This document shows, piece by piece, positions 1 to 64,000 of a stretch of 64,000 nucleotides of DNA. Under the pieces are notes generated by a model. It was not told the DNA's origin and ran no database searches. It was given only the letters and a program-made list of their open reading frames with translations. A program made the position numbers and the translations under genes. Source of the stretch: Mycobacterium sp. SMC-2 (GTDB lineage Bacteria > Actinomycetota > Actinomycetes > Mycobacteriales > Mycobacteriaceae); the NCBI RefSeq assembly GCF_025263485.1, contig NZ_CP079863.1:2914001-2978000 (forward strand). The letters are read 5' to 3'. How positions within the stretch are numbered: position 1 is the first letter of the stretch; the number at the start of each line of letters is the position of its first letter.

Positions 1-1
1 A

Positions 2-880
2 CGTCCAGACGGCGGGGCCGGCATCGACGTCGTTCTGGTCACCGGACTGTCGGGGGCCGGGCGGGGTACGGCAGCCAAGGTGCTCGAGGACCTCGGCTGG
101 TACGTGGCCGACAACCTGCCGCCCCAGCTGATCACGCGCATGGTCGATTTCGGCATGGACGCGGGGTCGCGCATCACCCGGCTGGCGGTGGTGATGGACG
201 TGCGGTCGCGCGGCTTCACCGGCGACCTCGATGAGGTGCGCACCGAGCTCGCCACCCGCAACATCACCCCGCGCGTCGTGTTCATGGAGGCATCCGACGA
301 CATGCTGGTGCGGCGCTACGAACAGAACCGCCGCAGCCACCCGCTGCAGGGCGACCAAACCCTGGCCGAGGGCATCGCCGCCGAGCGCCGCATGCTCGCC
401 CCGGTGCGCGCCACGGCCGACCTGATCATCGACACCTCCACGCTGTCGGTGCGCGAGTTGCGGGAGAGCATCGAGCGCGCGTTCGGCGGCGACGCCACCA
501 CGTCCATCAGCGTCACCGTCGAGTCGTTCGGGTTCAAGTACGGCCTGCCGATGGACGCCGACATGGTGATGGACGTGCGGTTCCTGCCCAACCCGCACTG
601 GGTCGACGAGCTGCGTCCGCTCACCGGACAGGACCCCGCGGTCAGCGAATACGTGTTGAGTCAGCCCGGCGCCGCGGACTTTCTCGACGCCTACCATCGG
701 TTGCTGTCCCTGGTCGTCGACGGCTACCGCCGGGAGGGCAAGCGCTACATGACGGTCGCCATCGGCTGCACCGGCGGCAAGCACCGCAGCGTCGCGATCG
801 CCGAGGCGCTGATGCGGCTGCTGAAGGCCAATCCTCAACTGTCGGTGCGGGTGCTGCACCGGGATCTGGGCCGCGAATGA
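2..880 (+). CDS. rapZ: RapZ-family nucleotide-binding protein (5' truncated)
   Basis: P-loop protein of the RapZ/YvcJ family (Rv1421 type). In enterobacteria RapZ is an RNase adaptor controlling amino-sugar synthesis; the mycobacterial role is less clear. The reading frame is open from base 2, so the true start lies upstream of the window. The first ATG/GTG-type codon inside it (base 80) falls after the Walker A motif GLSGAGRGT and would delete it. The C-terminal signature GCTGGKHRSVAIAE is present and the protein ends HRDLGRE. The stop overlaps the start of the next gene by 4 nt (ATGA), as expected for the uvrC-rapZ-cuvA-whiA operon. The 5' truncation is only a window edge effect. Confidence 0.95.
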   Translation, partial: RPDGGAGIDVVLVTGLSGAGRGTAAKVLEDLGWYVADNLPPQLITRMVDFGMDAGSRITRLAVVMDVRSRGFTGDLDEVRTELATRNITPRVVFMEASDDMLVRRYEQNRRSHPLQGDQTLAEGIAAERRMLAPVRATADLIIDTSTLSVRELRESIERAFGGDATTSISVTVESFGFKYGLPMDADMVMDVRFLPNPHWVDELRPLTGQDPAVSEYVLSQPGAADFLDAYHRLLSLVVDGYRREGKRYMTVAIGCTGGKHRSVAIAEALMRLLKANPQLSVRVLHRDLGRE

Positions 881-1953
881 GCGCGCCGACGAATCGGGGC
901 ATCGTAGCGCTGGGCGGTGGACATGGCCTGTACGCGACGCTGTCCGCGGCACGCCGGCTGACTCCTCACGTCACCGCAGTGGTGACCGTCGCCGACGACG
1001 GTGGCTCGTCCGGGCGGCTGCGCAGCGAATTAAATGTGGTGCCGCCGGGTGACCTCCGAATGGCATTGGCGGCCTTGGCATCTGACAGCCCGCACGGCCG
1101 GCTGTGGGCGACCATTCTGCAGCACCGGTTCGGGGGCAACGGGGCGCTGGCCGGGCACCCGATCGGCAACCTGCTGCTCGCCGGGCTGTCGGAGGTGCTG
1201 GCCGATCCGGTGGCCGCCCTCGACGAGTTGGGCCGCATCCTCGGCGTCAAGGGCAGGGTGTTGCCGATGTGCCCGATCGCGCTGCAGATCGAGGCCGACG
1301 TCTCGGGGCTGGAGACCGATCCGCGGATATTCCGGCTGATTCGCGGCCAGGTCGCGATCGCCACCACACCGGGCAAGGTGCGGCGGGTGCGGCTGCTGCC
1401 GTCCGATCCGCCGGCGACCCGGCAGGCGGTCGACGCCATCATGGCCGCCGACCTCGTGGTGCTGGGTCCCGGCTCGTGGTTCACCAGCGTGATCCCGCAC
1501 GTGCTGGTGCCGGGGCTGGCGGCGGCGCTGCGGGCCACCACCGCCCGTCGGGCGCTGGTGCTCAATCTGGTGGCCGAACCGGGGGAGACGGCCGGCTTCT
1601 CCGTCGAGCGTCATCTGCACGTGCTGGCGCAACATGCGCCGGGATTCACGGTGCACGACATCATCATCGACGCCGAACGGGTGCCCGGCGAGCGGGAGCG
1701 GGAGCAACTGCGCCGGACCGCGACGCTGCTTTCCGCCGAGGTCCACTTCGCCGACGTGGCCCGACCTGGTACACCTTTACATGATCCAGGCAAGCTCGCG
1801 GCGGCCCTGGACGGCGTCCGGGCGGCCCACAAGGGCACGGGAGCGCCTCCGTTCACAGCCACCGCGGATATTCGGGTCGACGGTGCAAGTCCACAACCCG
1901 GTGGAAATGGACCGGGCGGCAGCGGACCGAGGAGTGACGACGCGTGGCGATGA
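877..1953 (+). CDS. cuvA: CuvA/YvcK-family gluconeogenesis factor
   Basis: CofD-like/YvcK protein of 358 aa, the orthologue of Rv1422 (CuvA), which links nutrient use to polar cell-wall growth in mycobacteria. The nucleotide-sugar-binding fold starts with [15 protein letters not shown]. The family motif [11 protein letters not shown] lies at about residue 41, followed by GHPIGNLLL and [15 protein letters not shown]. The ATG overlaps the rapZ stop by 4 nt, and the 3' end overlaps the whiA start, giving a tightly coupled operon. The C-terminal 40 residues are low-complexity (Gly/Pro-rich) and are probably flexible. Confidence 0.94.
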
Positions 1954-2927
1954 CGACCGAAGTCAAGGACGAACTCAGCCGCCTGATCGTGAAGTCGGTC
2001 AGCGCGCGCCGCGCGGAGGTCACGTCGCTGCTCCGGTTTGCCGGCGGGCTGCACATCGTCGGCGGCCGGGTGGTCGTGGAAGCCGAGGTGGACCTGGGCA
2101 ACGTCGCGCGCCGGCTGCGTAAGGACATCTTCGAGCTCTACGGCTACAACGCGGTCGTTCATGTGTTGTCGGCCAGCGGGATTCGCAAGACCACCCGCTA
2201 CGTGCTGCGGGTGGCCAACGACGGCGAGGCGCTGGCCCGCCAGACCGGGCTGCTCGACAACCGCGGCCGGCCGGTGCGCGGCCTGCCCGCCCAGGTGGTG
2301 GGCGGCAGCGTCGCCGACGCCGAAGCCGCCTGGCGCGGTGCCTTCCTGGCGCACGGGTCGCTGACCGAGCCGGGACGCTCGTCGGCCCTGGAGGTCAGCT
2401 GTCCCGGACCGGAGGCCGCGCTGGCGTTGGTGGGCGCGGCCCGCCGGCTCGGGGTGAGCGCGAAGGCCCGCGAGGTGCGCGGCGCCGACCGGGTGGTGGT
2501 GCGGGACGGCGAGGCGATCGGCGCATTGCTGACCCGGATGGGCGCCCAGGACACCCGGCTCATCTGGGAGGAGCGCCGGATGCGCCGCGAGGTGCGTGCG
2601 ACGGCCAACCGGCTCGCCAACTTCGACGATGCCAACCTGCGCCGCTCGGCGCGGGCCGCGGTCGCGGCGGCCGCCCGGGTGGAGCGCGCGCTGGAGATTC
2701 TCGGCGACACCGTCCCCGACCACCTCGCCTCGGCCGGCAAGCTGCGCGTCGAGCACCGGCAGGCCTCACTGGAGGAGCTCGGCCGGCTCGCCGACCCGCC
2801 GATGACGAAAGACGCTGTGGCCGGGCGTATTCGGCGGTTGTTGTCGATGGCCGACCGCAAGGCCAAGATCGAAGGCATTCCCGACACCGAGTCGGCGGTG
2901 ACGCCGGACCTGCTCGAGGACGCCTAA
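1944..2927 (+). CDS. whiA: WhiA sporulation/division transcription regulator
   Basis: WhiA orthologue (Rv1423 type). It has a degenerate LAGLIDADG homing-endonuclease-like N-terminal part (about residues 1-200) and a C-terminal helix-turn-helix (about 275-315, around [21 protein letters not shown]). In actinobacteria it acts with WhiB to control cell-division genes. The frame opens at GTG 1944; an ATG at 1950 gives an ATGA overlap with the cuvA stop and matches the MTTEVKDE start typical of mycobacteria, so it is the likelier start. Third gene of the rapZ-cuvA-whiA unit. The Rv1424c gene that follows in H37Rv is absent here; the next gene begins 52 nt downstream. Confidence 0.95.
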
Positions 2928-2979
2928 CTGGTCGCGCGAATCGCTGTTCGCAACAGTCACGGGGGGCTACGGTCGGGGG

Positions 2980-4368
2980 ATGAAACGGCTTTCGAGCGTT
3001 GATGCGGCGTTTTGGTCGGCCGAAACCGCGGGCTGGCACATGCACGTGGGCGCACTTGCGATTTGCGACCCGAAGGACGCGCCCGAGTACAGCTTTCAGC
3101 GGCTGCGCGAACTGATCATCGAGCGGCTGCCCGAGCTGCCGCAGCTGCGCTGGCGGGTCGCCGGGGCGCCGCTCGGGTTGGACCGGCCGTGGTTCGTCGA
3201 AGACGAGGAGCTGGACATCGACTTCCACATCCGGCGCATCGCCGTCCCGTCGCCAGGGGGTCGCCGCGAGCTCGAGGAGCTGGTGGGCCGGCTGATGTCC
3301 TACAAGCTGGACCGCTCCCGGCCGCTGTGGGAGATGTGGGTGATCGAGGGCGTCGAGGGCGGCCAGGTCGCGTCGCTGACCAAGATGCACCACGCCATCG
3401 TCGACGGCGTCTCGGGCGCCGGCCTGGGTGAAATCCTCTTGGACGTCACGCCGGAACCCCGCCCGCCGCAACGGGATACAGTGGGATCGCTGGTGGGATC
3501 GAAGATTCCGGGCATCGAACGGCGGGCGGTGGGCGCGCTGATCAACCTCGGCGTCAAGACGCCCTTCCGCATCGCCCGGCTCGTGGAGCAGACCGTGCGC
3601 CAGCAGGTCGCCGCGCTGGGCGTGAGCGGCCGGCCCCCGCGTTACTTCGAAGCGCCCAAGACCCGGTTCAACGCGCCCGTGTCGCCGCACCGGCGGATCA
3701 CCGGCTGCCGCGTCGAGCTGGCCCGGGCCAAGGCCGTCAAGGACGCCTACGGCGTCAAGCTCAACGACGTCGTGCTGGCGCTGGTGGCCGGCGCGGCCCG
3801 CGAGTACTTGCAGAAGCGCGGCGAGCTGCCCGCCAAACCGCTGATCGCCCAGATCCCCGTCTCCACCCGCACCGATGACAACAAGGACGACGTCGGCAAC
3901 CAGGTGAGCTCGATGACGGTGTCGCTCGCCACCCACATCGACGATCCGGCCGAGCGGTTGCGGGCCATCCACGAAAGCACCCAGAACGCCAAGCTGATGG
4001 CCAAGGCGTTGTCGGCCCACCAGATCATGGGGCTGACCGAGACGACGCCGCCGGGGCTGCTGCAGTTGGCCGCCCGGGCCTACACGGCCAGCGGGTTGTC
4101 GCGAAACCTGGCCCCCATCAACCTGGTTGTCTCCAATGTGCCGGGCCCGCCGTTCCCGTTGTACATGGCCGGCGCCCGACTGGCTTCGCTGGTGCCGCTC
4201 GGGCCGCCCGTCATGGACGTCGCGCTGAACATCACCTGCTTCTCCTACACCGACTATTTGGACTTCGGCTTCGTGACCACGCCCGAGGTGGCCAACGACA
4301 TCGACGACATGGCCGACCGCATCGAGCCGGCGCTCACCGAGTTGGAGAAGGCCGCCGCGCGGGAGTGA
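2980..4368 (+). CDS. Wax ester synthase/diacylglycerol acyltransferase (WS/DGAT) family protein
   Basis: 462-aa member of the mycobacterial Tgs/WS-DGAT family, equivalent to Rv1425. These enzymes transfer an acyl group from acyl-CoA to diacylglycerol or a long-chain alcohol, making storage lipid. The catalytic motif HHAIVDG is at residues 137-143 with both His and the Asp intact. The C-terminal motif [18 protein letters not shown] is also present. ATG 2980 follows a G-rich ribosome-binding stretch. It is followed by a copy of a dispersed repeat and then by the sterol cassette, so it marks the left edge of the accessory block. Confidence 0.92.
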
Positions 4369-4375
4369 GCGGCTC

Positions 4376-4406
4376 GCGGCGATCGCGAGCGCGGCGAAGC
4401 CGGGCG
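4376..4406. repeat. Single partial copy of dispersed GC-rich repeat
   Basis: 31 bp directly after the WS/DGAT stop are identical to the core of the 54-bp tandem unit at 16206-16363, read in the opposite orientation, and closely match the 57-bp unit at 44093. The shared core starts GCGGCGATCGCGAGCGCGG. The copy sits at the left edge of the sterol-gene block. See the tandem copies at 16.2 and 44.1 kb. Confidence 0.8.
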
Positions 4407-4509
4407 AAGCGTCGTCGTGCCATGGCCGACGCCGAGCCCGGCTGCGGGTGAACTCCGGAACAGATTTGGGACTTTCTGCCCTAGCGCGGGCCCGCAGTGA
4501 GGCCATAAC

Positions 4510-4523
4510 TAGAACGAGTTACA
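4510..4523. promoter_or_regulatory. KstR operator upstream of hsaA-like gene
   Basis: TAGAACGAGTTACA fits the mycobacterial KstR consensus TnnAACnnGTTnnA exactly. KstR is the TetR repressor of cholesterol catabolism, released by cholestenoyl-CoA intermediates. The site is about 100 nt upstream of the GTG of the hsaA-like gene, the first gene of the hsaA-cyp125 pair. Confidence 0.8.
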
Positions 4524-4577
4524 GTGCGCGGGTTATTGCCTCTGTACAGCAAAAACAATAAAATACTCGACGCTAGT

Positions 4578-4591
4578 TGCAACGTGCTCTA
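4578..4591. promoter_or_regulatory. Possible second, weaker KstR-like site
   Basis: TGCAACGTGCTCTA differs from TnnAACnnGTTnnA by one base (GCT for GTT) and is framed by CTAG on both sides. It is 35 nt upstream of the hsaA-like start, where a repressor would cover the transcription start. It is a one-mismatch match only, so it remains a suggestion. Confidence 0.4.
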
Positions 4592-4625
4592 GTCTTGTGA
4601 TCGAGTGCACGTCTGGAGGTGAGCA

Positions 4626-5810
4626 GTGACGTCCATTCAAGAAATCGGTGCCCAGTCCGTGTTGGCCGCCATCGACGATCTTTTGCCCAAGCTGCGGCAG
4701 CGGGCACAGGAAACCGAGGAACTGCGCCGGCTGCCCGATGCCACCGTCAGCGAGCTCCAAGAAATCGGCTTCTTCCGGCTGCTGCAGCCGGGGCAGTGGG
4801 GCGGGATGCAATGCGATCCAACGGTGTTCTTCGAGGCCGTCCGGCGCCTGGCCAGTGCGTGCGGGTCTACCGGGTGGGTGGCGTCGATCCTCGGCGTGCA
4901 CAACTGGCACGCGGCGCAGTTCGACCAGCAGGCCCAGGAGGACGTGTGGGGCAAGGACACGGGCGTGCGGATCTCCTCGTCATACGCCCCGATGGGCGCC
5001 GGTCAGGTGGTCGACGGTGGTTACCTGGTCAATGGATCGTGGAACTGGTCGTCGGGTTGCGACCACGCCACGTGGACCTTCGTCGGTGGCCCGGTGATCA
5101 AGGACGGCCAGCCGGTCGACTTCGGCAGCTTCTTGATCCCGATAAGCGATTACCGCATCGACGACGTCTGGCATGTTGTCGGCCTGAAGGGCACCGGCAG
5201 CAACACCTTGATAGTCAAGGACGTGTTCGTGCCCCGGCACCGGTTCCTGTCCTACAAGTCGATGAACGACCACACCGCCGGCGGGTTGGCGGTCAACACC
5301 GACCCGGTTTACAAGATGCCTTGGGGCACTATGCATCCCACCACGATCACAGCCCCCATCGTCGGCATGGCCTACGGCGCCTACGAATCCCACGTCGAGC
5401 ATCAAGGCCAGCGGGTGCGCGCCGCGTTCGCGGGCGAGAAGTCGAAAGACGACCCCTTCGCCAAGGTGCGTATCGCCGAGGCGGCCAGCGATATCGACGC
5501 TGCGTGGCGACAGCTGATGGGCAACGTCCGTGATGAGTACTCGTGTCTGGTGGCGGGTCAGGAGGTCCCGTTCGAGCTGCGGGCCCGGGCCCGTCGTGAC
5601 CAGGTGCGTGCCACCGCCCGCGCCATCGCCTCGATAGACCGTCTATTCGACGCCTCGGGTGCCACCGCGTTGGCCAATAGTGCTCCGCTGCAACGGTTCT
5701 GGCGCGACGCACACGCCGGCCGCGTGCACGCGGCCAACGATCCCGAGCGGGCCTACATGATCTTCGGTAACCACGAGTTCGGGCTGCCGCCCGGCGACAC
5801 GATGGTCTGA
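4626..5810 (+). CDS. hsaA: HsaA paralogue: flavin-dependent 3-HSA hydroxylase, oxygenase component
   Basis: 394 aa, the same length as H37Rv HsaA (Rv3570c), which I recall sharing long stretches such as PMGAGQVVDGGYLVNGSWNW and the C-terminal GNHEFGLPPGDTMV. HsaA belongs to the acyl-CoA-dehydrogenase-fold monooxygenases. It uses reduced flavin from HsaB to hydroxylate the phenol 3-HSA to a catechol during cholesterol A/B-ring breakdown. The GTG start follows a good ribosome-binding site, GGAGGTGAGCA. No hsaB reductase is adjacent, so a partner encoded elsewhere would be needed. It is 18 nt from the P450 gene, probably co-transcribed, and lies behind a KstR box. I take it as an additional copy because the canonical hsa cluster is in another genome region in mycobacteria; that second copy is not visible here. 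Confidence 0.88.
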   Translation: MTSIQEIGAQSVLAAIDDLLPKLRQRAQETEELRRLPDATVSELQEIGFFRLLQPGQWGGMQCDPTVFFEAVRRLASACGSTGWVASILGVHNWHAAQFDQQAQEDVWGKDTGVRISSSYAPMGAGQVVDGGYLVNGSWNWSSGCDHATWTFVGGPVIKDGQPVDFGSFLIPISDYRIDDVWHVVGLKGTGSNTLIVKDVFVPRHRFLSYKSMNDHTAGGLAVNTDPVYKMPWGTMHPTTITAPIVGMAYGAYESHVEHQGQRVRAAFAGEKSKDDPFAKVRIAEAASDIDAAWRQLMGNVRDEYSCLVAGQEVPFELRARARRDQVRATARAIASIDRLFDASGATALANSAPLQRFWRDAHAGRVHAANDPERAYMIFGNHEFGLPPGDTMV

Positions 5811-5828
5811 ATCGCAGAGGAGCCACCG

Positions 5829-7079
5829 ATGACCTGCCCCCACCTTCCCCCCGGCTTCGACCCGACCGACCCGGACATCTACGCCAAGCGCTTACCCGTC
5901 GAGGAGCTCGCCGAGCTGCGCCACAACGCGCCCATTTGGTGGTGTGACCAGCCGATCGGCAAGGGTGGCTTCAACGACGGCGGCTTCTGGGTGGTGACCA
6001 AGCACAAGGACGTGAAGGAGGTTTCGCTGCGCAACGACGTCTTCTCCAGCTGGCTCAACGGTGCCATTCCGCGCTTCGCCGACGACATGAAGCGCGAAGA
6101 CATCGACCTGCAGCGGTTGGTTCTGCTCAACATGGATCCCCCGCAGCACACCCGGCTGCGGAGGATCATCTCGCGCGGATTCACGCCGCGCGCCATCGGC
6201 AGGCTGCGCGACGAGCTCAACGAGCGTGCGCAGGCCATCGCCAAGGCCGCCGCCGCCGGGGGTTCCGGCGATTTCGTCGAGCAGGTCGCGTGCGAACTGC
6301 CGCTGCAGGCCATCGCCGGGCTGCTCGGTGTGCCCCAGGAGGACCGCGGCAAGCTGTTCCGGTGGTCCAACGAGATGACCGGCGCCGAGGACCCCGAGTA
6401 CGCGCACATCGATCCCAAGGCGTCCTCGGCGGAGGTGCTGGCCTACGCCATGAAAATGGCCGAGATCAAGGCCGAAAATCCCGGCGACGACATCGTTTCC
6501 ACGCTGCTGCAGGCGGATATCGACGGCGAGAAACTCTCCGACGACGAGTTCGGCTTTTTCGTCATGATGCTGGCGGTCGCCGGTAACGAGACCACCCGCA
6601 ATTCGATCACCCAAGGCATGATGGCGTTCGTCGACTTCCCCGACCAGTGGGAGCTGTACAAGAAGGAGCGCCCGGAGACTGCGGCAGACGAGATCGTCCG
6701 GTGGGCCACCCCGGTTACCGCGTTCCAGCGCACCGCCAACCAGGACACCGAACTGTCGGGGGTGACGATCAAGAAGGGCCAGCGGGTGTTGATGTTCTAC
6801 CGCTCAGCCAACTTCGACGAGGACGTCTTCACCGATCCGTTCAAGTTCGACATCTTGCGTAACCCCAACCCGCACGTCGGATTTGGCGGCACCGGCGAGC
6901 ACTACTGCATCGGCGCCAACCTGGCCAAGTTGACGATCAACCTCATGTTCAACGCCATCGCCGACCACATGCCGGACCTCACGCCCATTTCGAAACCGGA
7001 GCGGATCCGGTCGGGGTGGCTCAACGGCATCAAGCACTGGCAAGTCGACTACACCGGCAAGTGTCCAATCGCCCACTGA
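5829..7079 (+). CDS. cyp125: CYP125-family cytochrome P450 (steroid C26/27 monooxygenase)
   Basis: 416-aa P450 very like H37Rv CYP125 (Rv3545c), which oxidises the cholesterol/cholestenone side chain at the terminal methyl. The I-helix oxygen-activation motif AGNETT is at 251-256, the ExxR pair at E288/R291, and the haem ligand Cys360 in FGGTGEHYCIG. It lacks the longer N-terminal extension I recall in Rv3545c and starts MTCPHLPPGFDP. ATG 5829 follows GAGGAG. Second gene after the KstR box, 18 nt behind hsaA. No ferredoxin or reductase gene is adjacent. Convergent with kshA, with a perfect inverted repeat across its 3' end. Confidence 0.9.
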   Translation: MTCPHLPPGFDPTDPDIYAKRLPVEELAELRHNAPIWWCDQPIGKGGFNDGGFWVVTKHKDVKEVSLRNDVFSSWLNGAIPRFADDMKREDIDLQRLVLLNMDPPQHTRLRRIISRGFTPRAIGRLRDELNERAQAIAKAAAAGGSGDFVEQVACELPLQAIAGLLGVPQEDRGKLFRWSNEMTGAEDPEYAHIDPKASSAEVLAYAMKMAEIKAENPGDDIVSTLLQADIDGEKLSDDEFGFFVMMLAVAGNETTRNSITQGMMAFVDFPDQWELYKKERPETAADEIVRWATPVTAFQRTANQDTELSGVTIKKGQRVLMFYRSANFDEDVFTDPFKFDILRNPNPHVGFGGTGEHYCIGANLAKLTINLMFNAIADHMPDLTPISKPERIRSGWLNGIKHWQVDYTGKCPIAH

Positions 7080-7109
7080 ATGGCGCGACGAATCCGCTTG
7101 CCGGTGTAG
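7049..7109. terminator. 13-bp perfect inverted repeat across the cyp125 3' end
   Basis: CTACACCGGCAAG (7049-7061, inside the last codons of cyp125) is repeated as its exact reverse complement at 7097-7109, after a 35-nt loop containing the stop codon. It lies between the convergent cyp125 and kshA genes, so it could serve as a bidirectional terminator. There is no T-tract. It could also be a scar from rearrangement, since the downstream arm copies coding sequence. Confidence 0.55.
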
Positions 7110-7126
7110 GCAATTGACGCGGCCTC

Positions 7127-8272
7127 CTATTGGGGCTGCTCTATCTTGGGCCGCAGATTCTCTTCCACCTCGGCGCGCCAGTGCTCGTTCGCGGCGGTGG
7201 TGTCGACCTCATACTCGAAGCGGTCGGTCATCTGTGGCGTGACGTCGGCGGCATCCTCATAGAACTGCTGATACCAGCGGCGCAGCTGATAGACCGGGCC
7301 ATCCTCTTCGACCAGCAACGGGTTTTCGATCCGAGTCTTGTGCTTCCAGATCTCGACATCCTGCAGGAAGCCCATGCTGACGCCATCGGTGAACGCTTTG
7401 GACAGCCTCTCGGTTGCGGCCTCGTCCATGCCCTCGGGCTTCCGCACGATGATGCCCCACTGCAGCATGAAGGAGTCCTGCGTGACCGGGTAGTGGCAGT
7501 TGACGAGGATCGACTCCACTTTGTAGCCGCCGTAACTGTTGTGTAGCCAGTTGATCATGAACGACGGGCCGAAGTAGGAGGCCTCGGAATCCAGAGTTTG
7601 TTCACCGGTGTAGTGCGAACCGCCGAGCAGCACATCGGGCCGGCCGACGGTGCGCAGGTATTGCGAAGCGATATGGCCCTCGAAGACGTTCTTGAAGTAC
7701 GTCGGGAAGCCGTAGTGGATGTAGAAGAAGTGCGCCATGTCGACGATGTTGTCGACGATCTCGCGGCAGTTCGAACCCTCGATGAGCTCACTGCGCCACC
7801 GCCAGTCGGTCCATGCGGGGCTAGCGGCCTCGGGAATGTCGGGGATCTGTAATTCCGGTGACGGCAAGTTGCCTTCGTGGTCGTGCCAGACGAACAACAG
7901 ACCGTTGTGCACCTCGGTAAGCCAAGAGCGGGTGCGTGCCATTTTTGGTGTGCGCTTGGCGTACGGCACCTGCTTGCACCTGCCGTCGCCGCCCCACCGC
8001 CAGTCGTGAAACGGGCATGCGACCGTGTCGCCCTTGACCATGCCCTGCGACAGGTCTCCGCCCATGTGCCGGCAGTACGCGTCGAGGACTCGCAGATTGT
8101 GGTCGGTGTCGGCGAAGACGACCAGCTTGGTGCCGAAGATGTTGACCGGGTGTGGCTTGCCGTCGAGGAAGTCCTTGGCCACACCCAGGCAGTGCCACCC
8201 GCGGGCGAACCGGGTCGGCAACGTTCCGACGTCTATTTCCCGGACGCCGACCCCAGCGGTGTCGATACTCAC
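7127..8272 (-). CDS. kshA: KshA paralogue: 3-ketosteroid-9-alpha-hydroxylase, Rieske oxygenase component
   Basis: 381-aa Rieske non-haem iron oxygenase closely resembling KshA (Rv3526), which 9-alpha-hydroxylates ketosteroids so that ring B opens. The Rieske ligands are C67-x-H69 (CRHMGGDL) and C86-x2-H89 (CPFHDWRW). The mononuclear iron region DMAHFFYIH supplies H181 and H186, with a later Asp in LQDVEIWKH. The start is GTG at 8272. A KstR box lies 32 nt upstream. The electron-donor partner KshB is not encoded nearby. It is convergent with cyp125, so the cassette has two separate promoters. Presumably a paralogue of a copy in the main cholesterol region. Confidence 0.9.
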   Translation of the reverse strand: MSIDTAGVGVREIDVGTLPTRFARGWHCLGVAKDFLDGKPHPVNIFGTKLVVFADTDHNLRVLDAYCRHMGGDLSQGMVKGDTVACPFHDWRWGGDGRCKQVPYAKRTPKMARTRSWLTEVHNGLLFVWHDHEGNLPSPELQIPDIPEAASPAWTDWRWRSELIEGSNCREIVDNIVDMAHFFYIHYGFPTYFKNVFEGHIASQYLRTVGRPDVLLGGSHYTGEQTLDSEASYFGPSFMINWLHNSYGGYKVESILVNCHYPVTQDSFMLQWGIIVRKPEGMDEAATERLSKAFTDGVSMGFLQDVEIWKHKTRIENPLLVEEDGPVYQLRRWYQQFYEDAADVTPQMTDRFEYEVDTTAANEHWRAEVEENLRPKIEQPQ

Positions 8273-8303
8273 TCCGCGCCTCCACTAGCTGACTAGTCCG
8301 AAC

Positions 8304-8317
8304 TAGAACACGTTACA
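8304..8317. promoter_or_regulatory. KstR operator upstream of kshA-like gene
   Basis: TAGAACACGTTACA is an exact match to TnnAACnnGTTnnA, placed 32 nt upstream of the kshA GTG start. The flanks contain further CTAG-type symmetric elements (8293-8306 and around 8380). With the box at 4510 it puts both divergent ends of the cassette under the same repressor. Confidence 0.8.
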
Positions 8318-8483
8318 GTTTCCGCCCACCAGCCGTGCAGGAATGCAGGCTAAAGCCACTAAATATGTGACTTATTGCCCTAGTCGAACTAGCCTTGCTC
8401 GATCTCGCGCCCTGAGCTGATCAGTGGCCGGGATGCACACCACGCCCGCGCGGAGCCGGGCGCTTGCGGCTCGCGGCCGGACG

Positions 8484-9848
8484 TCAATCGGGTTCGTCGT
8501 CGTCGCTGTCGTTGAGGAGTCGTTCGGGGTGGTGGAAGTTGTTGGTGCGGGGTTGGCCGTGGTCGAGGTGGGGTGGTGGGAGCCATTCGGTTTCGCCTTT
8601 GGCGTTGGTGCGGGTGGTCCAGCCGTTTTCGGCGAGCCGGTTGTCGGGGCCGCAGGCCAGGGTGAGGTCGTCGATGTCGGTGCGGCCGGTGGCTTGCCAG
8701 CCTGTGATGTGGTGGACCTGGCTGTGGTAGGCCGGGGCATCACAGCCCGGCTTGGTACAGCCACGATCCTTGGCATACAACATGATCCGTTGCGCCGGGG
8801 AGGCCAGCCGTTTGCTGTGATACAGCGCCAGGGGTTTGCTCTGCTCAAAGATGGCCAGGTAGTGGTGGGCGTGGCCGGCCCAACGGATCACATCGGACAT
8901 GGGCACCAGGGTGCCCCCGGCGGTCAGGGCCTTGCCGGCGGCCGCCTCGAGATCCTGCAGTGTGGTGGTGACCACGATCGACACCGGCAGCCCGTTATGT
9001 TGGCCCAGTTGTCCGGAGGCCAGCAGGCCGCGCAGCCCGGCCAGCAAGGCGTCGTGGTTGCGCTGCGCCGGGGAGCGGGTGTCGCGGCGCACCGCGTCTT
9101 GGTCGGGGGTGGCGTCGACCACCGGGGCTTGGTCGTCGGGATTACACACCCCGGGGGCGGCCAGCTTGGCCAACATCGCCTCGACGGCGGCCCGCAACTC
9201 CGGGGTCAGCAGGCCGCTCAGGCGGGACATGCCGTCGAATTCCTGGGCGCCCAGGGTGATGCCGCGTTTGCGGGCCCGCTCGGCGTCGCTGAAGTCCCCG
9301 TCGGGGTGCAGCCAATCCATGATCCGCTGGGCGTATTTGGCCAACTCGTCGGGCCGGTATCCGGTGGCTTTGGCGGCCAGGTCGGCCTCGGCGGCTTGGC
9401 GGGTGAACACGTCCACCGCGGCGGGCAGCTGGGCAAAAAAGCCGCGGATCACTTTGATGTGCCCGTCGCCGATCAGCCCGTCGCGTTGCCCGGCCGCGGT
9501 CGCGGCCAACAGCGGCGCCAACGGTTCCCCGGTCAACGCCCGGCGCTCCCCAAGATCGCGGGCTTCCCCGAGGCGCCGGGCGGCCTCGCCGGTGGTGATG
9601 CGCAACCGGTCGGCCAACCCGCAGCGCAGCGACCCACCCAACTCCTGCGCGCTGGCCTGCGCATCGAGTTGGTTGATCAACGCATGCTGGGGGGCGCGCA
9701 GCCGGCGATAAGCGCGTTCCAGGCGCTCCAGGGCGCGCAACCGCTCCGCGGTGGTCAGCACGTCAAAGGACAACGCGCACAGCCGATCCACGTCGTCGTC
9801 GAGCGCGTCGAAGACCTCAACGATCTCCTCACGACTGCTCGCACCCAT
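8484..9848 (-). CDS. DUF222/HNH endonuclease protein (13E12-repeat family)
   Basis: About 454 aa from ATG 9848 (MGASSREE); the frame is open 60 nt further upstream, but this start fits the family best. It has the N-terminal DUF222 helical region (about 20-330) followed by an HNH nuclease domain with zinc-binding Cys residues ([21 protein letters not shown]) and a C-terminal N/D-rich tail. This is the mycobacterial REP13E12-type family, present in many genome copies; in M. tuberculosis some copies host phage attachment. The real activity is unproven. It separates the sterol cassette from lipO and may mark a mobile or recombination-prone junction. The C-terminal tail DSDDDEPD is acidic. Confidence 0.88.
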
Positions 9849-9967
9849 GCCCCCAACCCTACGAACACCCACCGACAAAAAAGACCATCTTGTGACCACA
9901 GAAGCCAAAGTGACACAAGGGATTACAGAGGACTGAAAGCCCCACCCTAGTGGCCACCGCGAGGCGG

Positions 9968-11230
9968 CTAGTCGCGATCGGGCGGGTTCGTCGCGTACAC
10001 CCAGGACAGGAACCGCGCGACGGCCTCCGCGGATCGATGCGCCCGCGGGGAACTGAAGATGTCGAAGGCGTGTTGCGCGCTGGGCAATTCGGCGTAGGCG
10101 ACCGGGGACTTGGACACCGCCCGCAGTTCTTCGATGAACTCCTGGGCCTCGCCGACGGGGATCAGCGAATCGTCGCGGCCGTGCAACACGAAGAACGGCG
10201 GCGCGTCGGCCCGCAGTCGCCGGATAGGCGAGGCATCGACGTAGACGTCACGGTGCGACGCGAATCCCCGCTTCACCACGAATTTTTCGAGCAGCGAGAC
10301 GAATTCGGGCCGGCCCTCGCCGTCGGTGGAGAACCAGTCGTAGCGGCCGTAGATCGGGACCGCGGCCGCCACCGACGTGTCGGCGTCTTCGAAGCCCGGC
10401 TGGAATTGCGGGTCGTTGGGGGTGAGCGCGGCCAGCGCGCACAGGTGTCCGCCCGCCGAGCCGCCGGTGACCGCGACGAAGTCGGGGTCACCGCCGTAGT
10501 CGGCGATGTTCTCTTTGACCCACGCCAGCGCCCGTTTGACGTCGACGATGTGGTCGGGCCAGGTGTGGCGGGGGGAGACGCGATAACCGATCGACACGCA
10601 CACCCAGCCGCGGGCGGCCAGGTGGCTCATCAGCGGGTAGGCCTGCGGCCGGCGCATCCCGATCATCCAGGCGCCGCCCGGAACTTGCAGCAACACCGGC
10701 GCCTTGGCGTCGCGCGGCAGGTCGCGGCGGCGCCAGATGTCGGCGAGGTTGGCGCGGCCGTTCGGGCCGTAGGACACCACATTCGTCTTCTCGACGTACC
10801 GCCGGCGCGCCACGGTGTTGGCCAGCGGCAGGCTGCGCCGTCCGCTGCGCGTGGGCTTGGTGCGGGGCAGCTTGTGCAGCGCCTCTTCGTAGTCGTGGCC
10901 GAGCTGCTCGCGCAGGCCGGCCTCCAGCACGGGGCCCGGGGTGGTGACGCCGCGGTAGCGGATCACCGCCAGGACGGCCCACGACGCGGCCGTCATGGCC
11001 AGCGCCGCCTTGCCGCGCCGTCCAGAGAAGTGGCCGCGCCGCCCGCGCCGCAGCGCGTCCAGCAGCGAGACGGTGAAGTAGACGCCCGGCACCTCCGACG
11101 TCGGCCAGCCGAACCAGAAGACCAGCACGGTGCTGTAGCCCTTGCGGGCCAGCGGCCGTAATCCGTTGGCGGCGTTGGCCAGTTCCAATGCGGCGCGCGC
11201 CAGAGGCCGGGGGCGTACGAGGCGACTCAT
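9968..11230 (-). CDS. lipO: Alpha/beta hydrolase, LipO-type esterase
   Basis: 420-aa carboxylesterase-like protein equivalent to Rv1426c (LipO). The N-terminal part is hydrophobic, with a likely membrane segment around [16 protein letters not shown]. The nucleophile elbow is GGSAGG, and the acid and histidine lie in HGRDDSLIP and SAQHAFD, completing a Ser-Asp-His triad. The oxyanion segment reads PGGAW where the hormone-sensitive-lipase family usually has HGGG. The ATG at 11230 overlaps the fadD12 stop (TGATG). Third gene of an acyltransferase-fadD12-lipO operon that suggests lipid remodelling. Substrate unknown. Confidence 0.9.
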
Positions 11231-12861
11231 CAGCCGTTGACCTGAGATTGCAGTTCGTTGCGCAGGATTTTGCCGGTGCTGCCGCGCGGGAGTTCGTCCA
11301 GCACAGTGATCTCGCGGGGCACCTTGTAGTTGGCCAGGTTTTGCCGGACGTGCTGTTTGAGGGTATCGGGCGTGGCCCGGGCGCCCGGGCGCAACACCAC
11401 GAACGCCGCCAGGCGCTGCCCGTACTGCTCGTCGTCGACGCCGATCACCGCGGCCTCGGCCACGTCGTCGTGTGCCGCCAGCGTCTTCTCCACCTCGATC
11501 GGATAGACGTTCTCGCCGCCGGAGACGATCATCTCGTCGTCGCGGCCGACCACGAACAACCGGCCGGCCTCGTCCAGGTAGCCGACGTCGCCCGACGACA
11601 TGAACCCGGCGTGAAAATCCTTGGTGGTGCCCGACGTGTAGCCCTCGAATTGGGTGTCGTTGCGGACGTAGATGGTGCCCACCTCGCCGGTCGGCATCTC
11701 GTTGAAATTCTTGTCCAGGATCCGGATTTCGGTCCCGCCTGCCGCCCGCCCCGCGGTGTCGGGCGCCGCGCGCAGGTCTTGCGGGGTAGCGGTGGCGATC
11801 ATGCCGGCCTCGGTGGCGTTGTAGTTGTTGTAGATCACGTCGCCGAACTCGTCCATGAATGCGGTGACGACGTCGGGCCGCATTCGGGAACCGGATGCCG
11901 CCGCGAATCGCAATGACTTGCAGCTGTACCGCTTTCGCACCGCGGGCGGCAGCTCCATGATGCGGTCGAACATCACCGGCACCACCGCCAGGCCGGTGGC
12001 GTGGTGCCGGTCGATGAGGTCCAGCGTCGCCTCCGGGTCGAACATGCGCCGGGTGACCACCGTGCACGCCATCGACGCCGCGAAGATCAACTGGGAAAAG
12101 CCCCAGGCGTGGAACATCGGCGCGACGATCACGATCGTCTCCTCGGCACGCCACGGCGTGCGGTCCAGGATGGCCTTGAGCGTGCCGACGCCGGCGTTGC
12201 CGCCAGTTTGGTTGGCGCCCTTGGGTGTTCCGGTGGTGCCGGAAGTCAGCAGGATCATCCTGCCCTTGCGGCCCGTGAGCTCGGGCCGTTGGCCGGTGTG
12301 ATCGGCGATGAGCTGCTCCACCGTCGCCTCGCGCTGGCGGTCGGAGGTCCAGGCCAGGATGCGGGTGGCGTCCGGTTTGTCGGCCAGCGCGCGGTCCACG
12401 GTTTCGGTGAATTCCTCGTCGTAGACGACGGTGTCGACGCCTTCGCGGTTGACGACCTCGGCGAGCGCCGGACCGGCGAACGACGTGTTGAGCAGCACGA
12501 CGTCGGAGCCGAGCCGGCTGGCGGCCACCACCGCCTCGACGAAGCCACGGTGGTTGCGGCACATGACCCCGACGACCCTCGGCCGGCCCGCGGGCAGGTG
12601 CTGCAGCGCCGCGGCGAACGCGTTGATCCGGTCGTCGAGCTCCCGCCAGGTCAGTGTGCCGAGCTCGTCGATCAGGCCGGGCCGGTCCGGGCAGCGTTGT
12701 GCCGCACTGGCGAAGCCCACGGTCATCCCCAGGCCCTCGCGGCGCATGGCCGCGGCGATCTTGAGGTAGCGGTCGGGTCGCATCGGCGCGATCATGCCGG
12801 CGCGCCTCAGGGTGGTGATGACGCCGAGAGCTTGGTTGATGGGACGCAACAGAGAAGCCAC
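11230..12861 (-). CDS. fadD12: Fatty-acyl-CoA synthetase FadD12
   Basis: 543-aa member of the ANL adenylating superfamily, equivalent to Rv1427c. It activates a fatty acid with ATP to acyl-AMP and then acyl-CoA (or acyl-AMP only; not decidable here). The P-loop-like motif LTSGTTGTPKG lies at about residue 180. The adenylate-binding YNNYNATE and the hinge motif VVGRDDEMIVSGGENVYP follow, and the catalytic lysine is in RGSTGKILRNEL near the C-terminus. GTG start 3 nt after the stop of the preceding acyltransferase gene; TGATG coupling to lipO. Confidence 0.92.
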   Translation of the reverse strand: MASLLRPINQALGVITTLRRAGMIAPMRPDRYLKIAAAMRREGLGMTVGFASAAQRCPDRPGLIDELGTLTWRELDDRINAFAAALQHLPAGRPRVVGVMCRNHRGFVEAVVAASRLGSDVVLLNTSFAGPALAEVVNREGVDTVVYDEEFTETVDRALADKPDATRILAWTSDRQREATVEQLIADHTGQRPELTGRKGRMILLTSGTTGTPKGANQTGGNAGVGTLKAILDRTPWRAEETIVIVAPMFHAWGFSQLIFAASMACTVVTRRMFDPEATLDLIDRHHATGLAVVPVMFDRIMELPPAVRKRYSCKSLRFAAASGSRMRPDVVTAFMDEFGDVIYNNYNATEAGMIATATPQDLRAAPDTAGRAAGGTEIRILDKNFNEMPTGEVGTIYVRNDTQFEGYTSGTTKDFHAGFMSSGDVGYLDEAGRLFVVGRDDEMIVSGGENVYPIEVEKTLAAHDDVAEAAVIGVDDEQYGQRLAAFVVLRPGARATPDTLKQHVRQNLANYKVPREITVLDELPRGSTGKILRNELQSQVNG

Positions 12862-12864
12862 GGC

Positions 12865-13674
12865 TCAGCCCAGGATCGGGAAACGTCGCTTGGCCGCCAG
12901 CCCGTTGAGGGCCTCCTGCATCACCGACCGGACGTGCTCGTCGACCTCGTCGACGTCCGGGTCGTCACCGAATTGCGCGGCGATGTGGATCGGCTCCAGC
13001 ACCTGGGTGACGATCTTGGTGGGCAGCGGCAGGTTGGGCGGGATCACCGCGCTGAAGCCGAAGGGGAAGCCGAACGACAGCGGCAGGATGGCGCTGCGCA
13101 GCAAGCGCTTCACCCCCAGCCGCTCGGCCAACCAGGTGCCGCGGGACAGGTAGAGCTGGGTCTCCTGCCCGCCGATGGACACCGCAGGCACGATGGGAAC
13201 GCCGGCCTCGATCGCCGTCCTGACGTATCCCTTCCGGCCATCGAAGTCGATGACGTTCTCCGAGAGCGTGGGCCGGTACGCGTCGTAGTCTCCGCCGGGG
13301 AAGACGATCACCACCCCCCCGGACCGCAGGGCCTGGGCCGCGTTCTCACGGTTGGCCCGGATGTATCCGGTGCGCCGGAAGAACTCGCCGGTGGGACCGG
13401 TCATCAGGATGTCGTGGCTGAGCGTGTAGACCGGCCTGTCGTAGCCGAATTTCTCGTAGAAGTGGACGCTGAAGATGGGGACGTCCATCGGGAACATGCC
13501 GCCGGAGTGGTTGCCGACCACCAGCGCACCACCGGGCGGGAACGAGTTGAGGCCGTGCACCTCCGACCGGAAGTAGGTCTTCAGGACCGGGCGCATCACC
13601 GCCATCAGGCGCTGGGTCAAGACGGGGTCGAATTTGCCGATGTCGCCGACATCGGGATGGTCGTCGTCGGTCAC
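12865..13674 (-). CDS. Lysophospholipid acyltransferase-family protein (Rv1428c-like)
   Basis: 269-aa protein of the LPLAT/PlsC-like acyltransferase superfamily. The catalytic region reads GNHSGGMFPMD, so the His and Asp are 8 residues apart rather than in the usual HX4D. The second motif, VIVFPGGDYDAYR, corresponds to the substrate-binding FPEG block. GTG 13674 is chosen because GGGAGG lies 4 nt upstream; the frame is also open to an ATG at 13767. First gene of the operon with fadD12 and lipO: acyl-CoA made by FadD12 could be its donor. Function inferred from family only. Confidence 0.82.
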   Translation of the reverse strand: MTDDDHPDVGDIGKFDPVLTQRLMAVMRPVLKTYFRSEVHGLNSFPPGGALVVGNHSGGMFPMDVPIFSVHFYEKFGYDRPVYTLSHDILMTGPTGEFFRRTGYIRANRENAAQALRSGGVVIVFPGGDYDAYRPTLSENVIDFDGRKGYVRTAIEAGVPIVPAVSIGGQETQLYLSRGTWLAERLGVKRLLRSAILPLSFGFPFGFSAVIPPNLPLPTKIVTQVLEPIHIAAQFGDDPDVDEVDEHVRSVMQEALNGLAAKRRFPILG

Positions 13675-13866
13675 GTTCCTCCCTTGACGCTCCCGCGAGG
13701 CTGCCTCAGGTCTAAAGAGCCGCGTCGAGTTCCTCGATGGTAGCGATCGGGGCGCGGCGGCGGTCATGGCGACTGTCTCTTTCCTGGTCTGCGGATATGG
13801 TGCCGGCGGGGCGCGGGCGCTATTGTTACGACGCCCTGCGTGAATCCTCGAGCAAAGGGGAATTCG

Positions 13867-14313
13867 ATGGACCTTGCCGGCTTGTCCCATGAGCCCATCG
13901 CTCGCCCGGGTACCGCACGTGGCATTAGCTCTCTTGATCGACGTGCCCGCAGGCCCCGCGCCGGCGTCCTCCGCCCGGAACCGGCCCAGCTCGATCAGGG
14001 GCCCCCGCCGTCCGGTGACGCCGATCCGGCCGCACCGGACGAGGCGGACCAACGCCAGGCCGACTACTTCGTTCGGCTGCTCTCCCAGAAGCTTCGGCTC
14101 ATCGGCCAGCGGATCGACGACTACCAGAAGGCGCTCGGCGCCGCGCAGGCCAACGGCGACGTCGACGCGGTAGCCAACCTTCGGCGCATGGCGCGGATCG
14201 AGGAACAGGATCGGGAAATTCTTAACGCCATGCTCGAGAAGTTGCGGCGCCGATTCGCCCGCCGGACCCCGGGTGGGCCGCCCGCGCCTTCCCCGCGGTC
14301 CGCGGTCCGGTAG
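13867..14313 (+). CDS. Conserved hypothetical, charged helical C-terminus
   Basis: 148 aa from ATG 13867 (AAAGGGGA upstream); the frame is open to a GTG at 13840. The N-terminal half is Pro/Arg/Ala-rich and probably disordered. The second half (about residues 70-135) is strongly charged and helical (RLLSQKLRLIGQRIDDYQKAL), likely a coiled coil. GC-rich third positions support coding. No signal peptide or membrane segment. I do not recognise a family. Divergent from the acyltransferase gene and upstream of the DUF3556 gene. Confidence 0.6.
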   Translation: MDLAGLSHEPIARPGTARGISSLDRRARRPRAGVLRPEPAQLDQGPPPSGDADPAAPDEADQRQADYFVRLLSQKLRLIGQRIDDYQKALGAAQANGDVDAVANLRRMARIEEQDREILNAMLEKLRRRFARRTPGGPPAPSPRSAVR

Positions 14314-14467
14314 CTCCTGGACGATCAATTCAGCTCAGTGGCAGAGCTTTTGGCCGCTCGGGCGGCCGGCGAAGGGTTGAGGCGCGCGGAATCGGCCACG
14401 CCCGCATCGCGGTGCCGATACATTTGACGGGCCACCTGGTTTCTACCGACACCGAATGAGGCCGCCC

Positions 14468-16387
14468 ATGGGATTCATGACCCCGGACCTTCCCGACGTC
14501 GACCCCGAGAGTTGGCCCGGTCTGCCCCGATCGAGAAGGCGACAGATCATGACCCGGCACTGGGTTGAGCATGGCTTCGGCTCGCCGTACGCGGTCTATC
14601 TTTTCTATGTCGTCAAGATCGCCCTGTACGTCGTGGGCGCCGCCGCGGTGATCTCGCTGACGCCCGGGCTGGGCGGGCTCGGGCGCATCGCCGACTGGTG
14701 GACACAGCCGATCGTGTATCAGAAGGTGGTCATCTTCACGCTGCTGTTCGAGATCCTGGGATTGGGCTGTGGATCGGGTCCGCTGACCGCCCGATTCTGG
14801 CCGGTGTTCGGCGGCTTCTTGTATTGGTTGCGGCCCAACACAATCCGGCTGCCGCCGTGGCCCGGCAGGGTCCCGTTCACCGGTGGTGACAACCGCACCC
14901 TCGTCGACGTGGCGCTATACCTGGTCGTGCTGGTCTCGGGCGCCTGGGCTTTGCTGTCGCCCGGGCGGGGCGGGCCGGTGACCGCCGGCGGCGACGTCGG
15001 CCTGATCAATCCCGTTCTCGTGGTGCCGACCATCGTCGCGCTGGCCCTGCTGGGGCTGCGCGACAAGACCGTCTTCCTCGCGGCGCGCGGCGAACACTAC
15101 GGGCTGACCCTGCTGGTGTTCTTCTTTTCGTTCACCGACCAGATCGCCGCCTTCAAGATCATCATGCTGGCGCTGTGGTGGGGGGCGGCGACGTCGAAAC
15201 TCAACCACCACTTCCCGTACGTTGTGGCGGTCATGATGAGCAACAGTCCGCTGTTGCGCAGCAAGGCGTTCAACTGGTTCAAGCGCAGGCTCTACCTCGA
15301 CCCGGTCGACGACCTGCGCCCGTCGTGGATTCCGAAGGTGATGGCCCATGTCGGCGGGACGACGGCCGAATTCCTAGTGCCCTTGCTGCTGGTCTTCTTC
15401 GCCGACGGGCACCGGTGGGCGTGGTTCCTCATCGGCTTCATGGTCCTCTTCCACCTCAACATCACCTCGACCATTCCGATGGGAGTGCCCCTGGAGTGGA
15501 ACGTGTTCTTCCTCTTCTCGCTGTTCTACTTGTTCGGGCACTATGCCGGTGTCACCGCCACGGGGCTACGCTCGCCGCTGCTGCTGGCCATCCTGATCGC
15601 CGCGCTTGCGGTGGTCCCCATCGTGGGAAACCTTTTCCCCAAGCAGGTTTCGTTCCTGCCCGCGATGCGCTATTACGCTGGAAACTGGGCCACCAGCACC
15701 TGGTGCCTGCGCGCGGGTGCCGAGGAGAAGATGGACGCCAACATCACCAAGGCCTCGGCGCTGGTGCCCAAACAGCTTGCCCGGCTTTACGATCCGAGCA
15801 CCGCCGAGATGATGATCGACAAGTTGATGGGGTGGCGCTCCATGCACACCCACGGGCGGACGCTCAACGGCCTGGTGGCCCGCGCCCTGGACGGCATGAA
15901 CGAGGCGGACTACAAACTGCGTGACGGCGAGATCATCGCCGGACCGCTGATCGGGTGGAACTTCGGCGAGGGCCACCTGCACAACGAGCAGTTGCTCGCG
16001 GCGGTGCAGCGGCGCTGTCAGTTCGAGGACGGGGACGTCCGGGTCATCATCCTGGAAAGTCAGCCGATCCACGTCCAGCGCCAGGAGTACCGCATCGTCG
16101 ACGCGAAAACCGGCCTGATCGAAGAGGGTTACGTCGACGTGGAAAGCATGCTGGCCCGTCAGCCATGGCCGGAGCCGGGCGACGAGTACCCGGTCCACGT
16201 CACCGATGGCGGCGACCCGCCGCGCCCGGCTTCGCCGCGCTCGCGATCGCCGCGCCTCGATGGCGGCGACCCGCCGCGCCCGGCTTCGCCGCGCTCGCGA
16301 TCGCCGCGCCTCGATGGCGGCGACCCGCCGCGCCCGGCTTCGCCGCGCTCGCGATCGCCGCGGACCACCCGGCGCGCCGATCGATGA
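14468..16387 (+). CDS. DUF3556 integral membrane protein with C-terminal repeat extension
   Basis: 639 aa from ATG 14468 (an earlier ATG is at 14456). Equivalent to the Rv1431 membrane protein (DUF3556), with multiple hydrophobic segments between about residues 35 and 400 (for example VVKIALYVVGAAAVISL and FLIGFMVLFHLNI) and a soluble C-terminal domain. No enzymatic function is known. The last ~60 residues are three in-frame copies of an 18-residue sequence rich in Pro, Arg and Ser (DGGDPPRPASPRSRSPRL). It is produced by a 54-bp DNA repeat, and the native end is probably near YPVHVTDG. ATGA overlap with the next gene, so translation is coupled. I do not recall this tail in H37Rv. Confidence 0.85.
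   Translation: MGFMTPDLPDVDPESWPGLPRSRRRQIMTRHWVEHGFGSPYAVYLFYVVKIALYVVGAAAVISLTPGLGGLGRIADWWTQPIVYQKVVIFTLLFEILGLGCGSGPLTARFWPVFGGFLYWLRPNTIRLPPWPGRVPFTGGDNRTLVDVALYLVVLVSGAWALLSPGRGGPVTAGGDVGLINPVLVVPTIVALALLGLRDKTVFLAARGEHYGLTLLVFFFSFTDQIAAFKIIMLALWWGAATSKLNHHFPYVVAVMMSNSPLLRSKAFNWFKRRLYLDPVDDLRPSWIPKVMAHVGGTTAEFLVPLLLVFFADGHRWAWFLIGFMVLFHLNITSTIPMGVPLEWNVFFLFSLFYLFGHYAGVTATGLRSPLLLAILIAALAVVPIVGNLFPKQVSFLPAMRYYAGNWATSTWCLRAGAEEKMDANITKASALVPKQLARLYDPSTAEMMIDKLMGWRSMHTHGRTLNGLVARALDGMNEADYKLRDGEIIAGPLIGWNFGEGHLHNEQLLAAVQRRCQFEDGDVRVIILESQPIHVQRQEYRIVDAKTGLIEEGYVDVESMLARQPWPEPGDEYPVHVTDGGDPPRPASPRSRSPRLDGGDPPRPASPRSRSPRLDGGDPPRPASPRSRSPRTTRRADR
16206..16363. repeat. Three tandem copies of a 54-bp repeat inside a coding region
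   Basis: Units start at 16206, 16260 and 16314; the first two are identical 54-mers and the third is cut after about 49 bp. Because 54 is a multiple of 3 the frame is kept. Each unit begins ATGGCGGCGACCCGCC. The reverse complement matches the 57-bp tandem repeat at 44093 at about 40 of 44 core positions and the single copy at 4376 over 31 bp. Copy number is likely variable between strains (MIRU/VNTR-like). Confidence 0.92.
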
Positions 16388-17886
16388 CCAGGGCGGTGGT
16401 GGTCGGTGCCGGCCCCAACGGCCTGGCGGCGGCGGTGCACCTGGCCCGCCACGGTGTCGACGTTCAGGTGCTCGAGGCGCGCGACACCGTCGGTGGGGGA
16501 GCCCGCTCGGGCGAATTGACGATGCCCGGCGTCATCCACGACCACTGCTCGGCGTTTCACCCGCTGGGCGTCGGTTCGCCGTTGTGGAAGGAGATCGACC
16601 TGCAGCGCTACGGGCTGCAGTGGAAGTGGCCGGAGGTCGACTGCGCGCACCCGCTCGACGATGGCACCGCCGGCGTGCTCTACCAGTCGATCGACGAGAC
16701 GGTGGCGCGGATGGGGCCCGATGGCGCCCGGTGGCGGCGGGCGATCGGCGACCTGGCGACGGGCTTCGACGAGCTGGCCGAGGATCTGCTCGGCCCGGTG
16801 CTGGGCATCCCGCGTCACCCGGTGCGCCTGGCCGGCTTCGGGCCGCGGGCGCTGCTGCCGGCCACCACCATGGCCCGCTGGTTTCGCACCGAGCAGGCCC
16901 GCGCGTTGTTCGGCGGCGCCGCCGCGCACGTCTACACCCGGCTGGACCGCCCGCTCACCGCGTCCCTGGGGCTGATGATCCTGGCCAGCGGGCACCGGTA
17001 CGGCTGGCCCGTCGCGCAAGGGGGCTCCGGGTCGATCAGCCAAGCCCTGACCGCCGCCCTGAAGGAGTACGCCGGCAGCATTACCACCGGGGTGACCGTC
17101 GCCAGCCGCAAGGATGTCCCGGACGCCGACATCGTCATGCTCGACCTCAGCCCGGCCGCGGCACTCGCCCTCTACGGCGACGCGATGCCCGCCCGGATCA
17201 GGCGGTCGTATCGGCGCTACCGCGAGGGTTCCTCGGCGTTCAAGGTCGACTTCGCCATCGAGGGCGACATCCCGTGGACGAACCCCGACTGCGCCCGGGC
17301 CGGGACCGTGCACCTCGGCGGGACGTTCGCCGAGATCGCGGACACGGAACGCCAACGCGCACAAGGCAAGATGCCCGAGCGGCCGTTCGTTCTGCTCGGC
17401 CAGCAATACCTGGCCGACCCGTCCCGCTCGGCGGGCAGCGTCAACCCGATCTGGGCGTACGCGCACGTGCCGTTCGGCTACGACGGGGACGCCACCGCCG
17501 CCGTGGTCGGCCAGATCGAGCGGTTCGCGCCGGGATTCTCCGAGCGCGTCCTCGCGACGGTCAGCAAGGGGACCGCCGAACTGCAGGCCTACAACGCCAA
17601 TTTCATCGGCGGCGACATCATCGGCGGCGCCAACGACGGGCTCCAGGTCATCTTCCGTCCCCGCATCGCCCTCGATCCGTACGCGACCGGCGTGCCGGGC
17701 GTCTATCTGTGTTCGCAGTCCACGCCGCCGGGGGCCGGCGTCCACGGCCTGTGCGGCTACCACGCCGCCGAGTCGGCGCTGAGGCGGCTTAAGAAGCAGA
17801 ACAAGAAGAAGAGGAAGCCGGGCGGCGGGCTGACGTCACATTGGTCGCGGGAACCGGGGCGGCAACCGCGCATGCTGCTCATCTAG
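16384..17886 (+). CDS. FAD-dependent oxidoreductase, phytoene/carotenoid dehydrogenase-like
   Basis: 500-aa flavoprotein equivalent to Rv1432. The N-terminal Rossmann dinucleotide fold is VVVGAGPNGLAAAVHLARHG, and the C-terminal FAD-contact segment reads PGAGVHGLCGYHAAESAL, as in CrtI-like amine oxidoreductases. Substrate unknown. The ATG overlaps the DUF3556 stop by 4 nt, so the two are probably co-translated. After the family's usual end the protein runs on about 30 residues with a lysine-rich stretch (KKQNKKKRK); this tail looks newly acquired by read-through of an older stop. Confidence 0.87.
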   Translation: MTRAVVVGAGPNGLAAAVHLARHGVDVQVLEARDTVGGGARSGELTMPGVIHDHCSAFHPLGVGSPLWKEIDLQRYGLQWKWPEVDCAHPLDDGTAGVLYQSIDETVARMGPDGARWRRAIGDLATGFDELAEDLLGPVLGIPRHPVRLAGFGPRALLPATTMARWFRTEQARALFGGAAAHVYTRLDRPLTASLGLMILASGHRYGWPVAQGGSGSISQALTAALKEYAGSITTGVTVASRKDVPDADIVMLDLSPAAALALYGDAMPARIRRSYRRYREGSSAFKVDFAIEGDIPWTNPDCARAGTVHLGGTFAEIADTERQRAQGKMPERPFVLLGQQYLADPSRSAGSVNPIWAYAHVPFGYDGDATAAVVGQIERFAPGFSERVLATVSKGTAELQAYNANFIGGDIIGGANDGLQVIFRPRIALDPYATGVPGVYLCSQSTPPGAGVHGLCGYHAAESALRRLKKQNKKKRKPGGGLTSHWSREPGRQPRMLLI

Positions 17887-18969
<1,083 letters not shown>

Positions 18970-18971
18970 TC

Positions 18972-20207
18972 GTGGCCGTTCCGACACTCGAAGACCTGCT
19001 GGCCGAGGGGGTTTCGGGGCGGGCCGTGCTGGTGCGCTCCGATCTGAACGTGCCGCTCGACGACGGCGCCATCACCGACCCGGGCCGGATCACCGCGTCG
19101 GTGCCGACGTTGCAGGCGCTCGTCGACGCCGGCGCGAAGGTGGTGGTGACCGCGCACCTCGGCCGGCCCGAGAACGGGCCCGACCCGAAGTTGTCGCTCG
19201 CGCCGGTCGCGGCGGCGCTCGGTGAGCGACTGGGCCGGCACGTGCAGCTGGCCGGTGACGTCGTCGGCGGTGACGCGCTGGCCCGGGCCGAAGGCCTCAC
19301 GGACGGCGACGTGTTGCTGCTGGAGAACATTCGCTTCGACCCGCGGGAAACCAGCAAGGACGACGGCGAGCGCCTCGCGCTCGCCCGTGAACTCGCCGAA
19401 TTAGTCTCGCCCGGAGGGGCTTTCGTCTCCGACGGCTTCGGGGTGGTGCACCGCAAGCAGGCCTCGGTGTACGACGTGGCCACGTTGCTGCCGCACTACG
19501 CCGGCACGCTGGTGGCCGACGAGATCCGGGTGCTGGAGCAATTGACCAGTTCGACCACCCGTCCCTACGCGGTGGTGCTCGGCGGGTCGAAGGTGTCCGA
19601 CAAGCTCGGCGTCATCGAATCGCTGGCGACCAAGGCCGACAGCATCGTGATCGGCGGCGGGATGTGTTTCACCTTCCTTGCCGCGCAAGGATTTTCGGTG
19701 GGCAAATCGCTGCTGGAAACCGAGATGGTGGACACCTGCCGCCGGCTGCTGGACACCTACGTCGACGTGTTGCGACTTCCGGTGGACGTCGTGGTGGCCG
19801 AGCAGTTCGCCGCCGACTCGCCGTCGCAGACAGTGGCCGCCGACGCCATCGGAGACAACATGATCGGGCTGGACATCGGGCCGGGATCGGTCAAACGCTT
19901 TGCGGCGCTGCTGTCCAACGCCCGGACCGTCTTCTGGAACGGCCCGATGGGCGTGTTCGAGTTCCCCGCGTTCGCCGCGGGCACCCGCGGTGTCGCCGAG
20001 GCCATCGCCGCGGCCACCGGCAAGGGTGCGTTCAGCGTGGTGGGTGGCGGCGACTCCGCGGCCGCGGTGCGTGCGCTGGGCATCCCGGAGGGCGACTTCT
20101 CGCACATCTCCACCGGCGGGGGCGCGTCGCTGGAATACCTCGAGGGCAAGACGCTGCCGGGCATCGAGGTGCTGGGCCGTCCGCAACCAAGTGGAGGAGA
20201 CGCGTGA
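18972..20207 (+). CDS. pgk: Phosphoglycerate kinase
   Basis: 411 aa, the usual length. It transfers the acyl phosphate of 1,3-bisphosphoglycerate to ADP. Family signatures are [12 protein letters not shown] near the N-terminus, AHLGRPE, the hinge/nucleotide part [13 protein letters not shown], and the C-terminal GGGDSAAAV and [16 protein letters not shown] start 2 nt after the gap stop; the stop overlaps the tpiA start (GTGA). Confidence 0.97.
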
Positions 20208-20989
20208 GCCGCAAGCCACTGATCGCCGGCAACTGGAAGATGAATCTCAACCACTTCGAGGCGATCGCGCTGGTGCAGAAGATTGCGTTCGCGCTGCCGG
20301 ACAAGTACTACGACAAGGTCGACGTCACGGTCTTGCCGCCGTTCACCGACCTGCGCAGCGTGCAGACCCTGGTCGACGGCGACAAGCTGCGGCTGACGTA
20401 CGGCGGCCAGGACCTGTCCCAGCACGACTCCGGCGCCTACACCGGTGACATCAGCGGGGCGTTCCTGGCCAAGCTCGGCTGCAGCTTCGTCGTGGTCGGC
20501 CACTCCGAGCGGCGCACCTACCACAACGAGGACGACGCGCTGGTGGCCGCCAAGGCCGCCGCGGCGCTCAAGCACGAGCTGACGCCCATCGTGTGCATCG
20601 GTGAAAACCTGGAGGTACGTGAGGCCGGCGGGCACGTCAGCCACTGCGAGGAGCAGCTGCGCGGCTCGCTGGCCGGCCTGTCGGCCGAACAGCTGGACAA
20701 GGTCGTCGTCGCCTACGAGCCGGTCTGGGCGATCGGAACCGGACGGGTGGCCAGCGCGTCCGATGCTCAGGAGGTGTGCGCCGCGATCCGCGCGACGTTG
20801 GCGTCTCTCGCCTCGTCGAAGGTTGCCGAGGGCGTGCGGGTGCTCTACGGCGGCTCGGTGAACGCCAAGAACATCGGCGACATCATCGCCCGCGAGGACA
20901 TCGACGGGGCGCTGGTCGGTGGGGCGTCTCTGGACGGTGAGCAGTTCGCGACGCTGGCGGCCATCGCCGCCGGCGGGCCGCTGCCGTAA
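20204..20989 (+). CDS. tpiA: Triosephosphate isomerase
   Basis: 261-aa TIM-barrel enzyme interconverting DHAP and glyceraldehyde-3-phosphate. Catalytic residues present: Asn10/Lys12 in AGNWKMN, His100 in VVGHSERR, Glu172 in [11 protein letters not shown], and the phosphate-binding [11 protein letters not shown] start, 4-nt overlap with pgk. Last gene of the operon; a short hairpin spans its stop codon. Confidence 0.97.
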
Positions 20990-20997
20990 CGCGGCAG
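20981..20997. terminator. Short hairpin between convergent tpiA and ANTAR gene
   Basis: CTGCCG (20981-20986) pairs with CGGCAG (20992-20997) around a 5-nt loop that contains the tpiA stop. It sits in the 11-nt space between the convergent stops. No T-run. Plausible bidirectional transcription end, weakly supported. Confidence 0.4.
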
Positions 20998-21000
20998 GCG

Positions 21001-21687
21001 TCAGCAGACCTGCGGGCCGACCCGCAGATGAGCGGTCAGCACGATGTCGTCGTAAGCGGACCGAAGGGGGTGGGAGTCCCTGCGCGACAAGGCCAGAAAC
21101 TCGGTGACGATCTGTCGTGCCAGCGGGCGCAGCTTGACGTTGTGCTGCTGGGATCGCCACCTCAGCAACCCGAACGCTGTCTTGTCGTCGATCCCGTAGA
21201 TCACCATCAGCATGCCCTTGGCCTGTTCGATGACGGCGCGGTTCTTGCTGAACTTCGCCACTTCGGCGGTCAGGGCCTCCTGGTCCACGTGCTCGGTGGG
21301 CGTCACGTCGACGTAGAAGCCTTCCGTGCCGACGACCTTGCCCGCCGCATCCAGGAGCCGGTTGCCGATCACGACGACGTCGTGGACGTGGCCCTGCACG
21401 TCGATGATCCGATGCCGCGTGCCGAACGCACCCTGGGTGCGGCGGATGTCATCCAGCGTGGCCGCGATCTGCTTGCGGTCGTCGGGATGCTTGTGCGATA
21501 GCACCAACTCCGTTGTCGGTGTCACGGTGCCCGGCTCGTAGCCGTGTAACCGTGCCACCTGTTCGCACCACTCCCAGCGTTCGCCGTCGAAGTAGAAGCG
21601 GAACGTCCCCATGCGTTGCGGCGAACCGGCCGCCAACGCCTGAACAACCGGGTCGGCGGGCTTCGGTCTGCTGAAATCCGTAACCAT
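21001..21687 (-). CDS. PAS and ANTAR domain regulator
   Basis: 228 aa from ATG 21687 (the frame is open upstream to 21855, but that part lacks domain features). A PAS fold is at about 25-145 (FRFYFDGERWEWCEQVARLHGY onwards, with DVTPTEH at its end). An ANTAR RNA-binding domain lies at about 148-205 (NRAVIEQAKGMLMVIYGIDDKTAFGLLRW). ANTAR proteins bind paired hairpins in nascent RNA and prevent termination, so this is a likely sensor-antiterminator with signal perception through PAS. Target RNAs and ligand are unknown. Divergent from secG, convergent with tpiA. Confidence 0.85.
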   Translation of the reverse strand: MVTDFSRPKPADPVVQALAAGSPQRMGTFRFYFDGERWEWCEQVARLHGYEPGTVTPTTELVLSHKHPDDRKQIAATLDDIRRTQGAFGTRHRIIDVQGHVHDVVVIGNRLLDAAGKVVGTEGFYVDVTPTEHVDQEALTAEVAKFSKNRAVIEQAKGMLMVIYGIDDKTAFGLLRWRSQQHNVKLRPLARQIVTEFLALSRRDSHPLRSAYDDIVLTAHLRVGPQVC

Positions 21688-21893
21688 CGCTACGTCCAAT
21701 GTTGTGGCACGTAGCAAGGGTGCAAAGGAACAAACAGCGATGGTTGCAAGGAATCGCTCAACGCCGGCGCCGACTTCGTCAGCGGAGCATCTATCGCTGA
21801 TCCTCGCATGCACCCACTGGGAGTACAAGGCATCGGCTACGAGCATCCAGGCCATTTGCGGCCGATTGAGCGCCGCCCGGTAAGCTGCCGGTC

Positions 21894-22127
21894 ATGGAGT
21901 TGGCTCTGCAGATCACCCTGGTGGTCACCAGCGTGCTGGTGGTGTTGCTGGTGCTGCTGCACCGCGCCAAGGGTGGCGGCCTGTCGACGCTGTTCGGTGG
22001 CGGTGTGCAGTCCAGTCTTTCCGGCTCGACGGTCGTGGAGAAGAACCTGGACCGGTTGACGCTGTTCATCACCGGCATCTGGCTGGTTTCCATCATCGGG
22101 GTGGCGCTGCTCATCAAGTACCGGTGA
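21894..22127 (+). CDS. secG: SecG preprotein translocase subunit
   Basis: 77-aa SecG (Rv1440 type) with two membrane helices (about 3-22 and 55-73) and the conserved intermediate RAKGGGLSTLFGGG. Part of the SecYEG channel. Start ATG 21894. ppc starts 45 nt downstream, so the two may share a transcript. Confidence 0.95.
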   Translation: MELALQITLVVTSVLVVLLVLLHRAKGGGLSTLFGGGVQSSLSGSTVVEKNLDRLTLFITGIWLVSIIGVALLIKYR

Positions 22128-22172
22128 CCCGTCGGCGGGCGGACCACGTGATCCGCGCCGATACTGGGACGC

Positions 22173-25004
22173 ATGGTTGACGTTTCCGACATCGCGCTGG
22201 AACCGATCGGCGCCGTGCAACGGACGCTGGTCGGTCGCGAGGCGACCGAGCCGATGCGTGCCGACATCAGGCTGCTGGGCGCGATCCTCGGCGACACCGT
22301 GCGCGAGCAGAACGGCGACGAGGTTTTCGACCTCGTGGAACGCGCCCGAGTCGAATCGTTCCGGGTGCGCCGCTCCGAGATCGACCGGGCCGACCTGGCG
22401 CGGATGTTCTTTCGCATCGACATTCACCAAGCGCTCCCGGTCATCCGTGCGTTCAGCCACTTCGCGCTGCTGGCCAATGTGGCCGAGGACATCCACCGGG
22501 AGCGCCGCCGTGCGATCCACGTCGCCGCAGGCGAGCCGCCGCAGGACAGCAGCCTGGCCGCCACTTACGCGAAACTCGATGGGGCCGAACTGGATTCGGC
22601 CACGGTTTCCGATGCGCTGCGGGATGCCCTGATCTCCCCGGTGATCACCGCGCACCCCACCGAAACCCGGCGGCGCACCGTCTTCGTCACCCAGCACCGG
22701 ATCACCCAGCTGATGCGGTTGCACGCGGAGGGGCACACCGAAACCGACGACGGCCGCAACGTCGAGCGCGAGTTGCGCCGCCAGGTCCTCACCCTGTGGC
22801 AGACCGCGCTGCTCCGGTTGTCCCGGCTGCAGATCACCGACGAGATCGAGGTGGGGCTGCGCTATTACCCCGCCGCCTTCTTCCAGGTCATCCCGCAGGT
22901 CAATGCCGAGGTGCGCGACGCGTTGCGGGCGCGCTGGCCCGACACCGATCTGCTCGCCGCCCCGATCCTGCGGCCGGGCTCCTGGATCGGTGGCGACCGC
23001 GACGGCAATCCGAACGTGACGGGCGATGTGGTGCGCGAGGCCACCGGCAGCGCCGCGTTCACCGCGCTGTCGCATTACCTGGCCGAACTCACCGCCCTCG
23101 AGCAGGATCTATCGATGTCCGCCCGACTCGTGGCCGTGACCCCCGGGCTGGCCGAACTGGCCGAGGGCTGCCAAGAGAAGGCCCGCGCCGACGAGCCGTA
23201 CCGGCGGGCGGTGCGGGTGATCCGCGCCCGGCTGACCGCGACCGCCGCCGAGATCCTGGACCGCCAACCGCAGAACGAGCTCAACCTCGGCCTGACACGG
23301 TATTCCGACCCGGCCGAACTGCAGGCAGATCTGGACACGATCGACCAGTCGCTGCGCACCCACGGCAGCGCGCTGCTGGCCGACGACCGGCTGGCCCTGT
23401 TGCGAGAAGGCGTGAGCGTCTTCGGGTTTCACTTGAGCGGGCTGGACCTGCGGCAGAATTCCGACGTCCACGAAGAGGTGGTGGGGGAGTTGCTGGCGTG
23501 GGCCGGGGTGCACCCGGACTACGGCTCGCTGCCCGAGGACGAGCGCGTCGAACTGCTGGTCGGCGAACTGGCCACCCGCCGTCCCTTGGTCGGCGATCGG
23601 GTGCTGGGGGTGCCGCCCGCGTGCGGGGGCCTGTCCGACCTGGCCCGCAAGGAGCTCGAGGTCGTCAGCGCCGCGGCGCACGCCGTCGGGCGCTACGGTG
23701 CGGCCGCCGTCCCGAACTACGTCATCTCCATGTGCCGCTCGGTGTCCGACGTCTTAGAGGTGGCGATCCTGCTGAAAGAGGCTGGGCTGCTGGACGCCTC
23801 GGGGCCGGAACCGTATTGCCCGGTGGCCATTTCGCCGCTCTTCGAGACGATCGAGGACCTGCACAACGGCGCGGCCATCCTGCAGGCGATGCTGGAGCTT
23901 CCGCTGTACCGGGCGGTCGTCGACGCGCAGGGCGGACGCCATGAGGTGATGCTCGGCTACTCCGACTCGAACAAGGACGGCGGTTACCTGGCCTCCAGCT
24001 GGGCGGTCTACCGAGCCGAGCTGGCCCTGGTCGAGGTCGCGCGCAAAGCGGGAATCCGGTTGCGGCTCTTCCACGGTCGCGGCGGCACCGTCGGCCGCGG
24101 CGGTGGGCCGAGCTACCAGGCCATCCTGGCGCAACCGCCGGGCGCGGTGAACGGCTCGCTGCGGCTCACCGAGCAGGGCGAGGTGATCGCCGCCAAGTAC
24201 GCCGAACCCCAGGCGGCGCGGCGCAACCTGGAGAGCTTGGTGGCGGCCACGCTGGAGTCGACGCTGCTCGACGTCGAGGGCCTCGGCGACGCGGCGGAGC
24301 CGGCCTACGCGGTGCTCGACGAAGTCGCCGGCCTGGCGCAGCGCGCATACACCGAATTGGTGCACGACACACCGGGTTTCGTCGAGTACTTCATGGCTTC
24401 CACGCCGGTCAGCGAGATCGGTTCGTTGAACATCGGCAGCCGCCCGACGTCACGCAAACCGACGTCGTCGATCGCGGACCTGCGCGCCATCCCGTGGGTG
24501 CTCGCGTGGAGCCAATCCCGCGTCATGCTTCCCGGCTGGTATGGCACCGGCTCGGCGTTCGAGCAGTGGATCGCGGCTGGCCCGGAAAGCGAAGACGAGC
24601 GCGTGGCGGTCCTGCACGGACTGTACGAGCGGTGGCCGTTCTTCGCCAGCGTGCTGTCCAACATGGCGCAGGTGCTGGCCAAGAGCGACCTCGGCCTGGC
24701 GGCCCGGTACGCCGAACTGGTGGACGACGAGGAACTGCGGCGCCGGGTGTTCGACAAGATCGTCGACGAGCACCGGCGAACCATCGCGATGCACAAGCTC
24801 ATCACCGGTCAGGACGATCTGTTGGCCGACAACCCGGCGCTGGCCCGTTCCGTGTTCAACCGGTTTCCGTATCTCGAACCGCTCAACCACCTGCAGGTCG
24901 AGCTGCTGCGCCGCTACCGCTCCGGCGATGACGACGAACTGGTGCAGCGCGGCATCCTGTTGACGATGAACGGGCTGGCCAGCGCGCTGCGCAACAGCGG
25001 GTGA
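22173..25004 (+). CDS. ppc: Phosphoenolpyruvate carboxylase
   Basis: 943-aa PEPC, full length for the bacterial family. It carboxylates PEP to oxaloacetate, feeding the TCA cycle. Motifs: catalytic His region [22 protein letters not shown], the substrate loop [27 protein letters not shown], and a C-terminal RNSG in place of the canonical QNTG. To my knowledge H37Rv has no functional ppc at this spot while M. leprae keeps it beside secG, so retention here fits a non-tuberculosis lineage. Confidence 0.95.
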
Positions 25005-25104
25005 CGCCCCGCCGAATCCGGGCCGAATTCGACGCGTGTTGAGCAAGACGCGAATATGATGACGGCCAGCCCCAGGCGGAAGCCGCCCCGGACGCCGGTG
25101 AGCG

Positions 25105-25899
25105 ATGCCTGGCAGGAGGCCGATGCGCGGATCCGGACCACCTCTGTGGCAACTTCTGGTTCTGGTCGTCGTCGCCGCCATCGCGCTCGCGCTCGGCGGC
25201 ATTTGGGTGGCAAAACGCACCCTGCGGACCGTCGATCCCTTGCACAACCCGTCGGTGTCACCGTTCATCGCCATTGTCGCGCTGGTATACGGGGCTCTGC
25301 TCGGATTCACCGTGGTCGTCTCCTGGCAACAGTTCTCCGCGGCCGAGGCGATTGCCGCCAACGAGGCCTCGGCGCTGACGACGATGTACCGGCAGACCGT
25401 CGCCATGCCAGAACCGGAGCGGACGCAGCTTCAACAGCTGCTGCGCCAGTACGCGACCGCGGTCGCGGATTCCGGACGGAAGCCAAGCAATGGCGGCAAC
25501 GACGGCGCCCGAGCCGCAATCACCAACATGTACCGCATCGTCGGTCGTCAGCCGCCTGGCGTCGCGTCTAGCCCGATCAATGCCGAGTTCGTCGGCCAGT
25601 TGACCGTGTTGGCGTCCGACCGCACCCAGCGCATCATCGACACCAGGCCGCGCATACCGCCGTTGCTATGGCTGGGGCTGGTGTTCGGTGGGACCGTGTT
25701 GGTAGCGTTCACCGGTTTTCTGCGCCTGGGCAGCACCATCGGTCACGCGCTCGTTTCCAGCGCGATTGCAGTCCTTCTCGGCCTGCTGCTGTCCATCGTA
25801 TTCTCGCTGGACCATCCGCTCTCCACGGACCCGGGAATCACCTCGGCGCCGTTTCGGCATGCGATGGAGGTTTTCGACGCCGTCGACCGTGGGACCTAG
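25105..25899 (+). CDS. DUF4239-like four-helix membrane protein
   Basis: 264 aa (or 258 from ATG 25123, which follows GGAGG at very short spacing). Hydrophobic segments at about 14-37, 50-72, 192-212 and 216-240 frame a soluble, alanine-rich central part. This two-plus-two pattern, with SPFIAIVALVYGALLGF and SWQQFSAAEAIAANEASAL, is that of the DUF4239/bestrophin-like family. No function is established. Located between ppc and the minus-strand Rv1444c-like gene. Confidence 0.75.
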   Translation: MPGRRPMRGSGPPLWQLLVLVVVAAIALALGGIWVAKRTLRTVDPLHNPSVSPFIAIVALVYGALLGFTVVVSWQQFSAAEAIAANEASALTTMYRQTVAMPEPERTQLQQLLRQYATAVADSGRKPSNGGNDGARAAITNMYRIVGRQPPGVASSPINAEFVGQLTVLASDRTQRIIDTRPRIPPLLWLGLVFGGTVLVAFTGFLRLGSTIGHALVSSAIAVLLGLLLSIVFSLDHPLSTDPGITSAPFRHAMEVFDAVDRGT

Positions 25900-25921
25900 A
25901 CGCGGCGAATCCGGTGCGTCG

Positions 25922-26311
25922 TCACTCCGCCGTCCGGTTGCGCAGCCGGTCCAGAACGCCGCGCACGGCGTGCTCGGTCATCGCGACCGGCGTCATCATC
26001 GTCTCGCCCACCTTCACCATGCCGTCGATCCGCCCGACGATCGCCTCGATGGGCTCGACCAGGACGATCAGCCGCCTGGCCAGATCGTCGAGCCGCGACA
26101 GGGTGCCGTCGAGGTGGTCCAGGCCGCTTTCCATGCGCTCGACCGTGGCGTTCAGGGCTGAAAGGGACGTGTTCAGCTCTTTCATGGTCGTGCTCAGGCC
26201 GTCGAGGACGTCTTCGACCTGCTCCACCGTCTTGTCGGCGTTCAACGCGGCCTGGGTGAGGGTTTTGAGCCGGCTTCGCTCCTGCCCTCCGCGCACGGTT
26301 CTGTCTGCCAT
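25922..26311 (-). CDS. Conserved hypothetical, coiled-coil protein (Rv1444c-like)
   Basis: 129 aa from ATG 26311 (in-frame ATGs at 26320 and 26335 give slightly longer products). It resembles Rv1444c. Heptad-like hydrophobic spacing between about 20 and 90 (ALNATVERMESGLDHLDGTLSRLDDLA) indicates a long coiled coil, followed by a short amphipathic stretch. No catalytic motif. Conserved position behind the pentose-phosphate operon (37 nt after pgl) suggests possible co-transcription with it. Confidence 0.75.
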   Translation of the reverse strand: MADRTVRGGQERSRLKTLTQAALNADKTVEQVEDVLDGLSTTMKELNTSLSALNATVERMESGLDHLDGTLSRLDDLARRLIVLVEPIEAIVGRIDGMVKVGETMMTPVAMTEHAVRGVLDRLRNRTAE

Positions 26312-26347
26312 GACCGTCATTATGGCCCGGATCACACCGGGCCGGGG

Positions 26348-27103
26348 CTAGGCCGGCTGACCCGGGCGAGCGGGCAGTTTGGCCGCCGCCTCCTCGTCGA
26401 GCAGCCACAGCGTGGTTTCCTGGCCGATCGCGCCGGCTGCGGGCACCGAAACCGGGGCGGCGCCGCCGATGGCCGCGGCCACCGCGTCGGCCTTCGACGC
26501 TCCCGACACCATCAGCCACACCTCGCGTGAACGCTGAACCGCGGGCAGGGTCAAGGTGATTCGCTGGGGAGGCGGCTTCGGGGAGTCCTCGACCGGGACC
26601 ACCATGCGGCTGGTTTCCAGCACGGCGGGGGTATCCGGGAACAGCGAGTTGATGTGGCCCTCCGGCCCCATGCCCAACAGGTGCACGTCGAAATTCGGAA
26701 CCGGCTGGCCGGGTTCGGCGTTGGCCGCCAGCAGCTGCTCGTAGGCCAGTGCCGCGGCGGCGATGTCGGTGCCGAATTCGCCGTCGCTGGCCGGCATCGT
26801 GTGCACATGGCTGGACGGAATGTCGATCCGGTCCAGCAACGCCTCGCGCGCCTGCTTGTCGTTGCGCTCGTCGTCGTCCTCGGGGACGTAGCGTTCGTCA
26901 CCCCAGAACAGGTGCACCTTGGGCCAGGCGATCTCGCGCCCCGCCAACGACTTGAGCAACCCGATGCCGTTACTGCCGCCGGTCAGCACGACGAGTGCCC
27001 GGTCCCGGGCCGCCACGGCGGTGCGGATGGTCTCGGCCAGCCGGGCGGCGGCCGCCTCGATCAGGGCGTGACCTTCCGGAAAAACTTCGATGATGGTGCT
27101 CAC
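26348..27103 (-). CDS. pgl: 6-phosphogluconolactonase (DevB/Pgl)
   Basis: 251 aa, SOL/DevB type (Rv1445c). Hydrolyses 6-phosphogluconolactone in the oxidative pentose phosphate pathway. Motifs: [30 protein letters not shown] and the [13 protein letters not shown] phosphate-binding loop. The GTG start overlaps the opcA stop by 4 nt. Last enzyme of the tkt-tal-zwf2-opcA-pgl operon. Confidence 0.94.
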
Positions 27104-28011
27104 ACGTACTGCACTTTCTCAATGCCTTCCAGCGCTGTCTGATAAATCTCGTCGGGGTCCAGCCGCCGCAGGTCCTCGGCCAGGCATTCGCCGGTTTCCC
27201 TGCGCGCCAAGGGAAGCAGCGCCTCCGGCTTGGCGGTGCGGCTCAGTGTCGCCGTCCTGCCCTCTTGGGGCCGGCTCAAGACGATGGTCTCGCTCTTGCG
27301 TACGAGTTCCACCTTGAGTTCGCCGACCGCCCGGCGCACCGGGCCATCGATGCGGCTGGCCAGCCAGCCCGCCAGGATGTCAAGCGCCGGTTCGGTTTTC
27401 AAGCCGGACACCAGGGCCGACTCGATCGGTTCGTGGGGCGCCAGGTCGACCGCGGAGGTCAGCAGCGCCCGCCAGTAGGTGATGCGGGCCCAGGCCAGGT
27501 CGGTGTCGCCGGCGGTGTACCCGCGCAGCCGGCTCTTGATGGCCGACAGCGGGTCGGTTCCGTTGGTGGCGTCGGTGATGCGCCGAATCGCCAGCCTGCC
27601 CAACGGGTCTTGCGCCGGGACGGCCGGGGCGATGTCAGGCCACCACGCCACCACCGGGATGTCGGGCAGCAGGAACGGGGTCACGACGCTGGAGGCGTGC
27701 CCGGCCAGCGCCCCCGACAGGTTCAGGATCACCACCTCGCTGGCGCCGGTGTCGCCGCCCGCGCGCAACTGCGCATCCAGGCGCGGTTTGTCGGCGTACG
27801 GGTCGCCCCGCATCGTGACGATGATCCGGCTGGGATGCTCGTGGCTGGCGTCGTTGGCCGCTTCGAGCGACTCCTCCAGGATGGCCTCGCTGTCCGGCGC
27901 GATGATCAGCGTGAGCACCCGGCCCATCGTCACGGCGCCGACCCTCTCCCGCAGTTCGTCGAGCTTCTTGTTGACCGCGGTGGTGGTGGTGTCCGGCATG
28001 TCGATAATCAT
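27100..28011 (-). CDS. opcA: OpcA, glucose-6-phosphate dehydrogenase assembly protein
   Basis: 303 aa, same length and ends ([26 protein letters not shown]) as Rv1446c. OpcA is an allosteric/assembly partner of G6PDH in cyanobacteria and actinobacteria. ATG 28011 overlaps the zwf2 stop by one base (TGATG), so synthesis of the two partners is probably coupled. Confidence 0.94.
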
Positions 28012-29555
28012 CAGGGCCGCCGCCATTCGCGGCCCGTCCGGCGCAGCATCTCGAACGACGACTCCGGCCCCCAGGTGCCCGCCTCGTACGGCTCGGGTTT
28101 GCCGTCGGCCGCCCAATTATCGAGGACGGGATCCAGTATCTGCCAAGCCAATTCGACCTCTGCGTTGACCGGAAACAGGGACGGCTCGCCCAGCAGCACG
28201 TCGAGGATCAGCTGTTCGTAGGCTTCCGGCGACTCCTCGGCGAACGCCGAGCCGTAGGAGAAGTCCATGTTGACGTCGCGGACCTCCATCGCGGTGCCGG
28301 GTACCTTGGAGCCGAACCGCAGCGTGATGCCCTCGTCGGGCTGCACGCGGATGACCATGGCGTTGGCGCCCAGCTCGTCGGTCATGGTGGCGTCGAACGG
28401 CAGGTGCGGCGCGCGTTTGAAGACCAGCGCGATCTCGGTCACCCTGCGGCCCAAGCGCTTCCCGGTCCGCAGATAGAACGGCACGCCGGCCCAGCGGCGG
28501 GTGTCGACCTCGAGCGTGATGGCGGCGAACGTCTCGGTGGCGGAGTCCTTGGCGAACCCCTCCTCGTCGAGCAGTCCGACGACCTTCTCCCCGCCCTGCC
28601 AACCGCCGGTGTATTGGCCGCGGCTGGTCGTCTCGTCGAGCGGCTGGGCCAGCTGGGTCGCCGAGAGCACCTTGATCTTCTCGGTCTGCAATGCCGCCGG
28701 GTTGAAGCTGACCGGCTCTTCCATCGCGGTCAGCGCCAGCAGCTGCATCAGGTGGTTCTGGATGACATCGCGGGCGGCGCCGATGCCGTCGTAATAGCCG
28801 GCCCGCCCGCCCAATCCGATGTCCTCGGCCATGGTGATCTGCACGTGATCGACGTAGTGCGAGTTCCAGATCGGGTCGAACAACTGATTGGCGAACCGCA
28901 ACGCCAGGATGTTGCGCACGGTCTCCTTGCCCAGATAGTGGTCGATGCGGAACACCGCCTCCTCCGGGAAGACGGCGTTGACCGCATGGTTGAGGGCCTG
29001 CGCGCTCTCCAGGTCGTGCCCGAACGGCTTCTCGATCACCACCCGGCTCCATCGATCACCCTGCGGGCGGGCCAACCCGGACTTGTGCAGCTGGTCGCAC
29101 ACCACCGGAAAGGACCTGGGCGGGATGGCCAGGTAGAAGGCGTGGTTGCCGCCGGTACCGCGCTCGGCGTCCAGCTTGTCCAGGGTTTCGGCCAGCCGGC
29201 CGAACGACTCGTCGTCGTCGAAAGAGCCTGGCACGAAACGGAACCCCTCCGCCAGCCGCTCCCAGTTTTCCTCCCGAAAGGGCGTGCGGCAGTGCTCCTT
29301 GACGGCCTGGTAGACCACCTTGCGGAAATCCTGGGTTTCCCAGTCGCGACGGGCGAAGCCCACCAGCGAGAAGCTCGGCGGCAGCAGCCCGCGGTTGGCC
29401 AGGTCGTAGATGGCCGGCATCACCTTCTTGCGGGCGAGGTCGCCGGTGACGCCGAAGATCACCATGCCGCAGGGGCCGGCGATCCTCGGCAGCCGCTTGT
29501 CCCGCTTGTCCCGTAACGGGTTATGCCATTGTGCAGCGGTACGAGCCGGGCTCAT
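28011..29555 (-). CDS. zwf2: Glucose-6-phosphate 1-dehydrogenase
   Basis: 514 aa (Rv1447c type). Oxidises glucose-6-phosphate with NADP+. Rossmann motif [11 protein letters not shown], active-site RIDHYLGKE with the catalytic His, and the substrate lysine in VIEKPFG. ATG 29555 chosen because it overlaps the tal stop (ATGA); the frame stays open about 50 nt further. Third gene of the operon. Confidence 0.96.
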
Positions 29556-30670
29556 TTCGAGGCGGAATCCAGCTGCTTCTGCGTCTCCTCCGCCAGCTCG
29601 GCCCACGAATCCACGAACTTCTCGACGCCCTCGTTCTCCAACACCACGAACACGTCGGCCAAGTCGATCCCGACCGCGGAGAGCTTGTCGAACACCTCCT
29701 GGGCCGCGGAAGCGGTGCCGGTGACGGTGTCGCCCTTGATCACGCCGTGGTCGGCCACGGCGTCAATCGTCTTCTCCGGCATGGTGTTGACCGTGTTCGG
29801 AGCGACGAGCTCGGTGACGTACAGGGTGTCGGAGTAGTCGGGGTTCTTGACCCCGGTCGACGCCCACAGCGGGCGCTGCACGCGGGCGCCGTCAGCCTTG
29901 AGCGCCTCGTAGCGATCGCCGCCCTCGAACACCTCCTGGTAGGCGGCGTAGGCCAGCCGGGCGTTGGCCACACCGGCCTGGCCTCGCAACGCCAGCGCCT
30001 CCTCGGTGCCGATCTTCTCCAGTCGCTTGTCCACCTCGGTATCCACCCGGGACACGAAAAACGATGCCACGGAATGGATCTTGGACAGGTCGTGTCCTGA
30101 TTCGCGGGCCTTCTCCATGCCTGCCAGGTAGGCGTCCATCACCTCGCGGTGCCGCTCCACCGAGAAGATGAGGGTCACGTTGACCGAAATCCCTTCCGCG
30201 AGTACGGCGGTGATGGCCGGAATCCCGGCCCTGGTCGCCGGGATCTTGATGTAGGCGTTCGGCCGGTCGACGATCTTCCACAGCTCGACGGCCTGCGCGA
30301 TGGTCTTGTCGGTCTCTGCCGCCAGCCGCGGATCCACCTCGATGGACACCCGGCCGTCGACGCCGTCGGAGGCCTCCCACTGCGGTCTCAGCACGTCGCA
30401 GCCGTTGCGGACGTCGTCGGTGGTGATGGTGCGGATGGTGGCGTCGACGTCGGCGCCACGCTCCGCGAGCTCGTGGATCTGAGCGTCGTAAATGTCGCCC
30501 TCGGCGAACGCCTTCTGGAAGATCGACGGGTTGGTGGTCACTCCGACAACGCTTTTGGTGTCGATCAGCTCCTGCAGGTTGCCCGACTGCAGCCGCTGGC
30601 GCGACAGGTCGTCCAGCCAAACGGATACACCCGCAGCGGACAGCGCCGCGAGGTTAGGGTTCTGAGTCAT
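29552..30670 (-). CDS. tal: Transaldolase
   Basis: 372 aa, equivalent to Rv1448c. Transfers a dihydroxyacetone unit between sugar phosphates. Signatures are [11 protein letters not shown] and the Schiff-base lysine in [14 protein letters not shown] 30670 with GGGG upstream; 15 nt after the tkt stop. Confidence 0.96.
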
Positions 30671-30685
30671 GTGAATTACCCCTTC

Positions 30686-32773
<2,088 letters not shown>

Positions 32774-33029
32774 AGACTCAGTCCTTGGGGTCATCAAGCT
32801 GATCAATCCCACCCTAGTGCGGGACGGCCGGCTCTTGCAGTGCAGGATTTCGGGTACCCGCCGCCGGCTGGTGTGAAAATTACGCGGTGGTCGTCGACCA
32901 GTAACATTCAGTTCGGAAATCTTGGGAAAATCTGGGTGAATGGACCCTGCGGGCAAGCCATTACCGGCCCGCGGTCTACCATCGTGCGTAGTAGATGCTG
33001 CGCGCTGCTGCGACCCAAGGAGTTATTGC

Positions 33030-33944
33030 GTGAGCGTTCGCGGGAGCGTCGCCCCGAGCCGAGTACAAAGCACAGTGCTGGCGTATTTGGCGCTGACCAA
33101 GCCGCGGGTCATCGAGCTGCTGCTCGTCACCACGATTCCGGCCATGCTGCTCGCCCACCGCGGCACGGTGGACCCGCTGCTCGTCCTCAACACGTTGATC
33201 GGTGGGATGCTCGCCGCCGGGGGTGCCAACACCCTGAACTGCGTGGCCGACGCCGACATCGACAAGGTGATGAAGCGCACGGCGCGCCGGCCGCTGGCCA
33301 ATGCCAGGGTCCCGCGCAGCCACGCGCTGGTGTTCGGGTTGGCGCTGTCGGTGGCCTCGTTCTTCTGGCTGTGGTGGACGACGAACATGCTGTCGGCACA
33401 CCTGGCCGGCGCTACCATCGCCTTCTACGTGCTGGTCTACACGCTGCTGCTCAAGCGCCGCACCTCGCAGAACGTGGTGTGGGGCGGCGCAGCGGGCTGC
33501 ATGCCGGTGATGATCGGCTGGTCGGCGGTGACCGGCACCATCGGCTGGCCGGCGCTGGTGATGTTCGCGATCATTTTCTTCTGGACGCCGCCGCACACCT
33601 GGGCGCTGGCGATGCGTTACAAGGACGACTACAAAGCGGCCGGCGTCCCGATGCTGCCCGCCGTGGCGACCGAGCGTCAGGTCACCAAGCAGATCCTCAT
33701 CTACACCTGGCTGACGGTGGCGTCGACGCTGGCGCTGGCGCTGGCCACCGGCTGGCTCTACGCGGCGGTCGCCGTGGTGGCCGGGGTGTGGTTCCTGGCG
33801 ATGGCCCACCAACTGTACGCCGGGGTGCGTGCCGGCGAGCCGGTCAAGCCGCTGCGGTTGTTCATGCAATCGAACAACTATCTGGCTGTCGTGTTCTGCG
33901 CGTTGGCGGTCGACTCGGTGATCGCGCTGCCCCGCCTGTTCTGA
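33030..33944 (+). CDS. ctaB: Protoheme IX farnesyltransferase (heme O synthase)
   Basis: 304 aa from GTG 33030, chosen because AAGGAG lies 7 nt upstream. UbiA-type prenyltransferase with eight to nine membrane helices. The Mg-prenyl-PP motif [15 protein letters not shown] and the second Asp region [13 protein letters not shown] are both intact. Makes heme O for the aa3 oxidase; heme A synthase (ctaA) is encoded at 39.6 kb. Divergent from tkt. Confidence 0.96.
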
Positions 33945-33993
33945 GCCCATCTAGGCCCCCGTCGCAGCGGCCACACGCGGGACGGACGGCACT

Positions 33994-34061
33994 CGTCGTG
34001 CCCGCATCGAAGCGACAATGTGCCGCGCCGCTTACGTTGTCGCGCGGAGGCGGGCACGACG
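33994..34061. repeat. Nested inverted repeat in the ctaB-otsB1 spacer
   Basis: The 356-bp space 33945-34300 has no supported gene. It contains an outer 12-bp perfect inverted repeat (CGTCGTGCCCGC, 33994-34005, against 34050-34061) enclosing an inner 7-bp pair (GCGACAA 34012-34018 / TTGTCGC 34037-34043). Placed 50 nt after the ctaB stop, it could end ctaB transcription, although there is no T-tract. It could also be a small non-coding mobile element. Confidence 0.6.
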
Positions 34062-34141
34062 GCAAGTTCCTCCCGCGCAGAGGCTGATGGGGCAGATGTG
34101 GCCTGATCCGGGCCGCTGAGGTTTGCACCCAACCGCTCTCA

Positions 34142-34159
34142 GTGGACCTTAGTCACAAC
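34142..34159. promoter_or_regulatory. Candidate DosR-like box upstream of the OtsB1-like gene
   Basis: GTGGACCTTAGTCACAAC keeps the GGAC-n-TTAGTC core of the 20-bp DosR palindrome (GGGACTWWAGTCCC) with several mismatches. It is 142 nt before the ATG. The paralogous otsB1 region of H37Rv (Rv2006) is in the DosR dormancy regulon, which is why I looked. The match is imperfect, so this is tentative. Confidence 0.35.
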
Positions 34160-34300
34160 CCGGCTGCCGAAGGGCTCGGATCGCGCACAAAAGGTTCTCG
34201 TCGCTTCACCCACACGCAACGATGAGACAGCGAGCACATCTCCCGGTGTGCCGCCGGTTCTCATGCCGCCGCAACGAGTTCGGGGAGGGGGACTACCACA

Positions 34301-37300
34301 ATGAAGCCGGTCACTATCGACCCGCGCTCGCACGATGCGGTGATCTTCGATCTCGACGGCGTGATCGGGCCGGGCACCGATGACTCGGCGTTGGAGTCGG
34401 CTGTTGAGCTAGCGCAGAAGCTGCGGGCGGCCGGCGTCGCGACCGCTGCCTATTCCCTGGCTGCGCAGCCCGGACAGGCGATGGCAGCGGGTCGGATCGC
34501 CAAAGCGTTCACCGTCCGGTTCGACCGTGCCCCAGGAGTACCCGAAGTTCCCCCGCTGCCGGACCCGACGATTTTATTGGCGGCCGCCCGCAAGTTGGGG
34601 ATGGCCCCGCAGCGGTCGGTGGTCGTCGCCGGTGCCGATTCCGGGGTGGAGGCCGCACGGGAAGGTGGCTTCGCCTTCGTCATCGGTGTCGGGCGGGGCG
34701 GGCGAGCCGACAAGCTCCTGCGTTGCGGCGCCGACGTCGTCGTCCCCGACCTCGCTTACGTCGACGTCACCACGGGTAACAAACGCATGTCACAGCGTCC
34801 CAACGCGCTGGACTCGTACGGTCAGGTCATCGGTATTGTCGCCGGCCGGCAGCCATTCATCTGCCTGGATTACGACGGGACGTTATCCGAAATCGTGCCG
34901 GACCCCGATACCGCCAAGCTTGTCGAGGGCGCAGCCGAGGCGCTCGCGCATCTGGCGAAGCAGTGCCCGGTCGCGATACTGTCCGGCCGGGATCTGGCGG
35001 ATATCCGCGCTCGGGTCGGGGTCCCGGGTATCTGGTATGCCGGCAGCCACGGCTTCGAGTTGATCGCACCCGACGGCAGCCACCACCAATACGAGGCGGC
35101 GGGCGCCGCGGTAGGCGTGCTTGGGAAAGTTGCGGACGACCTTCGCGGCGAACTGAGCCGGATCCCGGGAGCGCGCATCGAACACAAGCGGTTCGCAATC
35201 GCGGTGCATTACCGCAATGTCGCACCCGACCGCGTGGCCGAGGTGATCGCGGCGGTACGCCGGCGAGGTCTTCGGCCTGGCCTGAGGCTGACGTCCGGTC
35301 GCAAGGTCGTCGAGCTGCGGCCGGATATCGGCTGGGACAAGGGCACCGCCCTCACCTGGATCCGCGATCGCATCTTTGACACGGAACGGGTGCTGCCCAT
35401 TTATATCGGTGATGACATTACCGACGAGGATGCGTTCGATGCGGTTCGCTTCAGCGGCATCGGGATACTAATCCGGCACGACGAAGATGGCGACCGGCCG
35501 ACCGCTGCCAGCTTCACGCTGAGAAGCCCCACCGAAGTCCGTGACTTCGTCCAGCGCGGCAGCAGGTGGCTGGCATATGAGCGCGAGACGCACAGTCGCG
35601 CTTGGACTCTCACGTTCGAGGGTTATGACCCGCCCAGCGAAAAGCTGCGCGAAGCACTGTGCACGGTCGGTAACGGTTACTTCGCCACCCGCGGCGCCGC
35701 GCCGGAATCGAGGGCCGGTCAGATTCATTACCCGGGAACGTACGCGGCCGGCGTGTACAACCGGCTTGACGACCTGATCAGCGGAACCCGAGCAGAACAT
35801 GAAAGCTTGGTGAATCTGCCCAACTGGCTTCCGCTTACCTTTCGCATCAACGATGGCGACTGGTTCGACATCGACGCGGTGAAATTGCTGTCCTACCGAC
35901 AAACCCTTGACCTTCGTAGCGCGGTGCTGATGCGCAAACTGCGTTTTCGCGACGACGCCGGCCGCACCACCTCAGTGACACAGCAGCGGTTTGTAGCGAT
36001 GCACGTCGTACACGTGGCCGCGATGGAAACCACCATCGTGGCCGAGGACTGGTCGGGCACTGTCGAATTCCGGTCGACGATCGACGGAAACGTCCGCAAT
36101 TCGGGGGTAGAGCGTTATCGAGACTTGGCCAGCAATCACCTGCAGGGACTGGAAAAGCGCGTGCTGTCGGAAAACTCGGTGCTGATGACCGTCGAGACCA
36201 CCCAATCGAAGATCCCGGTCGCGCTGGCCGTGCGGACCAGCATCTGGCACGGCGACGCGCCGGCGCCCGCAACCTATCGAGTACTCGACGAAGAATTCGA
36301 AATCGGCCATCAGATCTTCACCGACCTGCGAGAGGGCCAGGCGCTGACCGTGGAGAAGGTCGTCGTCCTGGTGACCGGGCGTGATGTTGCCACATCCCAT
36401 CCGGCCACTGGCGCCGAACGCAGGCTCGGCCGCCAGCTGCGATACGCCGGGATATGCGACGCCCACAAGACCGCCTGGGCACATCTGTGGGAACGGCTGT
36501 CCTTTGAATTCGGCAACCACGCCGAGCACTTGCGCGTCCTGCGCCTACACCTGCTGCACCTGCTGCAGACTGTGTCGTACAACAGCGAGGAACTCGATGT
36601 AGGGGTACCAGCCCGCGGGCTGCATGGTGAGGCATACCGCGGGCACATTTTCTGGGACGAGCTATTCATCTTCCAGGTACTGAACCTGAGACTGCCCACG
36701 GTCACCCGATCGCTGCTGCGCTACCGATATCGCCGCCTGATGGAGGCCCGCCGCCTCGCCAAGCTGGCCGGTTACCGTGGCGCGATGTACCCGTGGCAGT
36801 CCGGCAGCGATGGGCGCGAGGAAAGCCCGGAGCGACACCTGAATCCGCGGTCCGGCCGGTGGCTGCCCGATCCCAGCCATCGCGCGCACCACATTGGCAT
36901 TGCCGTCGCCTACAACGTGTGGCAGTTCTACCAAGCCACCGGCGATCTGGCGTACCTGATCGACTACGGGACCGAGATGCTGGCCGAGATAGCCCGGTTC
37001 TGGGTGAGCAGGGCCACTTACGATTCCGACCGAGATCGCTACAGCATCAACGGGGTCGTCGGACCCGACGAATTCCACGCAGGCTACCCGGACCGGCCAT
37101 ATGAGGGGGTAAACAACAACGCATATACGAACGTGATGGCCGCCTGGGTGATCCTGCGGGCTATCGACGCGCTCGAGCTGATGCCGCTGCCCAACCGGTT
37201 GGATCTGCGCGAGAAGCTAGAACTGACCGACGACGAGCTGACCCAGTGGGACCACGTCAGCCGGCGCATGTTCGTCCCGTTCCACGACGGCATGATCAGC

Positions 37301-37978
37301 CAGTTCGAAGGATATGAGGAACTGGCGGAACTGGATTGGGATGCCTACCGGGAGCGCTACGGCAACATTCAGCGCCTCGACCGCATTCTCGAAGCCGAGG
37401 ATGACGACGTCAACCGGTACCAAGCGTCCAAGCAGGCCGACGCACTGATGCTGCTCTACCTGCTGTCATCGGACGAACTGCGTGAGCTGCTAAGCCGGCT
37501 CGGCTACCACCTGGCCCCCGCGAAGATCCCCGAGATGGTGGACTACTACCTGGCCCGCACCTCAGACGGGTCGACATTGAGTGCGGTCGTTCACGCATGG
37601 GTGCTGGCCCGGGCCAATCGCGATCGCGCGCTGGAATTCTTCCAGAAAGCGCTCGCATCCGATATCTCCGACATCCAGGGCGGCACCACTTCCGAAGGTG
37701 TTCACCTGGCCGCGATGGCCGGCAGCGTCGACTTCGTGCAGCGGTGCTTCACCGGTCTGGAGATTCGTAGCAATCGCATCGTGCTGTCACCGCAATGGCC
37801 GGAATATCTTGGGCCACTAGGCTTTCCAATTCATTACCGAGGCAGCCACCTGCACGTGCGGGTCAGCGGTAAGGGTGCGGAGATCAGCGTCGACCCACGC
37901 GATGTCCCACCGGTCGAAGTCGAGTGCCGCGGACGAGTGGAGCGGTTAATGCCGGGCAGCGTCGTTCGATTCACCTGA
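34301..37978 (+). CDS. otsB1: OtsB1-like three-domain trehalose-phosphatase/GH65 protein
   Basis: 1225 aa. Domain 1 (about 10-165) is a HAD-like domain with D17-L-D19. Domain 2 (about 180-425) is a trehalose-6-phosphatase HAD domain with D190-Y-D192 (LDYDGTLSE) and GDDITDEDAF. Domain 3 (about 440-1225) is glycoside hydrolase family 65 (trehalose/maltose phosphorylase-like), with the catalytic acid E924 in GPDEFH followed by VNNNAYTN. This is the architecture of OtsB1 (Rv2006, about 1327 aa), elsewhere in H37Rv. Activity of the fused enzyme is not established; removal of trehalose-6-P or phosphorolysis of trehalose are the options. Third positions look less GC-rich than in neighbours. GGGGAGGGGG lies ~10 nt before the ATG. 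It stands alone between ctaB and qor. Confidence 0.88.
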   Translation: MKPVTIDPRSHDAVIFDLDGVIGPGTDDSALESAVELAQKLRAAGVATAAYSLAAQPGQAMAAGRIAKAFTVRFDRAPGVPEVPPLPDPTILLAAARKLGMAPQRSVVVAGADSGVEAAREGGFAFVIGVGRGGRADKLLRCGADVVVPDLAYVDVTTGNKRMSQRPNALDSYGQVIGIVAGRQPFICLDYDGTLSEIVPDPDTAKLVEGAAEALAHLAKQCPVAILSGRDLADIRARVGVPGIWYAGSHGFELIAPDGSHHQYEAAGAAVGVLGKVADDLRGELSRIPGARIEHKRFAIAVHYRNVAPDRVAEVIAAVRRRGLRPGLRLTSGRKVVELRPDIGWDKGTALTWIRDRIFDTERVLPIYIGDDITDEDAFDAVRFSGIGILIRHDEDGDRPTAASFTLRSPTEVRDFVQRGSRWLAYERETHSRAWTLTFEGYDPPSEKLREALCTVGNGYFATRGAAPESRAGQIHYPGTYAAGVYNRLDDLISGTRAEHESLVNLPNWLPLTFRINDGDWFDIDAVKLLSYRQTLDLRSAVLMRKLRFRDDAGRTTSVTQQRFVAMHVVHVAAMETTIVAEDWSGTVEFRSTIDGNVRNSGVERYRDLASNHLQGLEKRVLSENSVLMTVETTQSKIPVALAVRTSIWHGDAPAPATYRVLDEEFEIGHQIFTDLREGQALTVEKVVVLVTGRDVATSHPATGAERRLGRQLRYAGICDAHKTAWAHLWERLSFEFGNHAEHLRVLRLHLLHLLQTVSYNSEELDVGVPARGLHGEAYRGHIFWDELFIFQVLNLRLPTVTRSLLRYRYRRLMEARRLAKLAGYRGAMYPWQSGSDGREESPERHLNPRSGRWLPDPSHRAHHIGIAVAYNVWQFYQATGDLAYLIDYGTEMLAEIARFWVSRATYDSDRDRYSINGVVGPDEFHAGYPDRPYEGVNNNAYTNVMAAWVILRAIDALELMPLPNRLDLREKLELTDDELTQWDHVSRRMFVPFHDGMISQFEGYEELAELDWDAYRERYGNIQRLDRILEAEDDDVNRYQASKQADALMLLYLLSSDELRELLSRLGYHLAPAKIPEMVDYYLARTSDGSTLSAVVHAWVLARANRDRALEFFQKALASDISDIQGGTTSEGVHLAAMAGSVDFVQRCFTGLEIRSNRIVLSPQWPEYLGPLGFPIHYRGSHLHVRVSGKGAEISVDPRDVPPVEVECRGRVERLMPGSVVRFT

Positions 37979-37982
37979 CAAC

Positions 37983-38957
37983 CTATGGCACCAGCACGAC
38001 CGAGCCGACCGTCTGACGCCCTTGCAGGTCGCGGTGGGCCCGGGCGGCGTCGGCCAGTGGGTAACGCCGGCTCACGGTGACGCTGATCGAGCCCGCGGCG
38101 ATCGAGTCGAACAATTCCCCTGCGCGCCAAGCGAATTCCTGTTCACTACGGGTGAAGTGGGCGAGCATCGGCCGAGTCAGGTACACCGAGCCGGCGGCAT
38201 TGAGCCGCTGCGGGTCCACAGGGGGTACCGGTCCACTGGCGGCACCGAACAACGCGAGCGTCCCCCGGATGGCGAGGCTGGCCAGGCTGGCGTCGAAGGT
38301 GGAGGCGCCGACGCCGTCGTACACGGCTTCGACGCCGGCGCCGTCGGTGAGCCCGCGAATCTGCCGGCCGAATTCGTCCGCGTCGTCGGGGTAGGAAAGC
38401 ACCTCATCCGCGCCGGCCTGCCTGGACATCTTGGCCTTCTCCGGCGTGGAGACCGTGGTGATGACCCGCGCGCCGAGCAGATGAGCCCACTGCGTCAGGA
38501 TCAGCCCGACCCCGCCCGCGCCGGCGTGCACCAACACGGTGTCGCCCGCCTGCACCGGATACACCGACTTGAGCAGGTAGTGCGCAGTCAGGCCCTTCAG
38601 CAGTACCGACGCCGCCACGTCGGAACTCACGCCGTCCGGCACGTGTGCCGTCGAAAACGCTGGGGCCGTGGCGTACTCGGCGTAACTGCCGGACGCCGAC
38701 GCGCTGACCACCCGGTCACCCACGCGGAAACCGTCGACGCCGTCACCGGTGGCCGCGACGGTGCCGCACAGCTCGGAACCCAGGATGAACGGCAGCTCGC
38801 GCGGGTACAGCCCCGAGCGGAAGTAGGTGTCGATGTAGTTGACGCCGATCGCCTCGGCCTTGATCAGCACCTCGCCGGGCCCGGGCGCCGGTTCCGGCGC
38901 GTCGACGTAGCGCAGCACCTCGGGGCCGCCGGTTTCCCTGACTTCGATTGCGTGCAT
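37983..38957 (-). CDS. qor: Quinone oxidoreductase (zeta-crystallin type MDR)
   Basis: 324 aa, equivalent to Rv1454c. Medium-chain dehydrogenase/reductase with GroES-like N-terminal half (GVNYIDTYFRSG) and NADPH-binding VLVHAGAGGVGLILTQWA. No zinc-site cysteines, consistent with quinone reductases. ATG 38957. Convergent with the OtsB1-like gene, only 4 nt between stops; divergent from the Rv1455-like gene 19 nt away. Confidence 0.93.
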   Translation of the reverse strand: MHAIEVRETGGPEVLRYVDAPEPAPGPGEVLIKAEAIGVNYIDTYFRSGLYPRELPFILGSELCGTVAATGDGVDGFRVGDRVVSASASGSYAEYATAPAFSTAHVPDGVSSDVAASVLLKGLTAHYLLKSVYPVQAGDTVLVHAGAGGVGLILTQWAHLLGARVITTVSTPEKAKMSRQAGADEVLSYPDDADEFGRQIRGLTDGAGVEAVYDGVGASTFDASLASLAIRGTLALFGAASGPVPPVDPQRLNAAGSVYLTRPMLAHFTRSEQEFAWRAGELFDSIAAGSISVTVSRRYPLADAARAHRDLQGRQTVGSVVLVP

Positions 38958-38976
38958 GTGCTTATGATGCCCGGGC

Positions 38977-39612
38977 ATGAAACTCGCCCGCCCGGACATC
39001 TTCCATCCCCGCATCGTGCTGGCGGGGCCCGGCGACGACGATGCCGGGCTGGTGCCCGCGCTGCGCACCCGTGGGCTGCACGCCCGCTGGTTGCCGTGGG
39101 ACGACCCGGAGACCCTCGACGCCGACCTCGTGATCCTGCGCACCACCGCGGACCGGCGCGACGAGTTCCTCGCCTGGACCCGGCGAGTGCGCCACCTGCT
39201 CAACCCGCCCGACGCGGTCGCCTGGAACCTCGATGAGGGATATCTGCGCGACCTCGAGAGCGCCGGGATTCCCACGCTGCCCGGCGGAACGGCGCAGTCG
39301 GCGCTGATCTTTCTCGGCGGGCAGCAGTCGCACGCCTGGCCGGGCGAGCCCGATTTCGAGTCGTGGGACCTCGGTTACGCCGTGCTCGCGGCGGCCGCTC
39401 ACCACACCGGAGTCGGCCCGCGCGAACTGCTGTACGCGCGCGCAGACGTGGCAGGCGACAGGCTGGTGGGGCTTGACCTCGTCGCGCCGCCGCTGGGCTG
39501 GCGACACCTCGACGCCGCCGAGCGCGAGCGCGCCGAGCGCCAGTTCGCGCTGGCCGTGGAGTCAGCCTGCGAGCGGCTCGGGCTCGGCCCGCTCCCGCAT
39601 CGAGGCCCATAG
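38977..39612 (+). CDS. ATP-grasp-like hypothetical with internal deletion (Rv1455-like)
   Basis: 211 aa at the place of Rv1455 (about 278 aa as I recall). The N-terminal part (1-102) keeps the pattern of ATP-grasp hypotheticals (VAWNLDEGYLRDLESAGIPTLP). Directly after it come ALIFLGGQQSHA and LYARADVAGDRLVGLDLVAPPLGW, which in these proteins form the far C-terminal part. The central ATP-binding core of perhaps 60-70 residues is missing, in frame. The protein is probably not an active ligase. Its 3' end overlaps the convergent ctaA by 51 bp. Function unknown. Confidence 0.7.
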   Translation: MKLARPDIFHPRIVLAGPGDDDAGLVPALRTRGLHARWLPWDDPETLDADLVILRTTADRRDEFLAWTRRVRHLLNPPDAVAWNLDEGYLRDLESAGIPTLPGGTAQSALIFLGGQQSHAWPGEPDFESWDLGYAVLAAAAHHTGVGPRELLYARADVAGDRLVGLDLVAPPLGWRHLDAAERERAERQFALAVESACERLGLGPLPHRGP

Positions 39613-40518
39613 CGCGGCGGTGGCCGCGGTGCACGCCGCGGCGCCGGCCACGTGCAGCGCGACCAGCGCGGCGGGCACCCCCGTGAAGTACTGAGCGGTG
39701 CCGACGGCGGCCTGCGCGCACACCAGGGCGAGCAGCAGGATCAGCCGCCGCAGGATGGGCCGGGCGGCGCGCACCGCCAGCAGCCCGAACCCCAGACCCA
39801 CGACCAGGGCGAGGTAGGCGACCAGCAGCGACGAATGCGCGTGCACCAGCGTGTCGACCGCGACCTGGAGTCGGGGCACGGTCCGGGTGGGGCTGCGGTC
39901 ACCCGCATGCGGGCCCGCGGCCGTCACGAGCGTGCCGGTGACCAACACCACGGCCAGGTCCAGCCCGATCAGCGCTGTCAGGGCCCGCAGCGGCCCCGGG
40001 ACGCGCCGGCGCACCACCCCGTCGTCGGGCTCGCCGATCTTGACGTAGAGCAGCACCGACAGCCAGACCATCGTCATCGACGTGAGCAGGTGGATCGCCA
40101 CCGTCCACCACAGCAACCCGGTGCGCACGGTGATACCGCCGATGACCGCCTGCACCACCGTCGACAGCGGCATCAGCCACGCGTACACCAAGACTTCCGT
40201 GCGGCGCCGGGCCCGGGTCACGGCCAGCACGGCCAGCGCCGCGGCGATGACCACCGCGAAGGTGACCATGCGATTGCCGAATTCCACGGCCTGGTGGATG
40301 CGCGGCACCTCGGCGTGGGCGACCGGCGTGAAGCTGCCCGGAAAGCACTGCGGCCAGGTGGGACACCCCAGTCCGGACGCGGTGACGCGGACGATCGCCC
40401 CGGTGACCGCGATGCCGCCCTGGGTGAGGATGACGGCCGCGGCGATGAGGCGCTGGACACGCACGCTCGGGTTGGGGAGGAGGTCCACCAACCGCATCAG
40501 CGTCCGTCCCACTGGCAT
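39562..40518 (-). CDS. ctaA: Heme A synthase CtaA
   Basis: 318 aa, eight predicted membrane helices, equivalent to Rv1456c (annotated as a transporter in older H37Rv files). CtaA motifs: GCPTWPQCFPG, RIHQAVEFGNRM with its haem-ligand His and conserved Glu, and a repeated half with HAHSSLLVAYLAL and VALHVAG. Oxidises the heme O methyl to make heme A for cytochrome aa3. ATG 40518. Its promoter would lie in 40519-40636. Confidence 0.92.
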   Translation of the reverse strand: MPVGRTLMRLVDLLPNPSVRVQRLIAAAVILTQGGIAVTGAIVRVTASGLGCPTWPQCFPGSFTPVAHAEVPRIHQAVEFGNRMVTFAVVIAAALAVLAVTRARRRTEVLVYAWLMPLSTVVQAVIGGITVRTGLLWWTVAIHLLTSMTMVWLSVLLYVKIGEPDDGVVRRRVPGPLRALTALIGLDLAVVLVTGTLVTAAGPHAGDRSPTRTVPRLQVAVDTLVHAHSSLLVAYLALVVGLGFGLLAVRAARPILRRLILLLALVCAQAAVGTAQYFTGVPAALVALHVAGAAACTAATAALWASMRERAEPEPLAG

Positions 40519-40568
40519 GGCCCGATGGTAGGCCAATGAAAACTACGTCCTGTAGTAAACCCCGGCGT

Positions 40569-40632
40569 CGCCGAGATTGCCGTCATGGCTGTTCTCGCGG
40601 TACCGACCACGACCATGGCGGCAATCTCGCCG
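40569..40632. terminator. 20-bp imperfect inverted repeat after the ABC exporter operon
   Basis: GAGATTGCCGTCATGG (40573-40588) pairs with CCATGGCGGCAATCTC (40613-40628) with one mismatch; the stem extends to 40569/40632 with one further mismatch. It starts 5 nt after the stop of the minus-strand ABC permease, so it is a likely terminator of the mptB-ABC operon. No T-tract, as is common in mycobacteria. Confidence 0.6.
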
Positions 40633-40636
40633 CGCG

Positions 40637-41410
40637 TCAGGTGAACCGGAACCAGCGCAGCGCGGCCAGCGCCGCGAGCGCGCCCCAGACCGCCAGGACG
40701 AGGACGCCGAACCAGTCCACCGACAGCGCCATCGCCCGCGTCAGGGCCTCGGTGAGCGCACCCGATGGGGTGAGCCGGGAAGACCATTTAACCCAGGGCG
40801 GGATCATCCCGCTTTCCACCGTCAGCGCGCCGAGCCCGGCGAAGACGAACCACAGCAGGTTGGCGACGGCGAGCACGATCTCGGCCCGCAAGGTCCCGCC
40901 GAGCAGCAGCCCCAGGGCCGCGAAGCCCGCGGTGCCCAGCGCGATGACCGCCGCGCCAAGACCGAGCGACAAGGGGGTGGGCCGCCAGCCCAGCGCAAAC
41001 CCGATGGCGCCCAACAGGATTGCCTGTAGGAACACCACCGTGACCACGGCCAGCGACTTGCCGGCGATGATGCCCCACACCGGAAGCGGGGTAGCGCCCA
41101 AGCGCTTGAGCGCGCCGTAGCGGCGGTCGAAAGCCACCGCGATGGCCTGCCCGGTGAACGCGGTCGAGATCACCGCGAGGGCCATGATGACCGGGACGAA
41201 GGTGGCGGCGCGGTTCTGGCCGAAGGAGCCGAACGGCAGCAGCGTCAACCCGACCAGCAGCGTGATCGGGATGAACATGGTCAGCAGCAGCTGCTCGCCA
41301 TTGCGCAGCAGCAGCTTGAGCTCCAGGGCGAACTGCGCGGCCAGCATCCTCGGCACGGTGTTGGGCCTCGGGTCGGGGGTGAAGGTCCCCGTCGGGAAAA
41401 CGTCGCTCAT
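40637..41410 (-). CDS. ABC-2 type permease (Rv1457c-like)
   Basis: 257 aa with about six membrane helices and the ABC-2 signature around FDRRYGALKRLGATPLP. Membrane half of a DrrAB-type exporter. ATG 41410 overlaps the ATPase stop by 4 nt. Encoded after mptB and the ATPase; substrate unknown, annotated as antibiotic transport in H37Rv without proof. Confidence 0.9.
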   Translation of the reverse strand: MSDVFPTGTFTPDPRPNTVPRMLAAQFALELKLLLRNGEQLLLTMFIPITLLVGLTLLPFGSFGQNRAATFVPVIMALAVISTAFTGQAIAVAFDRRYGALKRLGATPLPVWGIIAGKSLAVVTVVFLQAILLGAIGFALGWRPTPLSLGLGAAVIALGTAGFAALGLLLGGTLRAEIVLAVANLLWFVFAGLGALTVESGMIPPWVKWSSRLTPSGALTEALTRAMALSVDWFGVLVLAVWGALAALAALRWFRFT

Positions 41411-42342
41411 TGGCGTAACTTCCTGCCGGTGAGGTCGAGGAACACGTCCTCGAGGCTGCGCTGCTCGACGCGCATGTCCGTCGCCAGCACGTCGATCCGC
41501 GCGCACCACGCCGTGACAGTGGCCAGCACCTGCGGGTCGACCGGGCCTTCGACCAGGTACTCGCCCGGCGTCACCTCGCTGGCCCGGTAGTTCTCCGGCA
41601 GGGCGGCGCTCAGCAGGGACAGATCGAGCCGCGGCGGCGCGGTGAACCGCAACTCGTCCTTGGCGCCGGTGCGCATCAGCTCGGCAGGTGTGCCGGCGGC
41701 CACGGTCGCGCCGTGGTCGATGATGACCAGCCGGTCGGCGAGCTCCTCGGCCTCCTTGAGTTGGTGGGTGGTCAGCAGCACGGTCACGCCGTCGCGGCGC
41801 AGCGCGTCGATCAGCTCCCACACCAGCAGCCGCGCGTGCGCGTCCATGCCCGCGGTCGGTTCGTCGAGGAAGACCAGTTCGGGGCGGCCGACCAGCGCGC
41901 AGGCCAGCGCGAGCCGCTGCTGCTGCCCGCCGGAGAGCCGGCGGTAGGTGGTGCGGGCGGCATCGGTGAGGCCCAGGGTGTCCAGCAGCCACGCCGGGTC
42001 GAGCGGGTCGGCCGCGTAGGACGCGACCAGGTTGAGCATTTCGCCCGCGCGGGCGGTGGGGTAGCCGCCGCCGCCCTGCAACATCACCCCGATGCGGGTG
42101 CGCAGGCGGGCGTTGTCGGCGATCGGGTCCAGCCCCAGCACCTCGATGGTGCCGGCGTCCGGGCGCACGAAGCCCTCGCACATCTCGACCGTCGTGGTCT
42201 TGCCGGCGCCGTTGGGGCCCAGCAGGGCGAGCACTTCGGCGGCGTGCACCTCGAGGTCGAGATCGGCGACGGCCGTGGTGGATCCGTAATGCTTGCTCAC
42301 GCCGCGCAGCCGCACGACTGTTTCGGGAACGTCCGAGCTCAC
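41407..42342 (-). CDS. ABC exporter ATP-binding protein (Rv1458c-like)
   Basis: 311 aa. Walker A GPNGAGKTTT, signature LSGGQQQRLALA, Walker B LVFLDEPTAGMD, H-loop TTHQLKEAEEL. A C-terminal regulatory part follows, as in DrrA-type ATPases. GTG start overlapping the mptB stop (GTGA). Works with the permease encoded next. Confidence 0.93.
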   Translation of the reverse strand: MSSDVPETVVRLRGVSKHYGSTTAVADLDLEVHAAEVLALLGPNGAGKTTTVEMCEGFVRPDAGTIEVLGLDPIADNARLRTRIGVMLQGGGGYPTARAGEMLNLVASYAADPLDPAWLLDTLGLTDAARTTYRRLSGGQQQRLALACALVGRPELVFLDEPTAGMDAHARLLVWELIDALRRDGVTVLLTTHQLKEAEELADRLVIIDHGATVAAGTPAELMRTGAKDELRFTAPPRLDLSLLSAALPENYRASEVTPGEYLVEGPVDPQVLATVTAWCARIDVLATDMRVEQRSLEDVFLDLTGRKLRQ

Positions 42343-44051
42343 GTGGAATCAGCGTAGGCGTCAGGTACCGCCTCGGAACTGGGGGTGGCCCGGGGGGTGT
42401 GATCGGCCGCGGGCGCCGGCGCGGCTTCGACGGCCGGCTCCCGGGTATCGGCGCCGTCGGCCGGGAGCCACCGCCACGGCAGTCGGGTGTACGTCACCGC
42501 GATGAGCACCGCCACGATCAGGGTGCTGGCCAGGGTGGCGTCCACGATCTGAAACAGCGCGAAGCGGTCCCCGTTGGCCGTCGGGCCGAAGATGCCGACG
42601 ACGAGCGTGATGACGATGACGGCGACCCGGAAGCCGCTGCGGGTCGCCCACGCGGCCAGCGGAATGATCGCCCACAGCAGGTACCAGGGCTGCACCACGG
42701 GAAACAGCAGCACGGTGACGCCCAGCGCCACGCCCAGCCCGCCGACCGGGTGCAACCGGCCGCGGAAGACGGCCACCAACAACCAGCCCACCATCACCGT
42801 GATGATCAGCACGCCGATCGCGCGGGTGAGCCCCAGCACCGCGGTGGTGTGATCGCCCAGCCCCAGCAGGATCCCCACCTGCCCGGTGCCCAGCGCCAGC
42901 AGGGTCGGGGGGGACATCCAGCTGCGCACGACGTTGGCGGTGCCCAGCGTGTAGATCCAGCCGAACCCGAGGCCGCTGGCCCAGCCGACGACCGCCATCA
43001 CGGCCAGCGACAGCCCGGTCATCGCGCCGCCCGTCAGCAGCAACGCCCGCAGGTTGCCGCCGCAGCGGTAGGCCAGCGCCATCGTGACGAAGCCGAGCGC
43101 CAGCAGCGACGGCAGCTTCACCTGCGACGACAGCGTGATCAGGACGGCGCCGGCCAGCAGCATGCCCACCGGTTCCCAGTCGGGGCCGGGCCGCCAGGAG
43201 GCCGGCAACAGCCGAGGCGACTCGATACCCCGCAGCGCGAATTCGGCGCCGGCCAGCATCAGCCCGAGCATCAACGCCTCGTTGTGGACCCCGGCGACCA
43301 GATGCATGATCAGCAGTGGATTGGCCGCGCCCAGCCACAGCGCGCTGACCTCCGCGACGCCGCAGCGCCGGGCCAGCCGCGGGGTGGCCCAGACGATCAG
43401 CCCCACGCCGATCAGCTCGACCAGCCGGTGACACAGCACGGCGGCGACGATGTTCTCCCCGGTGAGCGCCGAGATGCCCCGCCCGATCCACAGGAAGAGC
43501 GGGCCGTACGGCGCCGGCGTCTCCCGCCACAGGGTGGGGACCGACAGCGTGAAGACGTGGGACAGGCCGAGCCCCGACGCCGGGCCCACCCGGTAGGGGT
43601 CGAGCCCTTCCAGCGAGATCTGGCTCTGCGCCAGATAGGAGTAGACGTCCTTGCTGTACATCGGCGGGGCGATCAGCAGCGGCAGCGTCCACAGCAGCAG
43701 GGTGCGGTCCAGGTCGCCGCGCGACATCCGCCTGCTGCCCAGCGCGAATCGCCCGAGCATCAGCCAGGCCAGCGCCATCATGACCGCGCCGGTCGTCGTC
43801 ATCGTCAGGGACACCGTCTGGATTCGGGACGGCAGGTTGAGCAACCGCACCCCGAACGTGGGGTCCTGCACGACGGGCCGGGCCCCGGCGCCCAGCGCGC
43901 CGATGGCCATCAGGATGGTGCCGGTGGCGCCGAAGAGCCGGGTGCGCTGCACCGCGGTGAGCTCGGTATCGTTCAGCGGCGTGCCCACCGCTTGCTCGTC
44001 GCCGTGCAGGCTGGCGATCGACGAGCTCAGCGCGTGGTGGCGGGCTGCCAT
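42339..44051 (-). CDS. mptB: Alpha-(1->6)-mannopyranosyltransferase MptB
   Basis: 570-aa polytopic GT-C glycosyltransferase equivalent to Rv1459c, which starts the alpha-1,6-mannan core of lipomannan/LAM from polyprenyl-P-mannose. GT-C acidic motif in the first loop (PPMYSKDVYSYLAQ), at least 12 hydrophobic segments, and a Pro/Ala-rich cytoplasmic tail. Start ATG 44051 (MAARHH). Head of a mptB-ATPase-permease unit with 4-nt overlaps. Confidence 0.93.
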   Translation of the reverse strand: MAARHHALSSSIASLHGDEQAVGTPLNDTELTAVQRTRLFGATGTILMAIGALGAGARPVVQDPTFGVRLLNLPSRIQTVSLTMTTTGAVMMALAWLMLGRFALGSRRMSRGDLDRTLLLWTLPLLIAPPMYSKDVYSYLAQSQISLEGLDPYRVGPASGLGLSHVFTLSVPTLWRETPAPYGPLFLWIGRGISALTGENIVAAVLCHRLVELIGVGLIVWATPRLARRCGVAEVSALWLGAANPLLIMHLVAGVHNEALMLGLMLAGAEFALRGIESPRLLPASWRPGPDWEPVGMLLAGAVLITLSSQVKLPSLLALGFVTMALAYRCGGNLRALLLTGGAMTGLSLAVMAVVGWASGLGFGWIYTLGTANVVRSWMSPPTLLALGTGQVGILLGLGDHTTAVLGLTRAIGVLIITVMVGWLLVAVFRGRLHPVGGLGVALGVTVLLFPVVQPWYLLWAIIPLAAWATRSGFRVAVIVITLVVGIFGPTANGDRFALFQIVDATLASTLIVAVLIAVTYTRLPWRWLPADGADTREPAVEAAPAPAADHTPRATPSSEAVPDAYADST

Positions 44052-44092
44052 CAGAGCAGCGTAGCCGCCGAGGCGTGCCGGCCCGCTGGCCA

Positions 44093-44263
44093 ACCCGGTG
44101 GCGATCGCAAGCGCGGCGCAGCCGGGCGCAACGGGTCGCCGCCCGTTGTACCCGGTGGCGATCGCAAGCGCGGCGCAGCCGGGCGCAACGGGTCGCCGCC
44201 CGTTGTACCCGGTGGCGATCGCAAGCGCGGCGCAGCCGGGCGCAACGGGTCGCCGCCCGTTGT
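44093..44263. repeat. Three tandem copies of a 57-bp repeat between mptB and sufR
   Basis: Units at 44093, 44150 and 44207, each beginning ACCCGGTGGCGATCGC, essentially identical. The core differs at about 4 of 44 positions from the reverse complement of the 54-bp unit at 16206. It fills most of the 289-bp divergent spacer between mptB and sufR and lies upstream of both starts. VNTR-like. An ORF on the minus strand through it is only a product of the repeat. Confidence 0.93.
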
Positions 44264-44329
44264 ACTGAGTGTGACCAGGGCAACACCCAGTCAGGGGACC
44301 CTTGGTAGACCGATTCCCGGAATTGCGTC

Positions 44330-44344
44330 ACACTGGTGTTGTGA
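44330..44344. promoter_or_regulatory. SufR operator overlapping the sufR start
   Basis: ACACT-GGTGT-TGTGA matches exactly the inverted repeat ACACT-N5-TGTGA that I recall for M. tuberculosis SufR at its own promoter. The last 4 bases are the GTG start and following A of sufR, so repressor binding would cover the transcription start of the suf operon. Confidence 0.75.
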
Positions 44345-45105
44345 AAATCCGCACCGATCTCGACGACGCTGCCGTGGGCGCGGCGGCCGCGGCGGTACGG
44401 GATGGCCACACCCGCCGCGCCATCGTGCGCCTGCTGGTGGAGTCCGGATCGATCACCGCCGGCGAGATCGGCGACCGGCTCGGGCTTACGGCCGCCGGCG
44501 CGCGGCGTCACCTCGACGCCTTGATCGAGGCGGGCGACGCCGAGTCGGTGCCCGCCGCGTCGTGGCAGCAGGTGGGGCGCGGGCGCCCCGCCAAGCGTTT
44601 TCGCCTCACGTCGGCGGGTCGCGCCAAGCTCGAGCACGCGTACGACGACCTGGCATCGGCGGCCATGCGGCAGCTGCGGGAGATCGGTGGCGAGGACGCC
44701 GTCCGCGCGTTCGCCCGGCGCCGCGTCGACGCAATCCTGGCAGGCGTGCCGGCGGCGGACGACAACGCCGATGACGCCGCAGTCGAGGCGGCCGCCGAGC
44801 GGGTGGCCGGCGCGCTGAGCAAGGCCGGCTACGTCGCAACCACGACGCGGGTCGGCGGCCCGATCCACGGCGTGCAGATCTGCCAGCACCACTGCCCGGT
44901 TTCGCACGTCGCCGAGGAGTTCCCGGAACTGTGTGAAGCCGAGCAGCAGGCCATGGCCGAGGTGCTCGGGACGCACGTGCAGCGGTTGGCGACCATCGTC
45001 AACGGGGACTGTGCCTGCACCACCCACGTGCCTCTTACTGTTCCCGTCTCTAAGGCGCCCGGCCCGCGCCGCGACACCACGAGCATCGAAGGAGCGTCGT
45101 TATGA
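44341..45105 (+). CDS. sufR: SufR, iron-sulfur-cluster-sensing repressor of the suf operon
   Basis: 254 aa from GTG 44341; a longer frame from 44302 is possible but would include the operator. Winged-helix DNA-binding domain at about 20-90 ([31 protein letters not shown]). The C-terminal Fe-S site includes Cys in CQHHCPV and FPELCEAE. SufR senses Fe-S/NO status and represses sufBDCSUT. No ribosome-binding site precedes the GTG, which suggests a leaderless transcript. The stop overlaps sufB by 4 nt. Confidence 0.9.
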
Positions 45106-46547
45106 CCCTCACGCCAGAGGCCCAGAAGACTGCCGAGCCGTTGACCCAGGAGCAGGCGATCGCCTCGCTGGGCCGCTACGGCTATGGCTGGGCGGACTCC
45201 GACGTCGCGGGGGCCAGCGCGCAGCGCGGGCTGTCCGAGGCGGTGGTCCGCGACATCTCGGCGAAGAAGAACGAGCCCGAGTGGATGCTGCAGACCCGGC
45301 TGAAGGCGCTGCGGATCTTCGATCGCAAGCCGATGCCGACGTGGGGCTCCAACCTCGGGGGCATCGACTTCGACAACATCAAGTACTTCGTGCGGTCCAC
45401 CGAAAAGCAGGCCGCCACTTGGGATGACCTGCCCGAGGACATCCGCAACACCTACGACCGCCTTGGCATCCCGGAGGCCGAAAAGCAGCGGCTGGTCGCC
45501 GGTGTGGCCGCCCAGTACGAGTCGGAGGTGGTATACCACCAGATCCGCGAGGACCTGGAGTCCCAGGGCGTGATCTTCCTCGACACCGACACGGGTCTGC
45601 GGGAGCACCCCGACCTCTTCAAGCAGTACTTCGGCACCGTGATCCCGGCGGGGGACAACAAGTTCTCCGCGCTGAACACCGCCGTGTGGAGCGGGGGATC
45701 CTTCATCTACGTCCCGCCCGGCGTGCACGTCGACATCCCGCTGCAGGCCTACTTCCGGATCAACACCGAGAACATGGGCCAGTTCGAGCGGACCCTGATC
45801 ATCGTCGACGAAAACGCGTACGTGCACTACGTGGAGGGCTGCACCGCGCCCATCTACACGTCGGACTCGTTGCACTCGGCGGTGGTGGAGATCATCGTAA
45901 AGCCCGGTGGCCGTTGCCGTTACACCACCATTCAGAACTGGTCGAACAACGTCTACAACCTGGTCACCAAGCGGGCCCGCGCGGAAGCCGGCGCCACCAT
46001 GGAATGGGTCGACGGCAACATCGGGTCCAAGGTGACCATGAAATACCCGGCCGTCTGGATGACCGGTGAACACGCCAAGGGCGAGGTCTTGTCGGTCGCC
46101 TTCGCCGGCGAGGGCCAGCACCAGGACGCCGGCGCCAAGATGCTGCACCTGGCGCCCAATACGTCGAGCAACATCGTCTCGAAGTCGGTGGCCCGCGGCG
46201 GCGGCCGCACCTCCTACCGCGGCCTTGTACAGGTGAACAAGGGCGCGCACGGCTCGCGCTCCAGCGTGAAATGCGATGCGCTGCTGGTCGATACGATCAG
46301 CCGCAGCGACACCTACCCCTATGTCGACATCCGCGAGGACGACGTCACGATGGGCCACGAGGCCACCGTGTCCAAGGTCAGCGACAACCAGCTGTTCTAC
46401 CTGATGAGCCGCGGGCTGACCGAGGACGAAGCGATGGCGATGGTGGTACGCGGCTTCGTCGAGCCGATCGCCAAGGAGCTGCCCATGGAGTACGCCCTGG
46501 AGCTCAACCGGCTGATCGAGTTGCAGATGGAAGGCGCGGTTGGATGA
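45102..46547 (+). CDS. sufB: Fe-S cluster scaffold SufB (intein-free)
   Basis: 481-aa SufB, scaffold subunit of SufBC2D on which Fe-S clusters form. The beta-helix region and the C-terminal [16 protein letters not shown] are intact. In H37Rv this gene (Rv1461) carries an intein; here the frame is continuous with no splicing motifs. ATGA overlaps with sufR and sufD. Confidence 0.96.
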
Positions 46548-47694
46548 CCGCCGTTCTGAACAAGGGAGAGCTGTTCTCTTCCTTCGATGTCGACGCGTTC
46601 GAGGTGCCCAGCGGGCGCGACGAAATCTGGCGGTTCACCCCGCTGCGGCGGCTGCGCGGGCTGCACGACGGCTCGGCTCAGGCCACCGGCAAGGCGCAGA
46701 TCAGCGTCAGTGAGCAACCGGGCGTGCAGGTCGAAACCGTCCGCCGCGGCGACGAGCGGCTCGGCCGCGGTGGTGTGCCCACCGACCGGGTTGCAGCACA
46801 AGCCTTTTCGTCGTTCAATTCCGCGACGCTGGTGAGCATCGGTCGTGACACGCAGGTCGCCGAGCCGGTCAACATCACCGTGACGGGCCCCGGTGCGGGC
46901 GCCGTGGCCTACGGGCACCTGCAGATCAGCGTCGCCGAACTCGGTGCGGCGGTCGTGGTGATCGACCACCGGGGCAGCGGAACCTACGCCGACAACGTCG
47001 AATTCATCGTCGACGACGCCGCGCGGCTCACGGTGGTGTGGATCGCGGACTGGGCCGACGACATGGTTCACCTGAGCGCGCACCACGCCACGCTCGGCAA
47101 GGACGCGGTACTGCGCCACGTCGCGGTCACCCTGGGCGGCGAGGTGGTGCGGATGTCGGCCACCGTGCGGTACGCCGCCCCGGGCGGGGATGCCGAGCTG
47201 CTCGGCCTGTACTTCGCCGACGACGGGCAGCACCTGGAGTCGCGGCTGCTGATCGACCACGCGCAGCCCAACTGCAAGTCGAACGTGCTCTATAAGGGCG
47301 CCCTGCAAGGGGATCCGGCATCGGAGCGGCCCGACGCGCACACCGTGTGGGTGGGCGACGTGCTGATCCGCGCCGAGGCCACCGACACCGACACCTTCGA
47401 GGTGAACCGCAACCTGGTGCTCACCGACGGGGCGCGCGCCGACTCGGTGCCCAACCTGGAGATCGAGACCGGGGAAATCCTCGGCGCCGGACACGCCAGT
47501 GCCACCGGGCGTTTCGACGACGAGCAACTGTTCTACCTGCGTGCCCGCGGCATCCCCGAAGACCAGGCGCGCCGGCTGGTGGTGCGCGGCTTCTTCGGTG
47601 AGATCATCTCGAAGATCGCCGTGCCCGACGTCCGGGAACGCCTGACCGCCGCCATCGAACACGAACTGGAACTCACGGAGAAGACAGCCGCCTC

Positions 47695-47698
<4 letters not shown>
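46544..47698 (+). CDS. sufD: Fe-S cluster assembly protein SufD
   Basis: 384 aa, partner of SufB and SufC, required for iron acquisition during cluster assembly. Family C-terminus [28 protein letters not shown]. The product starts [22 protein letters not shown]. 4-nt overlaps on both sides. Confidence 0.95.
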
Positions 47699-50198
<2,500 letters not shown>

Positions 50199-50224
<26 letters not shown>

Positions 50225-50546
50225 CGAGTTTATTGCCGACCTCGAGGAGGCGATGCGCGACGTCGTCGACCCCGAATTGGGCATCAATGTCGTCGACCTC
50301 GGACTGGTCTACGGGCTCAACGTGGAAGAGGGCGAAGACGGAACCGTCGCCCTGCTCGACATGACGTTGACCTCGGCGGCCTGCCCGCTGACCGACGTCA
50401 TCGAGGACCAGTCCCGCAGCGCGCTCGTCAGCAGCGGTCTGGTCGACGACCTGCGGATCAACTGGGTGTGGAACCCGCCGTGGGGCCCGGACAAGATCAC
50501 CGACGACGGTCGCGAGCAACTGCGCGCCCTCGGCTTCACCGTCTGA
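50199..50546 (+). CDS. sufT: SufT/MIP18-family Fe-S maturation protein
   Basis: 115-aa DUF59 protein (Rv1466 type). Core DVVDPELGINVVDLGLVYGL and the conserved Cys in TSAACPLTD. Auxiliary factor in Fe-S maturation. Last gene of the suf operon; convergent with fadE15. Confidence 0.94.
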
Positions 50547-50565
50547 ACCCCCCACCCGGGGACGG

Positions 50566-52392
50566 TCAGAACGCCTGTTCCGAAACGCGCATGATGTCGT
50601 CGTCGATGGACTCGATGACTTTCCGCAGCGAGGTGAGCTTCGGCAGCATGTTCTTGGCGAAGAACGCCGCGGTCGCCACCTTGCCCCGATAGAACGACGC
50701 ATCCTTTCCGGTCGCATCTGCCAGCGCGGCGTGCGCGATACCGGCCTGCACCAGCAGCCGCCAGCCGATGAGCAGATCACCGACCGCGAGCAGATAACGC
50801 ACCGATCCGAGCCCGACTTTGTAGATCTCGGTCGGGTGTTGCGCGGCCGACATCAGGTATCCGGTCAGGGCACCAGTCATGGCCGTGACCTCGTCGAGCG
50901 CGGTCTGCAGCAGCTCGGCCTGCGGTTTGAGCGCCTCGTCGCAGGCATCGATCGTCGCGGTGATCTGCGCGGTCACGAACTGCAGGGCCTCGCCGCGGTC
51001 GCGAACGATCTTGCGGAAGAAGAAGTCCAGCGCCTGAATGGCCGTCGTGCCCTCGTAGAGCGAGTCGATCTTGGCGTCCCGGATGTATTGCTCGAGGGGA
51101 TAGTCCTGTAGGAAGCCCGAACCGCCGAGCGTCTGCAGCGACTCGGTCAGGACTTCGTAGGCACGTTCCGAGCTCACGCCTTTCACGATCGGCAGCAGTA
51201 AGTCGTCTACGCGGTGCGCCATGTCGTGATCTGCGCCCGAAACACGTTGCGCCACAGCGTCGTCCTGGTGTGCGGCGGCATACAGGTACAGTGCCCGCAG
51301 ACCCTCGGCGTAGGCCTTCTGCGTCATCAGGCTGCGACGCACGTCGGGGTGGTGGATGATGGTCACCCGCGGCGCGGTCTTGTCCGCCATCTGGGTGAGG
51401 TCCGCACCCTGCACCCGCTCTTTGGCGAAGGCCAGCGCATTCAGGTAGCCCGTGGACAGCGTGCCCGCCGCCTTCACCCCGATCGTCATGCGTGCGTGCT
51501 CGATCACCGTGAACATCTGCGCGATCCCATTGTGTACGTCACCGACCAGGTAACCGACCGCGGGCACGTCCGTTGCGCCAAAAGTCAATTCGCATGTCGG
51601 GGAGGATTTGATCCCCATCTTGTGTTCCAGCCCGGTGGCGAAAACGCCGTTGCGCGCGCCGAGTTCGAATGTCTCTGGATCGAACAGGAATTTCGGCACG
51701 TAGAACAGGCTCAGCCCCTTGGTGCCCGGGCCCGCGCCCTCCGGCCGGGCCAGCACCAGATGGAAGATGTTCTCGGCGGTGTCGCCCACGTCCCCACCAG
51801 AAATGAACCGCTTGACGCCCTCGATGTGCCAGGTGCCGTCGGGTTGCGCGATGGCCTTGGCGCGGCCGGCCCCGACGTCCGAGCCCGCGTCGGGTTCGGT
51901 GAGCACCATGGTGGCCGCCCAGCCGCGCTCCACACCCTCCGCCGCCCAGCGCCGCTGTTCTTCGTTGCCCTCGACGTAGAGGGCCTGCGCCATCAGTGGA
52001 CCCAGGCTGAAGAAATTAGCAGAAGGGTTGGCGCAGATGATCATTTCGTTGACGGCCCAGGCCAGCGGCGGCGGCGCGGCCATGCCGCCGATCTCTTCGT
52101 CGAGCATCAGTCGCCACCAGCCGGCCTCCTTGATGGCCTCCACCGTCTTGGCCAACTCGTCGGACACGCTGATCGCGTGCTCGGCCGGGTCGAAGACCGG
52201 CGGATTGCGGTCGGCGAAGGCGAAGGTTTCGGCCACCGGGCCTTCGGCCAGGCGAGCGGCCTCGGCCAAGATGGTTCGAGCGGTTTCCTCGTCGAGGTCG
52301 CTGAAGCGCCCGTCGCCCAGCACGGCGCCCACGTCGAGCACTTCGAACAGGTTGAACTCGAGATCACGGACATTAGCGATGTAGTGGCCCAA
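50566..52392 (-). CDS. fadE15: Acyl-CoA dehydrogenase FadE15
   Basis: 608 aa, equivalent to Rv1467c. Long-type bacterial acyl-CoA dehydrogenase (about 600 aa) with flavin/substrate motif [14 protein letters not shown], catalytic Glu region around [13 protein letters not shown], and an extra C-terminal helical domain. TTG start at 52392 (GHYIANVRD) chosen from the GAGGGA 6 nt upstream and the expected length; the frame stays open into the trxB1 region. First step of beta-oxidation for an unknown chain length. Confidence 0.9.
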
Positions 52393-52566
52393 CGCGATTC
52401 CCTCACTGGTCCCTGAGGCGGCGGATCGTCCGCTCAGTGTGTCCGACGTGGGAAAACGTACGCAACCGTAACCTACGGCGGGCCGCGGGCGGGTTACGCG
52501 CCGGCGTCTTCGCGGCGAACCGCGCGCAAGCCAGCTTCCGGTGCGCCGGCTTCGCCGCCCGGGAAC

Positions 52567-52950
52567 ATGACGTCGGGTTCCGGCGTTACGGCAAATGTGA
52601 CAACACTCGATCTCACCGCTGAGAAGTTCAACGAAACCATCGAGGGCAACGACATCGTGCTCGTCGATTTCTGGGCGTCCTGGTGCGGGCCGTGCCGCCA
52701 GTTCGGCCCCACTTTCCAGGCGTCCTCGGAGAAGCACCCCGACATCGTGCACGCCAAGGTCGACACCGAAGCCGAACAGCAGCTGGCCGCGGCCGCCCAG
52801 ATCCGGTCCATCCCGACGCTGATGGCCTTCAAGAAGGGCAAACTGCTGTTCAACCAGGCCGGGGCGTTGCCGCCGGCGGCTCTCGAAGACCTGGTGCAGC
52901 AAGTCAGGGCGTTCGACGTCGACGCCGCGCAGGCCGGGCAGGCCGAATAG
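52567..52950 (+). CDS. trxB1: Thioredoxin (TrxB1-like)
   Basis: 127 aa (about 117 from GTG 52597). Redox motif W39-C-G-P-C43; DVDTEAE-like [11 protein letters not shown] and the cis-Pro in [10 protein letters not shown] follow. Equivalent to Rv1471. Cytosolic, no signal peptide. Its H37Rv neighbours ctpD and trxA are absent. Confidence 0.92.
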
Positions 52951-53275
52951 CGCAGACCCTGGGCGGGTGGCTGATTGCTAACCCCTATCTGACCACTAGC
53001 GCTGCTCGTGGCCCAGTCTGACCTAGTTATGCGGTCAGCATGTGGTGTCCGCCCGCGATCGAGCGTCTGCGCCGCGTTGTGCATCTCCACTAGTAGCCAG
53101 GTGATGCGGCTATCCGATTGGGCACGTCTAAAGCAAGCCGGCGGTGATCATCCCATCGCCATGACGGCGCCATGATCAACGTTGCGCCGCAGCAATCGGC
53201 GTGCCGAAGACAGCTAACTCACTAGGGCTCGACCTCTCCGCGGGATGGCGCAGAAGATCCGTCGATGTTGACTCA
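52951..53275. other. Gene-free spacer left of the low-GC insert
   Basis: 325 bp without a supported gene. The codon pattern is not coding in any frame. A short stretch around 53150-53190 repeats TGATCA-type and GCCAT motifs but no full inverted repeat. This is the position where H37Rv carries other genes, so it may be remnant sequence. Confidence 0.5.
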
Positions 53276-54457
53276 TCAAGCCGGGTGTTGGGTCGTTGTG
53301 GGTGGCTTTGTCGTCGGCTTGGTTGTCGGCGGAGCCGTTGTGGGCTTGGTTGTCGGCGGAGCCGTTGTGGGCTTGGTTGTCGGCGGAGTCGGTTTGGTTG
53401 TCTTCGGCGTAGTTACCGTAGGTTTGGTTGTTGCTGGCGGGTGCGTGGTGGGCGGAGTTACCACCGATGTGGTTTGGTCACGGACGCACCTTTCCGGGTT
53501 GTGCTCGCAGTGATACCCGGGGGGACAGCCGACGCACTGGGGCGTCGGTTCAGGTGGTGTACCTCCGCTCGGGAGAGGATCACAGACACCGTCGCCGTCC
53601 AAGTCAACGCAGGGGATCTTCTTCTCCCCGGAAGCTGTGCGCCAATCGTTCCCGACATACTCCACCCAGATTGGCGGGCTAACGCGTGAACCGAAGATGA
53701 TGCTGGTTCGGGTGCTCTTGGTGGTATGGGGTGTGCCTTTATACACTGAATACCTGATCCAAGGCCCGGTGAGACCGGCTATTGCCGGGTCGGATTCCTT
53801 CGCCAGGTAATCCGGTGCCGCGAGCGCGATGTGACCATATTCCGTCTTGCCCGGAATGCTATGCGAAGACGCGATAACAAACTCACCCTGATTTGCTAAA
53901 TCCGTTATTTCTTGCCCGGGATCGATACCCACGCCGACTTGTCGCCAGCCAGTTTTGAGCGGATCTTTGACCGCTTGAGCCAGGAACTCGTTGATTTTAT
54001 CAGCAGTACGCAACTTTTCGTCTGCCGATCCATCGTAATAACGGTCCCTGAAATAGGGGATATCCAATATCTTTCCGACCGCGCCTAAATACCAGTTACA
54101 GGCTTGCAAGGAATATGGTGCATACGGTGCTTCGGAAGCTTGCGAGATGGCCCCCTCTAGCGATTGACGTCTCAACCTTTTCGCAAGTGCGGCAGCCTCT
54201 TGGTAGGGGACTTTCCGATTGTTCTCCCATGAGATAACAACGAAACAAGTCTCAGGTGGCGGAGTGGCCTGCATATCAGCCTCGCACAACTGAACGGCAT
54301 CAATTAACCGGCCCGCGTGCTTTCTATCTGCAGCCGGTCCGTTTTCCGCGCTCGGCGTACCTTTCGTCGGCTCGTTGCGACTACATGCGACGGGCATCAC
54401 CAGTCCGGCCACCGTCACTATCGCACCCACGAGCACAACGATCGCGCGGACACTCAA
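53276..54457 (-). CDS. Predicted lipoprotein with possible NlpC/P60-like domain and PT-rich tail
   Basis: 393 aa from TTG 54457, with AGGGGGG 5 nt upstream. Hydrophobic signal (about 5-22) and a lipobox-like VMPVA-C25. The middle (about 105-235) has Cys120 in ACNWYLG, then ANQGEFVIAS and His209 in YGHIALAAP. This order of Cys-Asn and Gly-His is like NlpC/P60 or CHAP amidases; I infer a peptidoglycan-active fold but cannot confirm it. A DLDGDGVCD calcium-loop-like motif and six cysteines (283-324) precede a 60-residue Thr/Pro/Lys repeat tail. GC is much lower than in flanking genes, suggesting horizontal origin. No known orthologue recognised. Confidence 0.7.
   Translation of the reverse strand: MSVRAIVVLVGAIVTVAGLVMPVACSRNEPTKGTPSAENGPAADRKHAGRLIDAVQLCEADMQATPPPETCFVVISWENNRKVPYQEAAALAKRLRRQSLEGAISQASEAPYAPYSLQACNWYLGAVGKILDIPYFRDRYYDGSADEKLRTADKINEFLAQAVKDPLKTGWRQVGVGIDPGQEITDLANQGEFVIASSHSIPGKTEYGHIALAAPDYLAKESDPAIAGLTGPWIRYSVYKGTPHTTKSTRTSIIFGSRVSPPIWVEYVGNDWRTASGEKKIPCVDLDGDGVCDPLPSGGTPPEPTPQCVGCPPGYHCEHNPERCVRDQTTSVVTPPTTHPPATTKPTVTTPKTTKPTPPTTKPTTAPPTTKPTTAPPTTKPTTKPPTTTQHPA
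53316..53387. repeat. 27-bp tandem repeat encoding the PT-rich tail
   Basis: Units at 53316, 53343 and 53370 (about 2.7 copies), each GGCTTGGTTGTCGGCGGAGC-like on the plus strand, coding 9 residues (TTKPTTAPP) on the minus strand. Keeps frame, so tail length may vary between strains. Confidence 0.85.
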
Positions 54458-54791
54458 GATATCCCCCCTAGGCTTTTATCTGGACAAGTCATTGAGTTGT
54501 TGAACAAACGACAGGCTTCTTCTTGAATGCTTGGTGAAGCGTACCTAGGCAACCTACAAGCTTGCCCGGTCGGGGATCAATACCGCATGTAAACCTGTTC
54601 GAGGCCGAGATCCACACGTATCTGTTAAAAGAGAATCCAACAGGGCCACGGCAACTAAAAGGGTCTTTTGGCCTCAAAGCGATCGAATCAGCGACCGTAT
54701 GGAGCGGCCTTGGCGCGGGACATAGCGCCGGCGTCAGGTGAGGTCGAAGTCTGCCCCCGGGACTGCCCACCCCACACGCTAGGTTGCTTGG
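54458..54791. other. Low-GC spacer before echA12
   Basis: 334 bp with lower GC than the window and no supported gene. It contains the lipoprotein ribosome-binding site at its left end and, at its right end, a TAGGTT about 10 nt before the echA12 GTG, which could be a -10 element of a leaderless promoter. Nothing else recognisable. Confidence 0.45.
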
Positions 54792-55601
54792 GTGAGTCTC
54801 GTACTGGTGGAGCACCCGCGGCCCGGCGTTGCGCTGATAACCCTCAATCGCCCCGAGCGGATGAATTCCATGGCGTTCGACGTCATGGTGCCGCTCAAGG
54901 AGGCCCTGGAGAAGGTCACCTACGACAACGAGGTGCGCGTCGTCGTGCTGACCGGGGCGGGCCGGGGGTTCTCCTCGGGCGCCGACCACAAGTCCGCGGG
55001 CGCGGTGCCCCACGTCGAGGGGCTGACCCGGCCGACCTACGCGCTGCGCTCCATGGAACTCCTCGACGAGGTGATCCTGGGGCTGCGGCGCCTGCACCAG
55101 CCGGTGATCGCCGCAGTGAACGGGCCGGCCATCGGCGGTGGGCTGTGCTTGGCGCTGGCCGCCGACATCCGGGTGGCCTCGACCGGCGCGTACTTTCGCG
55201 CGGCGGGCATCAACAACGGCCTGACCGCCAGCGAACTGGGGCTGAGCTACCTGCTGCCCAGGGCCATCGGATCGTCACGGGCGTTCGAAATCATGCTGAC
55301 GGGCCGCGACGTCACCGCCGAGGAGGCCGAGCGCATCGGGCTGGTGTCGTGCCAGGTGCCCGGGGAGCAGCTGCTGGACACCTGCTACGCCATCGCCGCG
55401 CGCATAGCGGCGTTCTCGCGGCCGGGAATCGAATTGACCAAGCGCACACTGTGGAGTGGACTGGACGCCGGTAGCCTGGAAGGGCACATGCAAGCCGAAG
55501 GCTTGGGACAGCTATTCGTCCGCCTGCTCACCGCCAACTTCGAAGAAGCGGTTGCCGCGCGCGCCGAGCGGCGGCCCCCGGTGTTCACCGACGACAAGTA
55601 A
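54792..55601 (+). CDS. echA12: Enoyl-CoA hydratase/isomerase EchA12
   Basis: 269-aa crotonase-fold protein equivalent to Rv1472. Oxyanion-hole motifs RGFSSGADHKS and NGPAIGGGLCLALAADIR; the usual catalytic Glu pair is not clear, so hydratase activity is not certain. GTG start with no ribosome-binding site, probably leaderless. ABC-F gene follows after 23 nt. Lipid catabolism by family. Confidence 0.92.
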   Translation: MSLVLVEHPRPGVALITLNRPERMNSMAFDVMVPLKEALEKVTYDNEVRVVVLTGAGRGFSSGADHKSAGAVPHVEGLTRPTYALRSMELLDEVILGLRRLHQPVIAAVNGPAIGGGLCLALAADIRVASTGAYFRAAGINNGLTASELGLSYLLPRAIGSSRAFEIMLTGRDVTAEEAERIGLVSCQVPGEQLLDTCYAIAARIAAFSRPGIELTKRTLWSGLDAGSLEGHMQAEGLGQLFVRLLTANFEEAVAARAERRPPVFTDDK

Positions 55602-55624
55602 CCGACCAACTCAGGAGAGCGAAT

Positions 55625-57253
55625 GTGATCACGGCCACGGACCTCGAGGTCCGCGCTGGTGCGCGCATCCTGCTCTCGCCCGACGGCCCGGACCTGCGCG
55701 TGCAGCCGGGCGACCGCATCGGGCTGGTCGGCCGTAACGGCGCGGGCAAGACGACCACCCTGCGCATCCTGGCGGGGGAGACCGAACCGTACGCCGGATC
55801 CGTGACCCGTTCCGGTGAAATTGGTTATCTGCCACAGGATCCCAAAGAGGGCGACCTCGACGTTTTGGCCCGCGACCGCGTCCTGTCGGCGCGCGGCCTG
55901 GACGTGCTGCTCACCGACCTGGAGAAGCAACAGGCGTTGATGGCCGAGGTCGCCGACGACGAGGCCCGAGACCGCGCCATCCGCCGTTACGGGCAGCTGG
56001 AGGAGCGGTTCGTCGCGCTGGGCGGCTACGGCGCGGAGAGCGAAGCCAGCCGCATCTGCGCGAGCCTCGGCTTGCCGGACCGCGTCCTGACGCAGAAGCT
56101 GCGCACGCTCTCCGGTGGGCAGCGCCGCCGGGTGGAGCTGGCGCGCATCCTGTTCGCCGCGTCCGACACCGGTGCGGGCTCGTCGACCACCCTGCTGCTC
56201 GACGAGCCCACCAACCACCTGGACGCGGATTCGGTTGGCTGGCTGCGGGATTTCCTGCGGGCCCACACCGGCGGGCTGGTGATCATCAGCCACAACGTCG
56301 AGTTGCTCGCCGATGTCGTGAACCGGGTGTGGTTTCTGGACGCCGTGCGCGGCGAGGTCGACGTCTACAACATGGGCTGGCAGAAGTACCTGGACGCCCG
56401 GGCCACCGACGAACAGCGGCGCCGCCGTGAGCGCGCCAACGCCGAACGCAAGGCCGCCGCGTTGCGCACGCAGGCCGCGAAGCTGGGCGCCAAGGCCACA
56501 AAGGCCGTTGCGGCCCAGAACATGTTGCGCCGCGCCGACCGGATGATGGCCGCGCTCGACGAGGAACGGGTCGCCGACAAGGTGGCCCGGATCAAGTTCC
56601 CCACCCCGGCCCCGTGCGGGCGCACGCCGCTGGTGGCCAAGGGGTTGAGCAAGTCGTACGGCTCGCTGGAGGTGTTCAGCGGCGTCGATCTGGCCATCGA
56701 CCGCGGCTCGCGGGTGGTGGTGTTGGGGCTCAACGGTGCGGGCAAGACCACGCTGCTGCGCTTGTTGGCCGGCACCGAGGAGCCCGACACCGGCGCGTTG
56801 GAACCCGGACACGGTTTGCGCATGGGCTATTTCGCGCAGGAGCACGACACGCTCGACAACGACGCGAGCGTGTGGGAGAACATCCGGCACGCCGCACCCG
56901 ATACGGGTGAGCAGGATCTGCGCGGCCTGCTGGGTGCGTTCATGTTCAGCGGACTCCAGCTCGGCCAGCCGGCGGGGACCCTGTCGGGCGGGGAGAAAAC
57001 GCGGCTGGCGCTGGCCGGTTTGGTGGCGTCGACGGCGAACGTCCTGCTGCTCGACGAACCGACGAACAACCTCGATCCCGCCTCGCGCGAACAGGTGCTC
57101 GACGCGCTGCGCAGCTACCAGGGCGCGGTGGTGCTGGTGACGCACGATCCGGGAGCGGCCGAGGCCCTCGACCCGCAACGCGTCGTGCTACTGCCCGACG
57201 GCACCGAGGACTTCTGGTCCGACGAATACCGGGACCTCATCGAACTCGCCTGA
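55625..57253 (+). CDS. ABC-F family ATPase
   Basis: 542 aa, two nucleotide-binding domains and no membrane part (Rv1473 type). Domain 1: GRNGAGKTT, LSGGQRRRVELA, LLLDEPTNHLD. A charged linker (about 255-315, RRRRERANAERKAAALRTQ) follows. Domain 2: GLNGAGKTT, LSGGEKTRLALA, LLLDEPTNNLD. ABC-F proteins act on ribosomes in translation or antibiotic protection, so the old label of macrolide exporter is unlikely. GTG 55625 with AGGAGA upstream. Confidence 0.93.
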   Translation: MITATDLEVRAGARILLSPDGPDLRVQPGDRIGLVGRNGAGKTTTLRILAGETEPYAGSVTRSGEIGYLPQDPKEGDLDVLARDRVLSARGLDVLLTDLEKQQALMAEVADDEARDRAIRRYGQLEERFVALGGYGAESEASRICASLGLPDRVLTQKLRTLSGGQRRRVELARILFAASDTGAGSSTTLLLDEPTNHLDADSVGWLRDFLRAHTGGLVIISHNVELLADVVNRVWFLDAVRGEVDVYNMGWQKYLDARATDEQRRRRERANAERKAAALRTQAAKLGAKATKAVAAQNMLRRADRMMAALDEERVADKVARIKFPTPAPCGRTPLVAKGLSKSYGSLEVFSGVDLAIDRGSRVVVLGLNGAGKTTLLRLLAGTEEPDTGALEPGHGLRMGYFAQEHDTLDNDASVWENIRHAAPDTGEQDLRGLLGAFMFSGLQLGQPAGTLSGGEKTRLALAGLVASTANVLLLDEPTNNLDPASREQVLDALRSYQGAVVLVTHDPGAAEALDPQRVVLLPDGTEDFWSDEYRDLIELA

Positions 57254-57348
57254 CTTCCGGTGCGGGCTTTTCTCCCAAATCCGCCCGCGGCGGACGGCGG
57301 GTTCCTACTCTAGGTGCTTGCGATCGTGTTCAGCCGCGGAGGTCATCC

Positions 57349-57558
57349 ATGAAAAGGACGCTGCGAAGGTCGAAGAAGACGCGCGAGCAGCTGTTGTTCG
57401 AGCTGCGCAACGCCTACGAGGGCGGGGCCAGCATCCGCACGCTGGTCGCTTCCACCGGCAGGTCTTACGGATCGATTCACAGCATGCTGCTGGAATCCGG
57501 CACCACGATGCGCAGCCGGGGCGGTCCCAACCGCACCTCGCGATCCGCACGCGTATAG
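57349..57558 (+). CDS. Small helix-turn-helix protein (Rv1473A-like)
   Basis: 69 aa, very basic. Helix-turn-helix at about 30-55 (GGASIRTLVASTGRSYGSIHSML), the pattern of the Rv1473A-type regulators of the adjacent ABC-F. ATG with GGAGG upstream. A weak hairpin (57281-57300) separates it from the ABC-F gene. Possible transcription regulator; targets not visible. Confidence 0.85.
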   Translation: MKRTLRRSKKTREQLLFELRNAYEGGASIRTLVASTGRSYGSIHSMLLESGTTMRSRGGPNRTSRSARV

Positions 57559-57560
57559 CG

Positions 57561-58142
57561 TCACGCCCGCGGCCCAGAGTCGTTGCGCCGCACCGACTTC
57601 TCCACCAGGTCGAGCACGGCGGACAACCGCCGCGGATCTTCGCCTGATGCCAGCCGGGCCACCAGGCCGTCGAGCACCAACTCCAGATAGCACTGCAAGA
57701 CGTCGCCGGGAACGTCGTCGCGCACCCGCTGCGCCTCCTTCTGCCGGCGTAGCCGATCGGTGGTCGCCGCCGCCAATTCCGCGGACCGCTCCGCCCAGCC
57801 GCGGCTGAAGTCGGGGTCATTGCGCAGCTTGCGCGCAATCTCCAGCCTGGTGGCCAGCCAGTCGAACTGGTCGGGCGCGGCGAGCATGTCGCGCATCACC
57901 TGGATGAGGCCCTCGCGCGACGCGACGTCGGCCATCCGTTCGGCGTCCTCGTGCGCCAGCGCGAAGAACAGCGCATCCTTGTCCCGGAAGTGGTGGAAGA
58001 TCGCTCCGCGCGACATCCCGATCGCCTTTTCCAGCCGCCGCACCGTGGCCCTGTCGTAGCCGTATTCGGCGAAGCAGTGCCGGGCACCGTCGAGGATCTG
58101 GCGGCGGCGAGCCGCCAGATGGTCCTCGCTGACTTTTGGCAC
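57561..58142 (-). CDS. acnR: AcnR, TetR-family repressor of aconitase
   Basis: 193 aa. TetR HTH at about 28-50 (ATVRRLEKAIGMSRGAIFHHFRDK). Equivalent to Rv1474c, related to C. glutamicum AcnR. GTG 58142 8 nt after the acn stop, so it is co-transcribed with its target. The operator upstream of acn fits autoregulation. Confidence 0.9.
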   Translation of the reverse strand: MPKVSEDHLAARRRQILDGARHCFAEYGYDRATVRRLEKAIGMSRGAIFHHFRDKDALFFALAHEDAERMADVASREGLIQVMRDMLAAPDQFDWLATRLEIARKLRNDPDFSRGWAERSAELAAATTDRLRRQKEAQRVRDDVPGDVLQCYLELVLDGLVARLASGEDPRRLSAVLDLVEKSVRRNDSGPRA

Positions 58143-58150
58143 AGTGCGGG

Positions 58151-60967
<2,817 letters not shown>

Positions 60968-61030
60968 TTCAACTCCCGGGATTAAGTTCTTCCACCGACG
61001 GGCCGTGTCGGCGATGCGGTGCTACTTTAA

Positions 61031-61046
61031 CAGTACGCTTGTCCTG
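61031..61046. promoter_or_regulatory. AcnR operator in the acn promoter
   Basis: CAGTACGCTTGTCCTG fits the C. glutamicum AcnR consensus CAGNACnnncGTACTG at all but two defined positions. It lies 64 nt upstream of the acn start, adjacent to a TAAAGT that may be the -10 box on the minus strand (61023-61028). Confidence 0.65.
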
Positions 61047-61155
61047 CATTAAGCGGGGCGCCCATGGTTTCAGTCTTATCGCGTATCTCGGCGGTTTAAA
61101 CCCCCGGGAATCAAGTCGCGTACGGTGCCTGTAGCGCTACGGCAGGAGGGACACC

Positions 61156-61698
61156 ATGACCTTGCACCCGGTCCTACCCGTCTACATCCCGCAAGACGTC
61201 GACATGGCCGCGATCAAGGCGCAGGTCGCCGCCGACGGCGTCAGCGCGCCGCCCGCGGCGATGCCCGGGCTGCTCGACGTGGTCAACCAGGCGCACGCGC
61301 ACGGCATCAACCTCAAGATCGTGCTGCTCGATCACAACCCCCCGAACGACACCCCGCTGCGCGACATCTCCACCGTGGTCGGCGCCGACTACCACGACGC
61401 GACCGTCCTGACGCTGAGCCCGAACTACGTCGGGAGCTACAGCACGCAGTTTCCGCGGGTCACGCTGGAGGCCGGCGAGGACATCGCCAAGACCGGTAAC
61501 CCCGTCGTCTCCGCACAGCACTTCGTCGGCGAGCTGGAGGGCTCCGAATTCCCCTGGACGGGGCTCACCATCTTCTTGCTGATCGCGGTGCTCGCGGCCG
61601 CCGCCGGCACCCGGCTTTTGCAGGTGCGCGCGCGGCGGTCAGCAACGCGGCCGGACTCGTCCGGAGCCGACATGGTGACGCCCACCAATACCGCTTAA
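61156..61698 (+). CDS. Rv1476-like single-pass membrane protein
   Basis: 180 aa. A soluble N-terminal domain with aspartate-rich sheet pattern (LDVVNQAHAHGINLKIVLLDHN; DATVLTLSPNYVGSYS) is followed by one membrane helix (about 136-152, LTIFLLIAVLAAAAG) and a basic tail. Equivalent to Rv1476. Excellent ribosome-binding site GGAGGG. Divergent from acn, upstream of ripA; conserved linkage suggests a cell-envelope role, unproven. Confidence 0.88.
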   Translation: MTLHPVLPVYIPQDVDMAAIKAQVAADGVSAPPAAMPGLLDVVNQAHAHGINLKIVLLDHNPPNDTPLRDISTVVGADYHDATVLTLSPNYVGSYSTQFPRVTLEAGEDIAKTGNPVVSAQHFVGELEGSEFPWTGLTIFLLIAVLAAAAGTRLLQVRARRSATRPDSSGADMVTPTNTA

Positions 61699-61764
61699 CC
61701 ACTTCTGTCGGCCCGAGCCGGAGTCGTCCGGCGATAGCCGGTCGCCTTCGCGGCAAACCGCTAG

Positions 61765-61780
61765 GTCACCGTTCGGTCAC
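61765..61780. promoter_or_regulatory. MtrA-type direct repeat upstream of ripA
   Basis: Two GTCAC half-sites at 61765-61769 and 61776-61780, spaced 11 bp (one helical turn), as in MtrA direct-repeat sites. MtrA is reported to regulate ripA in mycobacteria. About 157 nt before the ATG. GTCAC is short, so moderate support only. Confidence 0.4.
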
Positions 61781-61936
61781 ATTAAACGCACGTAGAGAGT
61801 GCGATTTCGGCGGAGCGTTTGCACGCCCAATAGTGTGACGTACGGTGCAAATGATGCTGGTGATGTCTTTGGCGCCCTTAATGAATTCTGTGGCCGGCGC
61901 CGCCCGTCGCGTTGAGCCGTAGGAGACCTGAGTCGA

Positions 61937-63368
61937 ATGAGACGCACACGCCGGGGCTCGGTTGCGCAGCCGGTCGCGAGACTGGTGCGCCCGGTCGTGC
62001 CGTCCCTCCTCAGCGTGGCCCTGCTGCTTTGTACGCCGGGGCTGGCACACGGCGACCCGGCGGCCGACAGCTTGGCCGGCCTGATCGCCAACGTCGCCAA
62101 GGCCAACCAACGCCTGGAGAATTTGAGCGCCGAAATCCAGACGCAACAGGAGAGCGTCAACAAGGCCCTGGTCGACGTCGAAGCCTCCCGCGACGCCGCC
62201 GCCGCGGCCCAACACGACCTGGAGACCAGCCAGCAGGCGGTCCAAGACGCCAACGCCGCGATCGCCGCGGCGCAGCGGCGGTTCGACACGTTCGCGGCGG
62301 CCACCTATATGAATGGCCCGTCGAGCGGTTACCTGACCGCGCGTAGCCCCGACGACATCATCGCCACCGAGGCCGCTGCCAAGACCCTGTCCGCGAGCTC
62401 CCAAACCGTGATGGCCAAGCTGCGGCGGGCACGCACCGAACAGGTGAACAAGGAATCGGTGGCGCGGCTGGCCAAGCAGCAAAGCCGACAAGGCCGCCGC
62501 GGACGCCAAGGCCAGCCAGGACGCCGCGGTGGCGGCGCTGACCGACTCCAAGCGCAAGTTCGATGAACAACGCGAACAGGTCATTCGCCTGGCCGCCGAA
62601 CGCGACGAAGCCCAGGCCAAACTCGAAGCGGCCAAACGGCAATGGGCGACGAGCCGGGGCGGGGCCGGGTCGTCGGGCGACCGGTGGGAGACCGGCTCGC
62701 CGGACGCGCCGGCACCGCAGGCCGGGGCGCGCCGATGGGACGGCGTCTGGGACCCCACGCTGCCGATGATCCCCAGCGCCAACGTCCCCGGTGACCCGAT
62801 CGCGGTCATCAACCAGGTGTTGGGCATCTCGGCCACCTCGACGCAGGTCACCGCCAACCTGGGCCGCAACTTTTTGCAGCAGCTCGGCATCCTCAAGCCC
62901 GACGACACCGGCATCACCAATGCGTCCCCCGGCGCGACGGCAGGGCGGATCCCGCGGGTCTACGGGCGGCAGGCCAGCGAGTACGTGATCCGTCGGGGCA
63001 TGTCGCAGATCGGCGTGCCGTACTCGTGGGGCGGCGGCAACGCGGCCGGCCCCAGCAAGGGAATCGACTCCGGCGCGGGCACGGTCGGCTTCGACTGTTC
63101 GGGACTGGTCCTGTATTCGTTCGCCGGGGTGGGCATCAAGCTGCCGCACTACTCGGGCTCGCAGTACAACCTCGGCCGCAAGATTCCGTCCTCACAGATG
63201 CGCCGCGGCGACGTCATCTTCTACGGCCCGGGCGGCAGCCAGCACGTGACGATCTACCTCGGCAACGGCCAGATGCTCGAGGCGCCCGACGTCGGTTTGA
63301 AGGTCCGTGTCGCGCCGGTGCGTACCAGCGGCATGACGCCCTATGTGGTCCGCTACATCGAGTACTGA
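61937..63368 (+). pseudogene. ripA: ripA peptidoglycan endopeptidase, frameshifted
   Basis: RipA cleaves peptidoglycan stems during daughter-cell separation (Rv1477). Signal peptide at 1-40 (SLLSVALLLCTPGLAHGD), coiled-coil region to about 240, and a C-terminal NlpC/P60 domain with Cys in FDCSGLVLYSFAG and His in SQHVTIYLG. Residues follow the family until KQQ at about codon 181 (62477-62486), where the run CAGCAAAGC holds one base too many; the remainder continues in the next frame. Without it the product would be 476 aa. As written, the first frame stops at 62566, so the catalytic domain could only come from an internal start (GTG 62529) without signal peptide. Real mutation or assembly error cannot be told apart here. 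Confidence 0.85.
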
Positions 63369-63378
63369 ACGAGGAGCC

Positions 63379-64000
63379 ATGCGCCACAAGCGGATTCGTC
63401 TGATCAACTTCGCCTGGATCACGACCGTGGTGACCGGGCTGATGTTGTCGGTGGCCGTTTCCGGGCCCGCCCCCGCCACGGCCGACCCCGGCGCGTGGGA
63501 TCCGACCCTGCCGGCGATGATCAGCGCCGGCGCCCCCGGAGACCCGCTTGCGGTCGCCAACGCCTCGCTGCAGGCCACCGCGCAGGCCACCCAAACGACG
63601 ATGGACCTGGGCAGGCAATTCCTCGGCGGCCTCGGAATCAACATCCTGGGAGATCCCGCGCCCACCGCGGCCACCCCCACCAACCCCGGCGGCAAGATCC
63701 CGCGCGTCTACGGCCGGCAGGCGATCGAGTACGTGATCAAGCGGATGGGGTCGCAGATGGGCGTTCCCTACTCGTGGGGCGGCGGCTCGCTGGACGGTCC
63801 GAGCAAGGGCGTCGGCGACGGCGCCAACATCACCGGCTTCGACTGCTCGGGCTTGATGCGCTACGGGTTCGCCGGGGTGGGGGTGCTGATCCCGCGATTC
63901 TCCGGCGACCAGTACAACGCCGGTCGGCACATTCCGCCCGACCAGGCCAGGCGCGGCGACCTCATCTTCTACGGCCCGAACGGCGGCCAGCACGTGACGA
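63379..64000 (+). CDS. ripB: RipB peptidoglycan endopeptidase (3' truncated)
   Basis: First 207 codons of RipB (Rv1478 type, about 240 aa), cut by the window end. Signal peptide at about 10-36 (TTVVTGLMLSVAVSGPAPATAD), then a short linker without coiled coil, and the NlpC/P60 domain with catalytic Cys in FDCSGLMRYGF and His in GGQHVT. GAGGAG 6 nt before the ATG, 10 nt after ripA: same operon. Could partly replace RipA if ripA is truly broken. Confidence 0.94.
   Translation, partial: MRHKRIRLINFAWITTVVTGLMLSVAVSGPAPATADPGAWDPTLPAMISAGAPGDPLAVANASLQATAQATQTTMDLGRQFLGGLGINILGDPAPTAATPTNPGGKIPRVYGRQAIEYVIKRMGSQMGVPYSWGGGSLDGPSKGVGDGANITGFDCSGLMRYGFAGVGVLIPRFSGDQYNAGRHIPPDQARRGDLIFYGPNGGQHVT

Follow-up and report, generated by a model that had tools for sequence, protein, structure and literature searches.

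The locus analyzed here raises the question of why a mycobacterium should carry a small set of sterol-oxygenase genes apart from the main KstR-controlled cholesterol cluster, and whether such a set amounts to a second degradation pathway. Sequence and domain analysis of the window, by which we mean the whole 64,000-nucleotide (64-kb) stretch of Mycobacterium sp. SMC-2 DNA, identified HsaA-, CYP125- and KshA-type genes at 4626-8272, flanked by Rv1425 and lipO. This placement had been proposed in the initial annotation, and family-model, Pfam and PDB matches agree with it. The features of this cassette and its surroundings are as follows:

4369..9967, no strand: interval from the Rv1425 stop to the lipO stop, which is about 27 bp in the relative G086
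4510..4523, + strand: exact KstR motif TnnAACnnGTTnnA, the distal operator of the hsaA-cyp125 unit; ends 102 bp before the start codon and is exact and in the same place in 9/9 complete cassettes of relatives
4578..4591, + strand: degenerate KstR-like site with one mismatch, the hsaA-proximal one; it aligns in register with the main hsaA-kshB promoter's second operator
4626..5810, + strand: HsaA-type flavin-dependent monooxygenase oxygenase component (NCBIfam NF045629, PDB match 3afe)
5829..7079, + strand: CYP125-type cytochrome P450 (PDB match 3ivy), 18 bp after hsaA and probably in the same operon
7127..8272, - strand: KshA-type Rieske oxygenase component (Pfam KshA_C and Rieske, PDB match 2zyl), convergent with cyp125
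8304..8317, - strand: exact KstR motif TnnAACnnGTTnnA, the kshA operator; ends 31 bp before the start codon and is exact in 10/10 relatives
8484..9848, - strand: DUF222/HNH gene (Pfam) between kshA and lipO, found in some relatives only

The HsaA-type protein exceeds the cut-off of the curated NCBIfam HsaA model (687.7 bits vs 450), and its top PDB sequence match is 3afe, listed only as 'Hydroxylase, putative', which we take to be M. tuberculosis HsaA. Pfam recovers the KshA_C (300.7 bits), Rieske and P450 domains; the top PDB match of the KshA-type protein is 2zyl, the 3-ketosteroid-9-alpha-monooxygenase oxygenase subunit, and the top matches of the P450 are all CYP125 entries, including 3ivy, with no curated NCBIfam P450 model reaching its cut-off for this protein. 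A promoter and terminator scan returned one and three hits, respectively, against 0.6 and 2.3 in shuffles.

With the main cholesterol cluster (hsaA Rv3570c, kshA Rv3526 and cyp125, presumably Rv3545c) the cassette shares three enzyme types, the operator type and the architecture of the hsaA and kshA promoters, but it lies at another locus, comprises oxygenase components only, and has its cyp125 behind hsaA, whereas the main cyp125 has its own operator. Queries with the main-locus proteins KstR, FadE34, KshB, HsaB, HsaC and HsaD found no relative within the whole 64-kb window, and the same main-locus queries likewise recovered no kshB2-, hsaC2- or hsaD2-type genes there. Given three oxygenase components only and six main-locus proteins without relatives in the window, reductases, hsaC and hsaD among them, the cassette adds oxygenase components and is no second degradation pathway; the initial description of a second sterol-degradation set does not hold as worded. 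The accompanying expectation of a main set elsewhere was supported when copy number and main sets were assessed in the genomes of relatives. All ten relatives with the cassette-type kshA possess a second, main-type kshA (identity 77-78%, listed for nine of them), a main-type hsaA (82-85%) and additional CYP125s, and in M. interjectum kstR and hsaADCB reside on a different contig from the cassette, the KstR, HsaA, HsaB, HsaC and HsaD of that main locus all passing NCBIfam cut-offs (334.2 bits for the KstR equivalog, cut-off 280). Both hsaB and kshB are single-copy in 10/10 of these relatives; in Rhodococcus rhodochrous, five KshAs are reported to be served by one KshB (PMC4064121). We posit that the cassette oxygenases would borrow the single main-locus partners: HsaB would supply HsaA with reduced flavin, KshB would pass electrons to KshA, and a ferredoxin system would serve the P450.

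How the cassette might be regulated is indicated by the palindrome reported earlier before both units, at 4510 and 8304, which is indeed exact at both places. A KstR matrix derived from 16 sites in the main clusters of two relatives likewise places them above all other positions in the 64 kb (31.0 for 8304, 21.5 for 4510), with the unrelated sites at 15497 (16.0) and 47279 (15.1) also surpassing the best score of 14.5 from 20 mononucleotide shuffles. In all, the window has four exact matches to TnnAACnnGTTnnA against 0.23 expected in shuffles, the remaining two, at 15269 and 52343, being distant from the cassette. The cassette hsaA promoter aligns with the main hsaA-kshB promoter over 94 bp (score 26, shuffle maximum 15, n=500), and the cassette kshA operator region with its main counterpart over 29 bp (score 23, shuffle maximum 18), a likeness owed mostly to the operator, since against the main hsaA promoter the same cassette kshA region still reaches 15 (0/500 shuffles as high). 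The cassette hsaA promoter of M. interjectum scores just 16 against a shuffle maximum of 15, and promoter alignment detected no similarity between the region upstream of the cassette cyp125 and the main cyp125 promoter. KstR is a repressor whose repression is lifted by a sterol-derived ligand. Because the exact motifs match the site of this cholesterol repressor, the cassette is likely to be induced together with the main cholesterol regulon: KstR would bind both operators and repress the genes, hsaA and cyp125 as one predicted operon, until the ligand releases it.

One could instead view the cassette as an unexpressed or decaying remnant with its motifs as leftovers, for the proximal hsaA operator is imperfect in 12/12 cassette promoters examined and one relative (G201) keeps kshA alone of the three genes. 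We consider this highly improbable in view of the open frames, the dN/dS values near 0.1 (0.12, 0.09 and 0.12) and the retention of the exact distal and kshA operators. The loss of two of three genes does imply that the set is dispensable in G201.

The cassette KshA has all its Rieske cysteine and histidine ligands and its 2-His-1-Asp iron ligands intact, and it retains seven of eight listed substrate contacts, V176I being the altered one. Relative to the main enzymes, the pocket differences are V176I and L189F in KshA and V96A, I104M and M116L in CYP125, where most ligand contacts are retained, I104M is altered, and V96 is absent from the ligand-contact table of PMC12429392. These changes are fixed in the cassette rows examined, the rows for the pocket counts being of our own choosing. 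As A96, M104 and L116 are frequent in other CYP125 paralogues, these letters may reflect ancestry and not adaptation. The shared operators and catalytic residues, along with the KshA contacts, would suit a simpler role in which the cassette enzymes match the main copies in reaction and substrate, and the additional copies only boost slow oxygen-dependent steps. We regard such a dosage role as rather unlikely: the cassette genes belong to separate old clades with fixed pocket differences, and a recent dosage copy would be expected to lie closer to the main gene than the 76-84% identity of the cassette proteins to the main M. interjectum copies. We favor the possibility that the altered KshA and CYP125 pockets would make these enzymes prefer sterols or side-chain intermediates on which the main copies perform less well.

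Comparison across mycobacteria, as proposed at the outset, revealed a patchy distribution among slow-growing relatives. In a genus search of 396 genomes, with the best four KshA candidates scored per genome and the strongest matches listed, cassette-type KshA (91-96%) occurs in at least 10 genomes among the matches listed; nine of these ten relatives carry the full trio with both exact motifs. The cassette site is empty in three of 14 cassette-free relatives, and related trios occupy other loci in G149 and a bog MAG. A 16-genome sample was picked by us from the top of the KshA listing; two had no match, and a second L203 match was omitted. G278 (80% KshA) was rejected as a cassette, as kshA is the only one of the genes in the 3,000 examined bases of its 4,920-base contig and the tree places it elsewhere. 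Within the open-licence PMC literature we found no paper on the trio at Rv1425-lipO.

In phylogenetic trees the cassette genes form their own clades apart from the main copies, and one clade uniting every cassette hsaA, a group named after the tree was seen, is not rejected (AU p 0.112). Between two clades, the dS of the cassette (0.346) is lower than that of the flanks (0.462; 15 pairs, not independent), a gap that is small against whiA and fadD12 (~0.41), with kshA at 0.377 and wide scatter; eight of 11 genomes, including the window, entered this comparison, L170, L172 and L175 being omitted for missing flanking or cassette genes. The empty site, the patchy presence and the lower divergence than the flanks suggest that the cassette has been exchanged between lineages. 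The competing account, in which one ancestral copying from the main cluster was followed by ongoing losses and no transfer from species to species, can draw on the main-like promoters, the partial loss in G201, the patchiness that losses can yield, and the clustering of cassette labels on the Rv1425 tree (only 9/500 shuffles as low). It strikes us as doubtful, because the cassette KshA falls outside the main slow-grower KshA group, the between-clade dS is lower than that of the flanks, and related trios sit at other loci; the KshA and HsaA trees do not favor copying of all three genes from the main cluster in one event, with the caveat of the unrejected single hsaA clade. Of the earlier view of paralogues kept under the same repressor, extra copies with KstR-type operators conserved in relatives stand; the genes do not look like products of simple in-genome duplication, given the separate clades and apparent exchange. 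A plasmid origin was also rejected: 0 plasmid records covered 80% of 4400-8500, and the best (55%), a Nocardia farcinica record, has hsaA head to head with kshA, followed by hsaD, hsaC and hsaB, a gene order that marks the match as a ring-degradation locus.

In six of the ten relatives, the contig with the main hsaA carries a CYP125 of a different clade, 73-75% identical to the cassette CYP125, and one might surmise that the latter substitutes for a main-cluster CYP125 replaced by a distant paralogue in the window's group. Such compensation seems very improbable: the pocket letters of the replaced CYP125 recur in a CYP125 of three cassette-free relatives, the four relatives with an unreplaced main CYP125 carry the cassette too, and hsaA and kshA would be left unexplained. 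On balance, we think it probable, judging from sequence comparisons, that the locus is a set of alternative sterol oxygenases under KstR control, offering different versions of three oxygen-dependent steps. Recombination at the Rv1425-lipO junction, and not one duplication in the window genome, would have distributed the set among slow growers.

Extra oxygenase copies outside the main cluster have parallels. According to PMC6351609, the M. smegmatis C-19 steroid gene set comprises kstD2, kstD3, kshA2, kshB2, hsaA2, hsaC2 and hsaD2; like the cassette, it provides additional kshA and hsaA genes away from the main cluster, but it also includes a reductase, a dioxygenase and a hydrolase of its own, genes that the cassette lacks in the window. 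A contig of M. interjectum (C43) groups distant relatives (KshA 61%, HsaA 40%, HsaC 48%) that might be members of the C-19 set. In M. chelonae, M. houstonense and M. frederiksbergense kshA adjoins an hsaA paralogue, as in the cassette, with cyp125 too in M. chelonae; the tree joins their KshA to that of the cassette (88/99), with which it shares I176, whereas their gene order differs, their hsaA is of another clade, and only in M. chelonae of the three is kshA immediately preceded by an exact KstR motif. In Mycobacterium sp. VKM Ac-1817D, a second KshA, kshA_2 (G155_24375), is reported to be induced 25-fold by phytosterol (PMC6593523). As this protein is 67% identical to the M. smegmatis main KshA, and the KshAs of these kshA-hsaA neighbours are 68-69% identical to fast-grower main KshAs, it may belong to their lineage.

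More tentatively, and as a possibility in which we place limited confidence, mycobacteria may trade an oxygenase-swap module of side-chain C26, ring 9alpha and ring-A C4 components with KstR operators, which would work with the reductases and regulator already present and give each recipient a different sterol range without a new pathway. The main and cassette enzymes form matched pairs with few pocket differences, and the group includes close relatives that have the cassette and others that lack it. Sterol breakdown is relevant to the nutrition of mycobacteria in hosts and soil as well as to industrial steroid making; if the proposal is true, a natural oxygenase-only swap unit with its own operators would represent a route by which the substrate range of a pathway changes.

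In the interval between the Rv1425 and lipO equivalents, gene coordinates, structure matches and the curated NCBIfam HsaA cut-off, which the HsaA-type protein reaches, bear out the initial annotation's assignment of an HsaA-, a CYP125- and a KshA-type gene (the cassette, or trio):

2980-4368, + strand: Rv1425 equivalent, left flank of the cassette
4626-5810, + strand: HsaA-type gene (closest solved structure 3afe, 782 bits)
5829-7079, + strand: CYP125-type gene (closest solved structure 3ivy, 782 bits)
7127-8272, - strand: KshA-type gene (closest solved structure 2zyl, 703 bits)
8484-9848, - strand: DUF222/HNH gene, between the KshA-type gene and the lipO equivalent
9968-11230, - strand: lipO equivalent, right flank of the cassette

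A tRNA-Val predicted by ARAGORN at 12415-12510, antisense within the fadD12 equivalent, is probably a false positive.

The exact palindrome proposed for each cassette unit was recovered by a motif search of the window: TnnAACnnGTTnnA, the KstR core sequence of Kendall et al. 2007 (PMC1995591), occurs at 4510 (distal operator, hsaA side) and 8304 (kshA-side operator), among four exact matches in the window versus 0.23 expected. A KstR matrix built from 16 sites of the main cholesterol-degradation clusters of M. interjectum and the related genome G327, themselves chosen by presence of the exact core and including no cassette site, gave these two motifs its top scores over the window (31.0 for 8304 and 21.5 for 4510); the proximal hsaA site at 4578 scored 13.7. 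Additional KstR-like matches lie at 15269 and 52343 (exact) and, with one mismatch and a fair matrix score, at 15497 (16.0) and 47279 (15.1), the latter two also above the maximum of 20 mononucleotide shuffles (14.5). Among relatives with this KshA, the kshA-side operator is exact in all ten and the hsaA-side one in 9/9. Furthermore, a 94-bp alignment that keeps the two operators in register links the window hsaA promoter to the hsaA-kshB intergenic region of the M. interjectum main cluster (score 26, against a mean of 8.5 and a maximum of 15 in 500 shuffles). For the kshA region, similarity to the promoter of main kshA spans 29 bp, mainly the operator itself (score 23, shuffle maximum 18); this region still scores 15 against the main hsaA promoter (0/500 shuffles as high). 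The same comparison gave 16 for hsaA and 22 for kshA with the M. interjectum cassette promoters (maximum 15 for each), and no promoter similarity was seen in the sequence 5' of the window cyp125 (score 9; 262/500 shuffles as high). We infer that the cassette genes arrived with their own operators, and the comparisons give good support to the predicted KstR control of the cassette. Of the 12 cassette promoters examined, 11 have an exact distal hsaA operator and none an exact proximal site, which shows one to three mismatches in each. In M. interjectum, the proximal site of the main promoter deviates from the core at its first base, yet keeps both half-sites; the window site lacks one (GTT to GCT). 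The proximal operator may thus be weakened, and the hsaA unit could consequently be leakier.

When cassette presence was compared across mycobacteria, this KshA was found at 91-96% in ten of 396 genus genomes, nine with the complete trio, and at 80-83% in three, other listed matches being at most 78%. The tenth, G201 (L175 9348-10535), retains kshA alone with its operator, cassette hsaA and cyp125 being missing. Placement between Rv1425 and lipO is visible in seven of the nine complete trios; in G044 and G262 a contig end conceals one side, and in G262 lipO is just 74% identical and a DUF222/HNH fragment lies on the hsaA side. The closest CYP125 proteins bear names including M. scrofulaceum, M. 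europaeum, M. seoulense, M. paraseoulense, M. malmoense and M. interjectum. Among the best 80 of 593 loci from a species-genome scan with the window KshA, M. interjectum (L001) and a bog MAG (L002) have the three genes linked, as does M. chelonae (L012) in another arrangement; in the M. chelonae stretch L185 (8020-11885) cyp125, kshA (which has an exact KstR motif) and hsaA adjoin in an order different from that of the cassette. Related trios occur in the bog MAG and in G149, whose KshA is identical to an M. shigaense protein; within the stretches seen, neither trio lies near Rv1425 and lipO. In the G149 trio (L177 5770-10584), an IS481 transposase separates cyp125 from kshA.

The copies at the Rv1425-lipO locus form single clades for HsaA (100/99), CYP125 (100/98) and KshA (97/92), each including one database row of unseen locus. 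The cassette clade joins the shigaense/bog copies in the CYP125 tree (99/98), and in the KshA tree it groups with them and the hsaA-neighbouring KshAs of M. chelonae, M. houstonense and M. frederiksbergense (88/99), apart from the main KshAs of slow growers. In the HsaA tree, the shigaense/bog copies fall with the main HsaAs of slow growers (94/86); a single HsaA clade of all cassettes was not rejected (AU p 0.112).

On an Rv1425 tree, the ten loci with the cassette (counting G201) are mixed with 14 that lack it at this site, with a minimum of five changes, at least four forced by well-supported branches, and the cassette label is more clustered than in most shuffles (9/500 as low). Three cassette-free junctions (G086, G149, G016) are empty; the stop codons of Rv1425 and lipO are separated by about 27 bp in G086 and by 5,599 bp in the window. 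Of the other cassette-free junctions, two contain a DUF222/HNH gene, three have gaps of ~1.1 kb and one has a gap of ~0.5 kb; for the remaining five, the fetched stretch ends before lipO. The single 1.1-kb gap scanned gave weak nuclease-type matches (MTES_1575 under cut-off, DUF559 at cut-off). These varied contents (empty, DUF222/HNH, possible nuclease gene or cassette; window 4369-9967, L189-L202) suggest that the junction is a hot spot for insertions. Between two clades, dS averages 0.346 in the cassette and 0.462 across four flanking genes (15 pairs, not independent); the difference is widest for Rv1425 (0.588) and small for whiA and fadD12 (about 0.41); within clade A the values are 0.314 versus 0.274 (10 pairs) and within clade B 0.310 versus 0.327 (3 pairs). 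The cassette genes are lower in G+C (0.62-0.66) than the flanks (0.68-0.73). The cassette was likely exchanged between the clades. For the three cassette genes, dN/dS relative to the window averages 0.12, 0.09 and 0.12.

We then compared substrate pockets using residue lists from parts of PMC4064121 (KshA) and PMC12429392 (CYP125). Cassette KshA retains all metal ligands and seven of the eight contacts listed in that part. Position 176 is I in 11/11 cassette, 2/2 shigaense/bog and 3/3 kshA-hsaA neighbour rows and V in 18/18 main rows, and L189F splits the groups identically. In CYP125, V96A, I104M and M116L mark 10/10 cassette and 2/2 shigaense/bog rows, V, I and M being found in 7/7 main rows; I104 is given as a ligand contact and M116 as a cavity residue, V96 appearing under neither heading in the portion of PMC12429392 concerned. 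These differences support, and do not prove, a different substrate preference of the cassette enzymes. As the cassette-type letters are frequent in other CYP125 paralogues, they may be ancestral.

For six relatives out of the ten (G327, G242, G252, G229, G044, G201), the CYP125 encoded on the main hsaA contig is a distant paralogue (L205 1269-2610; L207, L208, L209, L214, L215). It has two exact KstR motifs separated by 79 bp, and the outer one is identical or almost identical to the operator found at unreplaced cyp125 genes of other relatives. This looks like a gene replacement that brought an operator with it. Three cassette-free relatives also carry a CYP125 whose pocket letters match those of this paralogue, so compensation for the replacement does not by itself explain the cassette.

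Each of the ten relatives has two kshA matches (the second listed for nine, at 77-78%), one main-type hsaA (82-85%) and three to five CYP125 matches in total. At the M. interjectum main locus, KstR, HsaA, HsaD, HsaC and HsaB reach NCBIfam cut-offs; the neighbouring kshB and fadE34, for which no model did so, are named from family and position. In all ten, hsaB (95-100%) and kshB (89-100%) are single-copy, G201 having an additional 43% HsaB relative, and hsaC is present once at 89-100% with one or two relatives at 47-50%. Six main-locus proteins searched against the 64-kb window found no relatives there; hence only oxygenase components were added, and reading the cassette as a second sterol-degradation pathway is too strong. 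Service of several KshAs by one KshB is described for R. rhodochrous in part of PMC4064121. The cassette is an oxygenase-only accessory set, which would depend on the main pathway.
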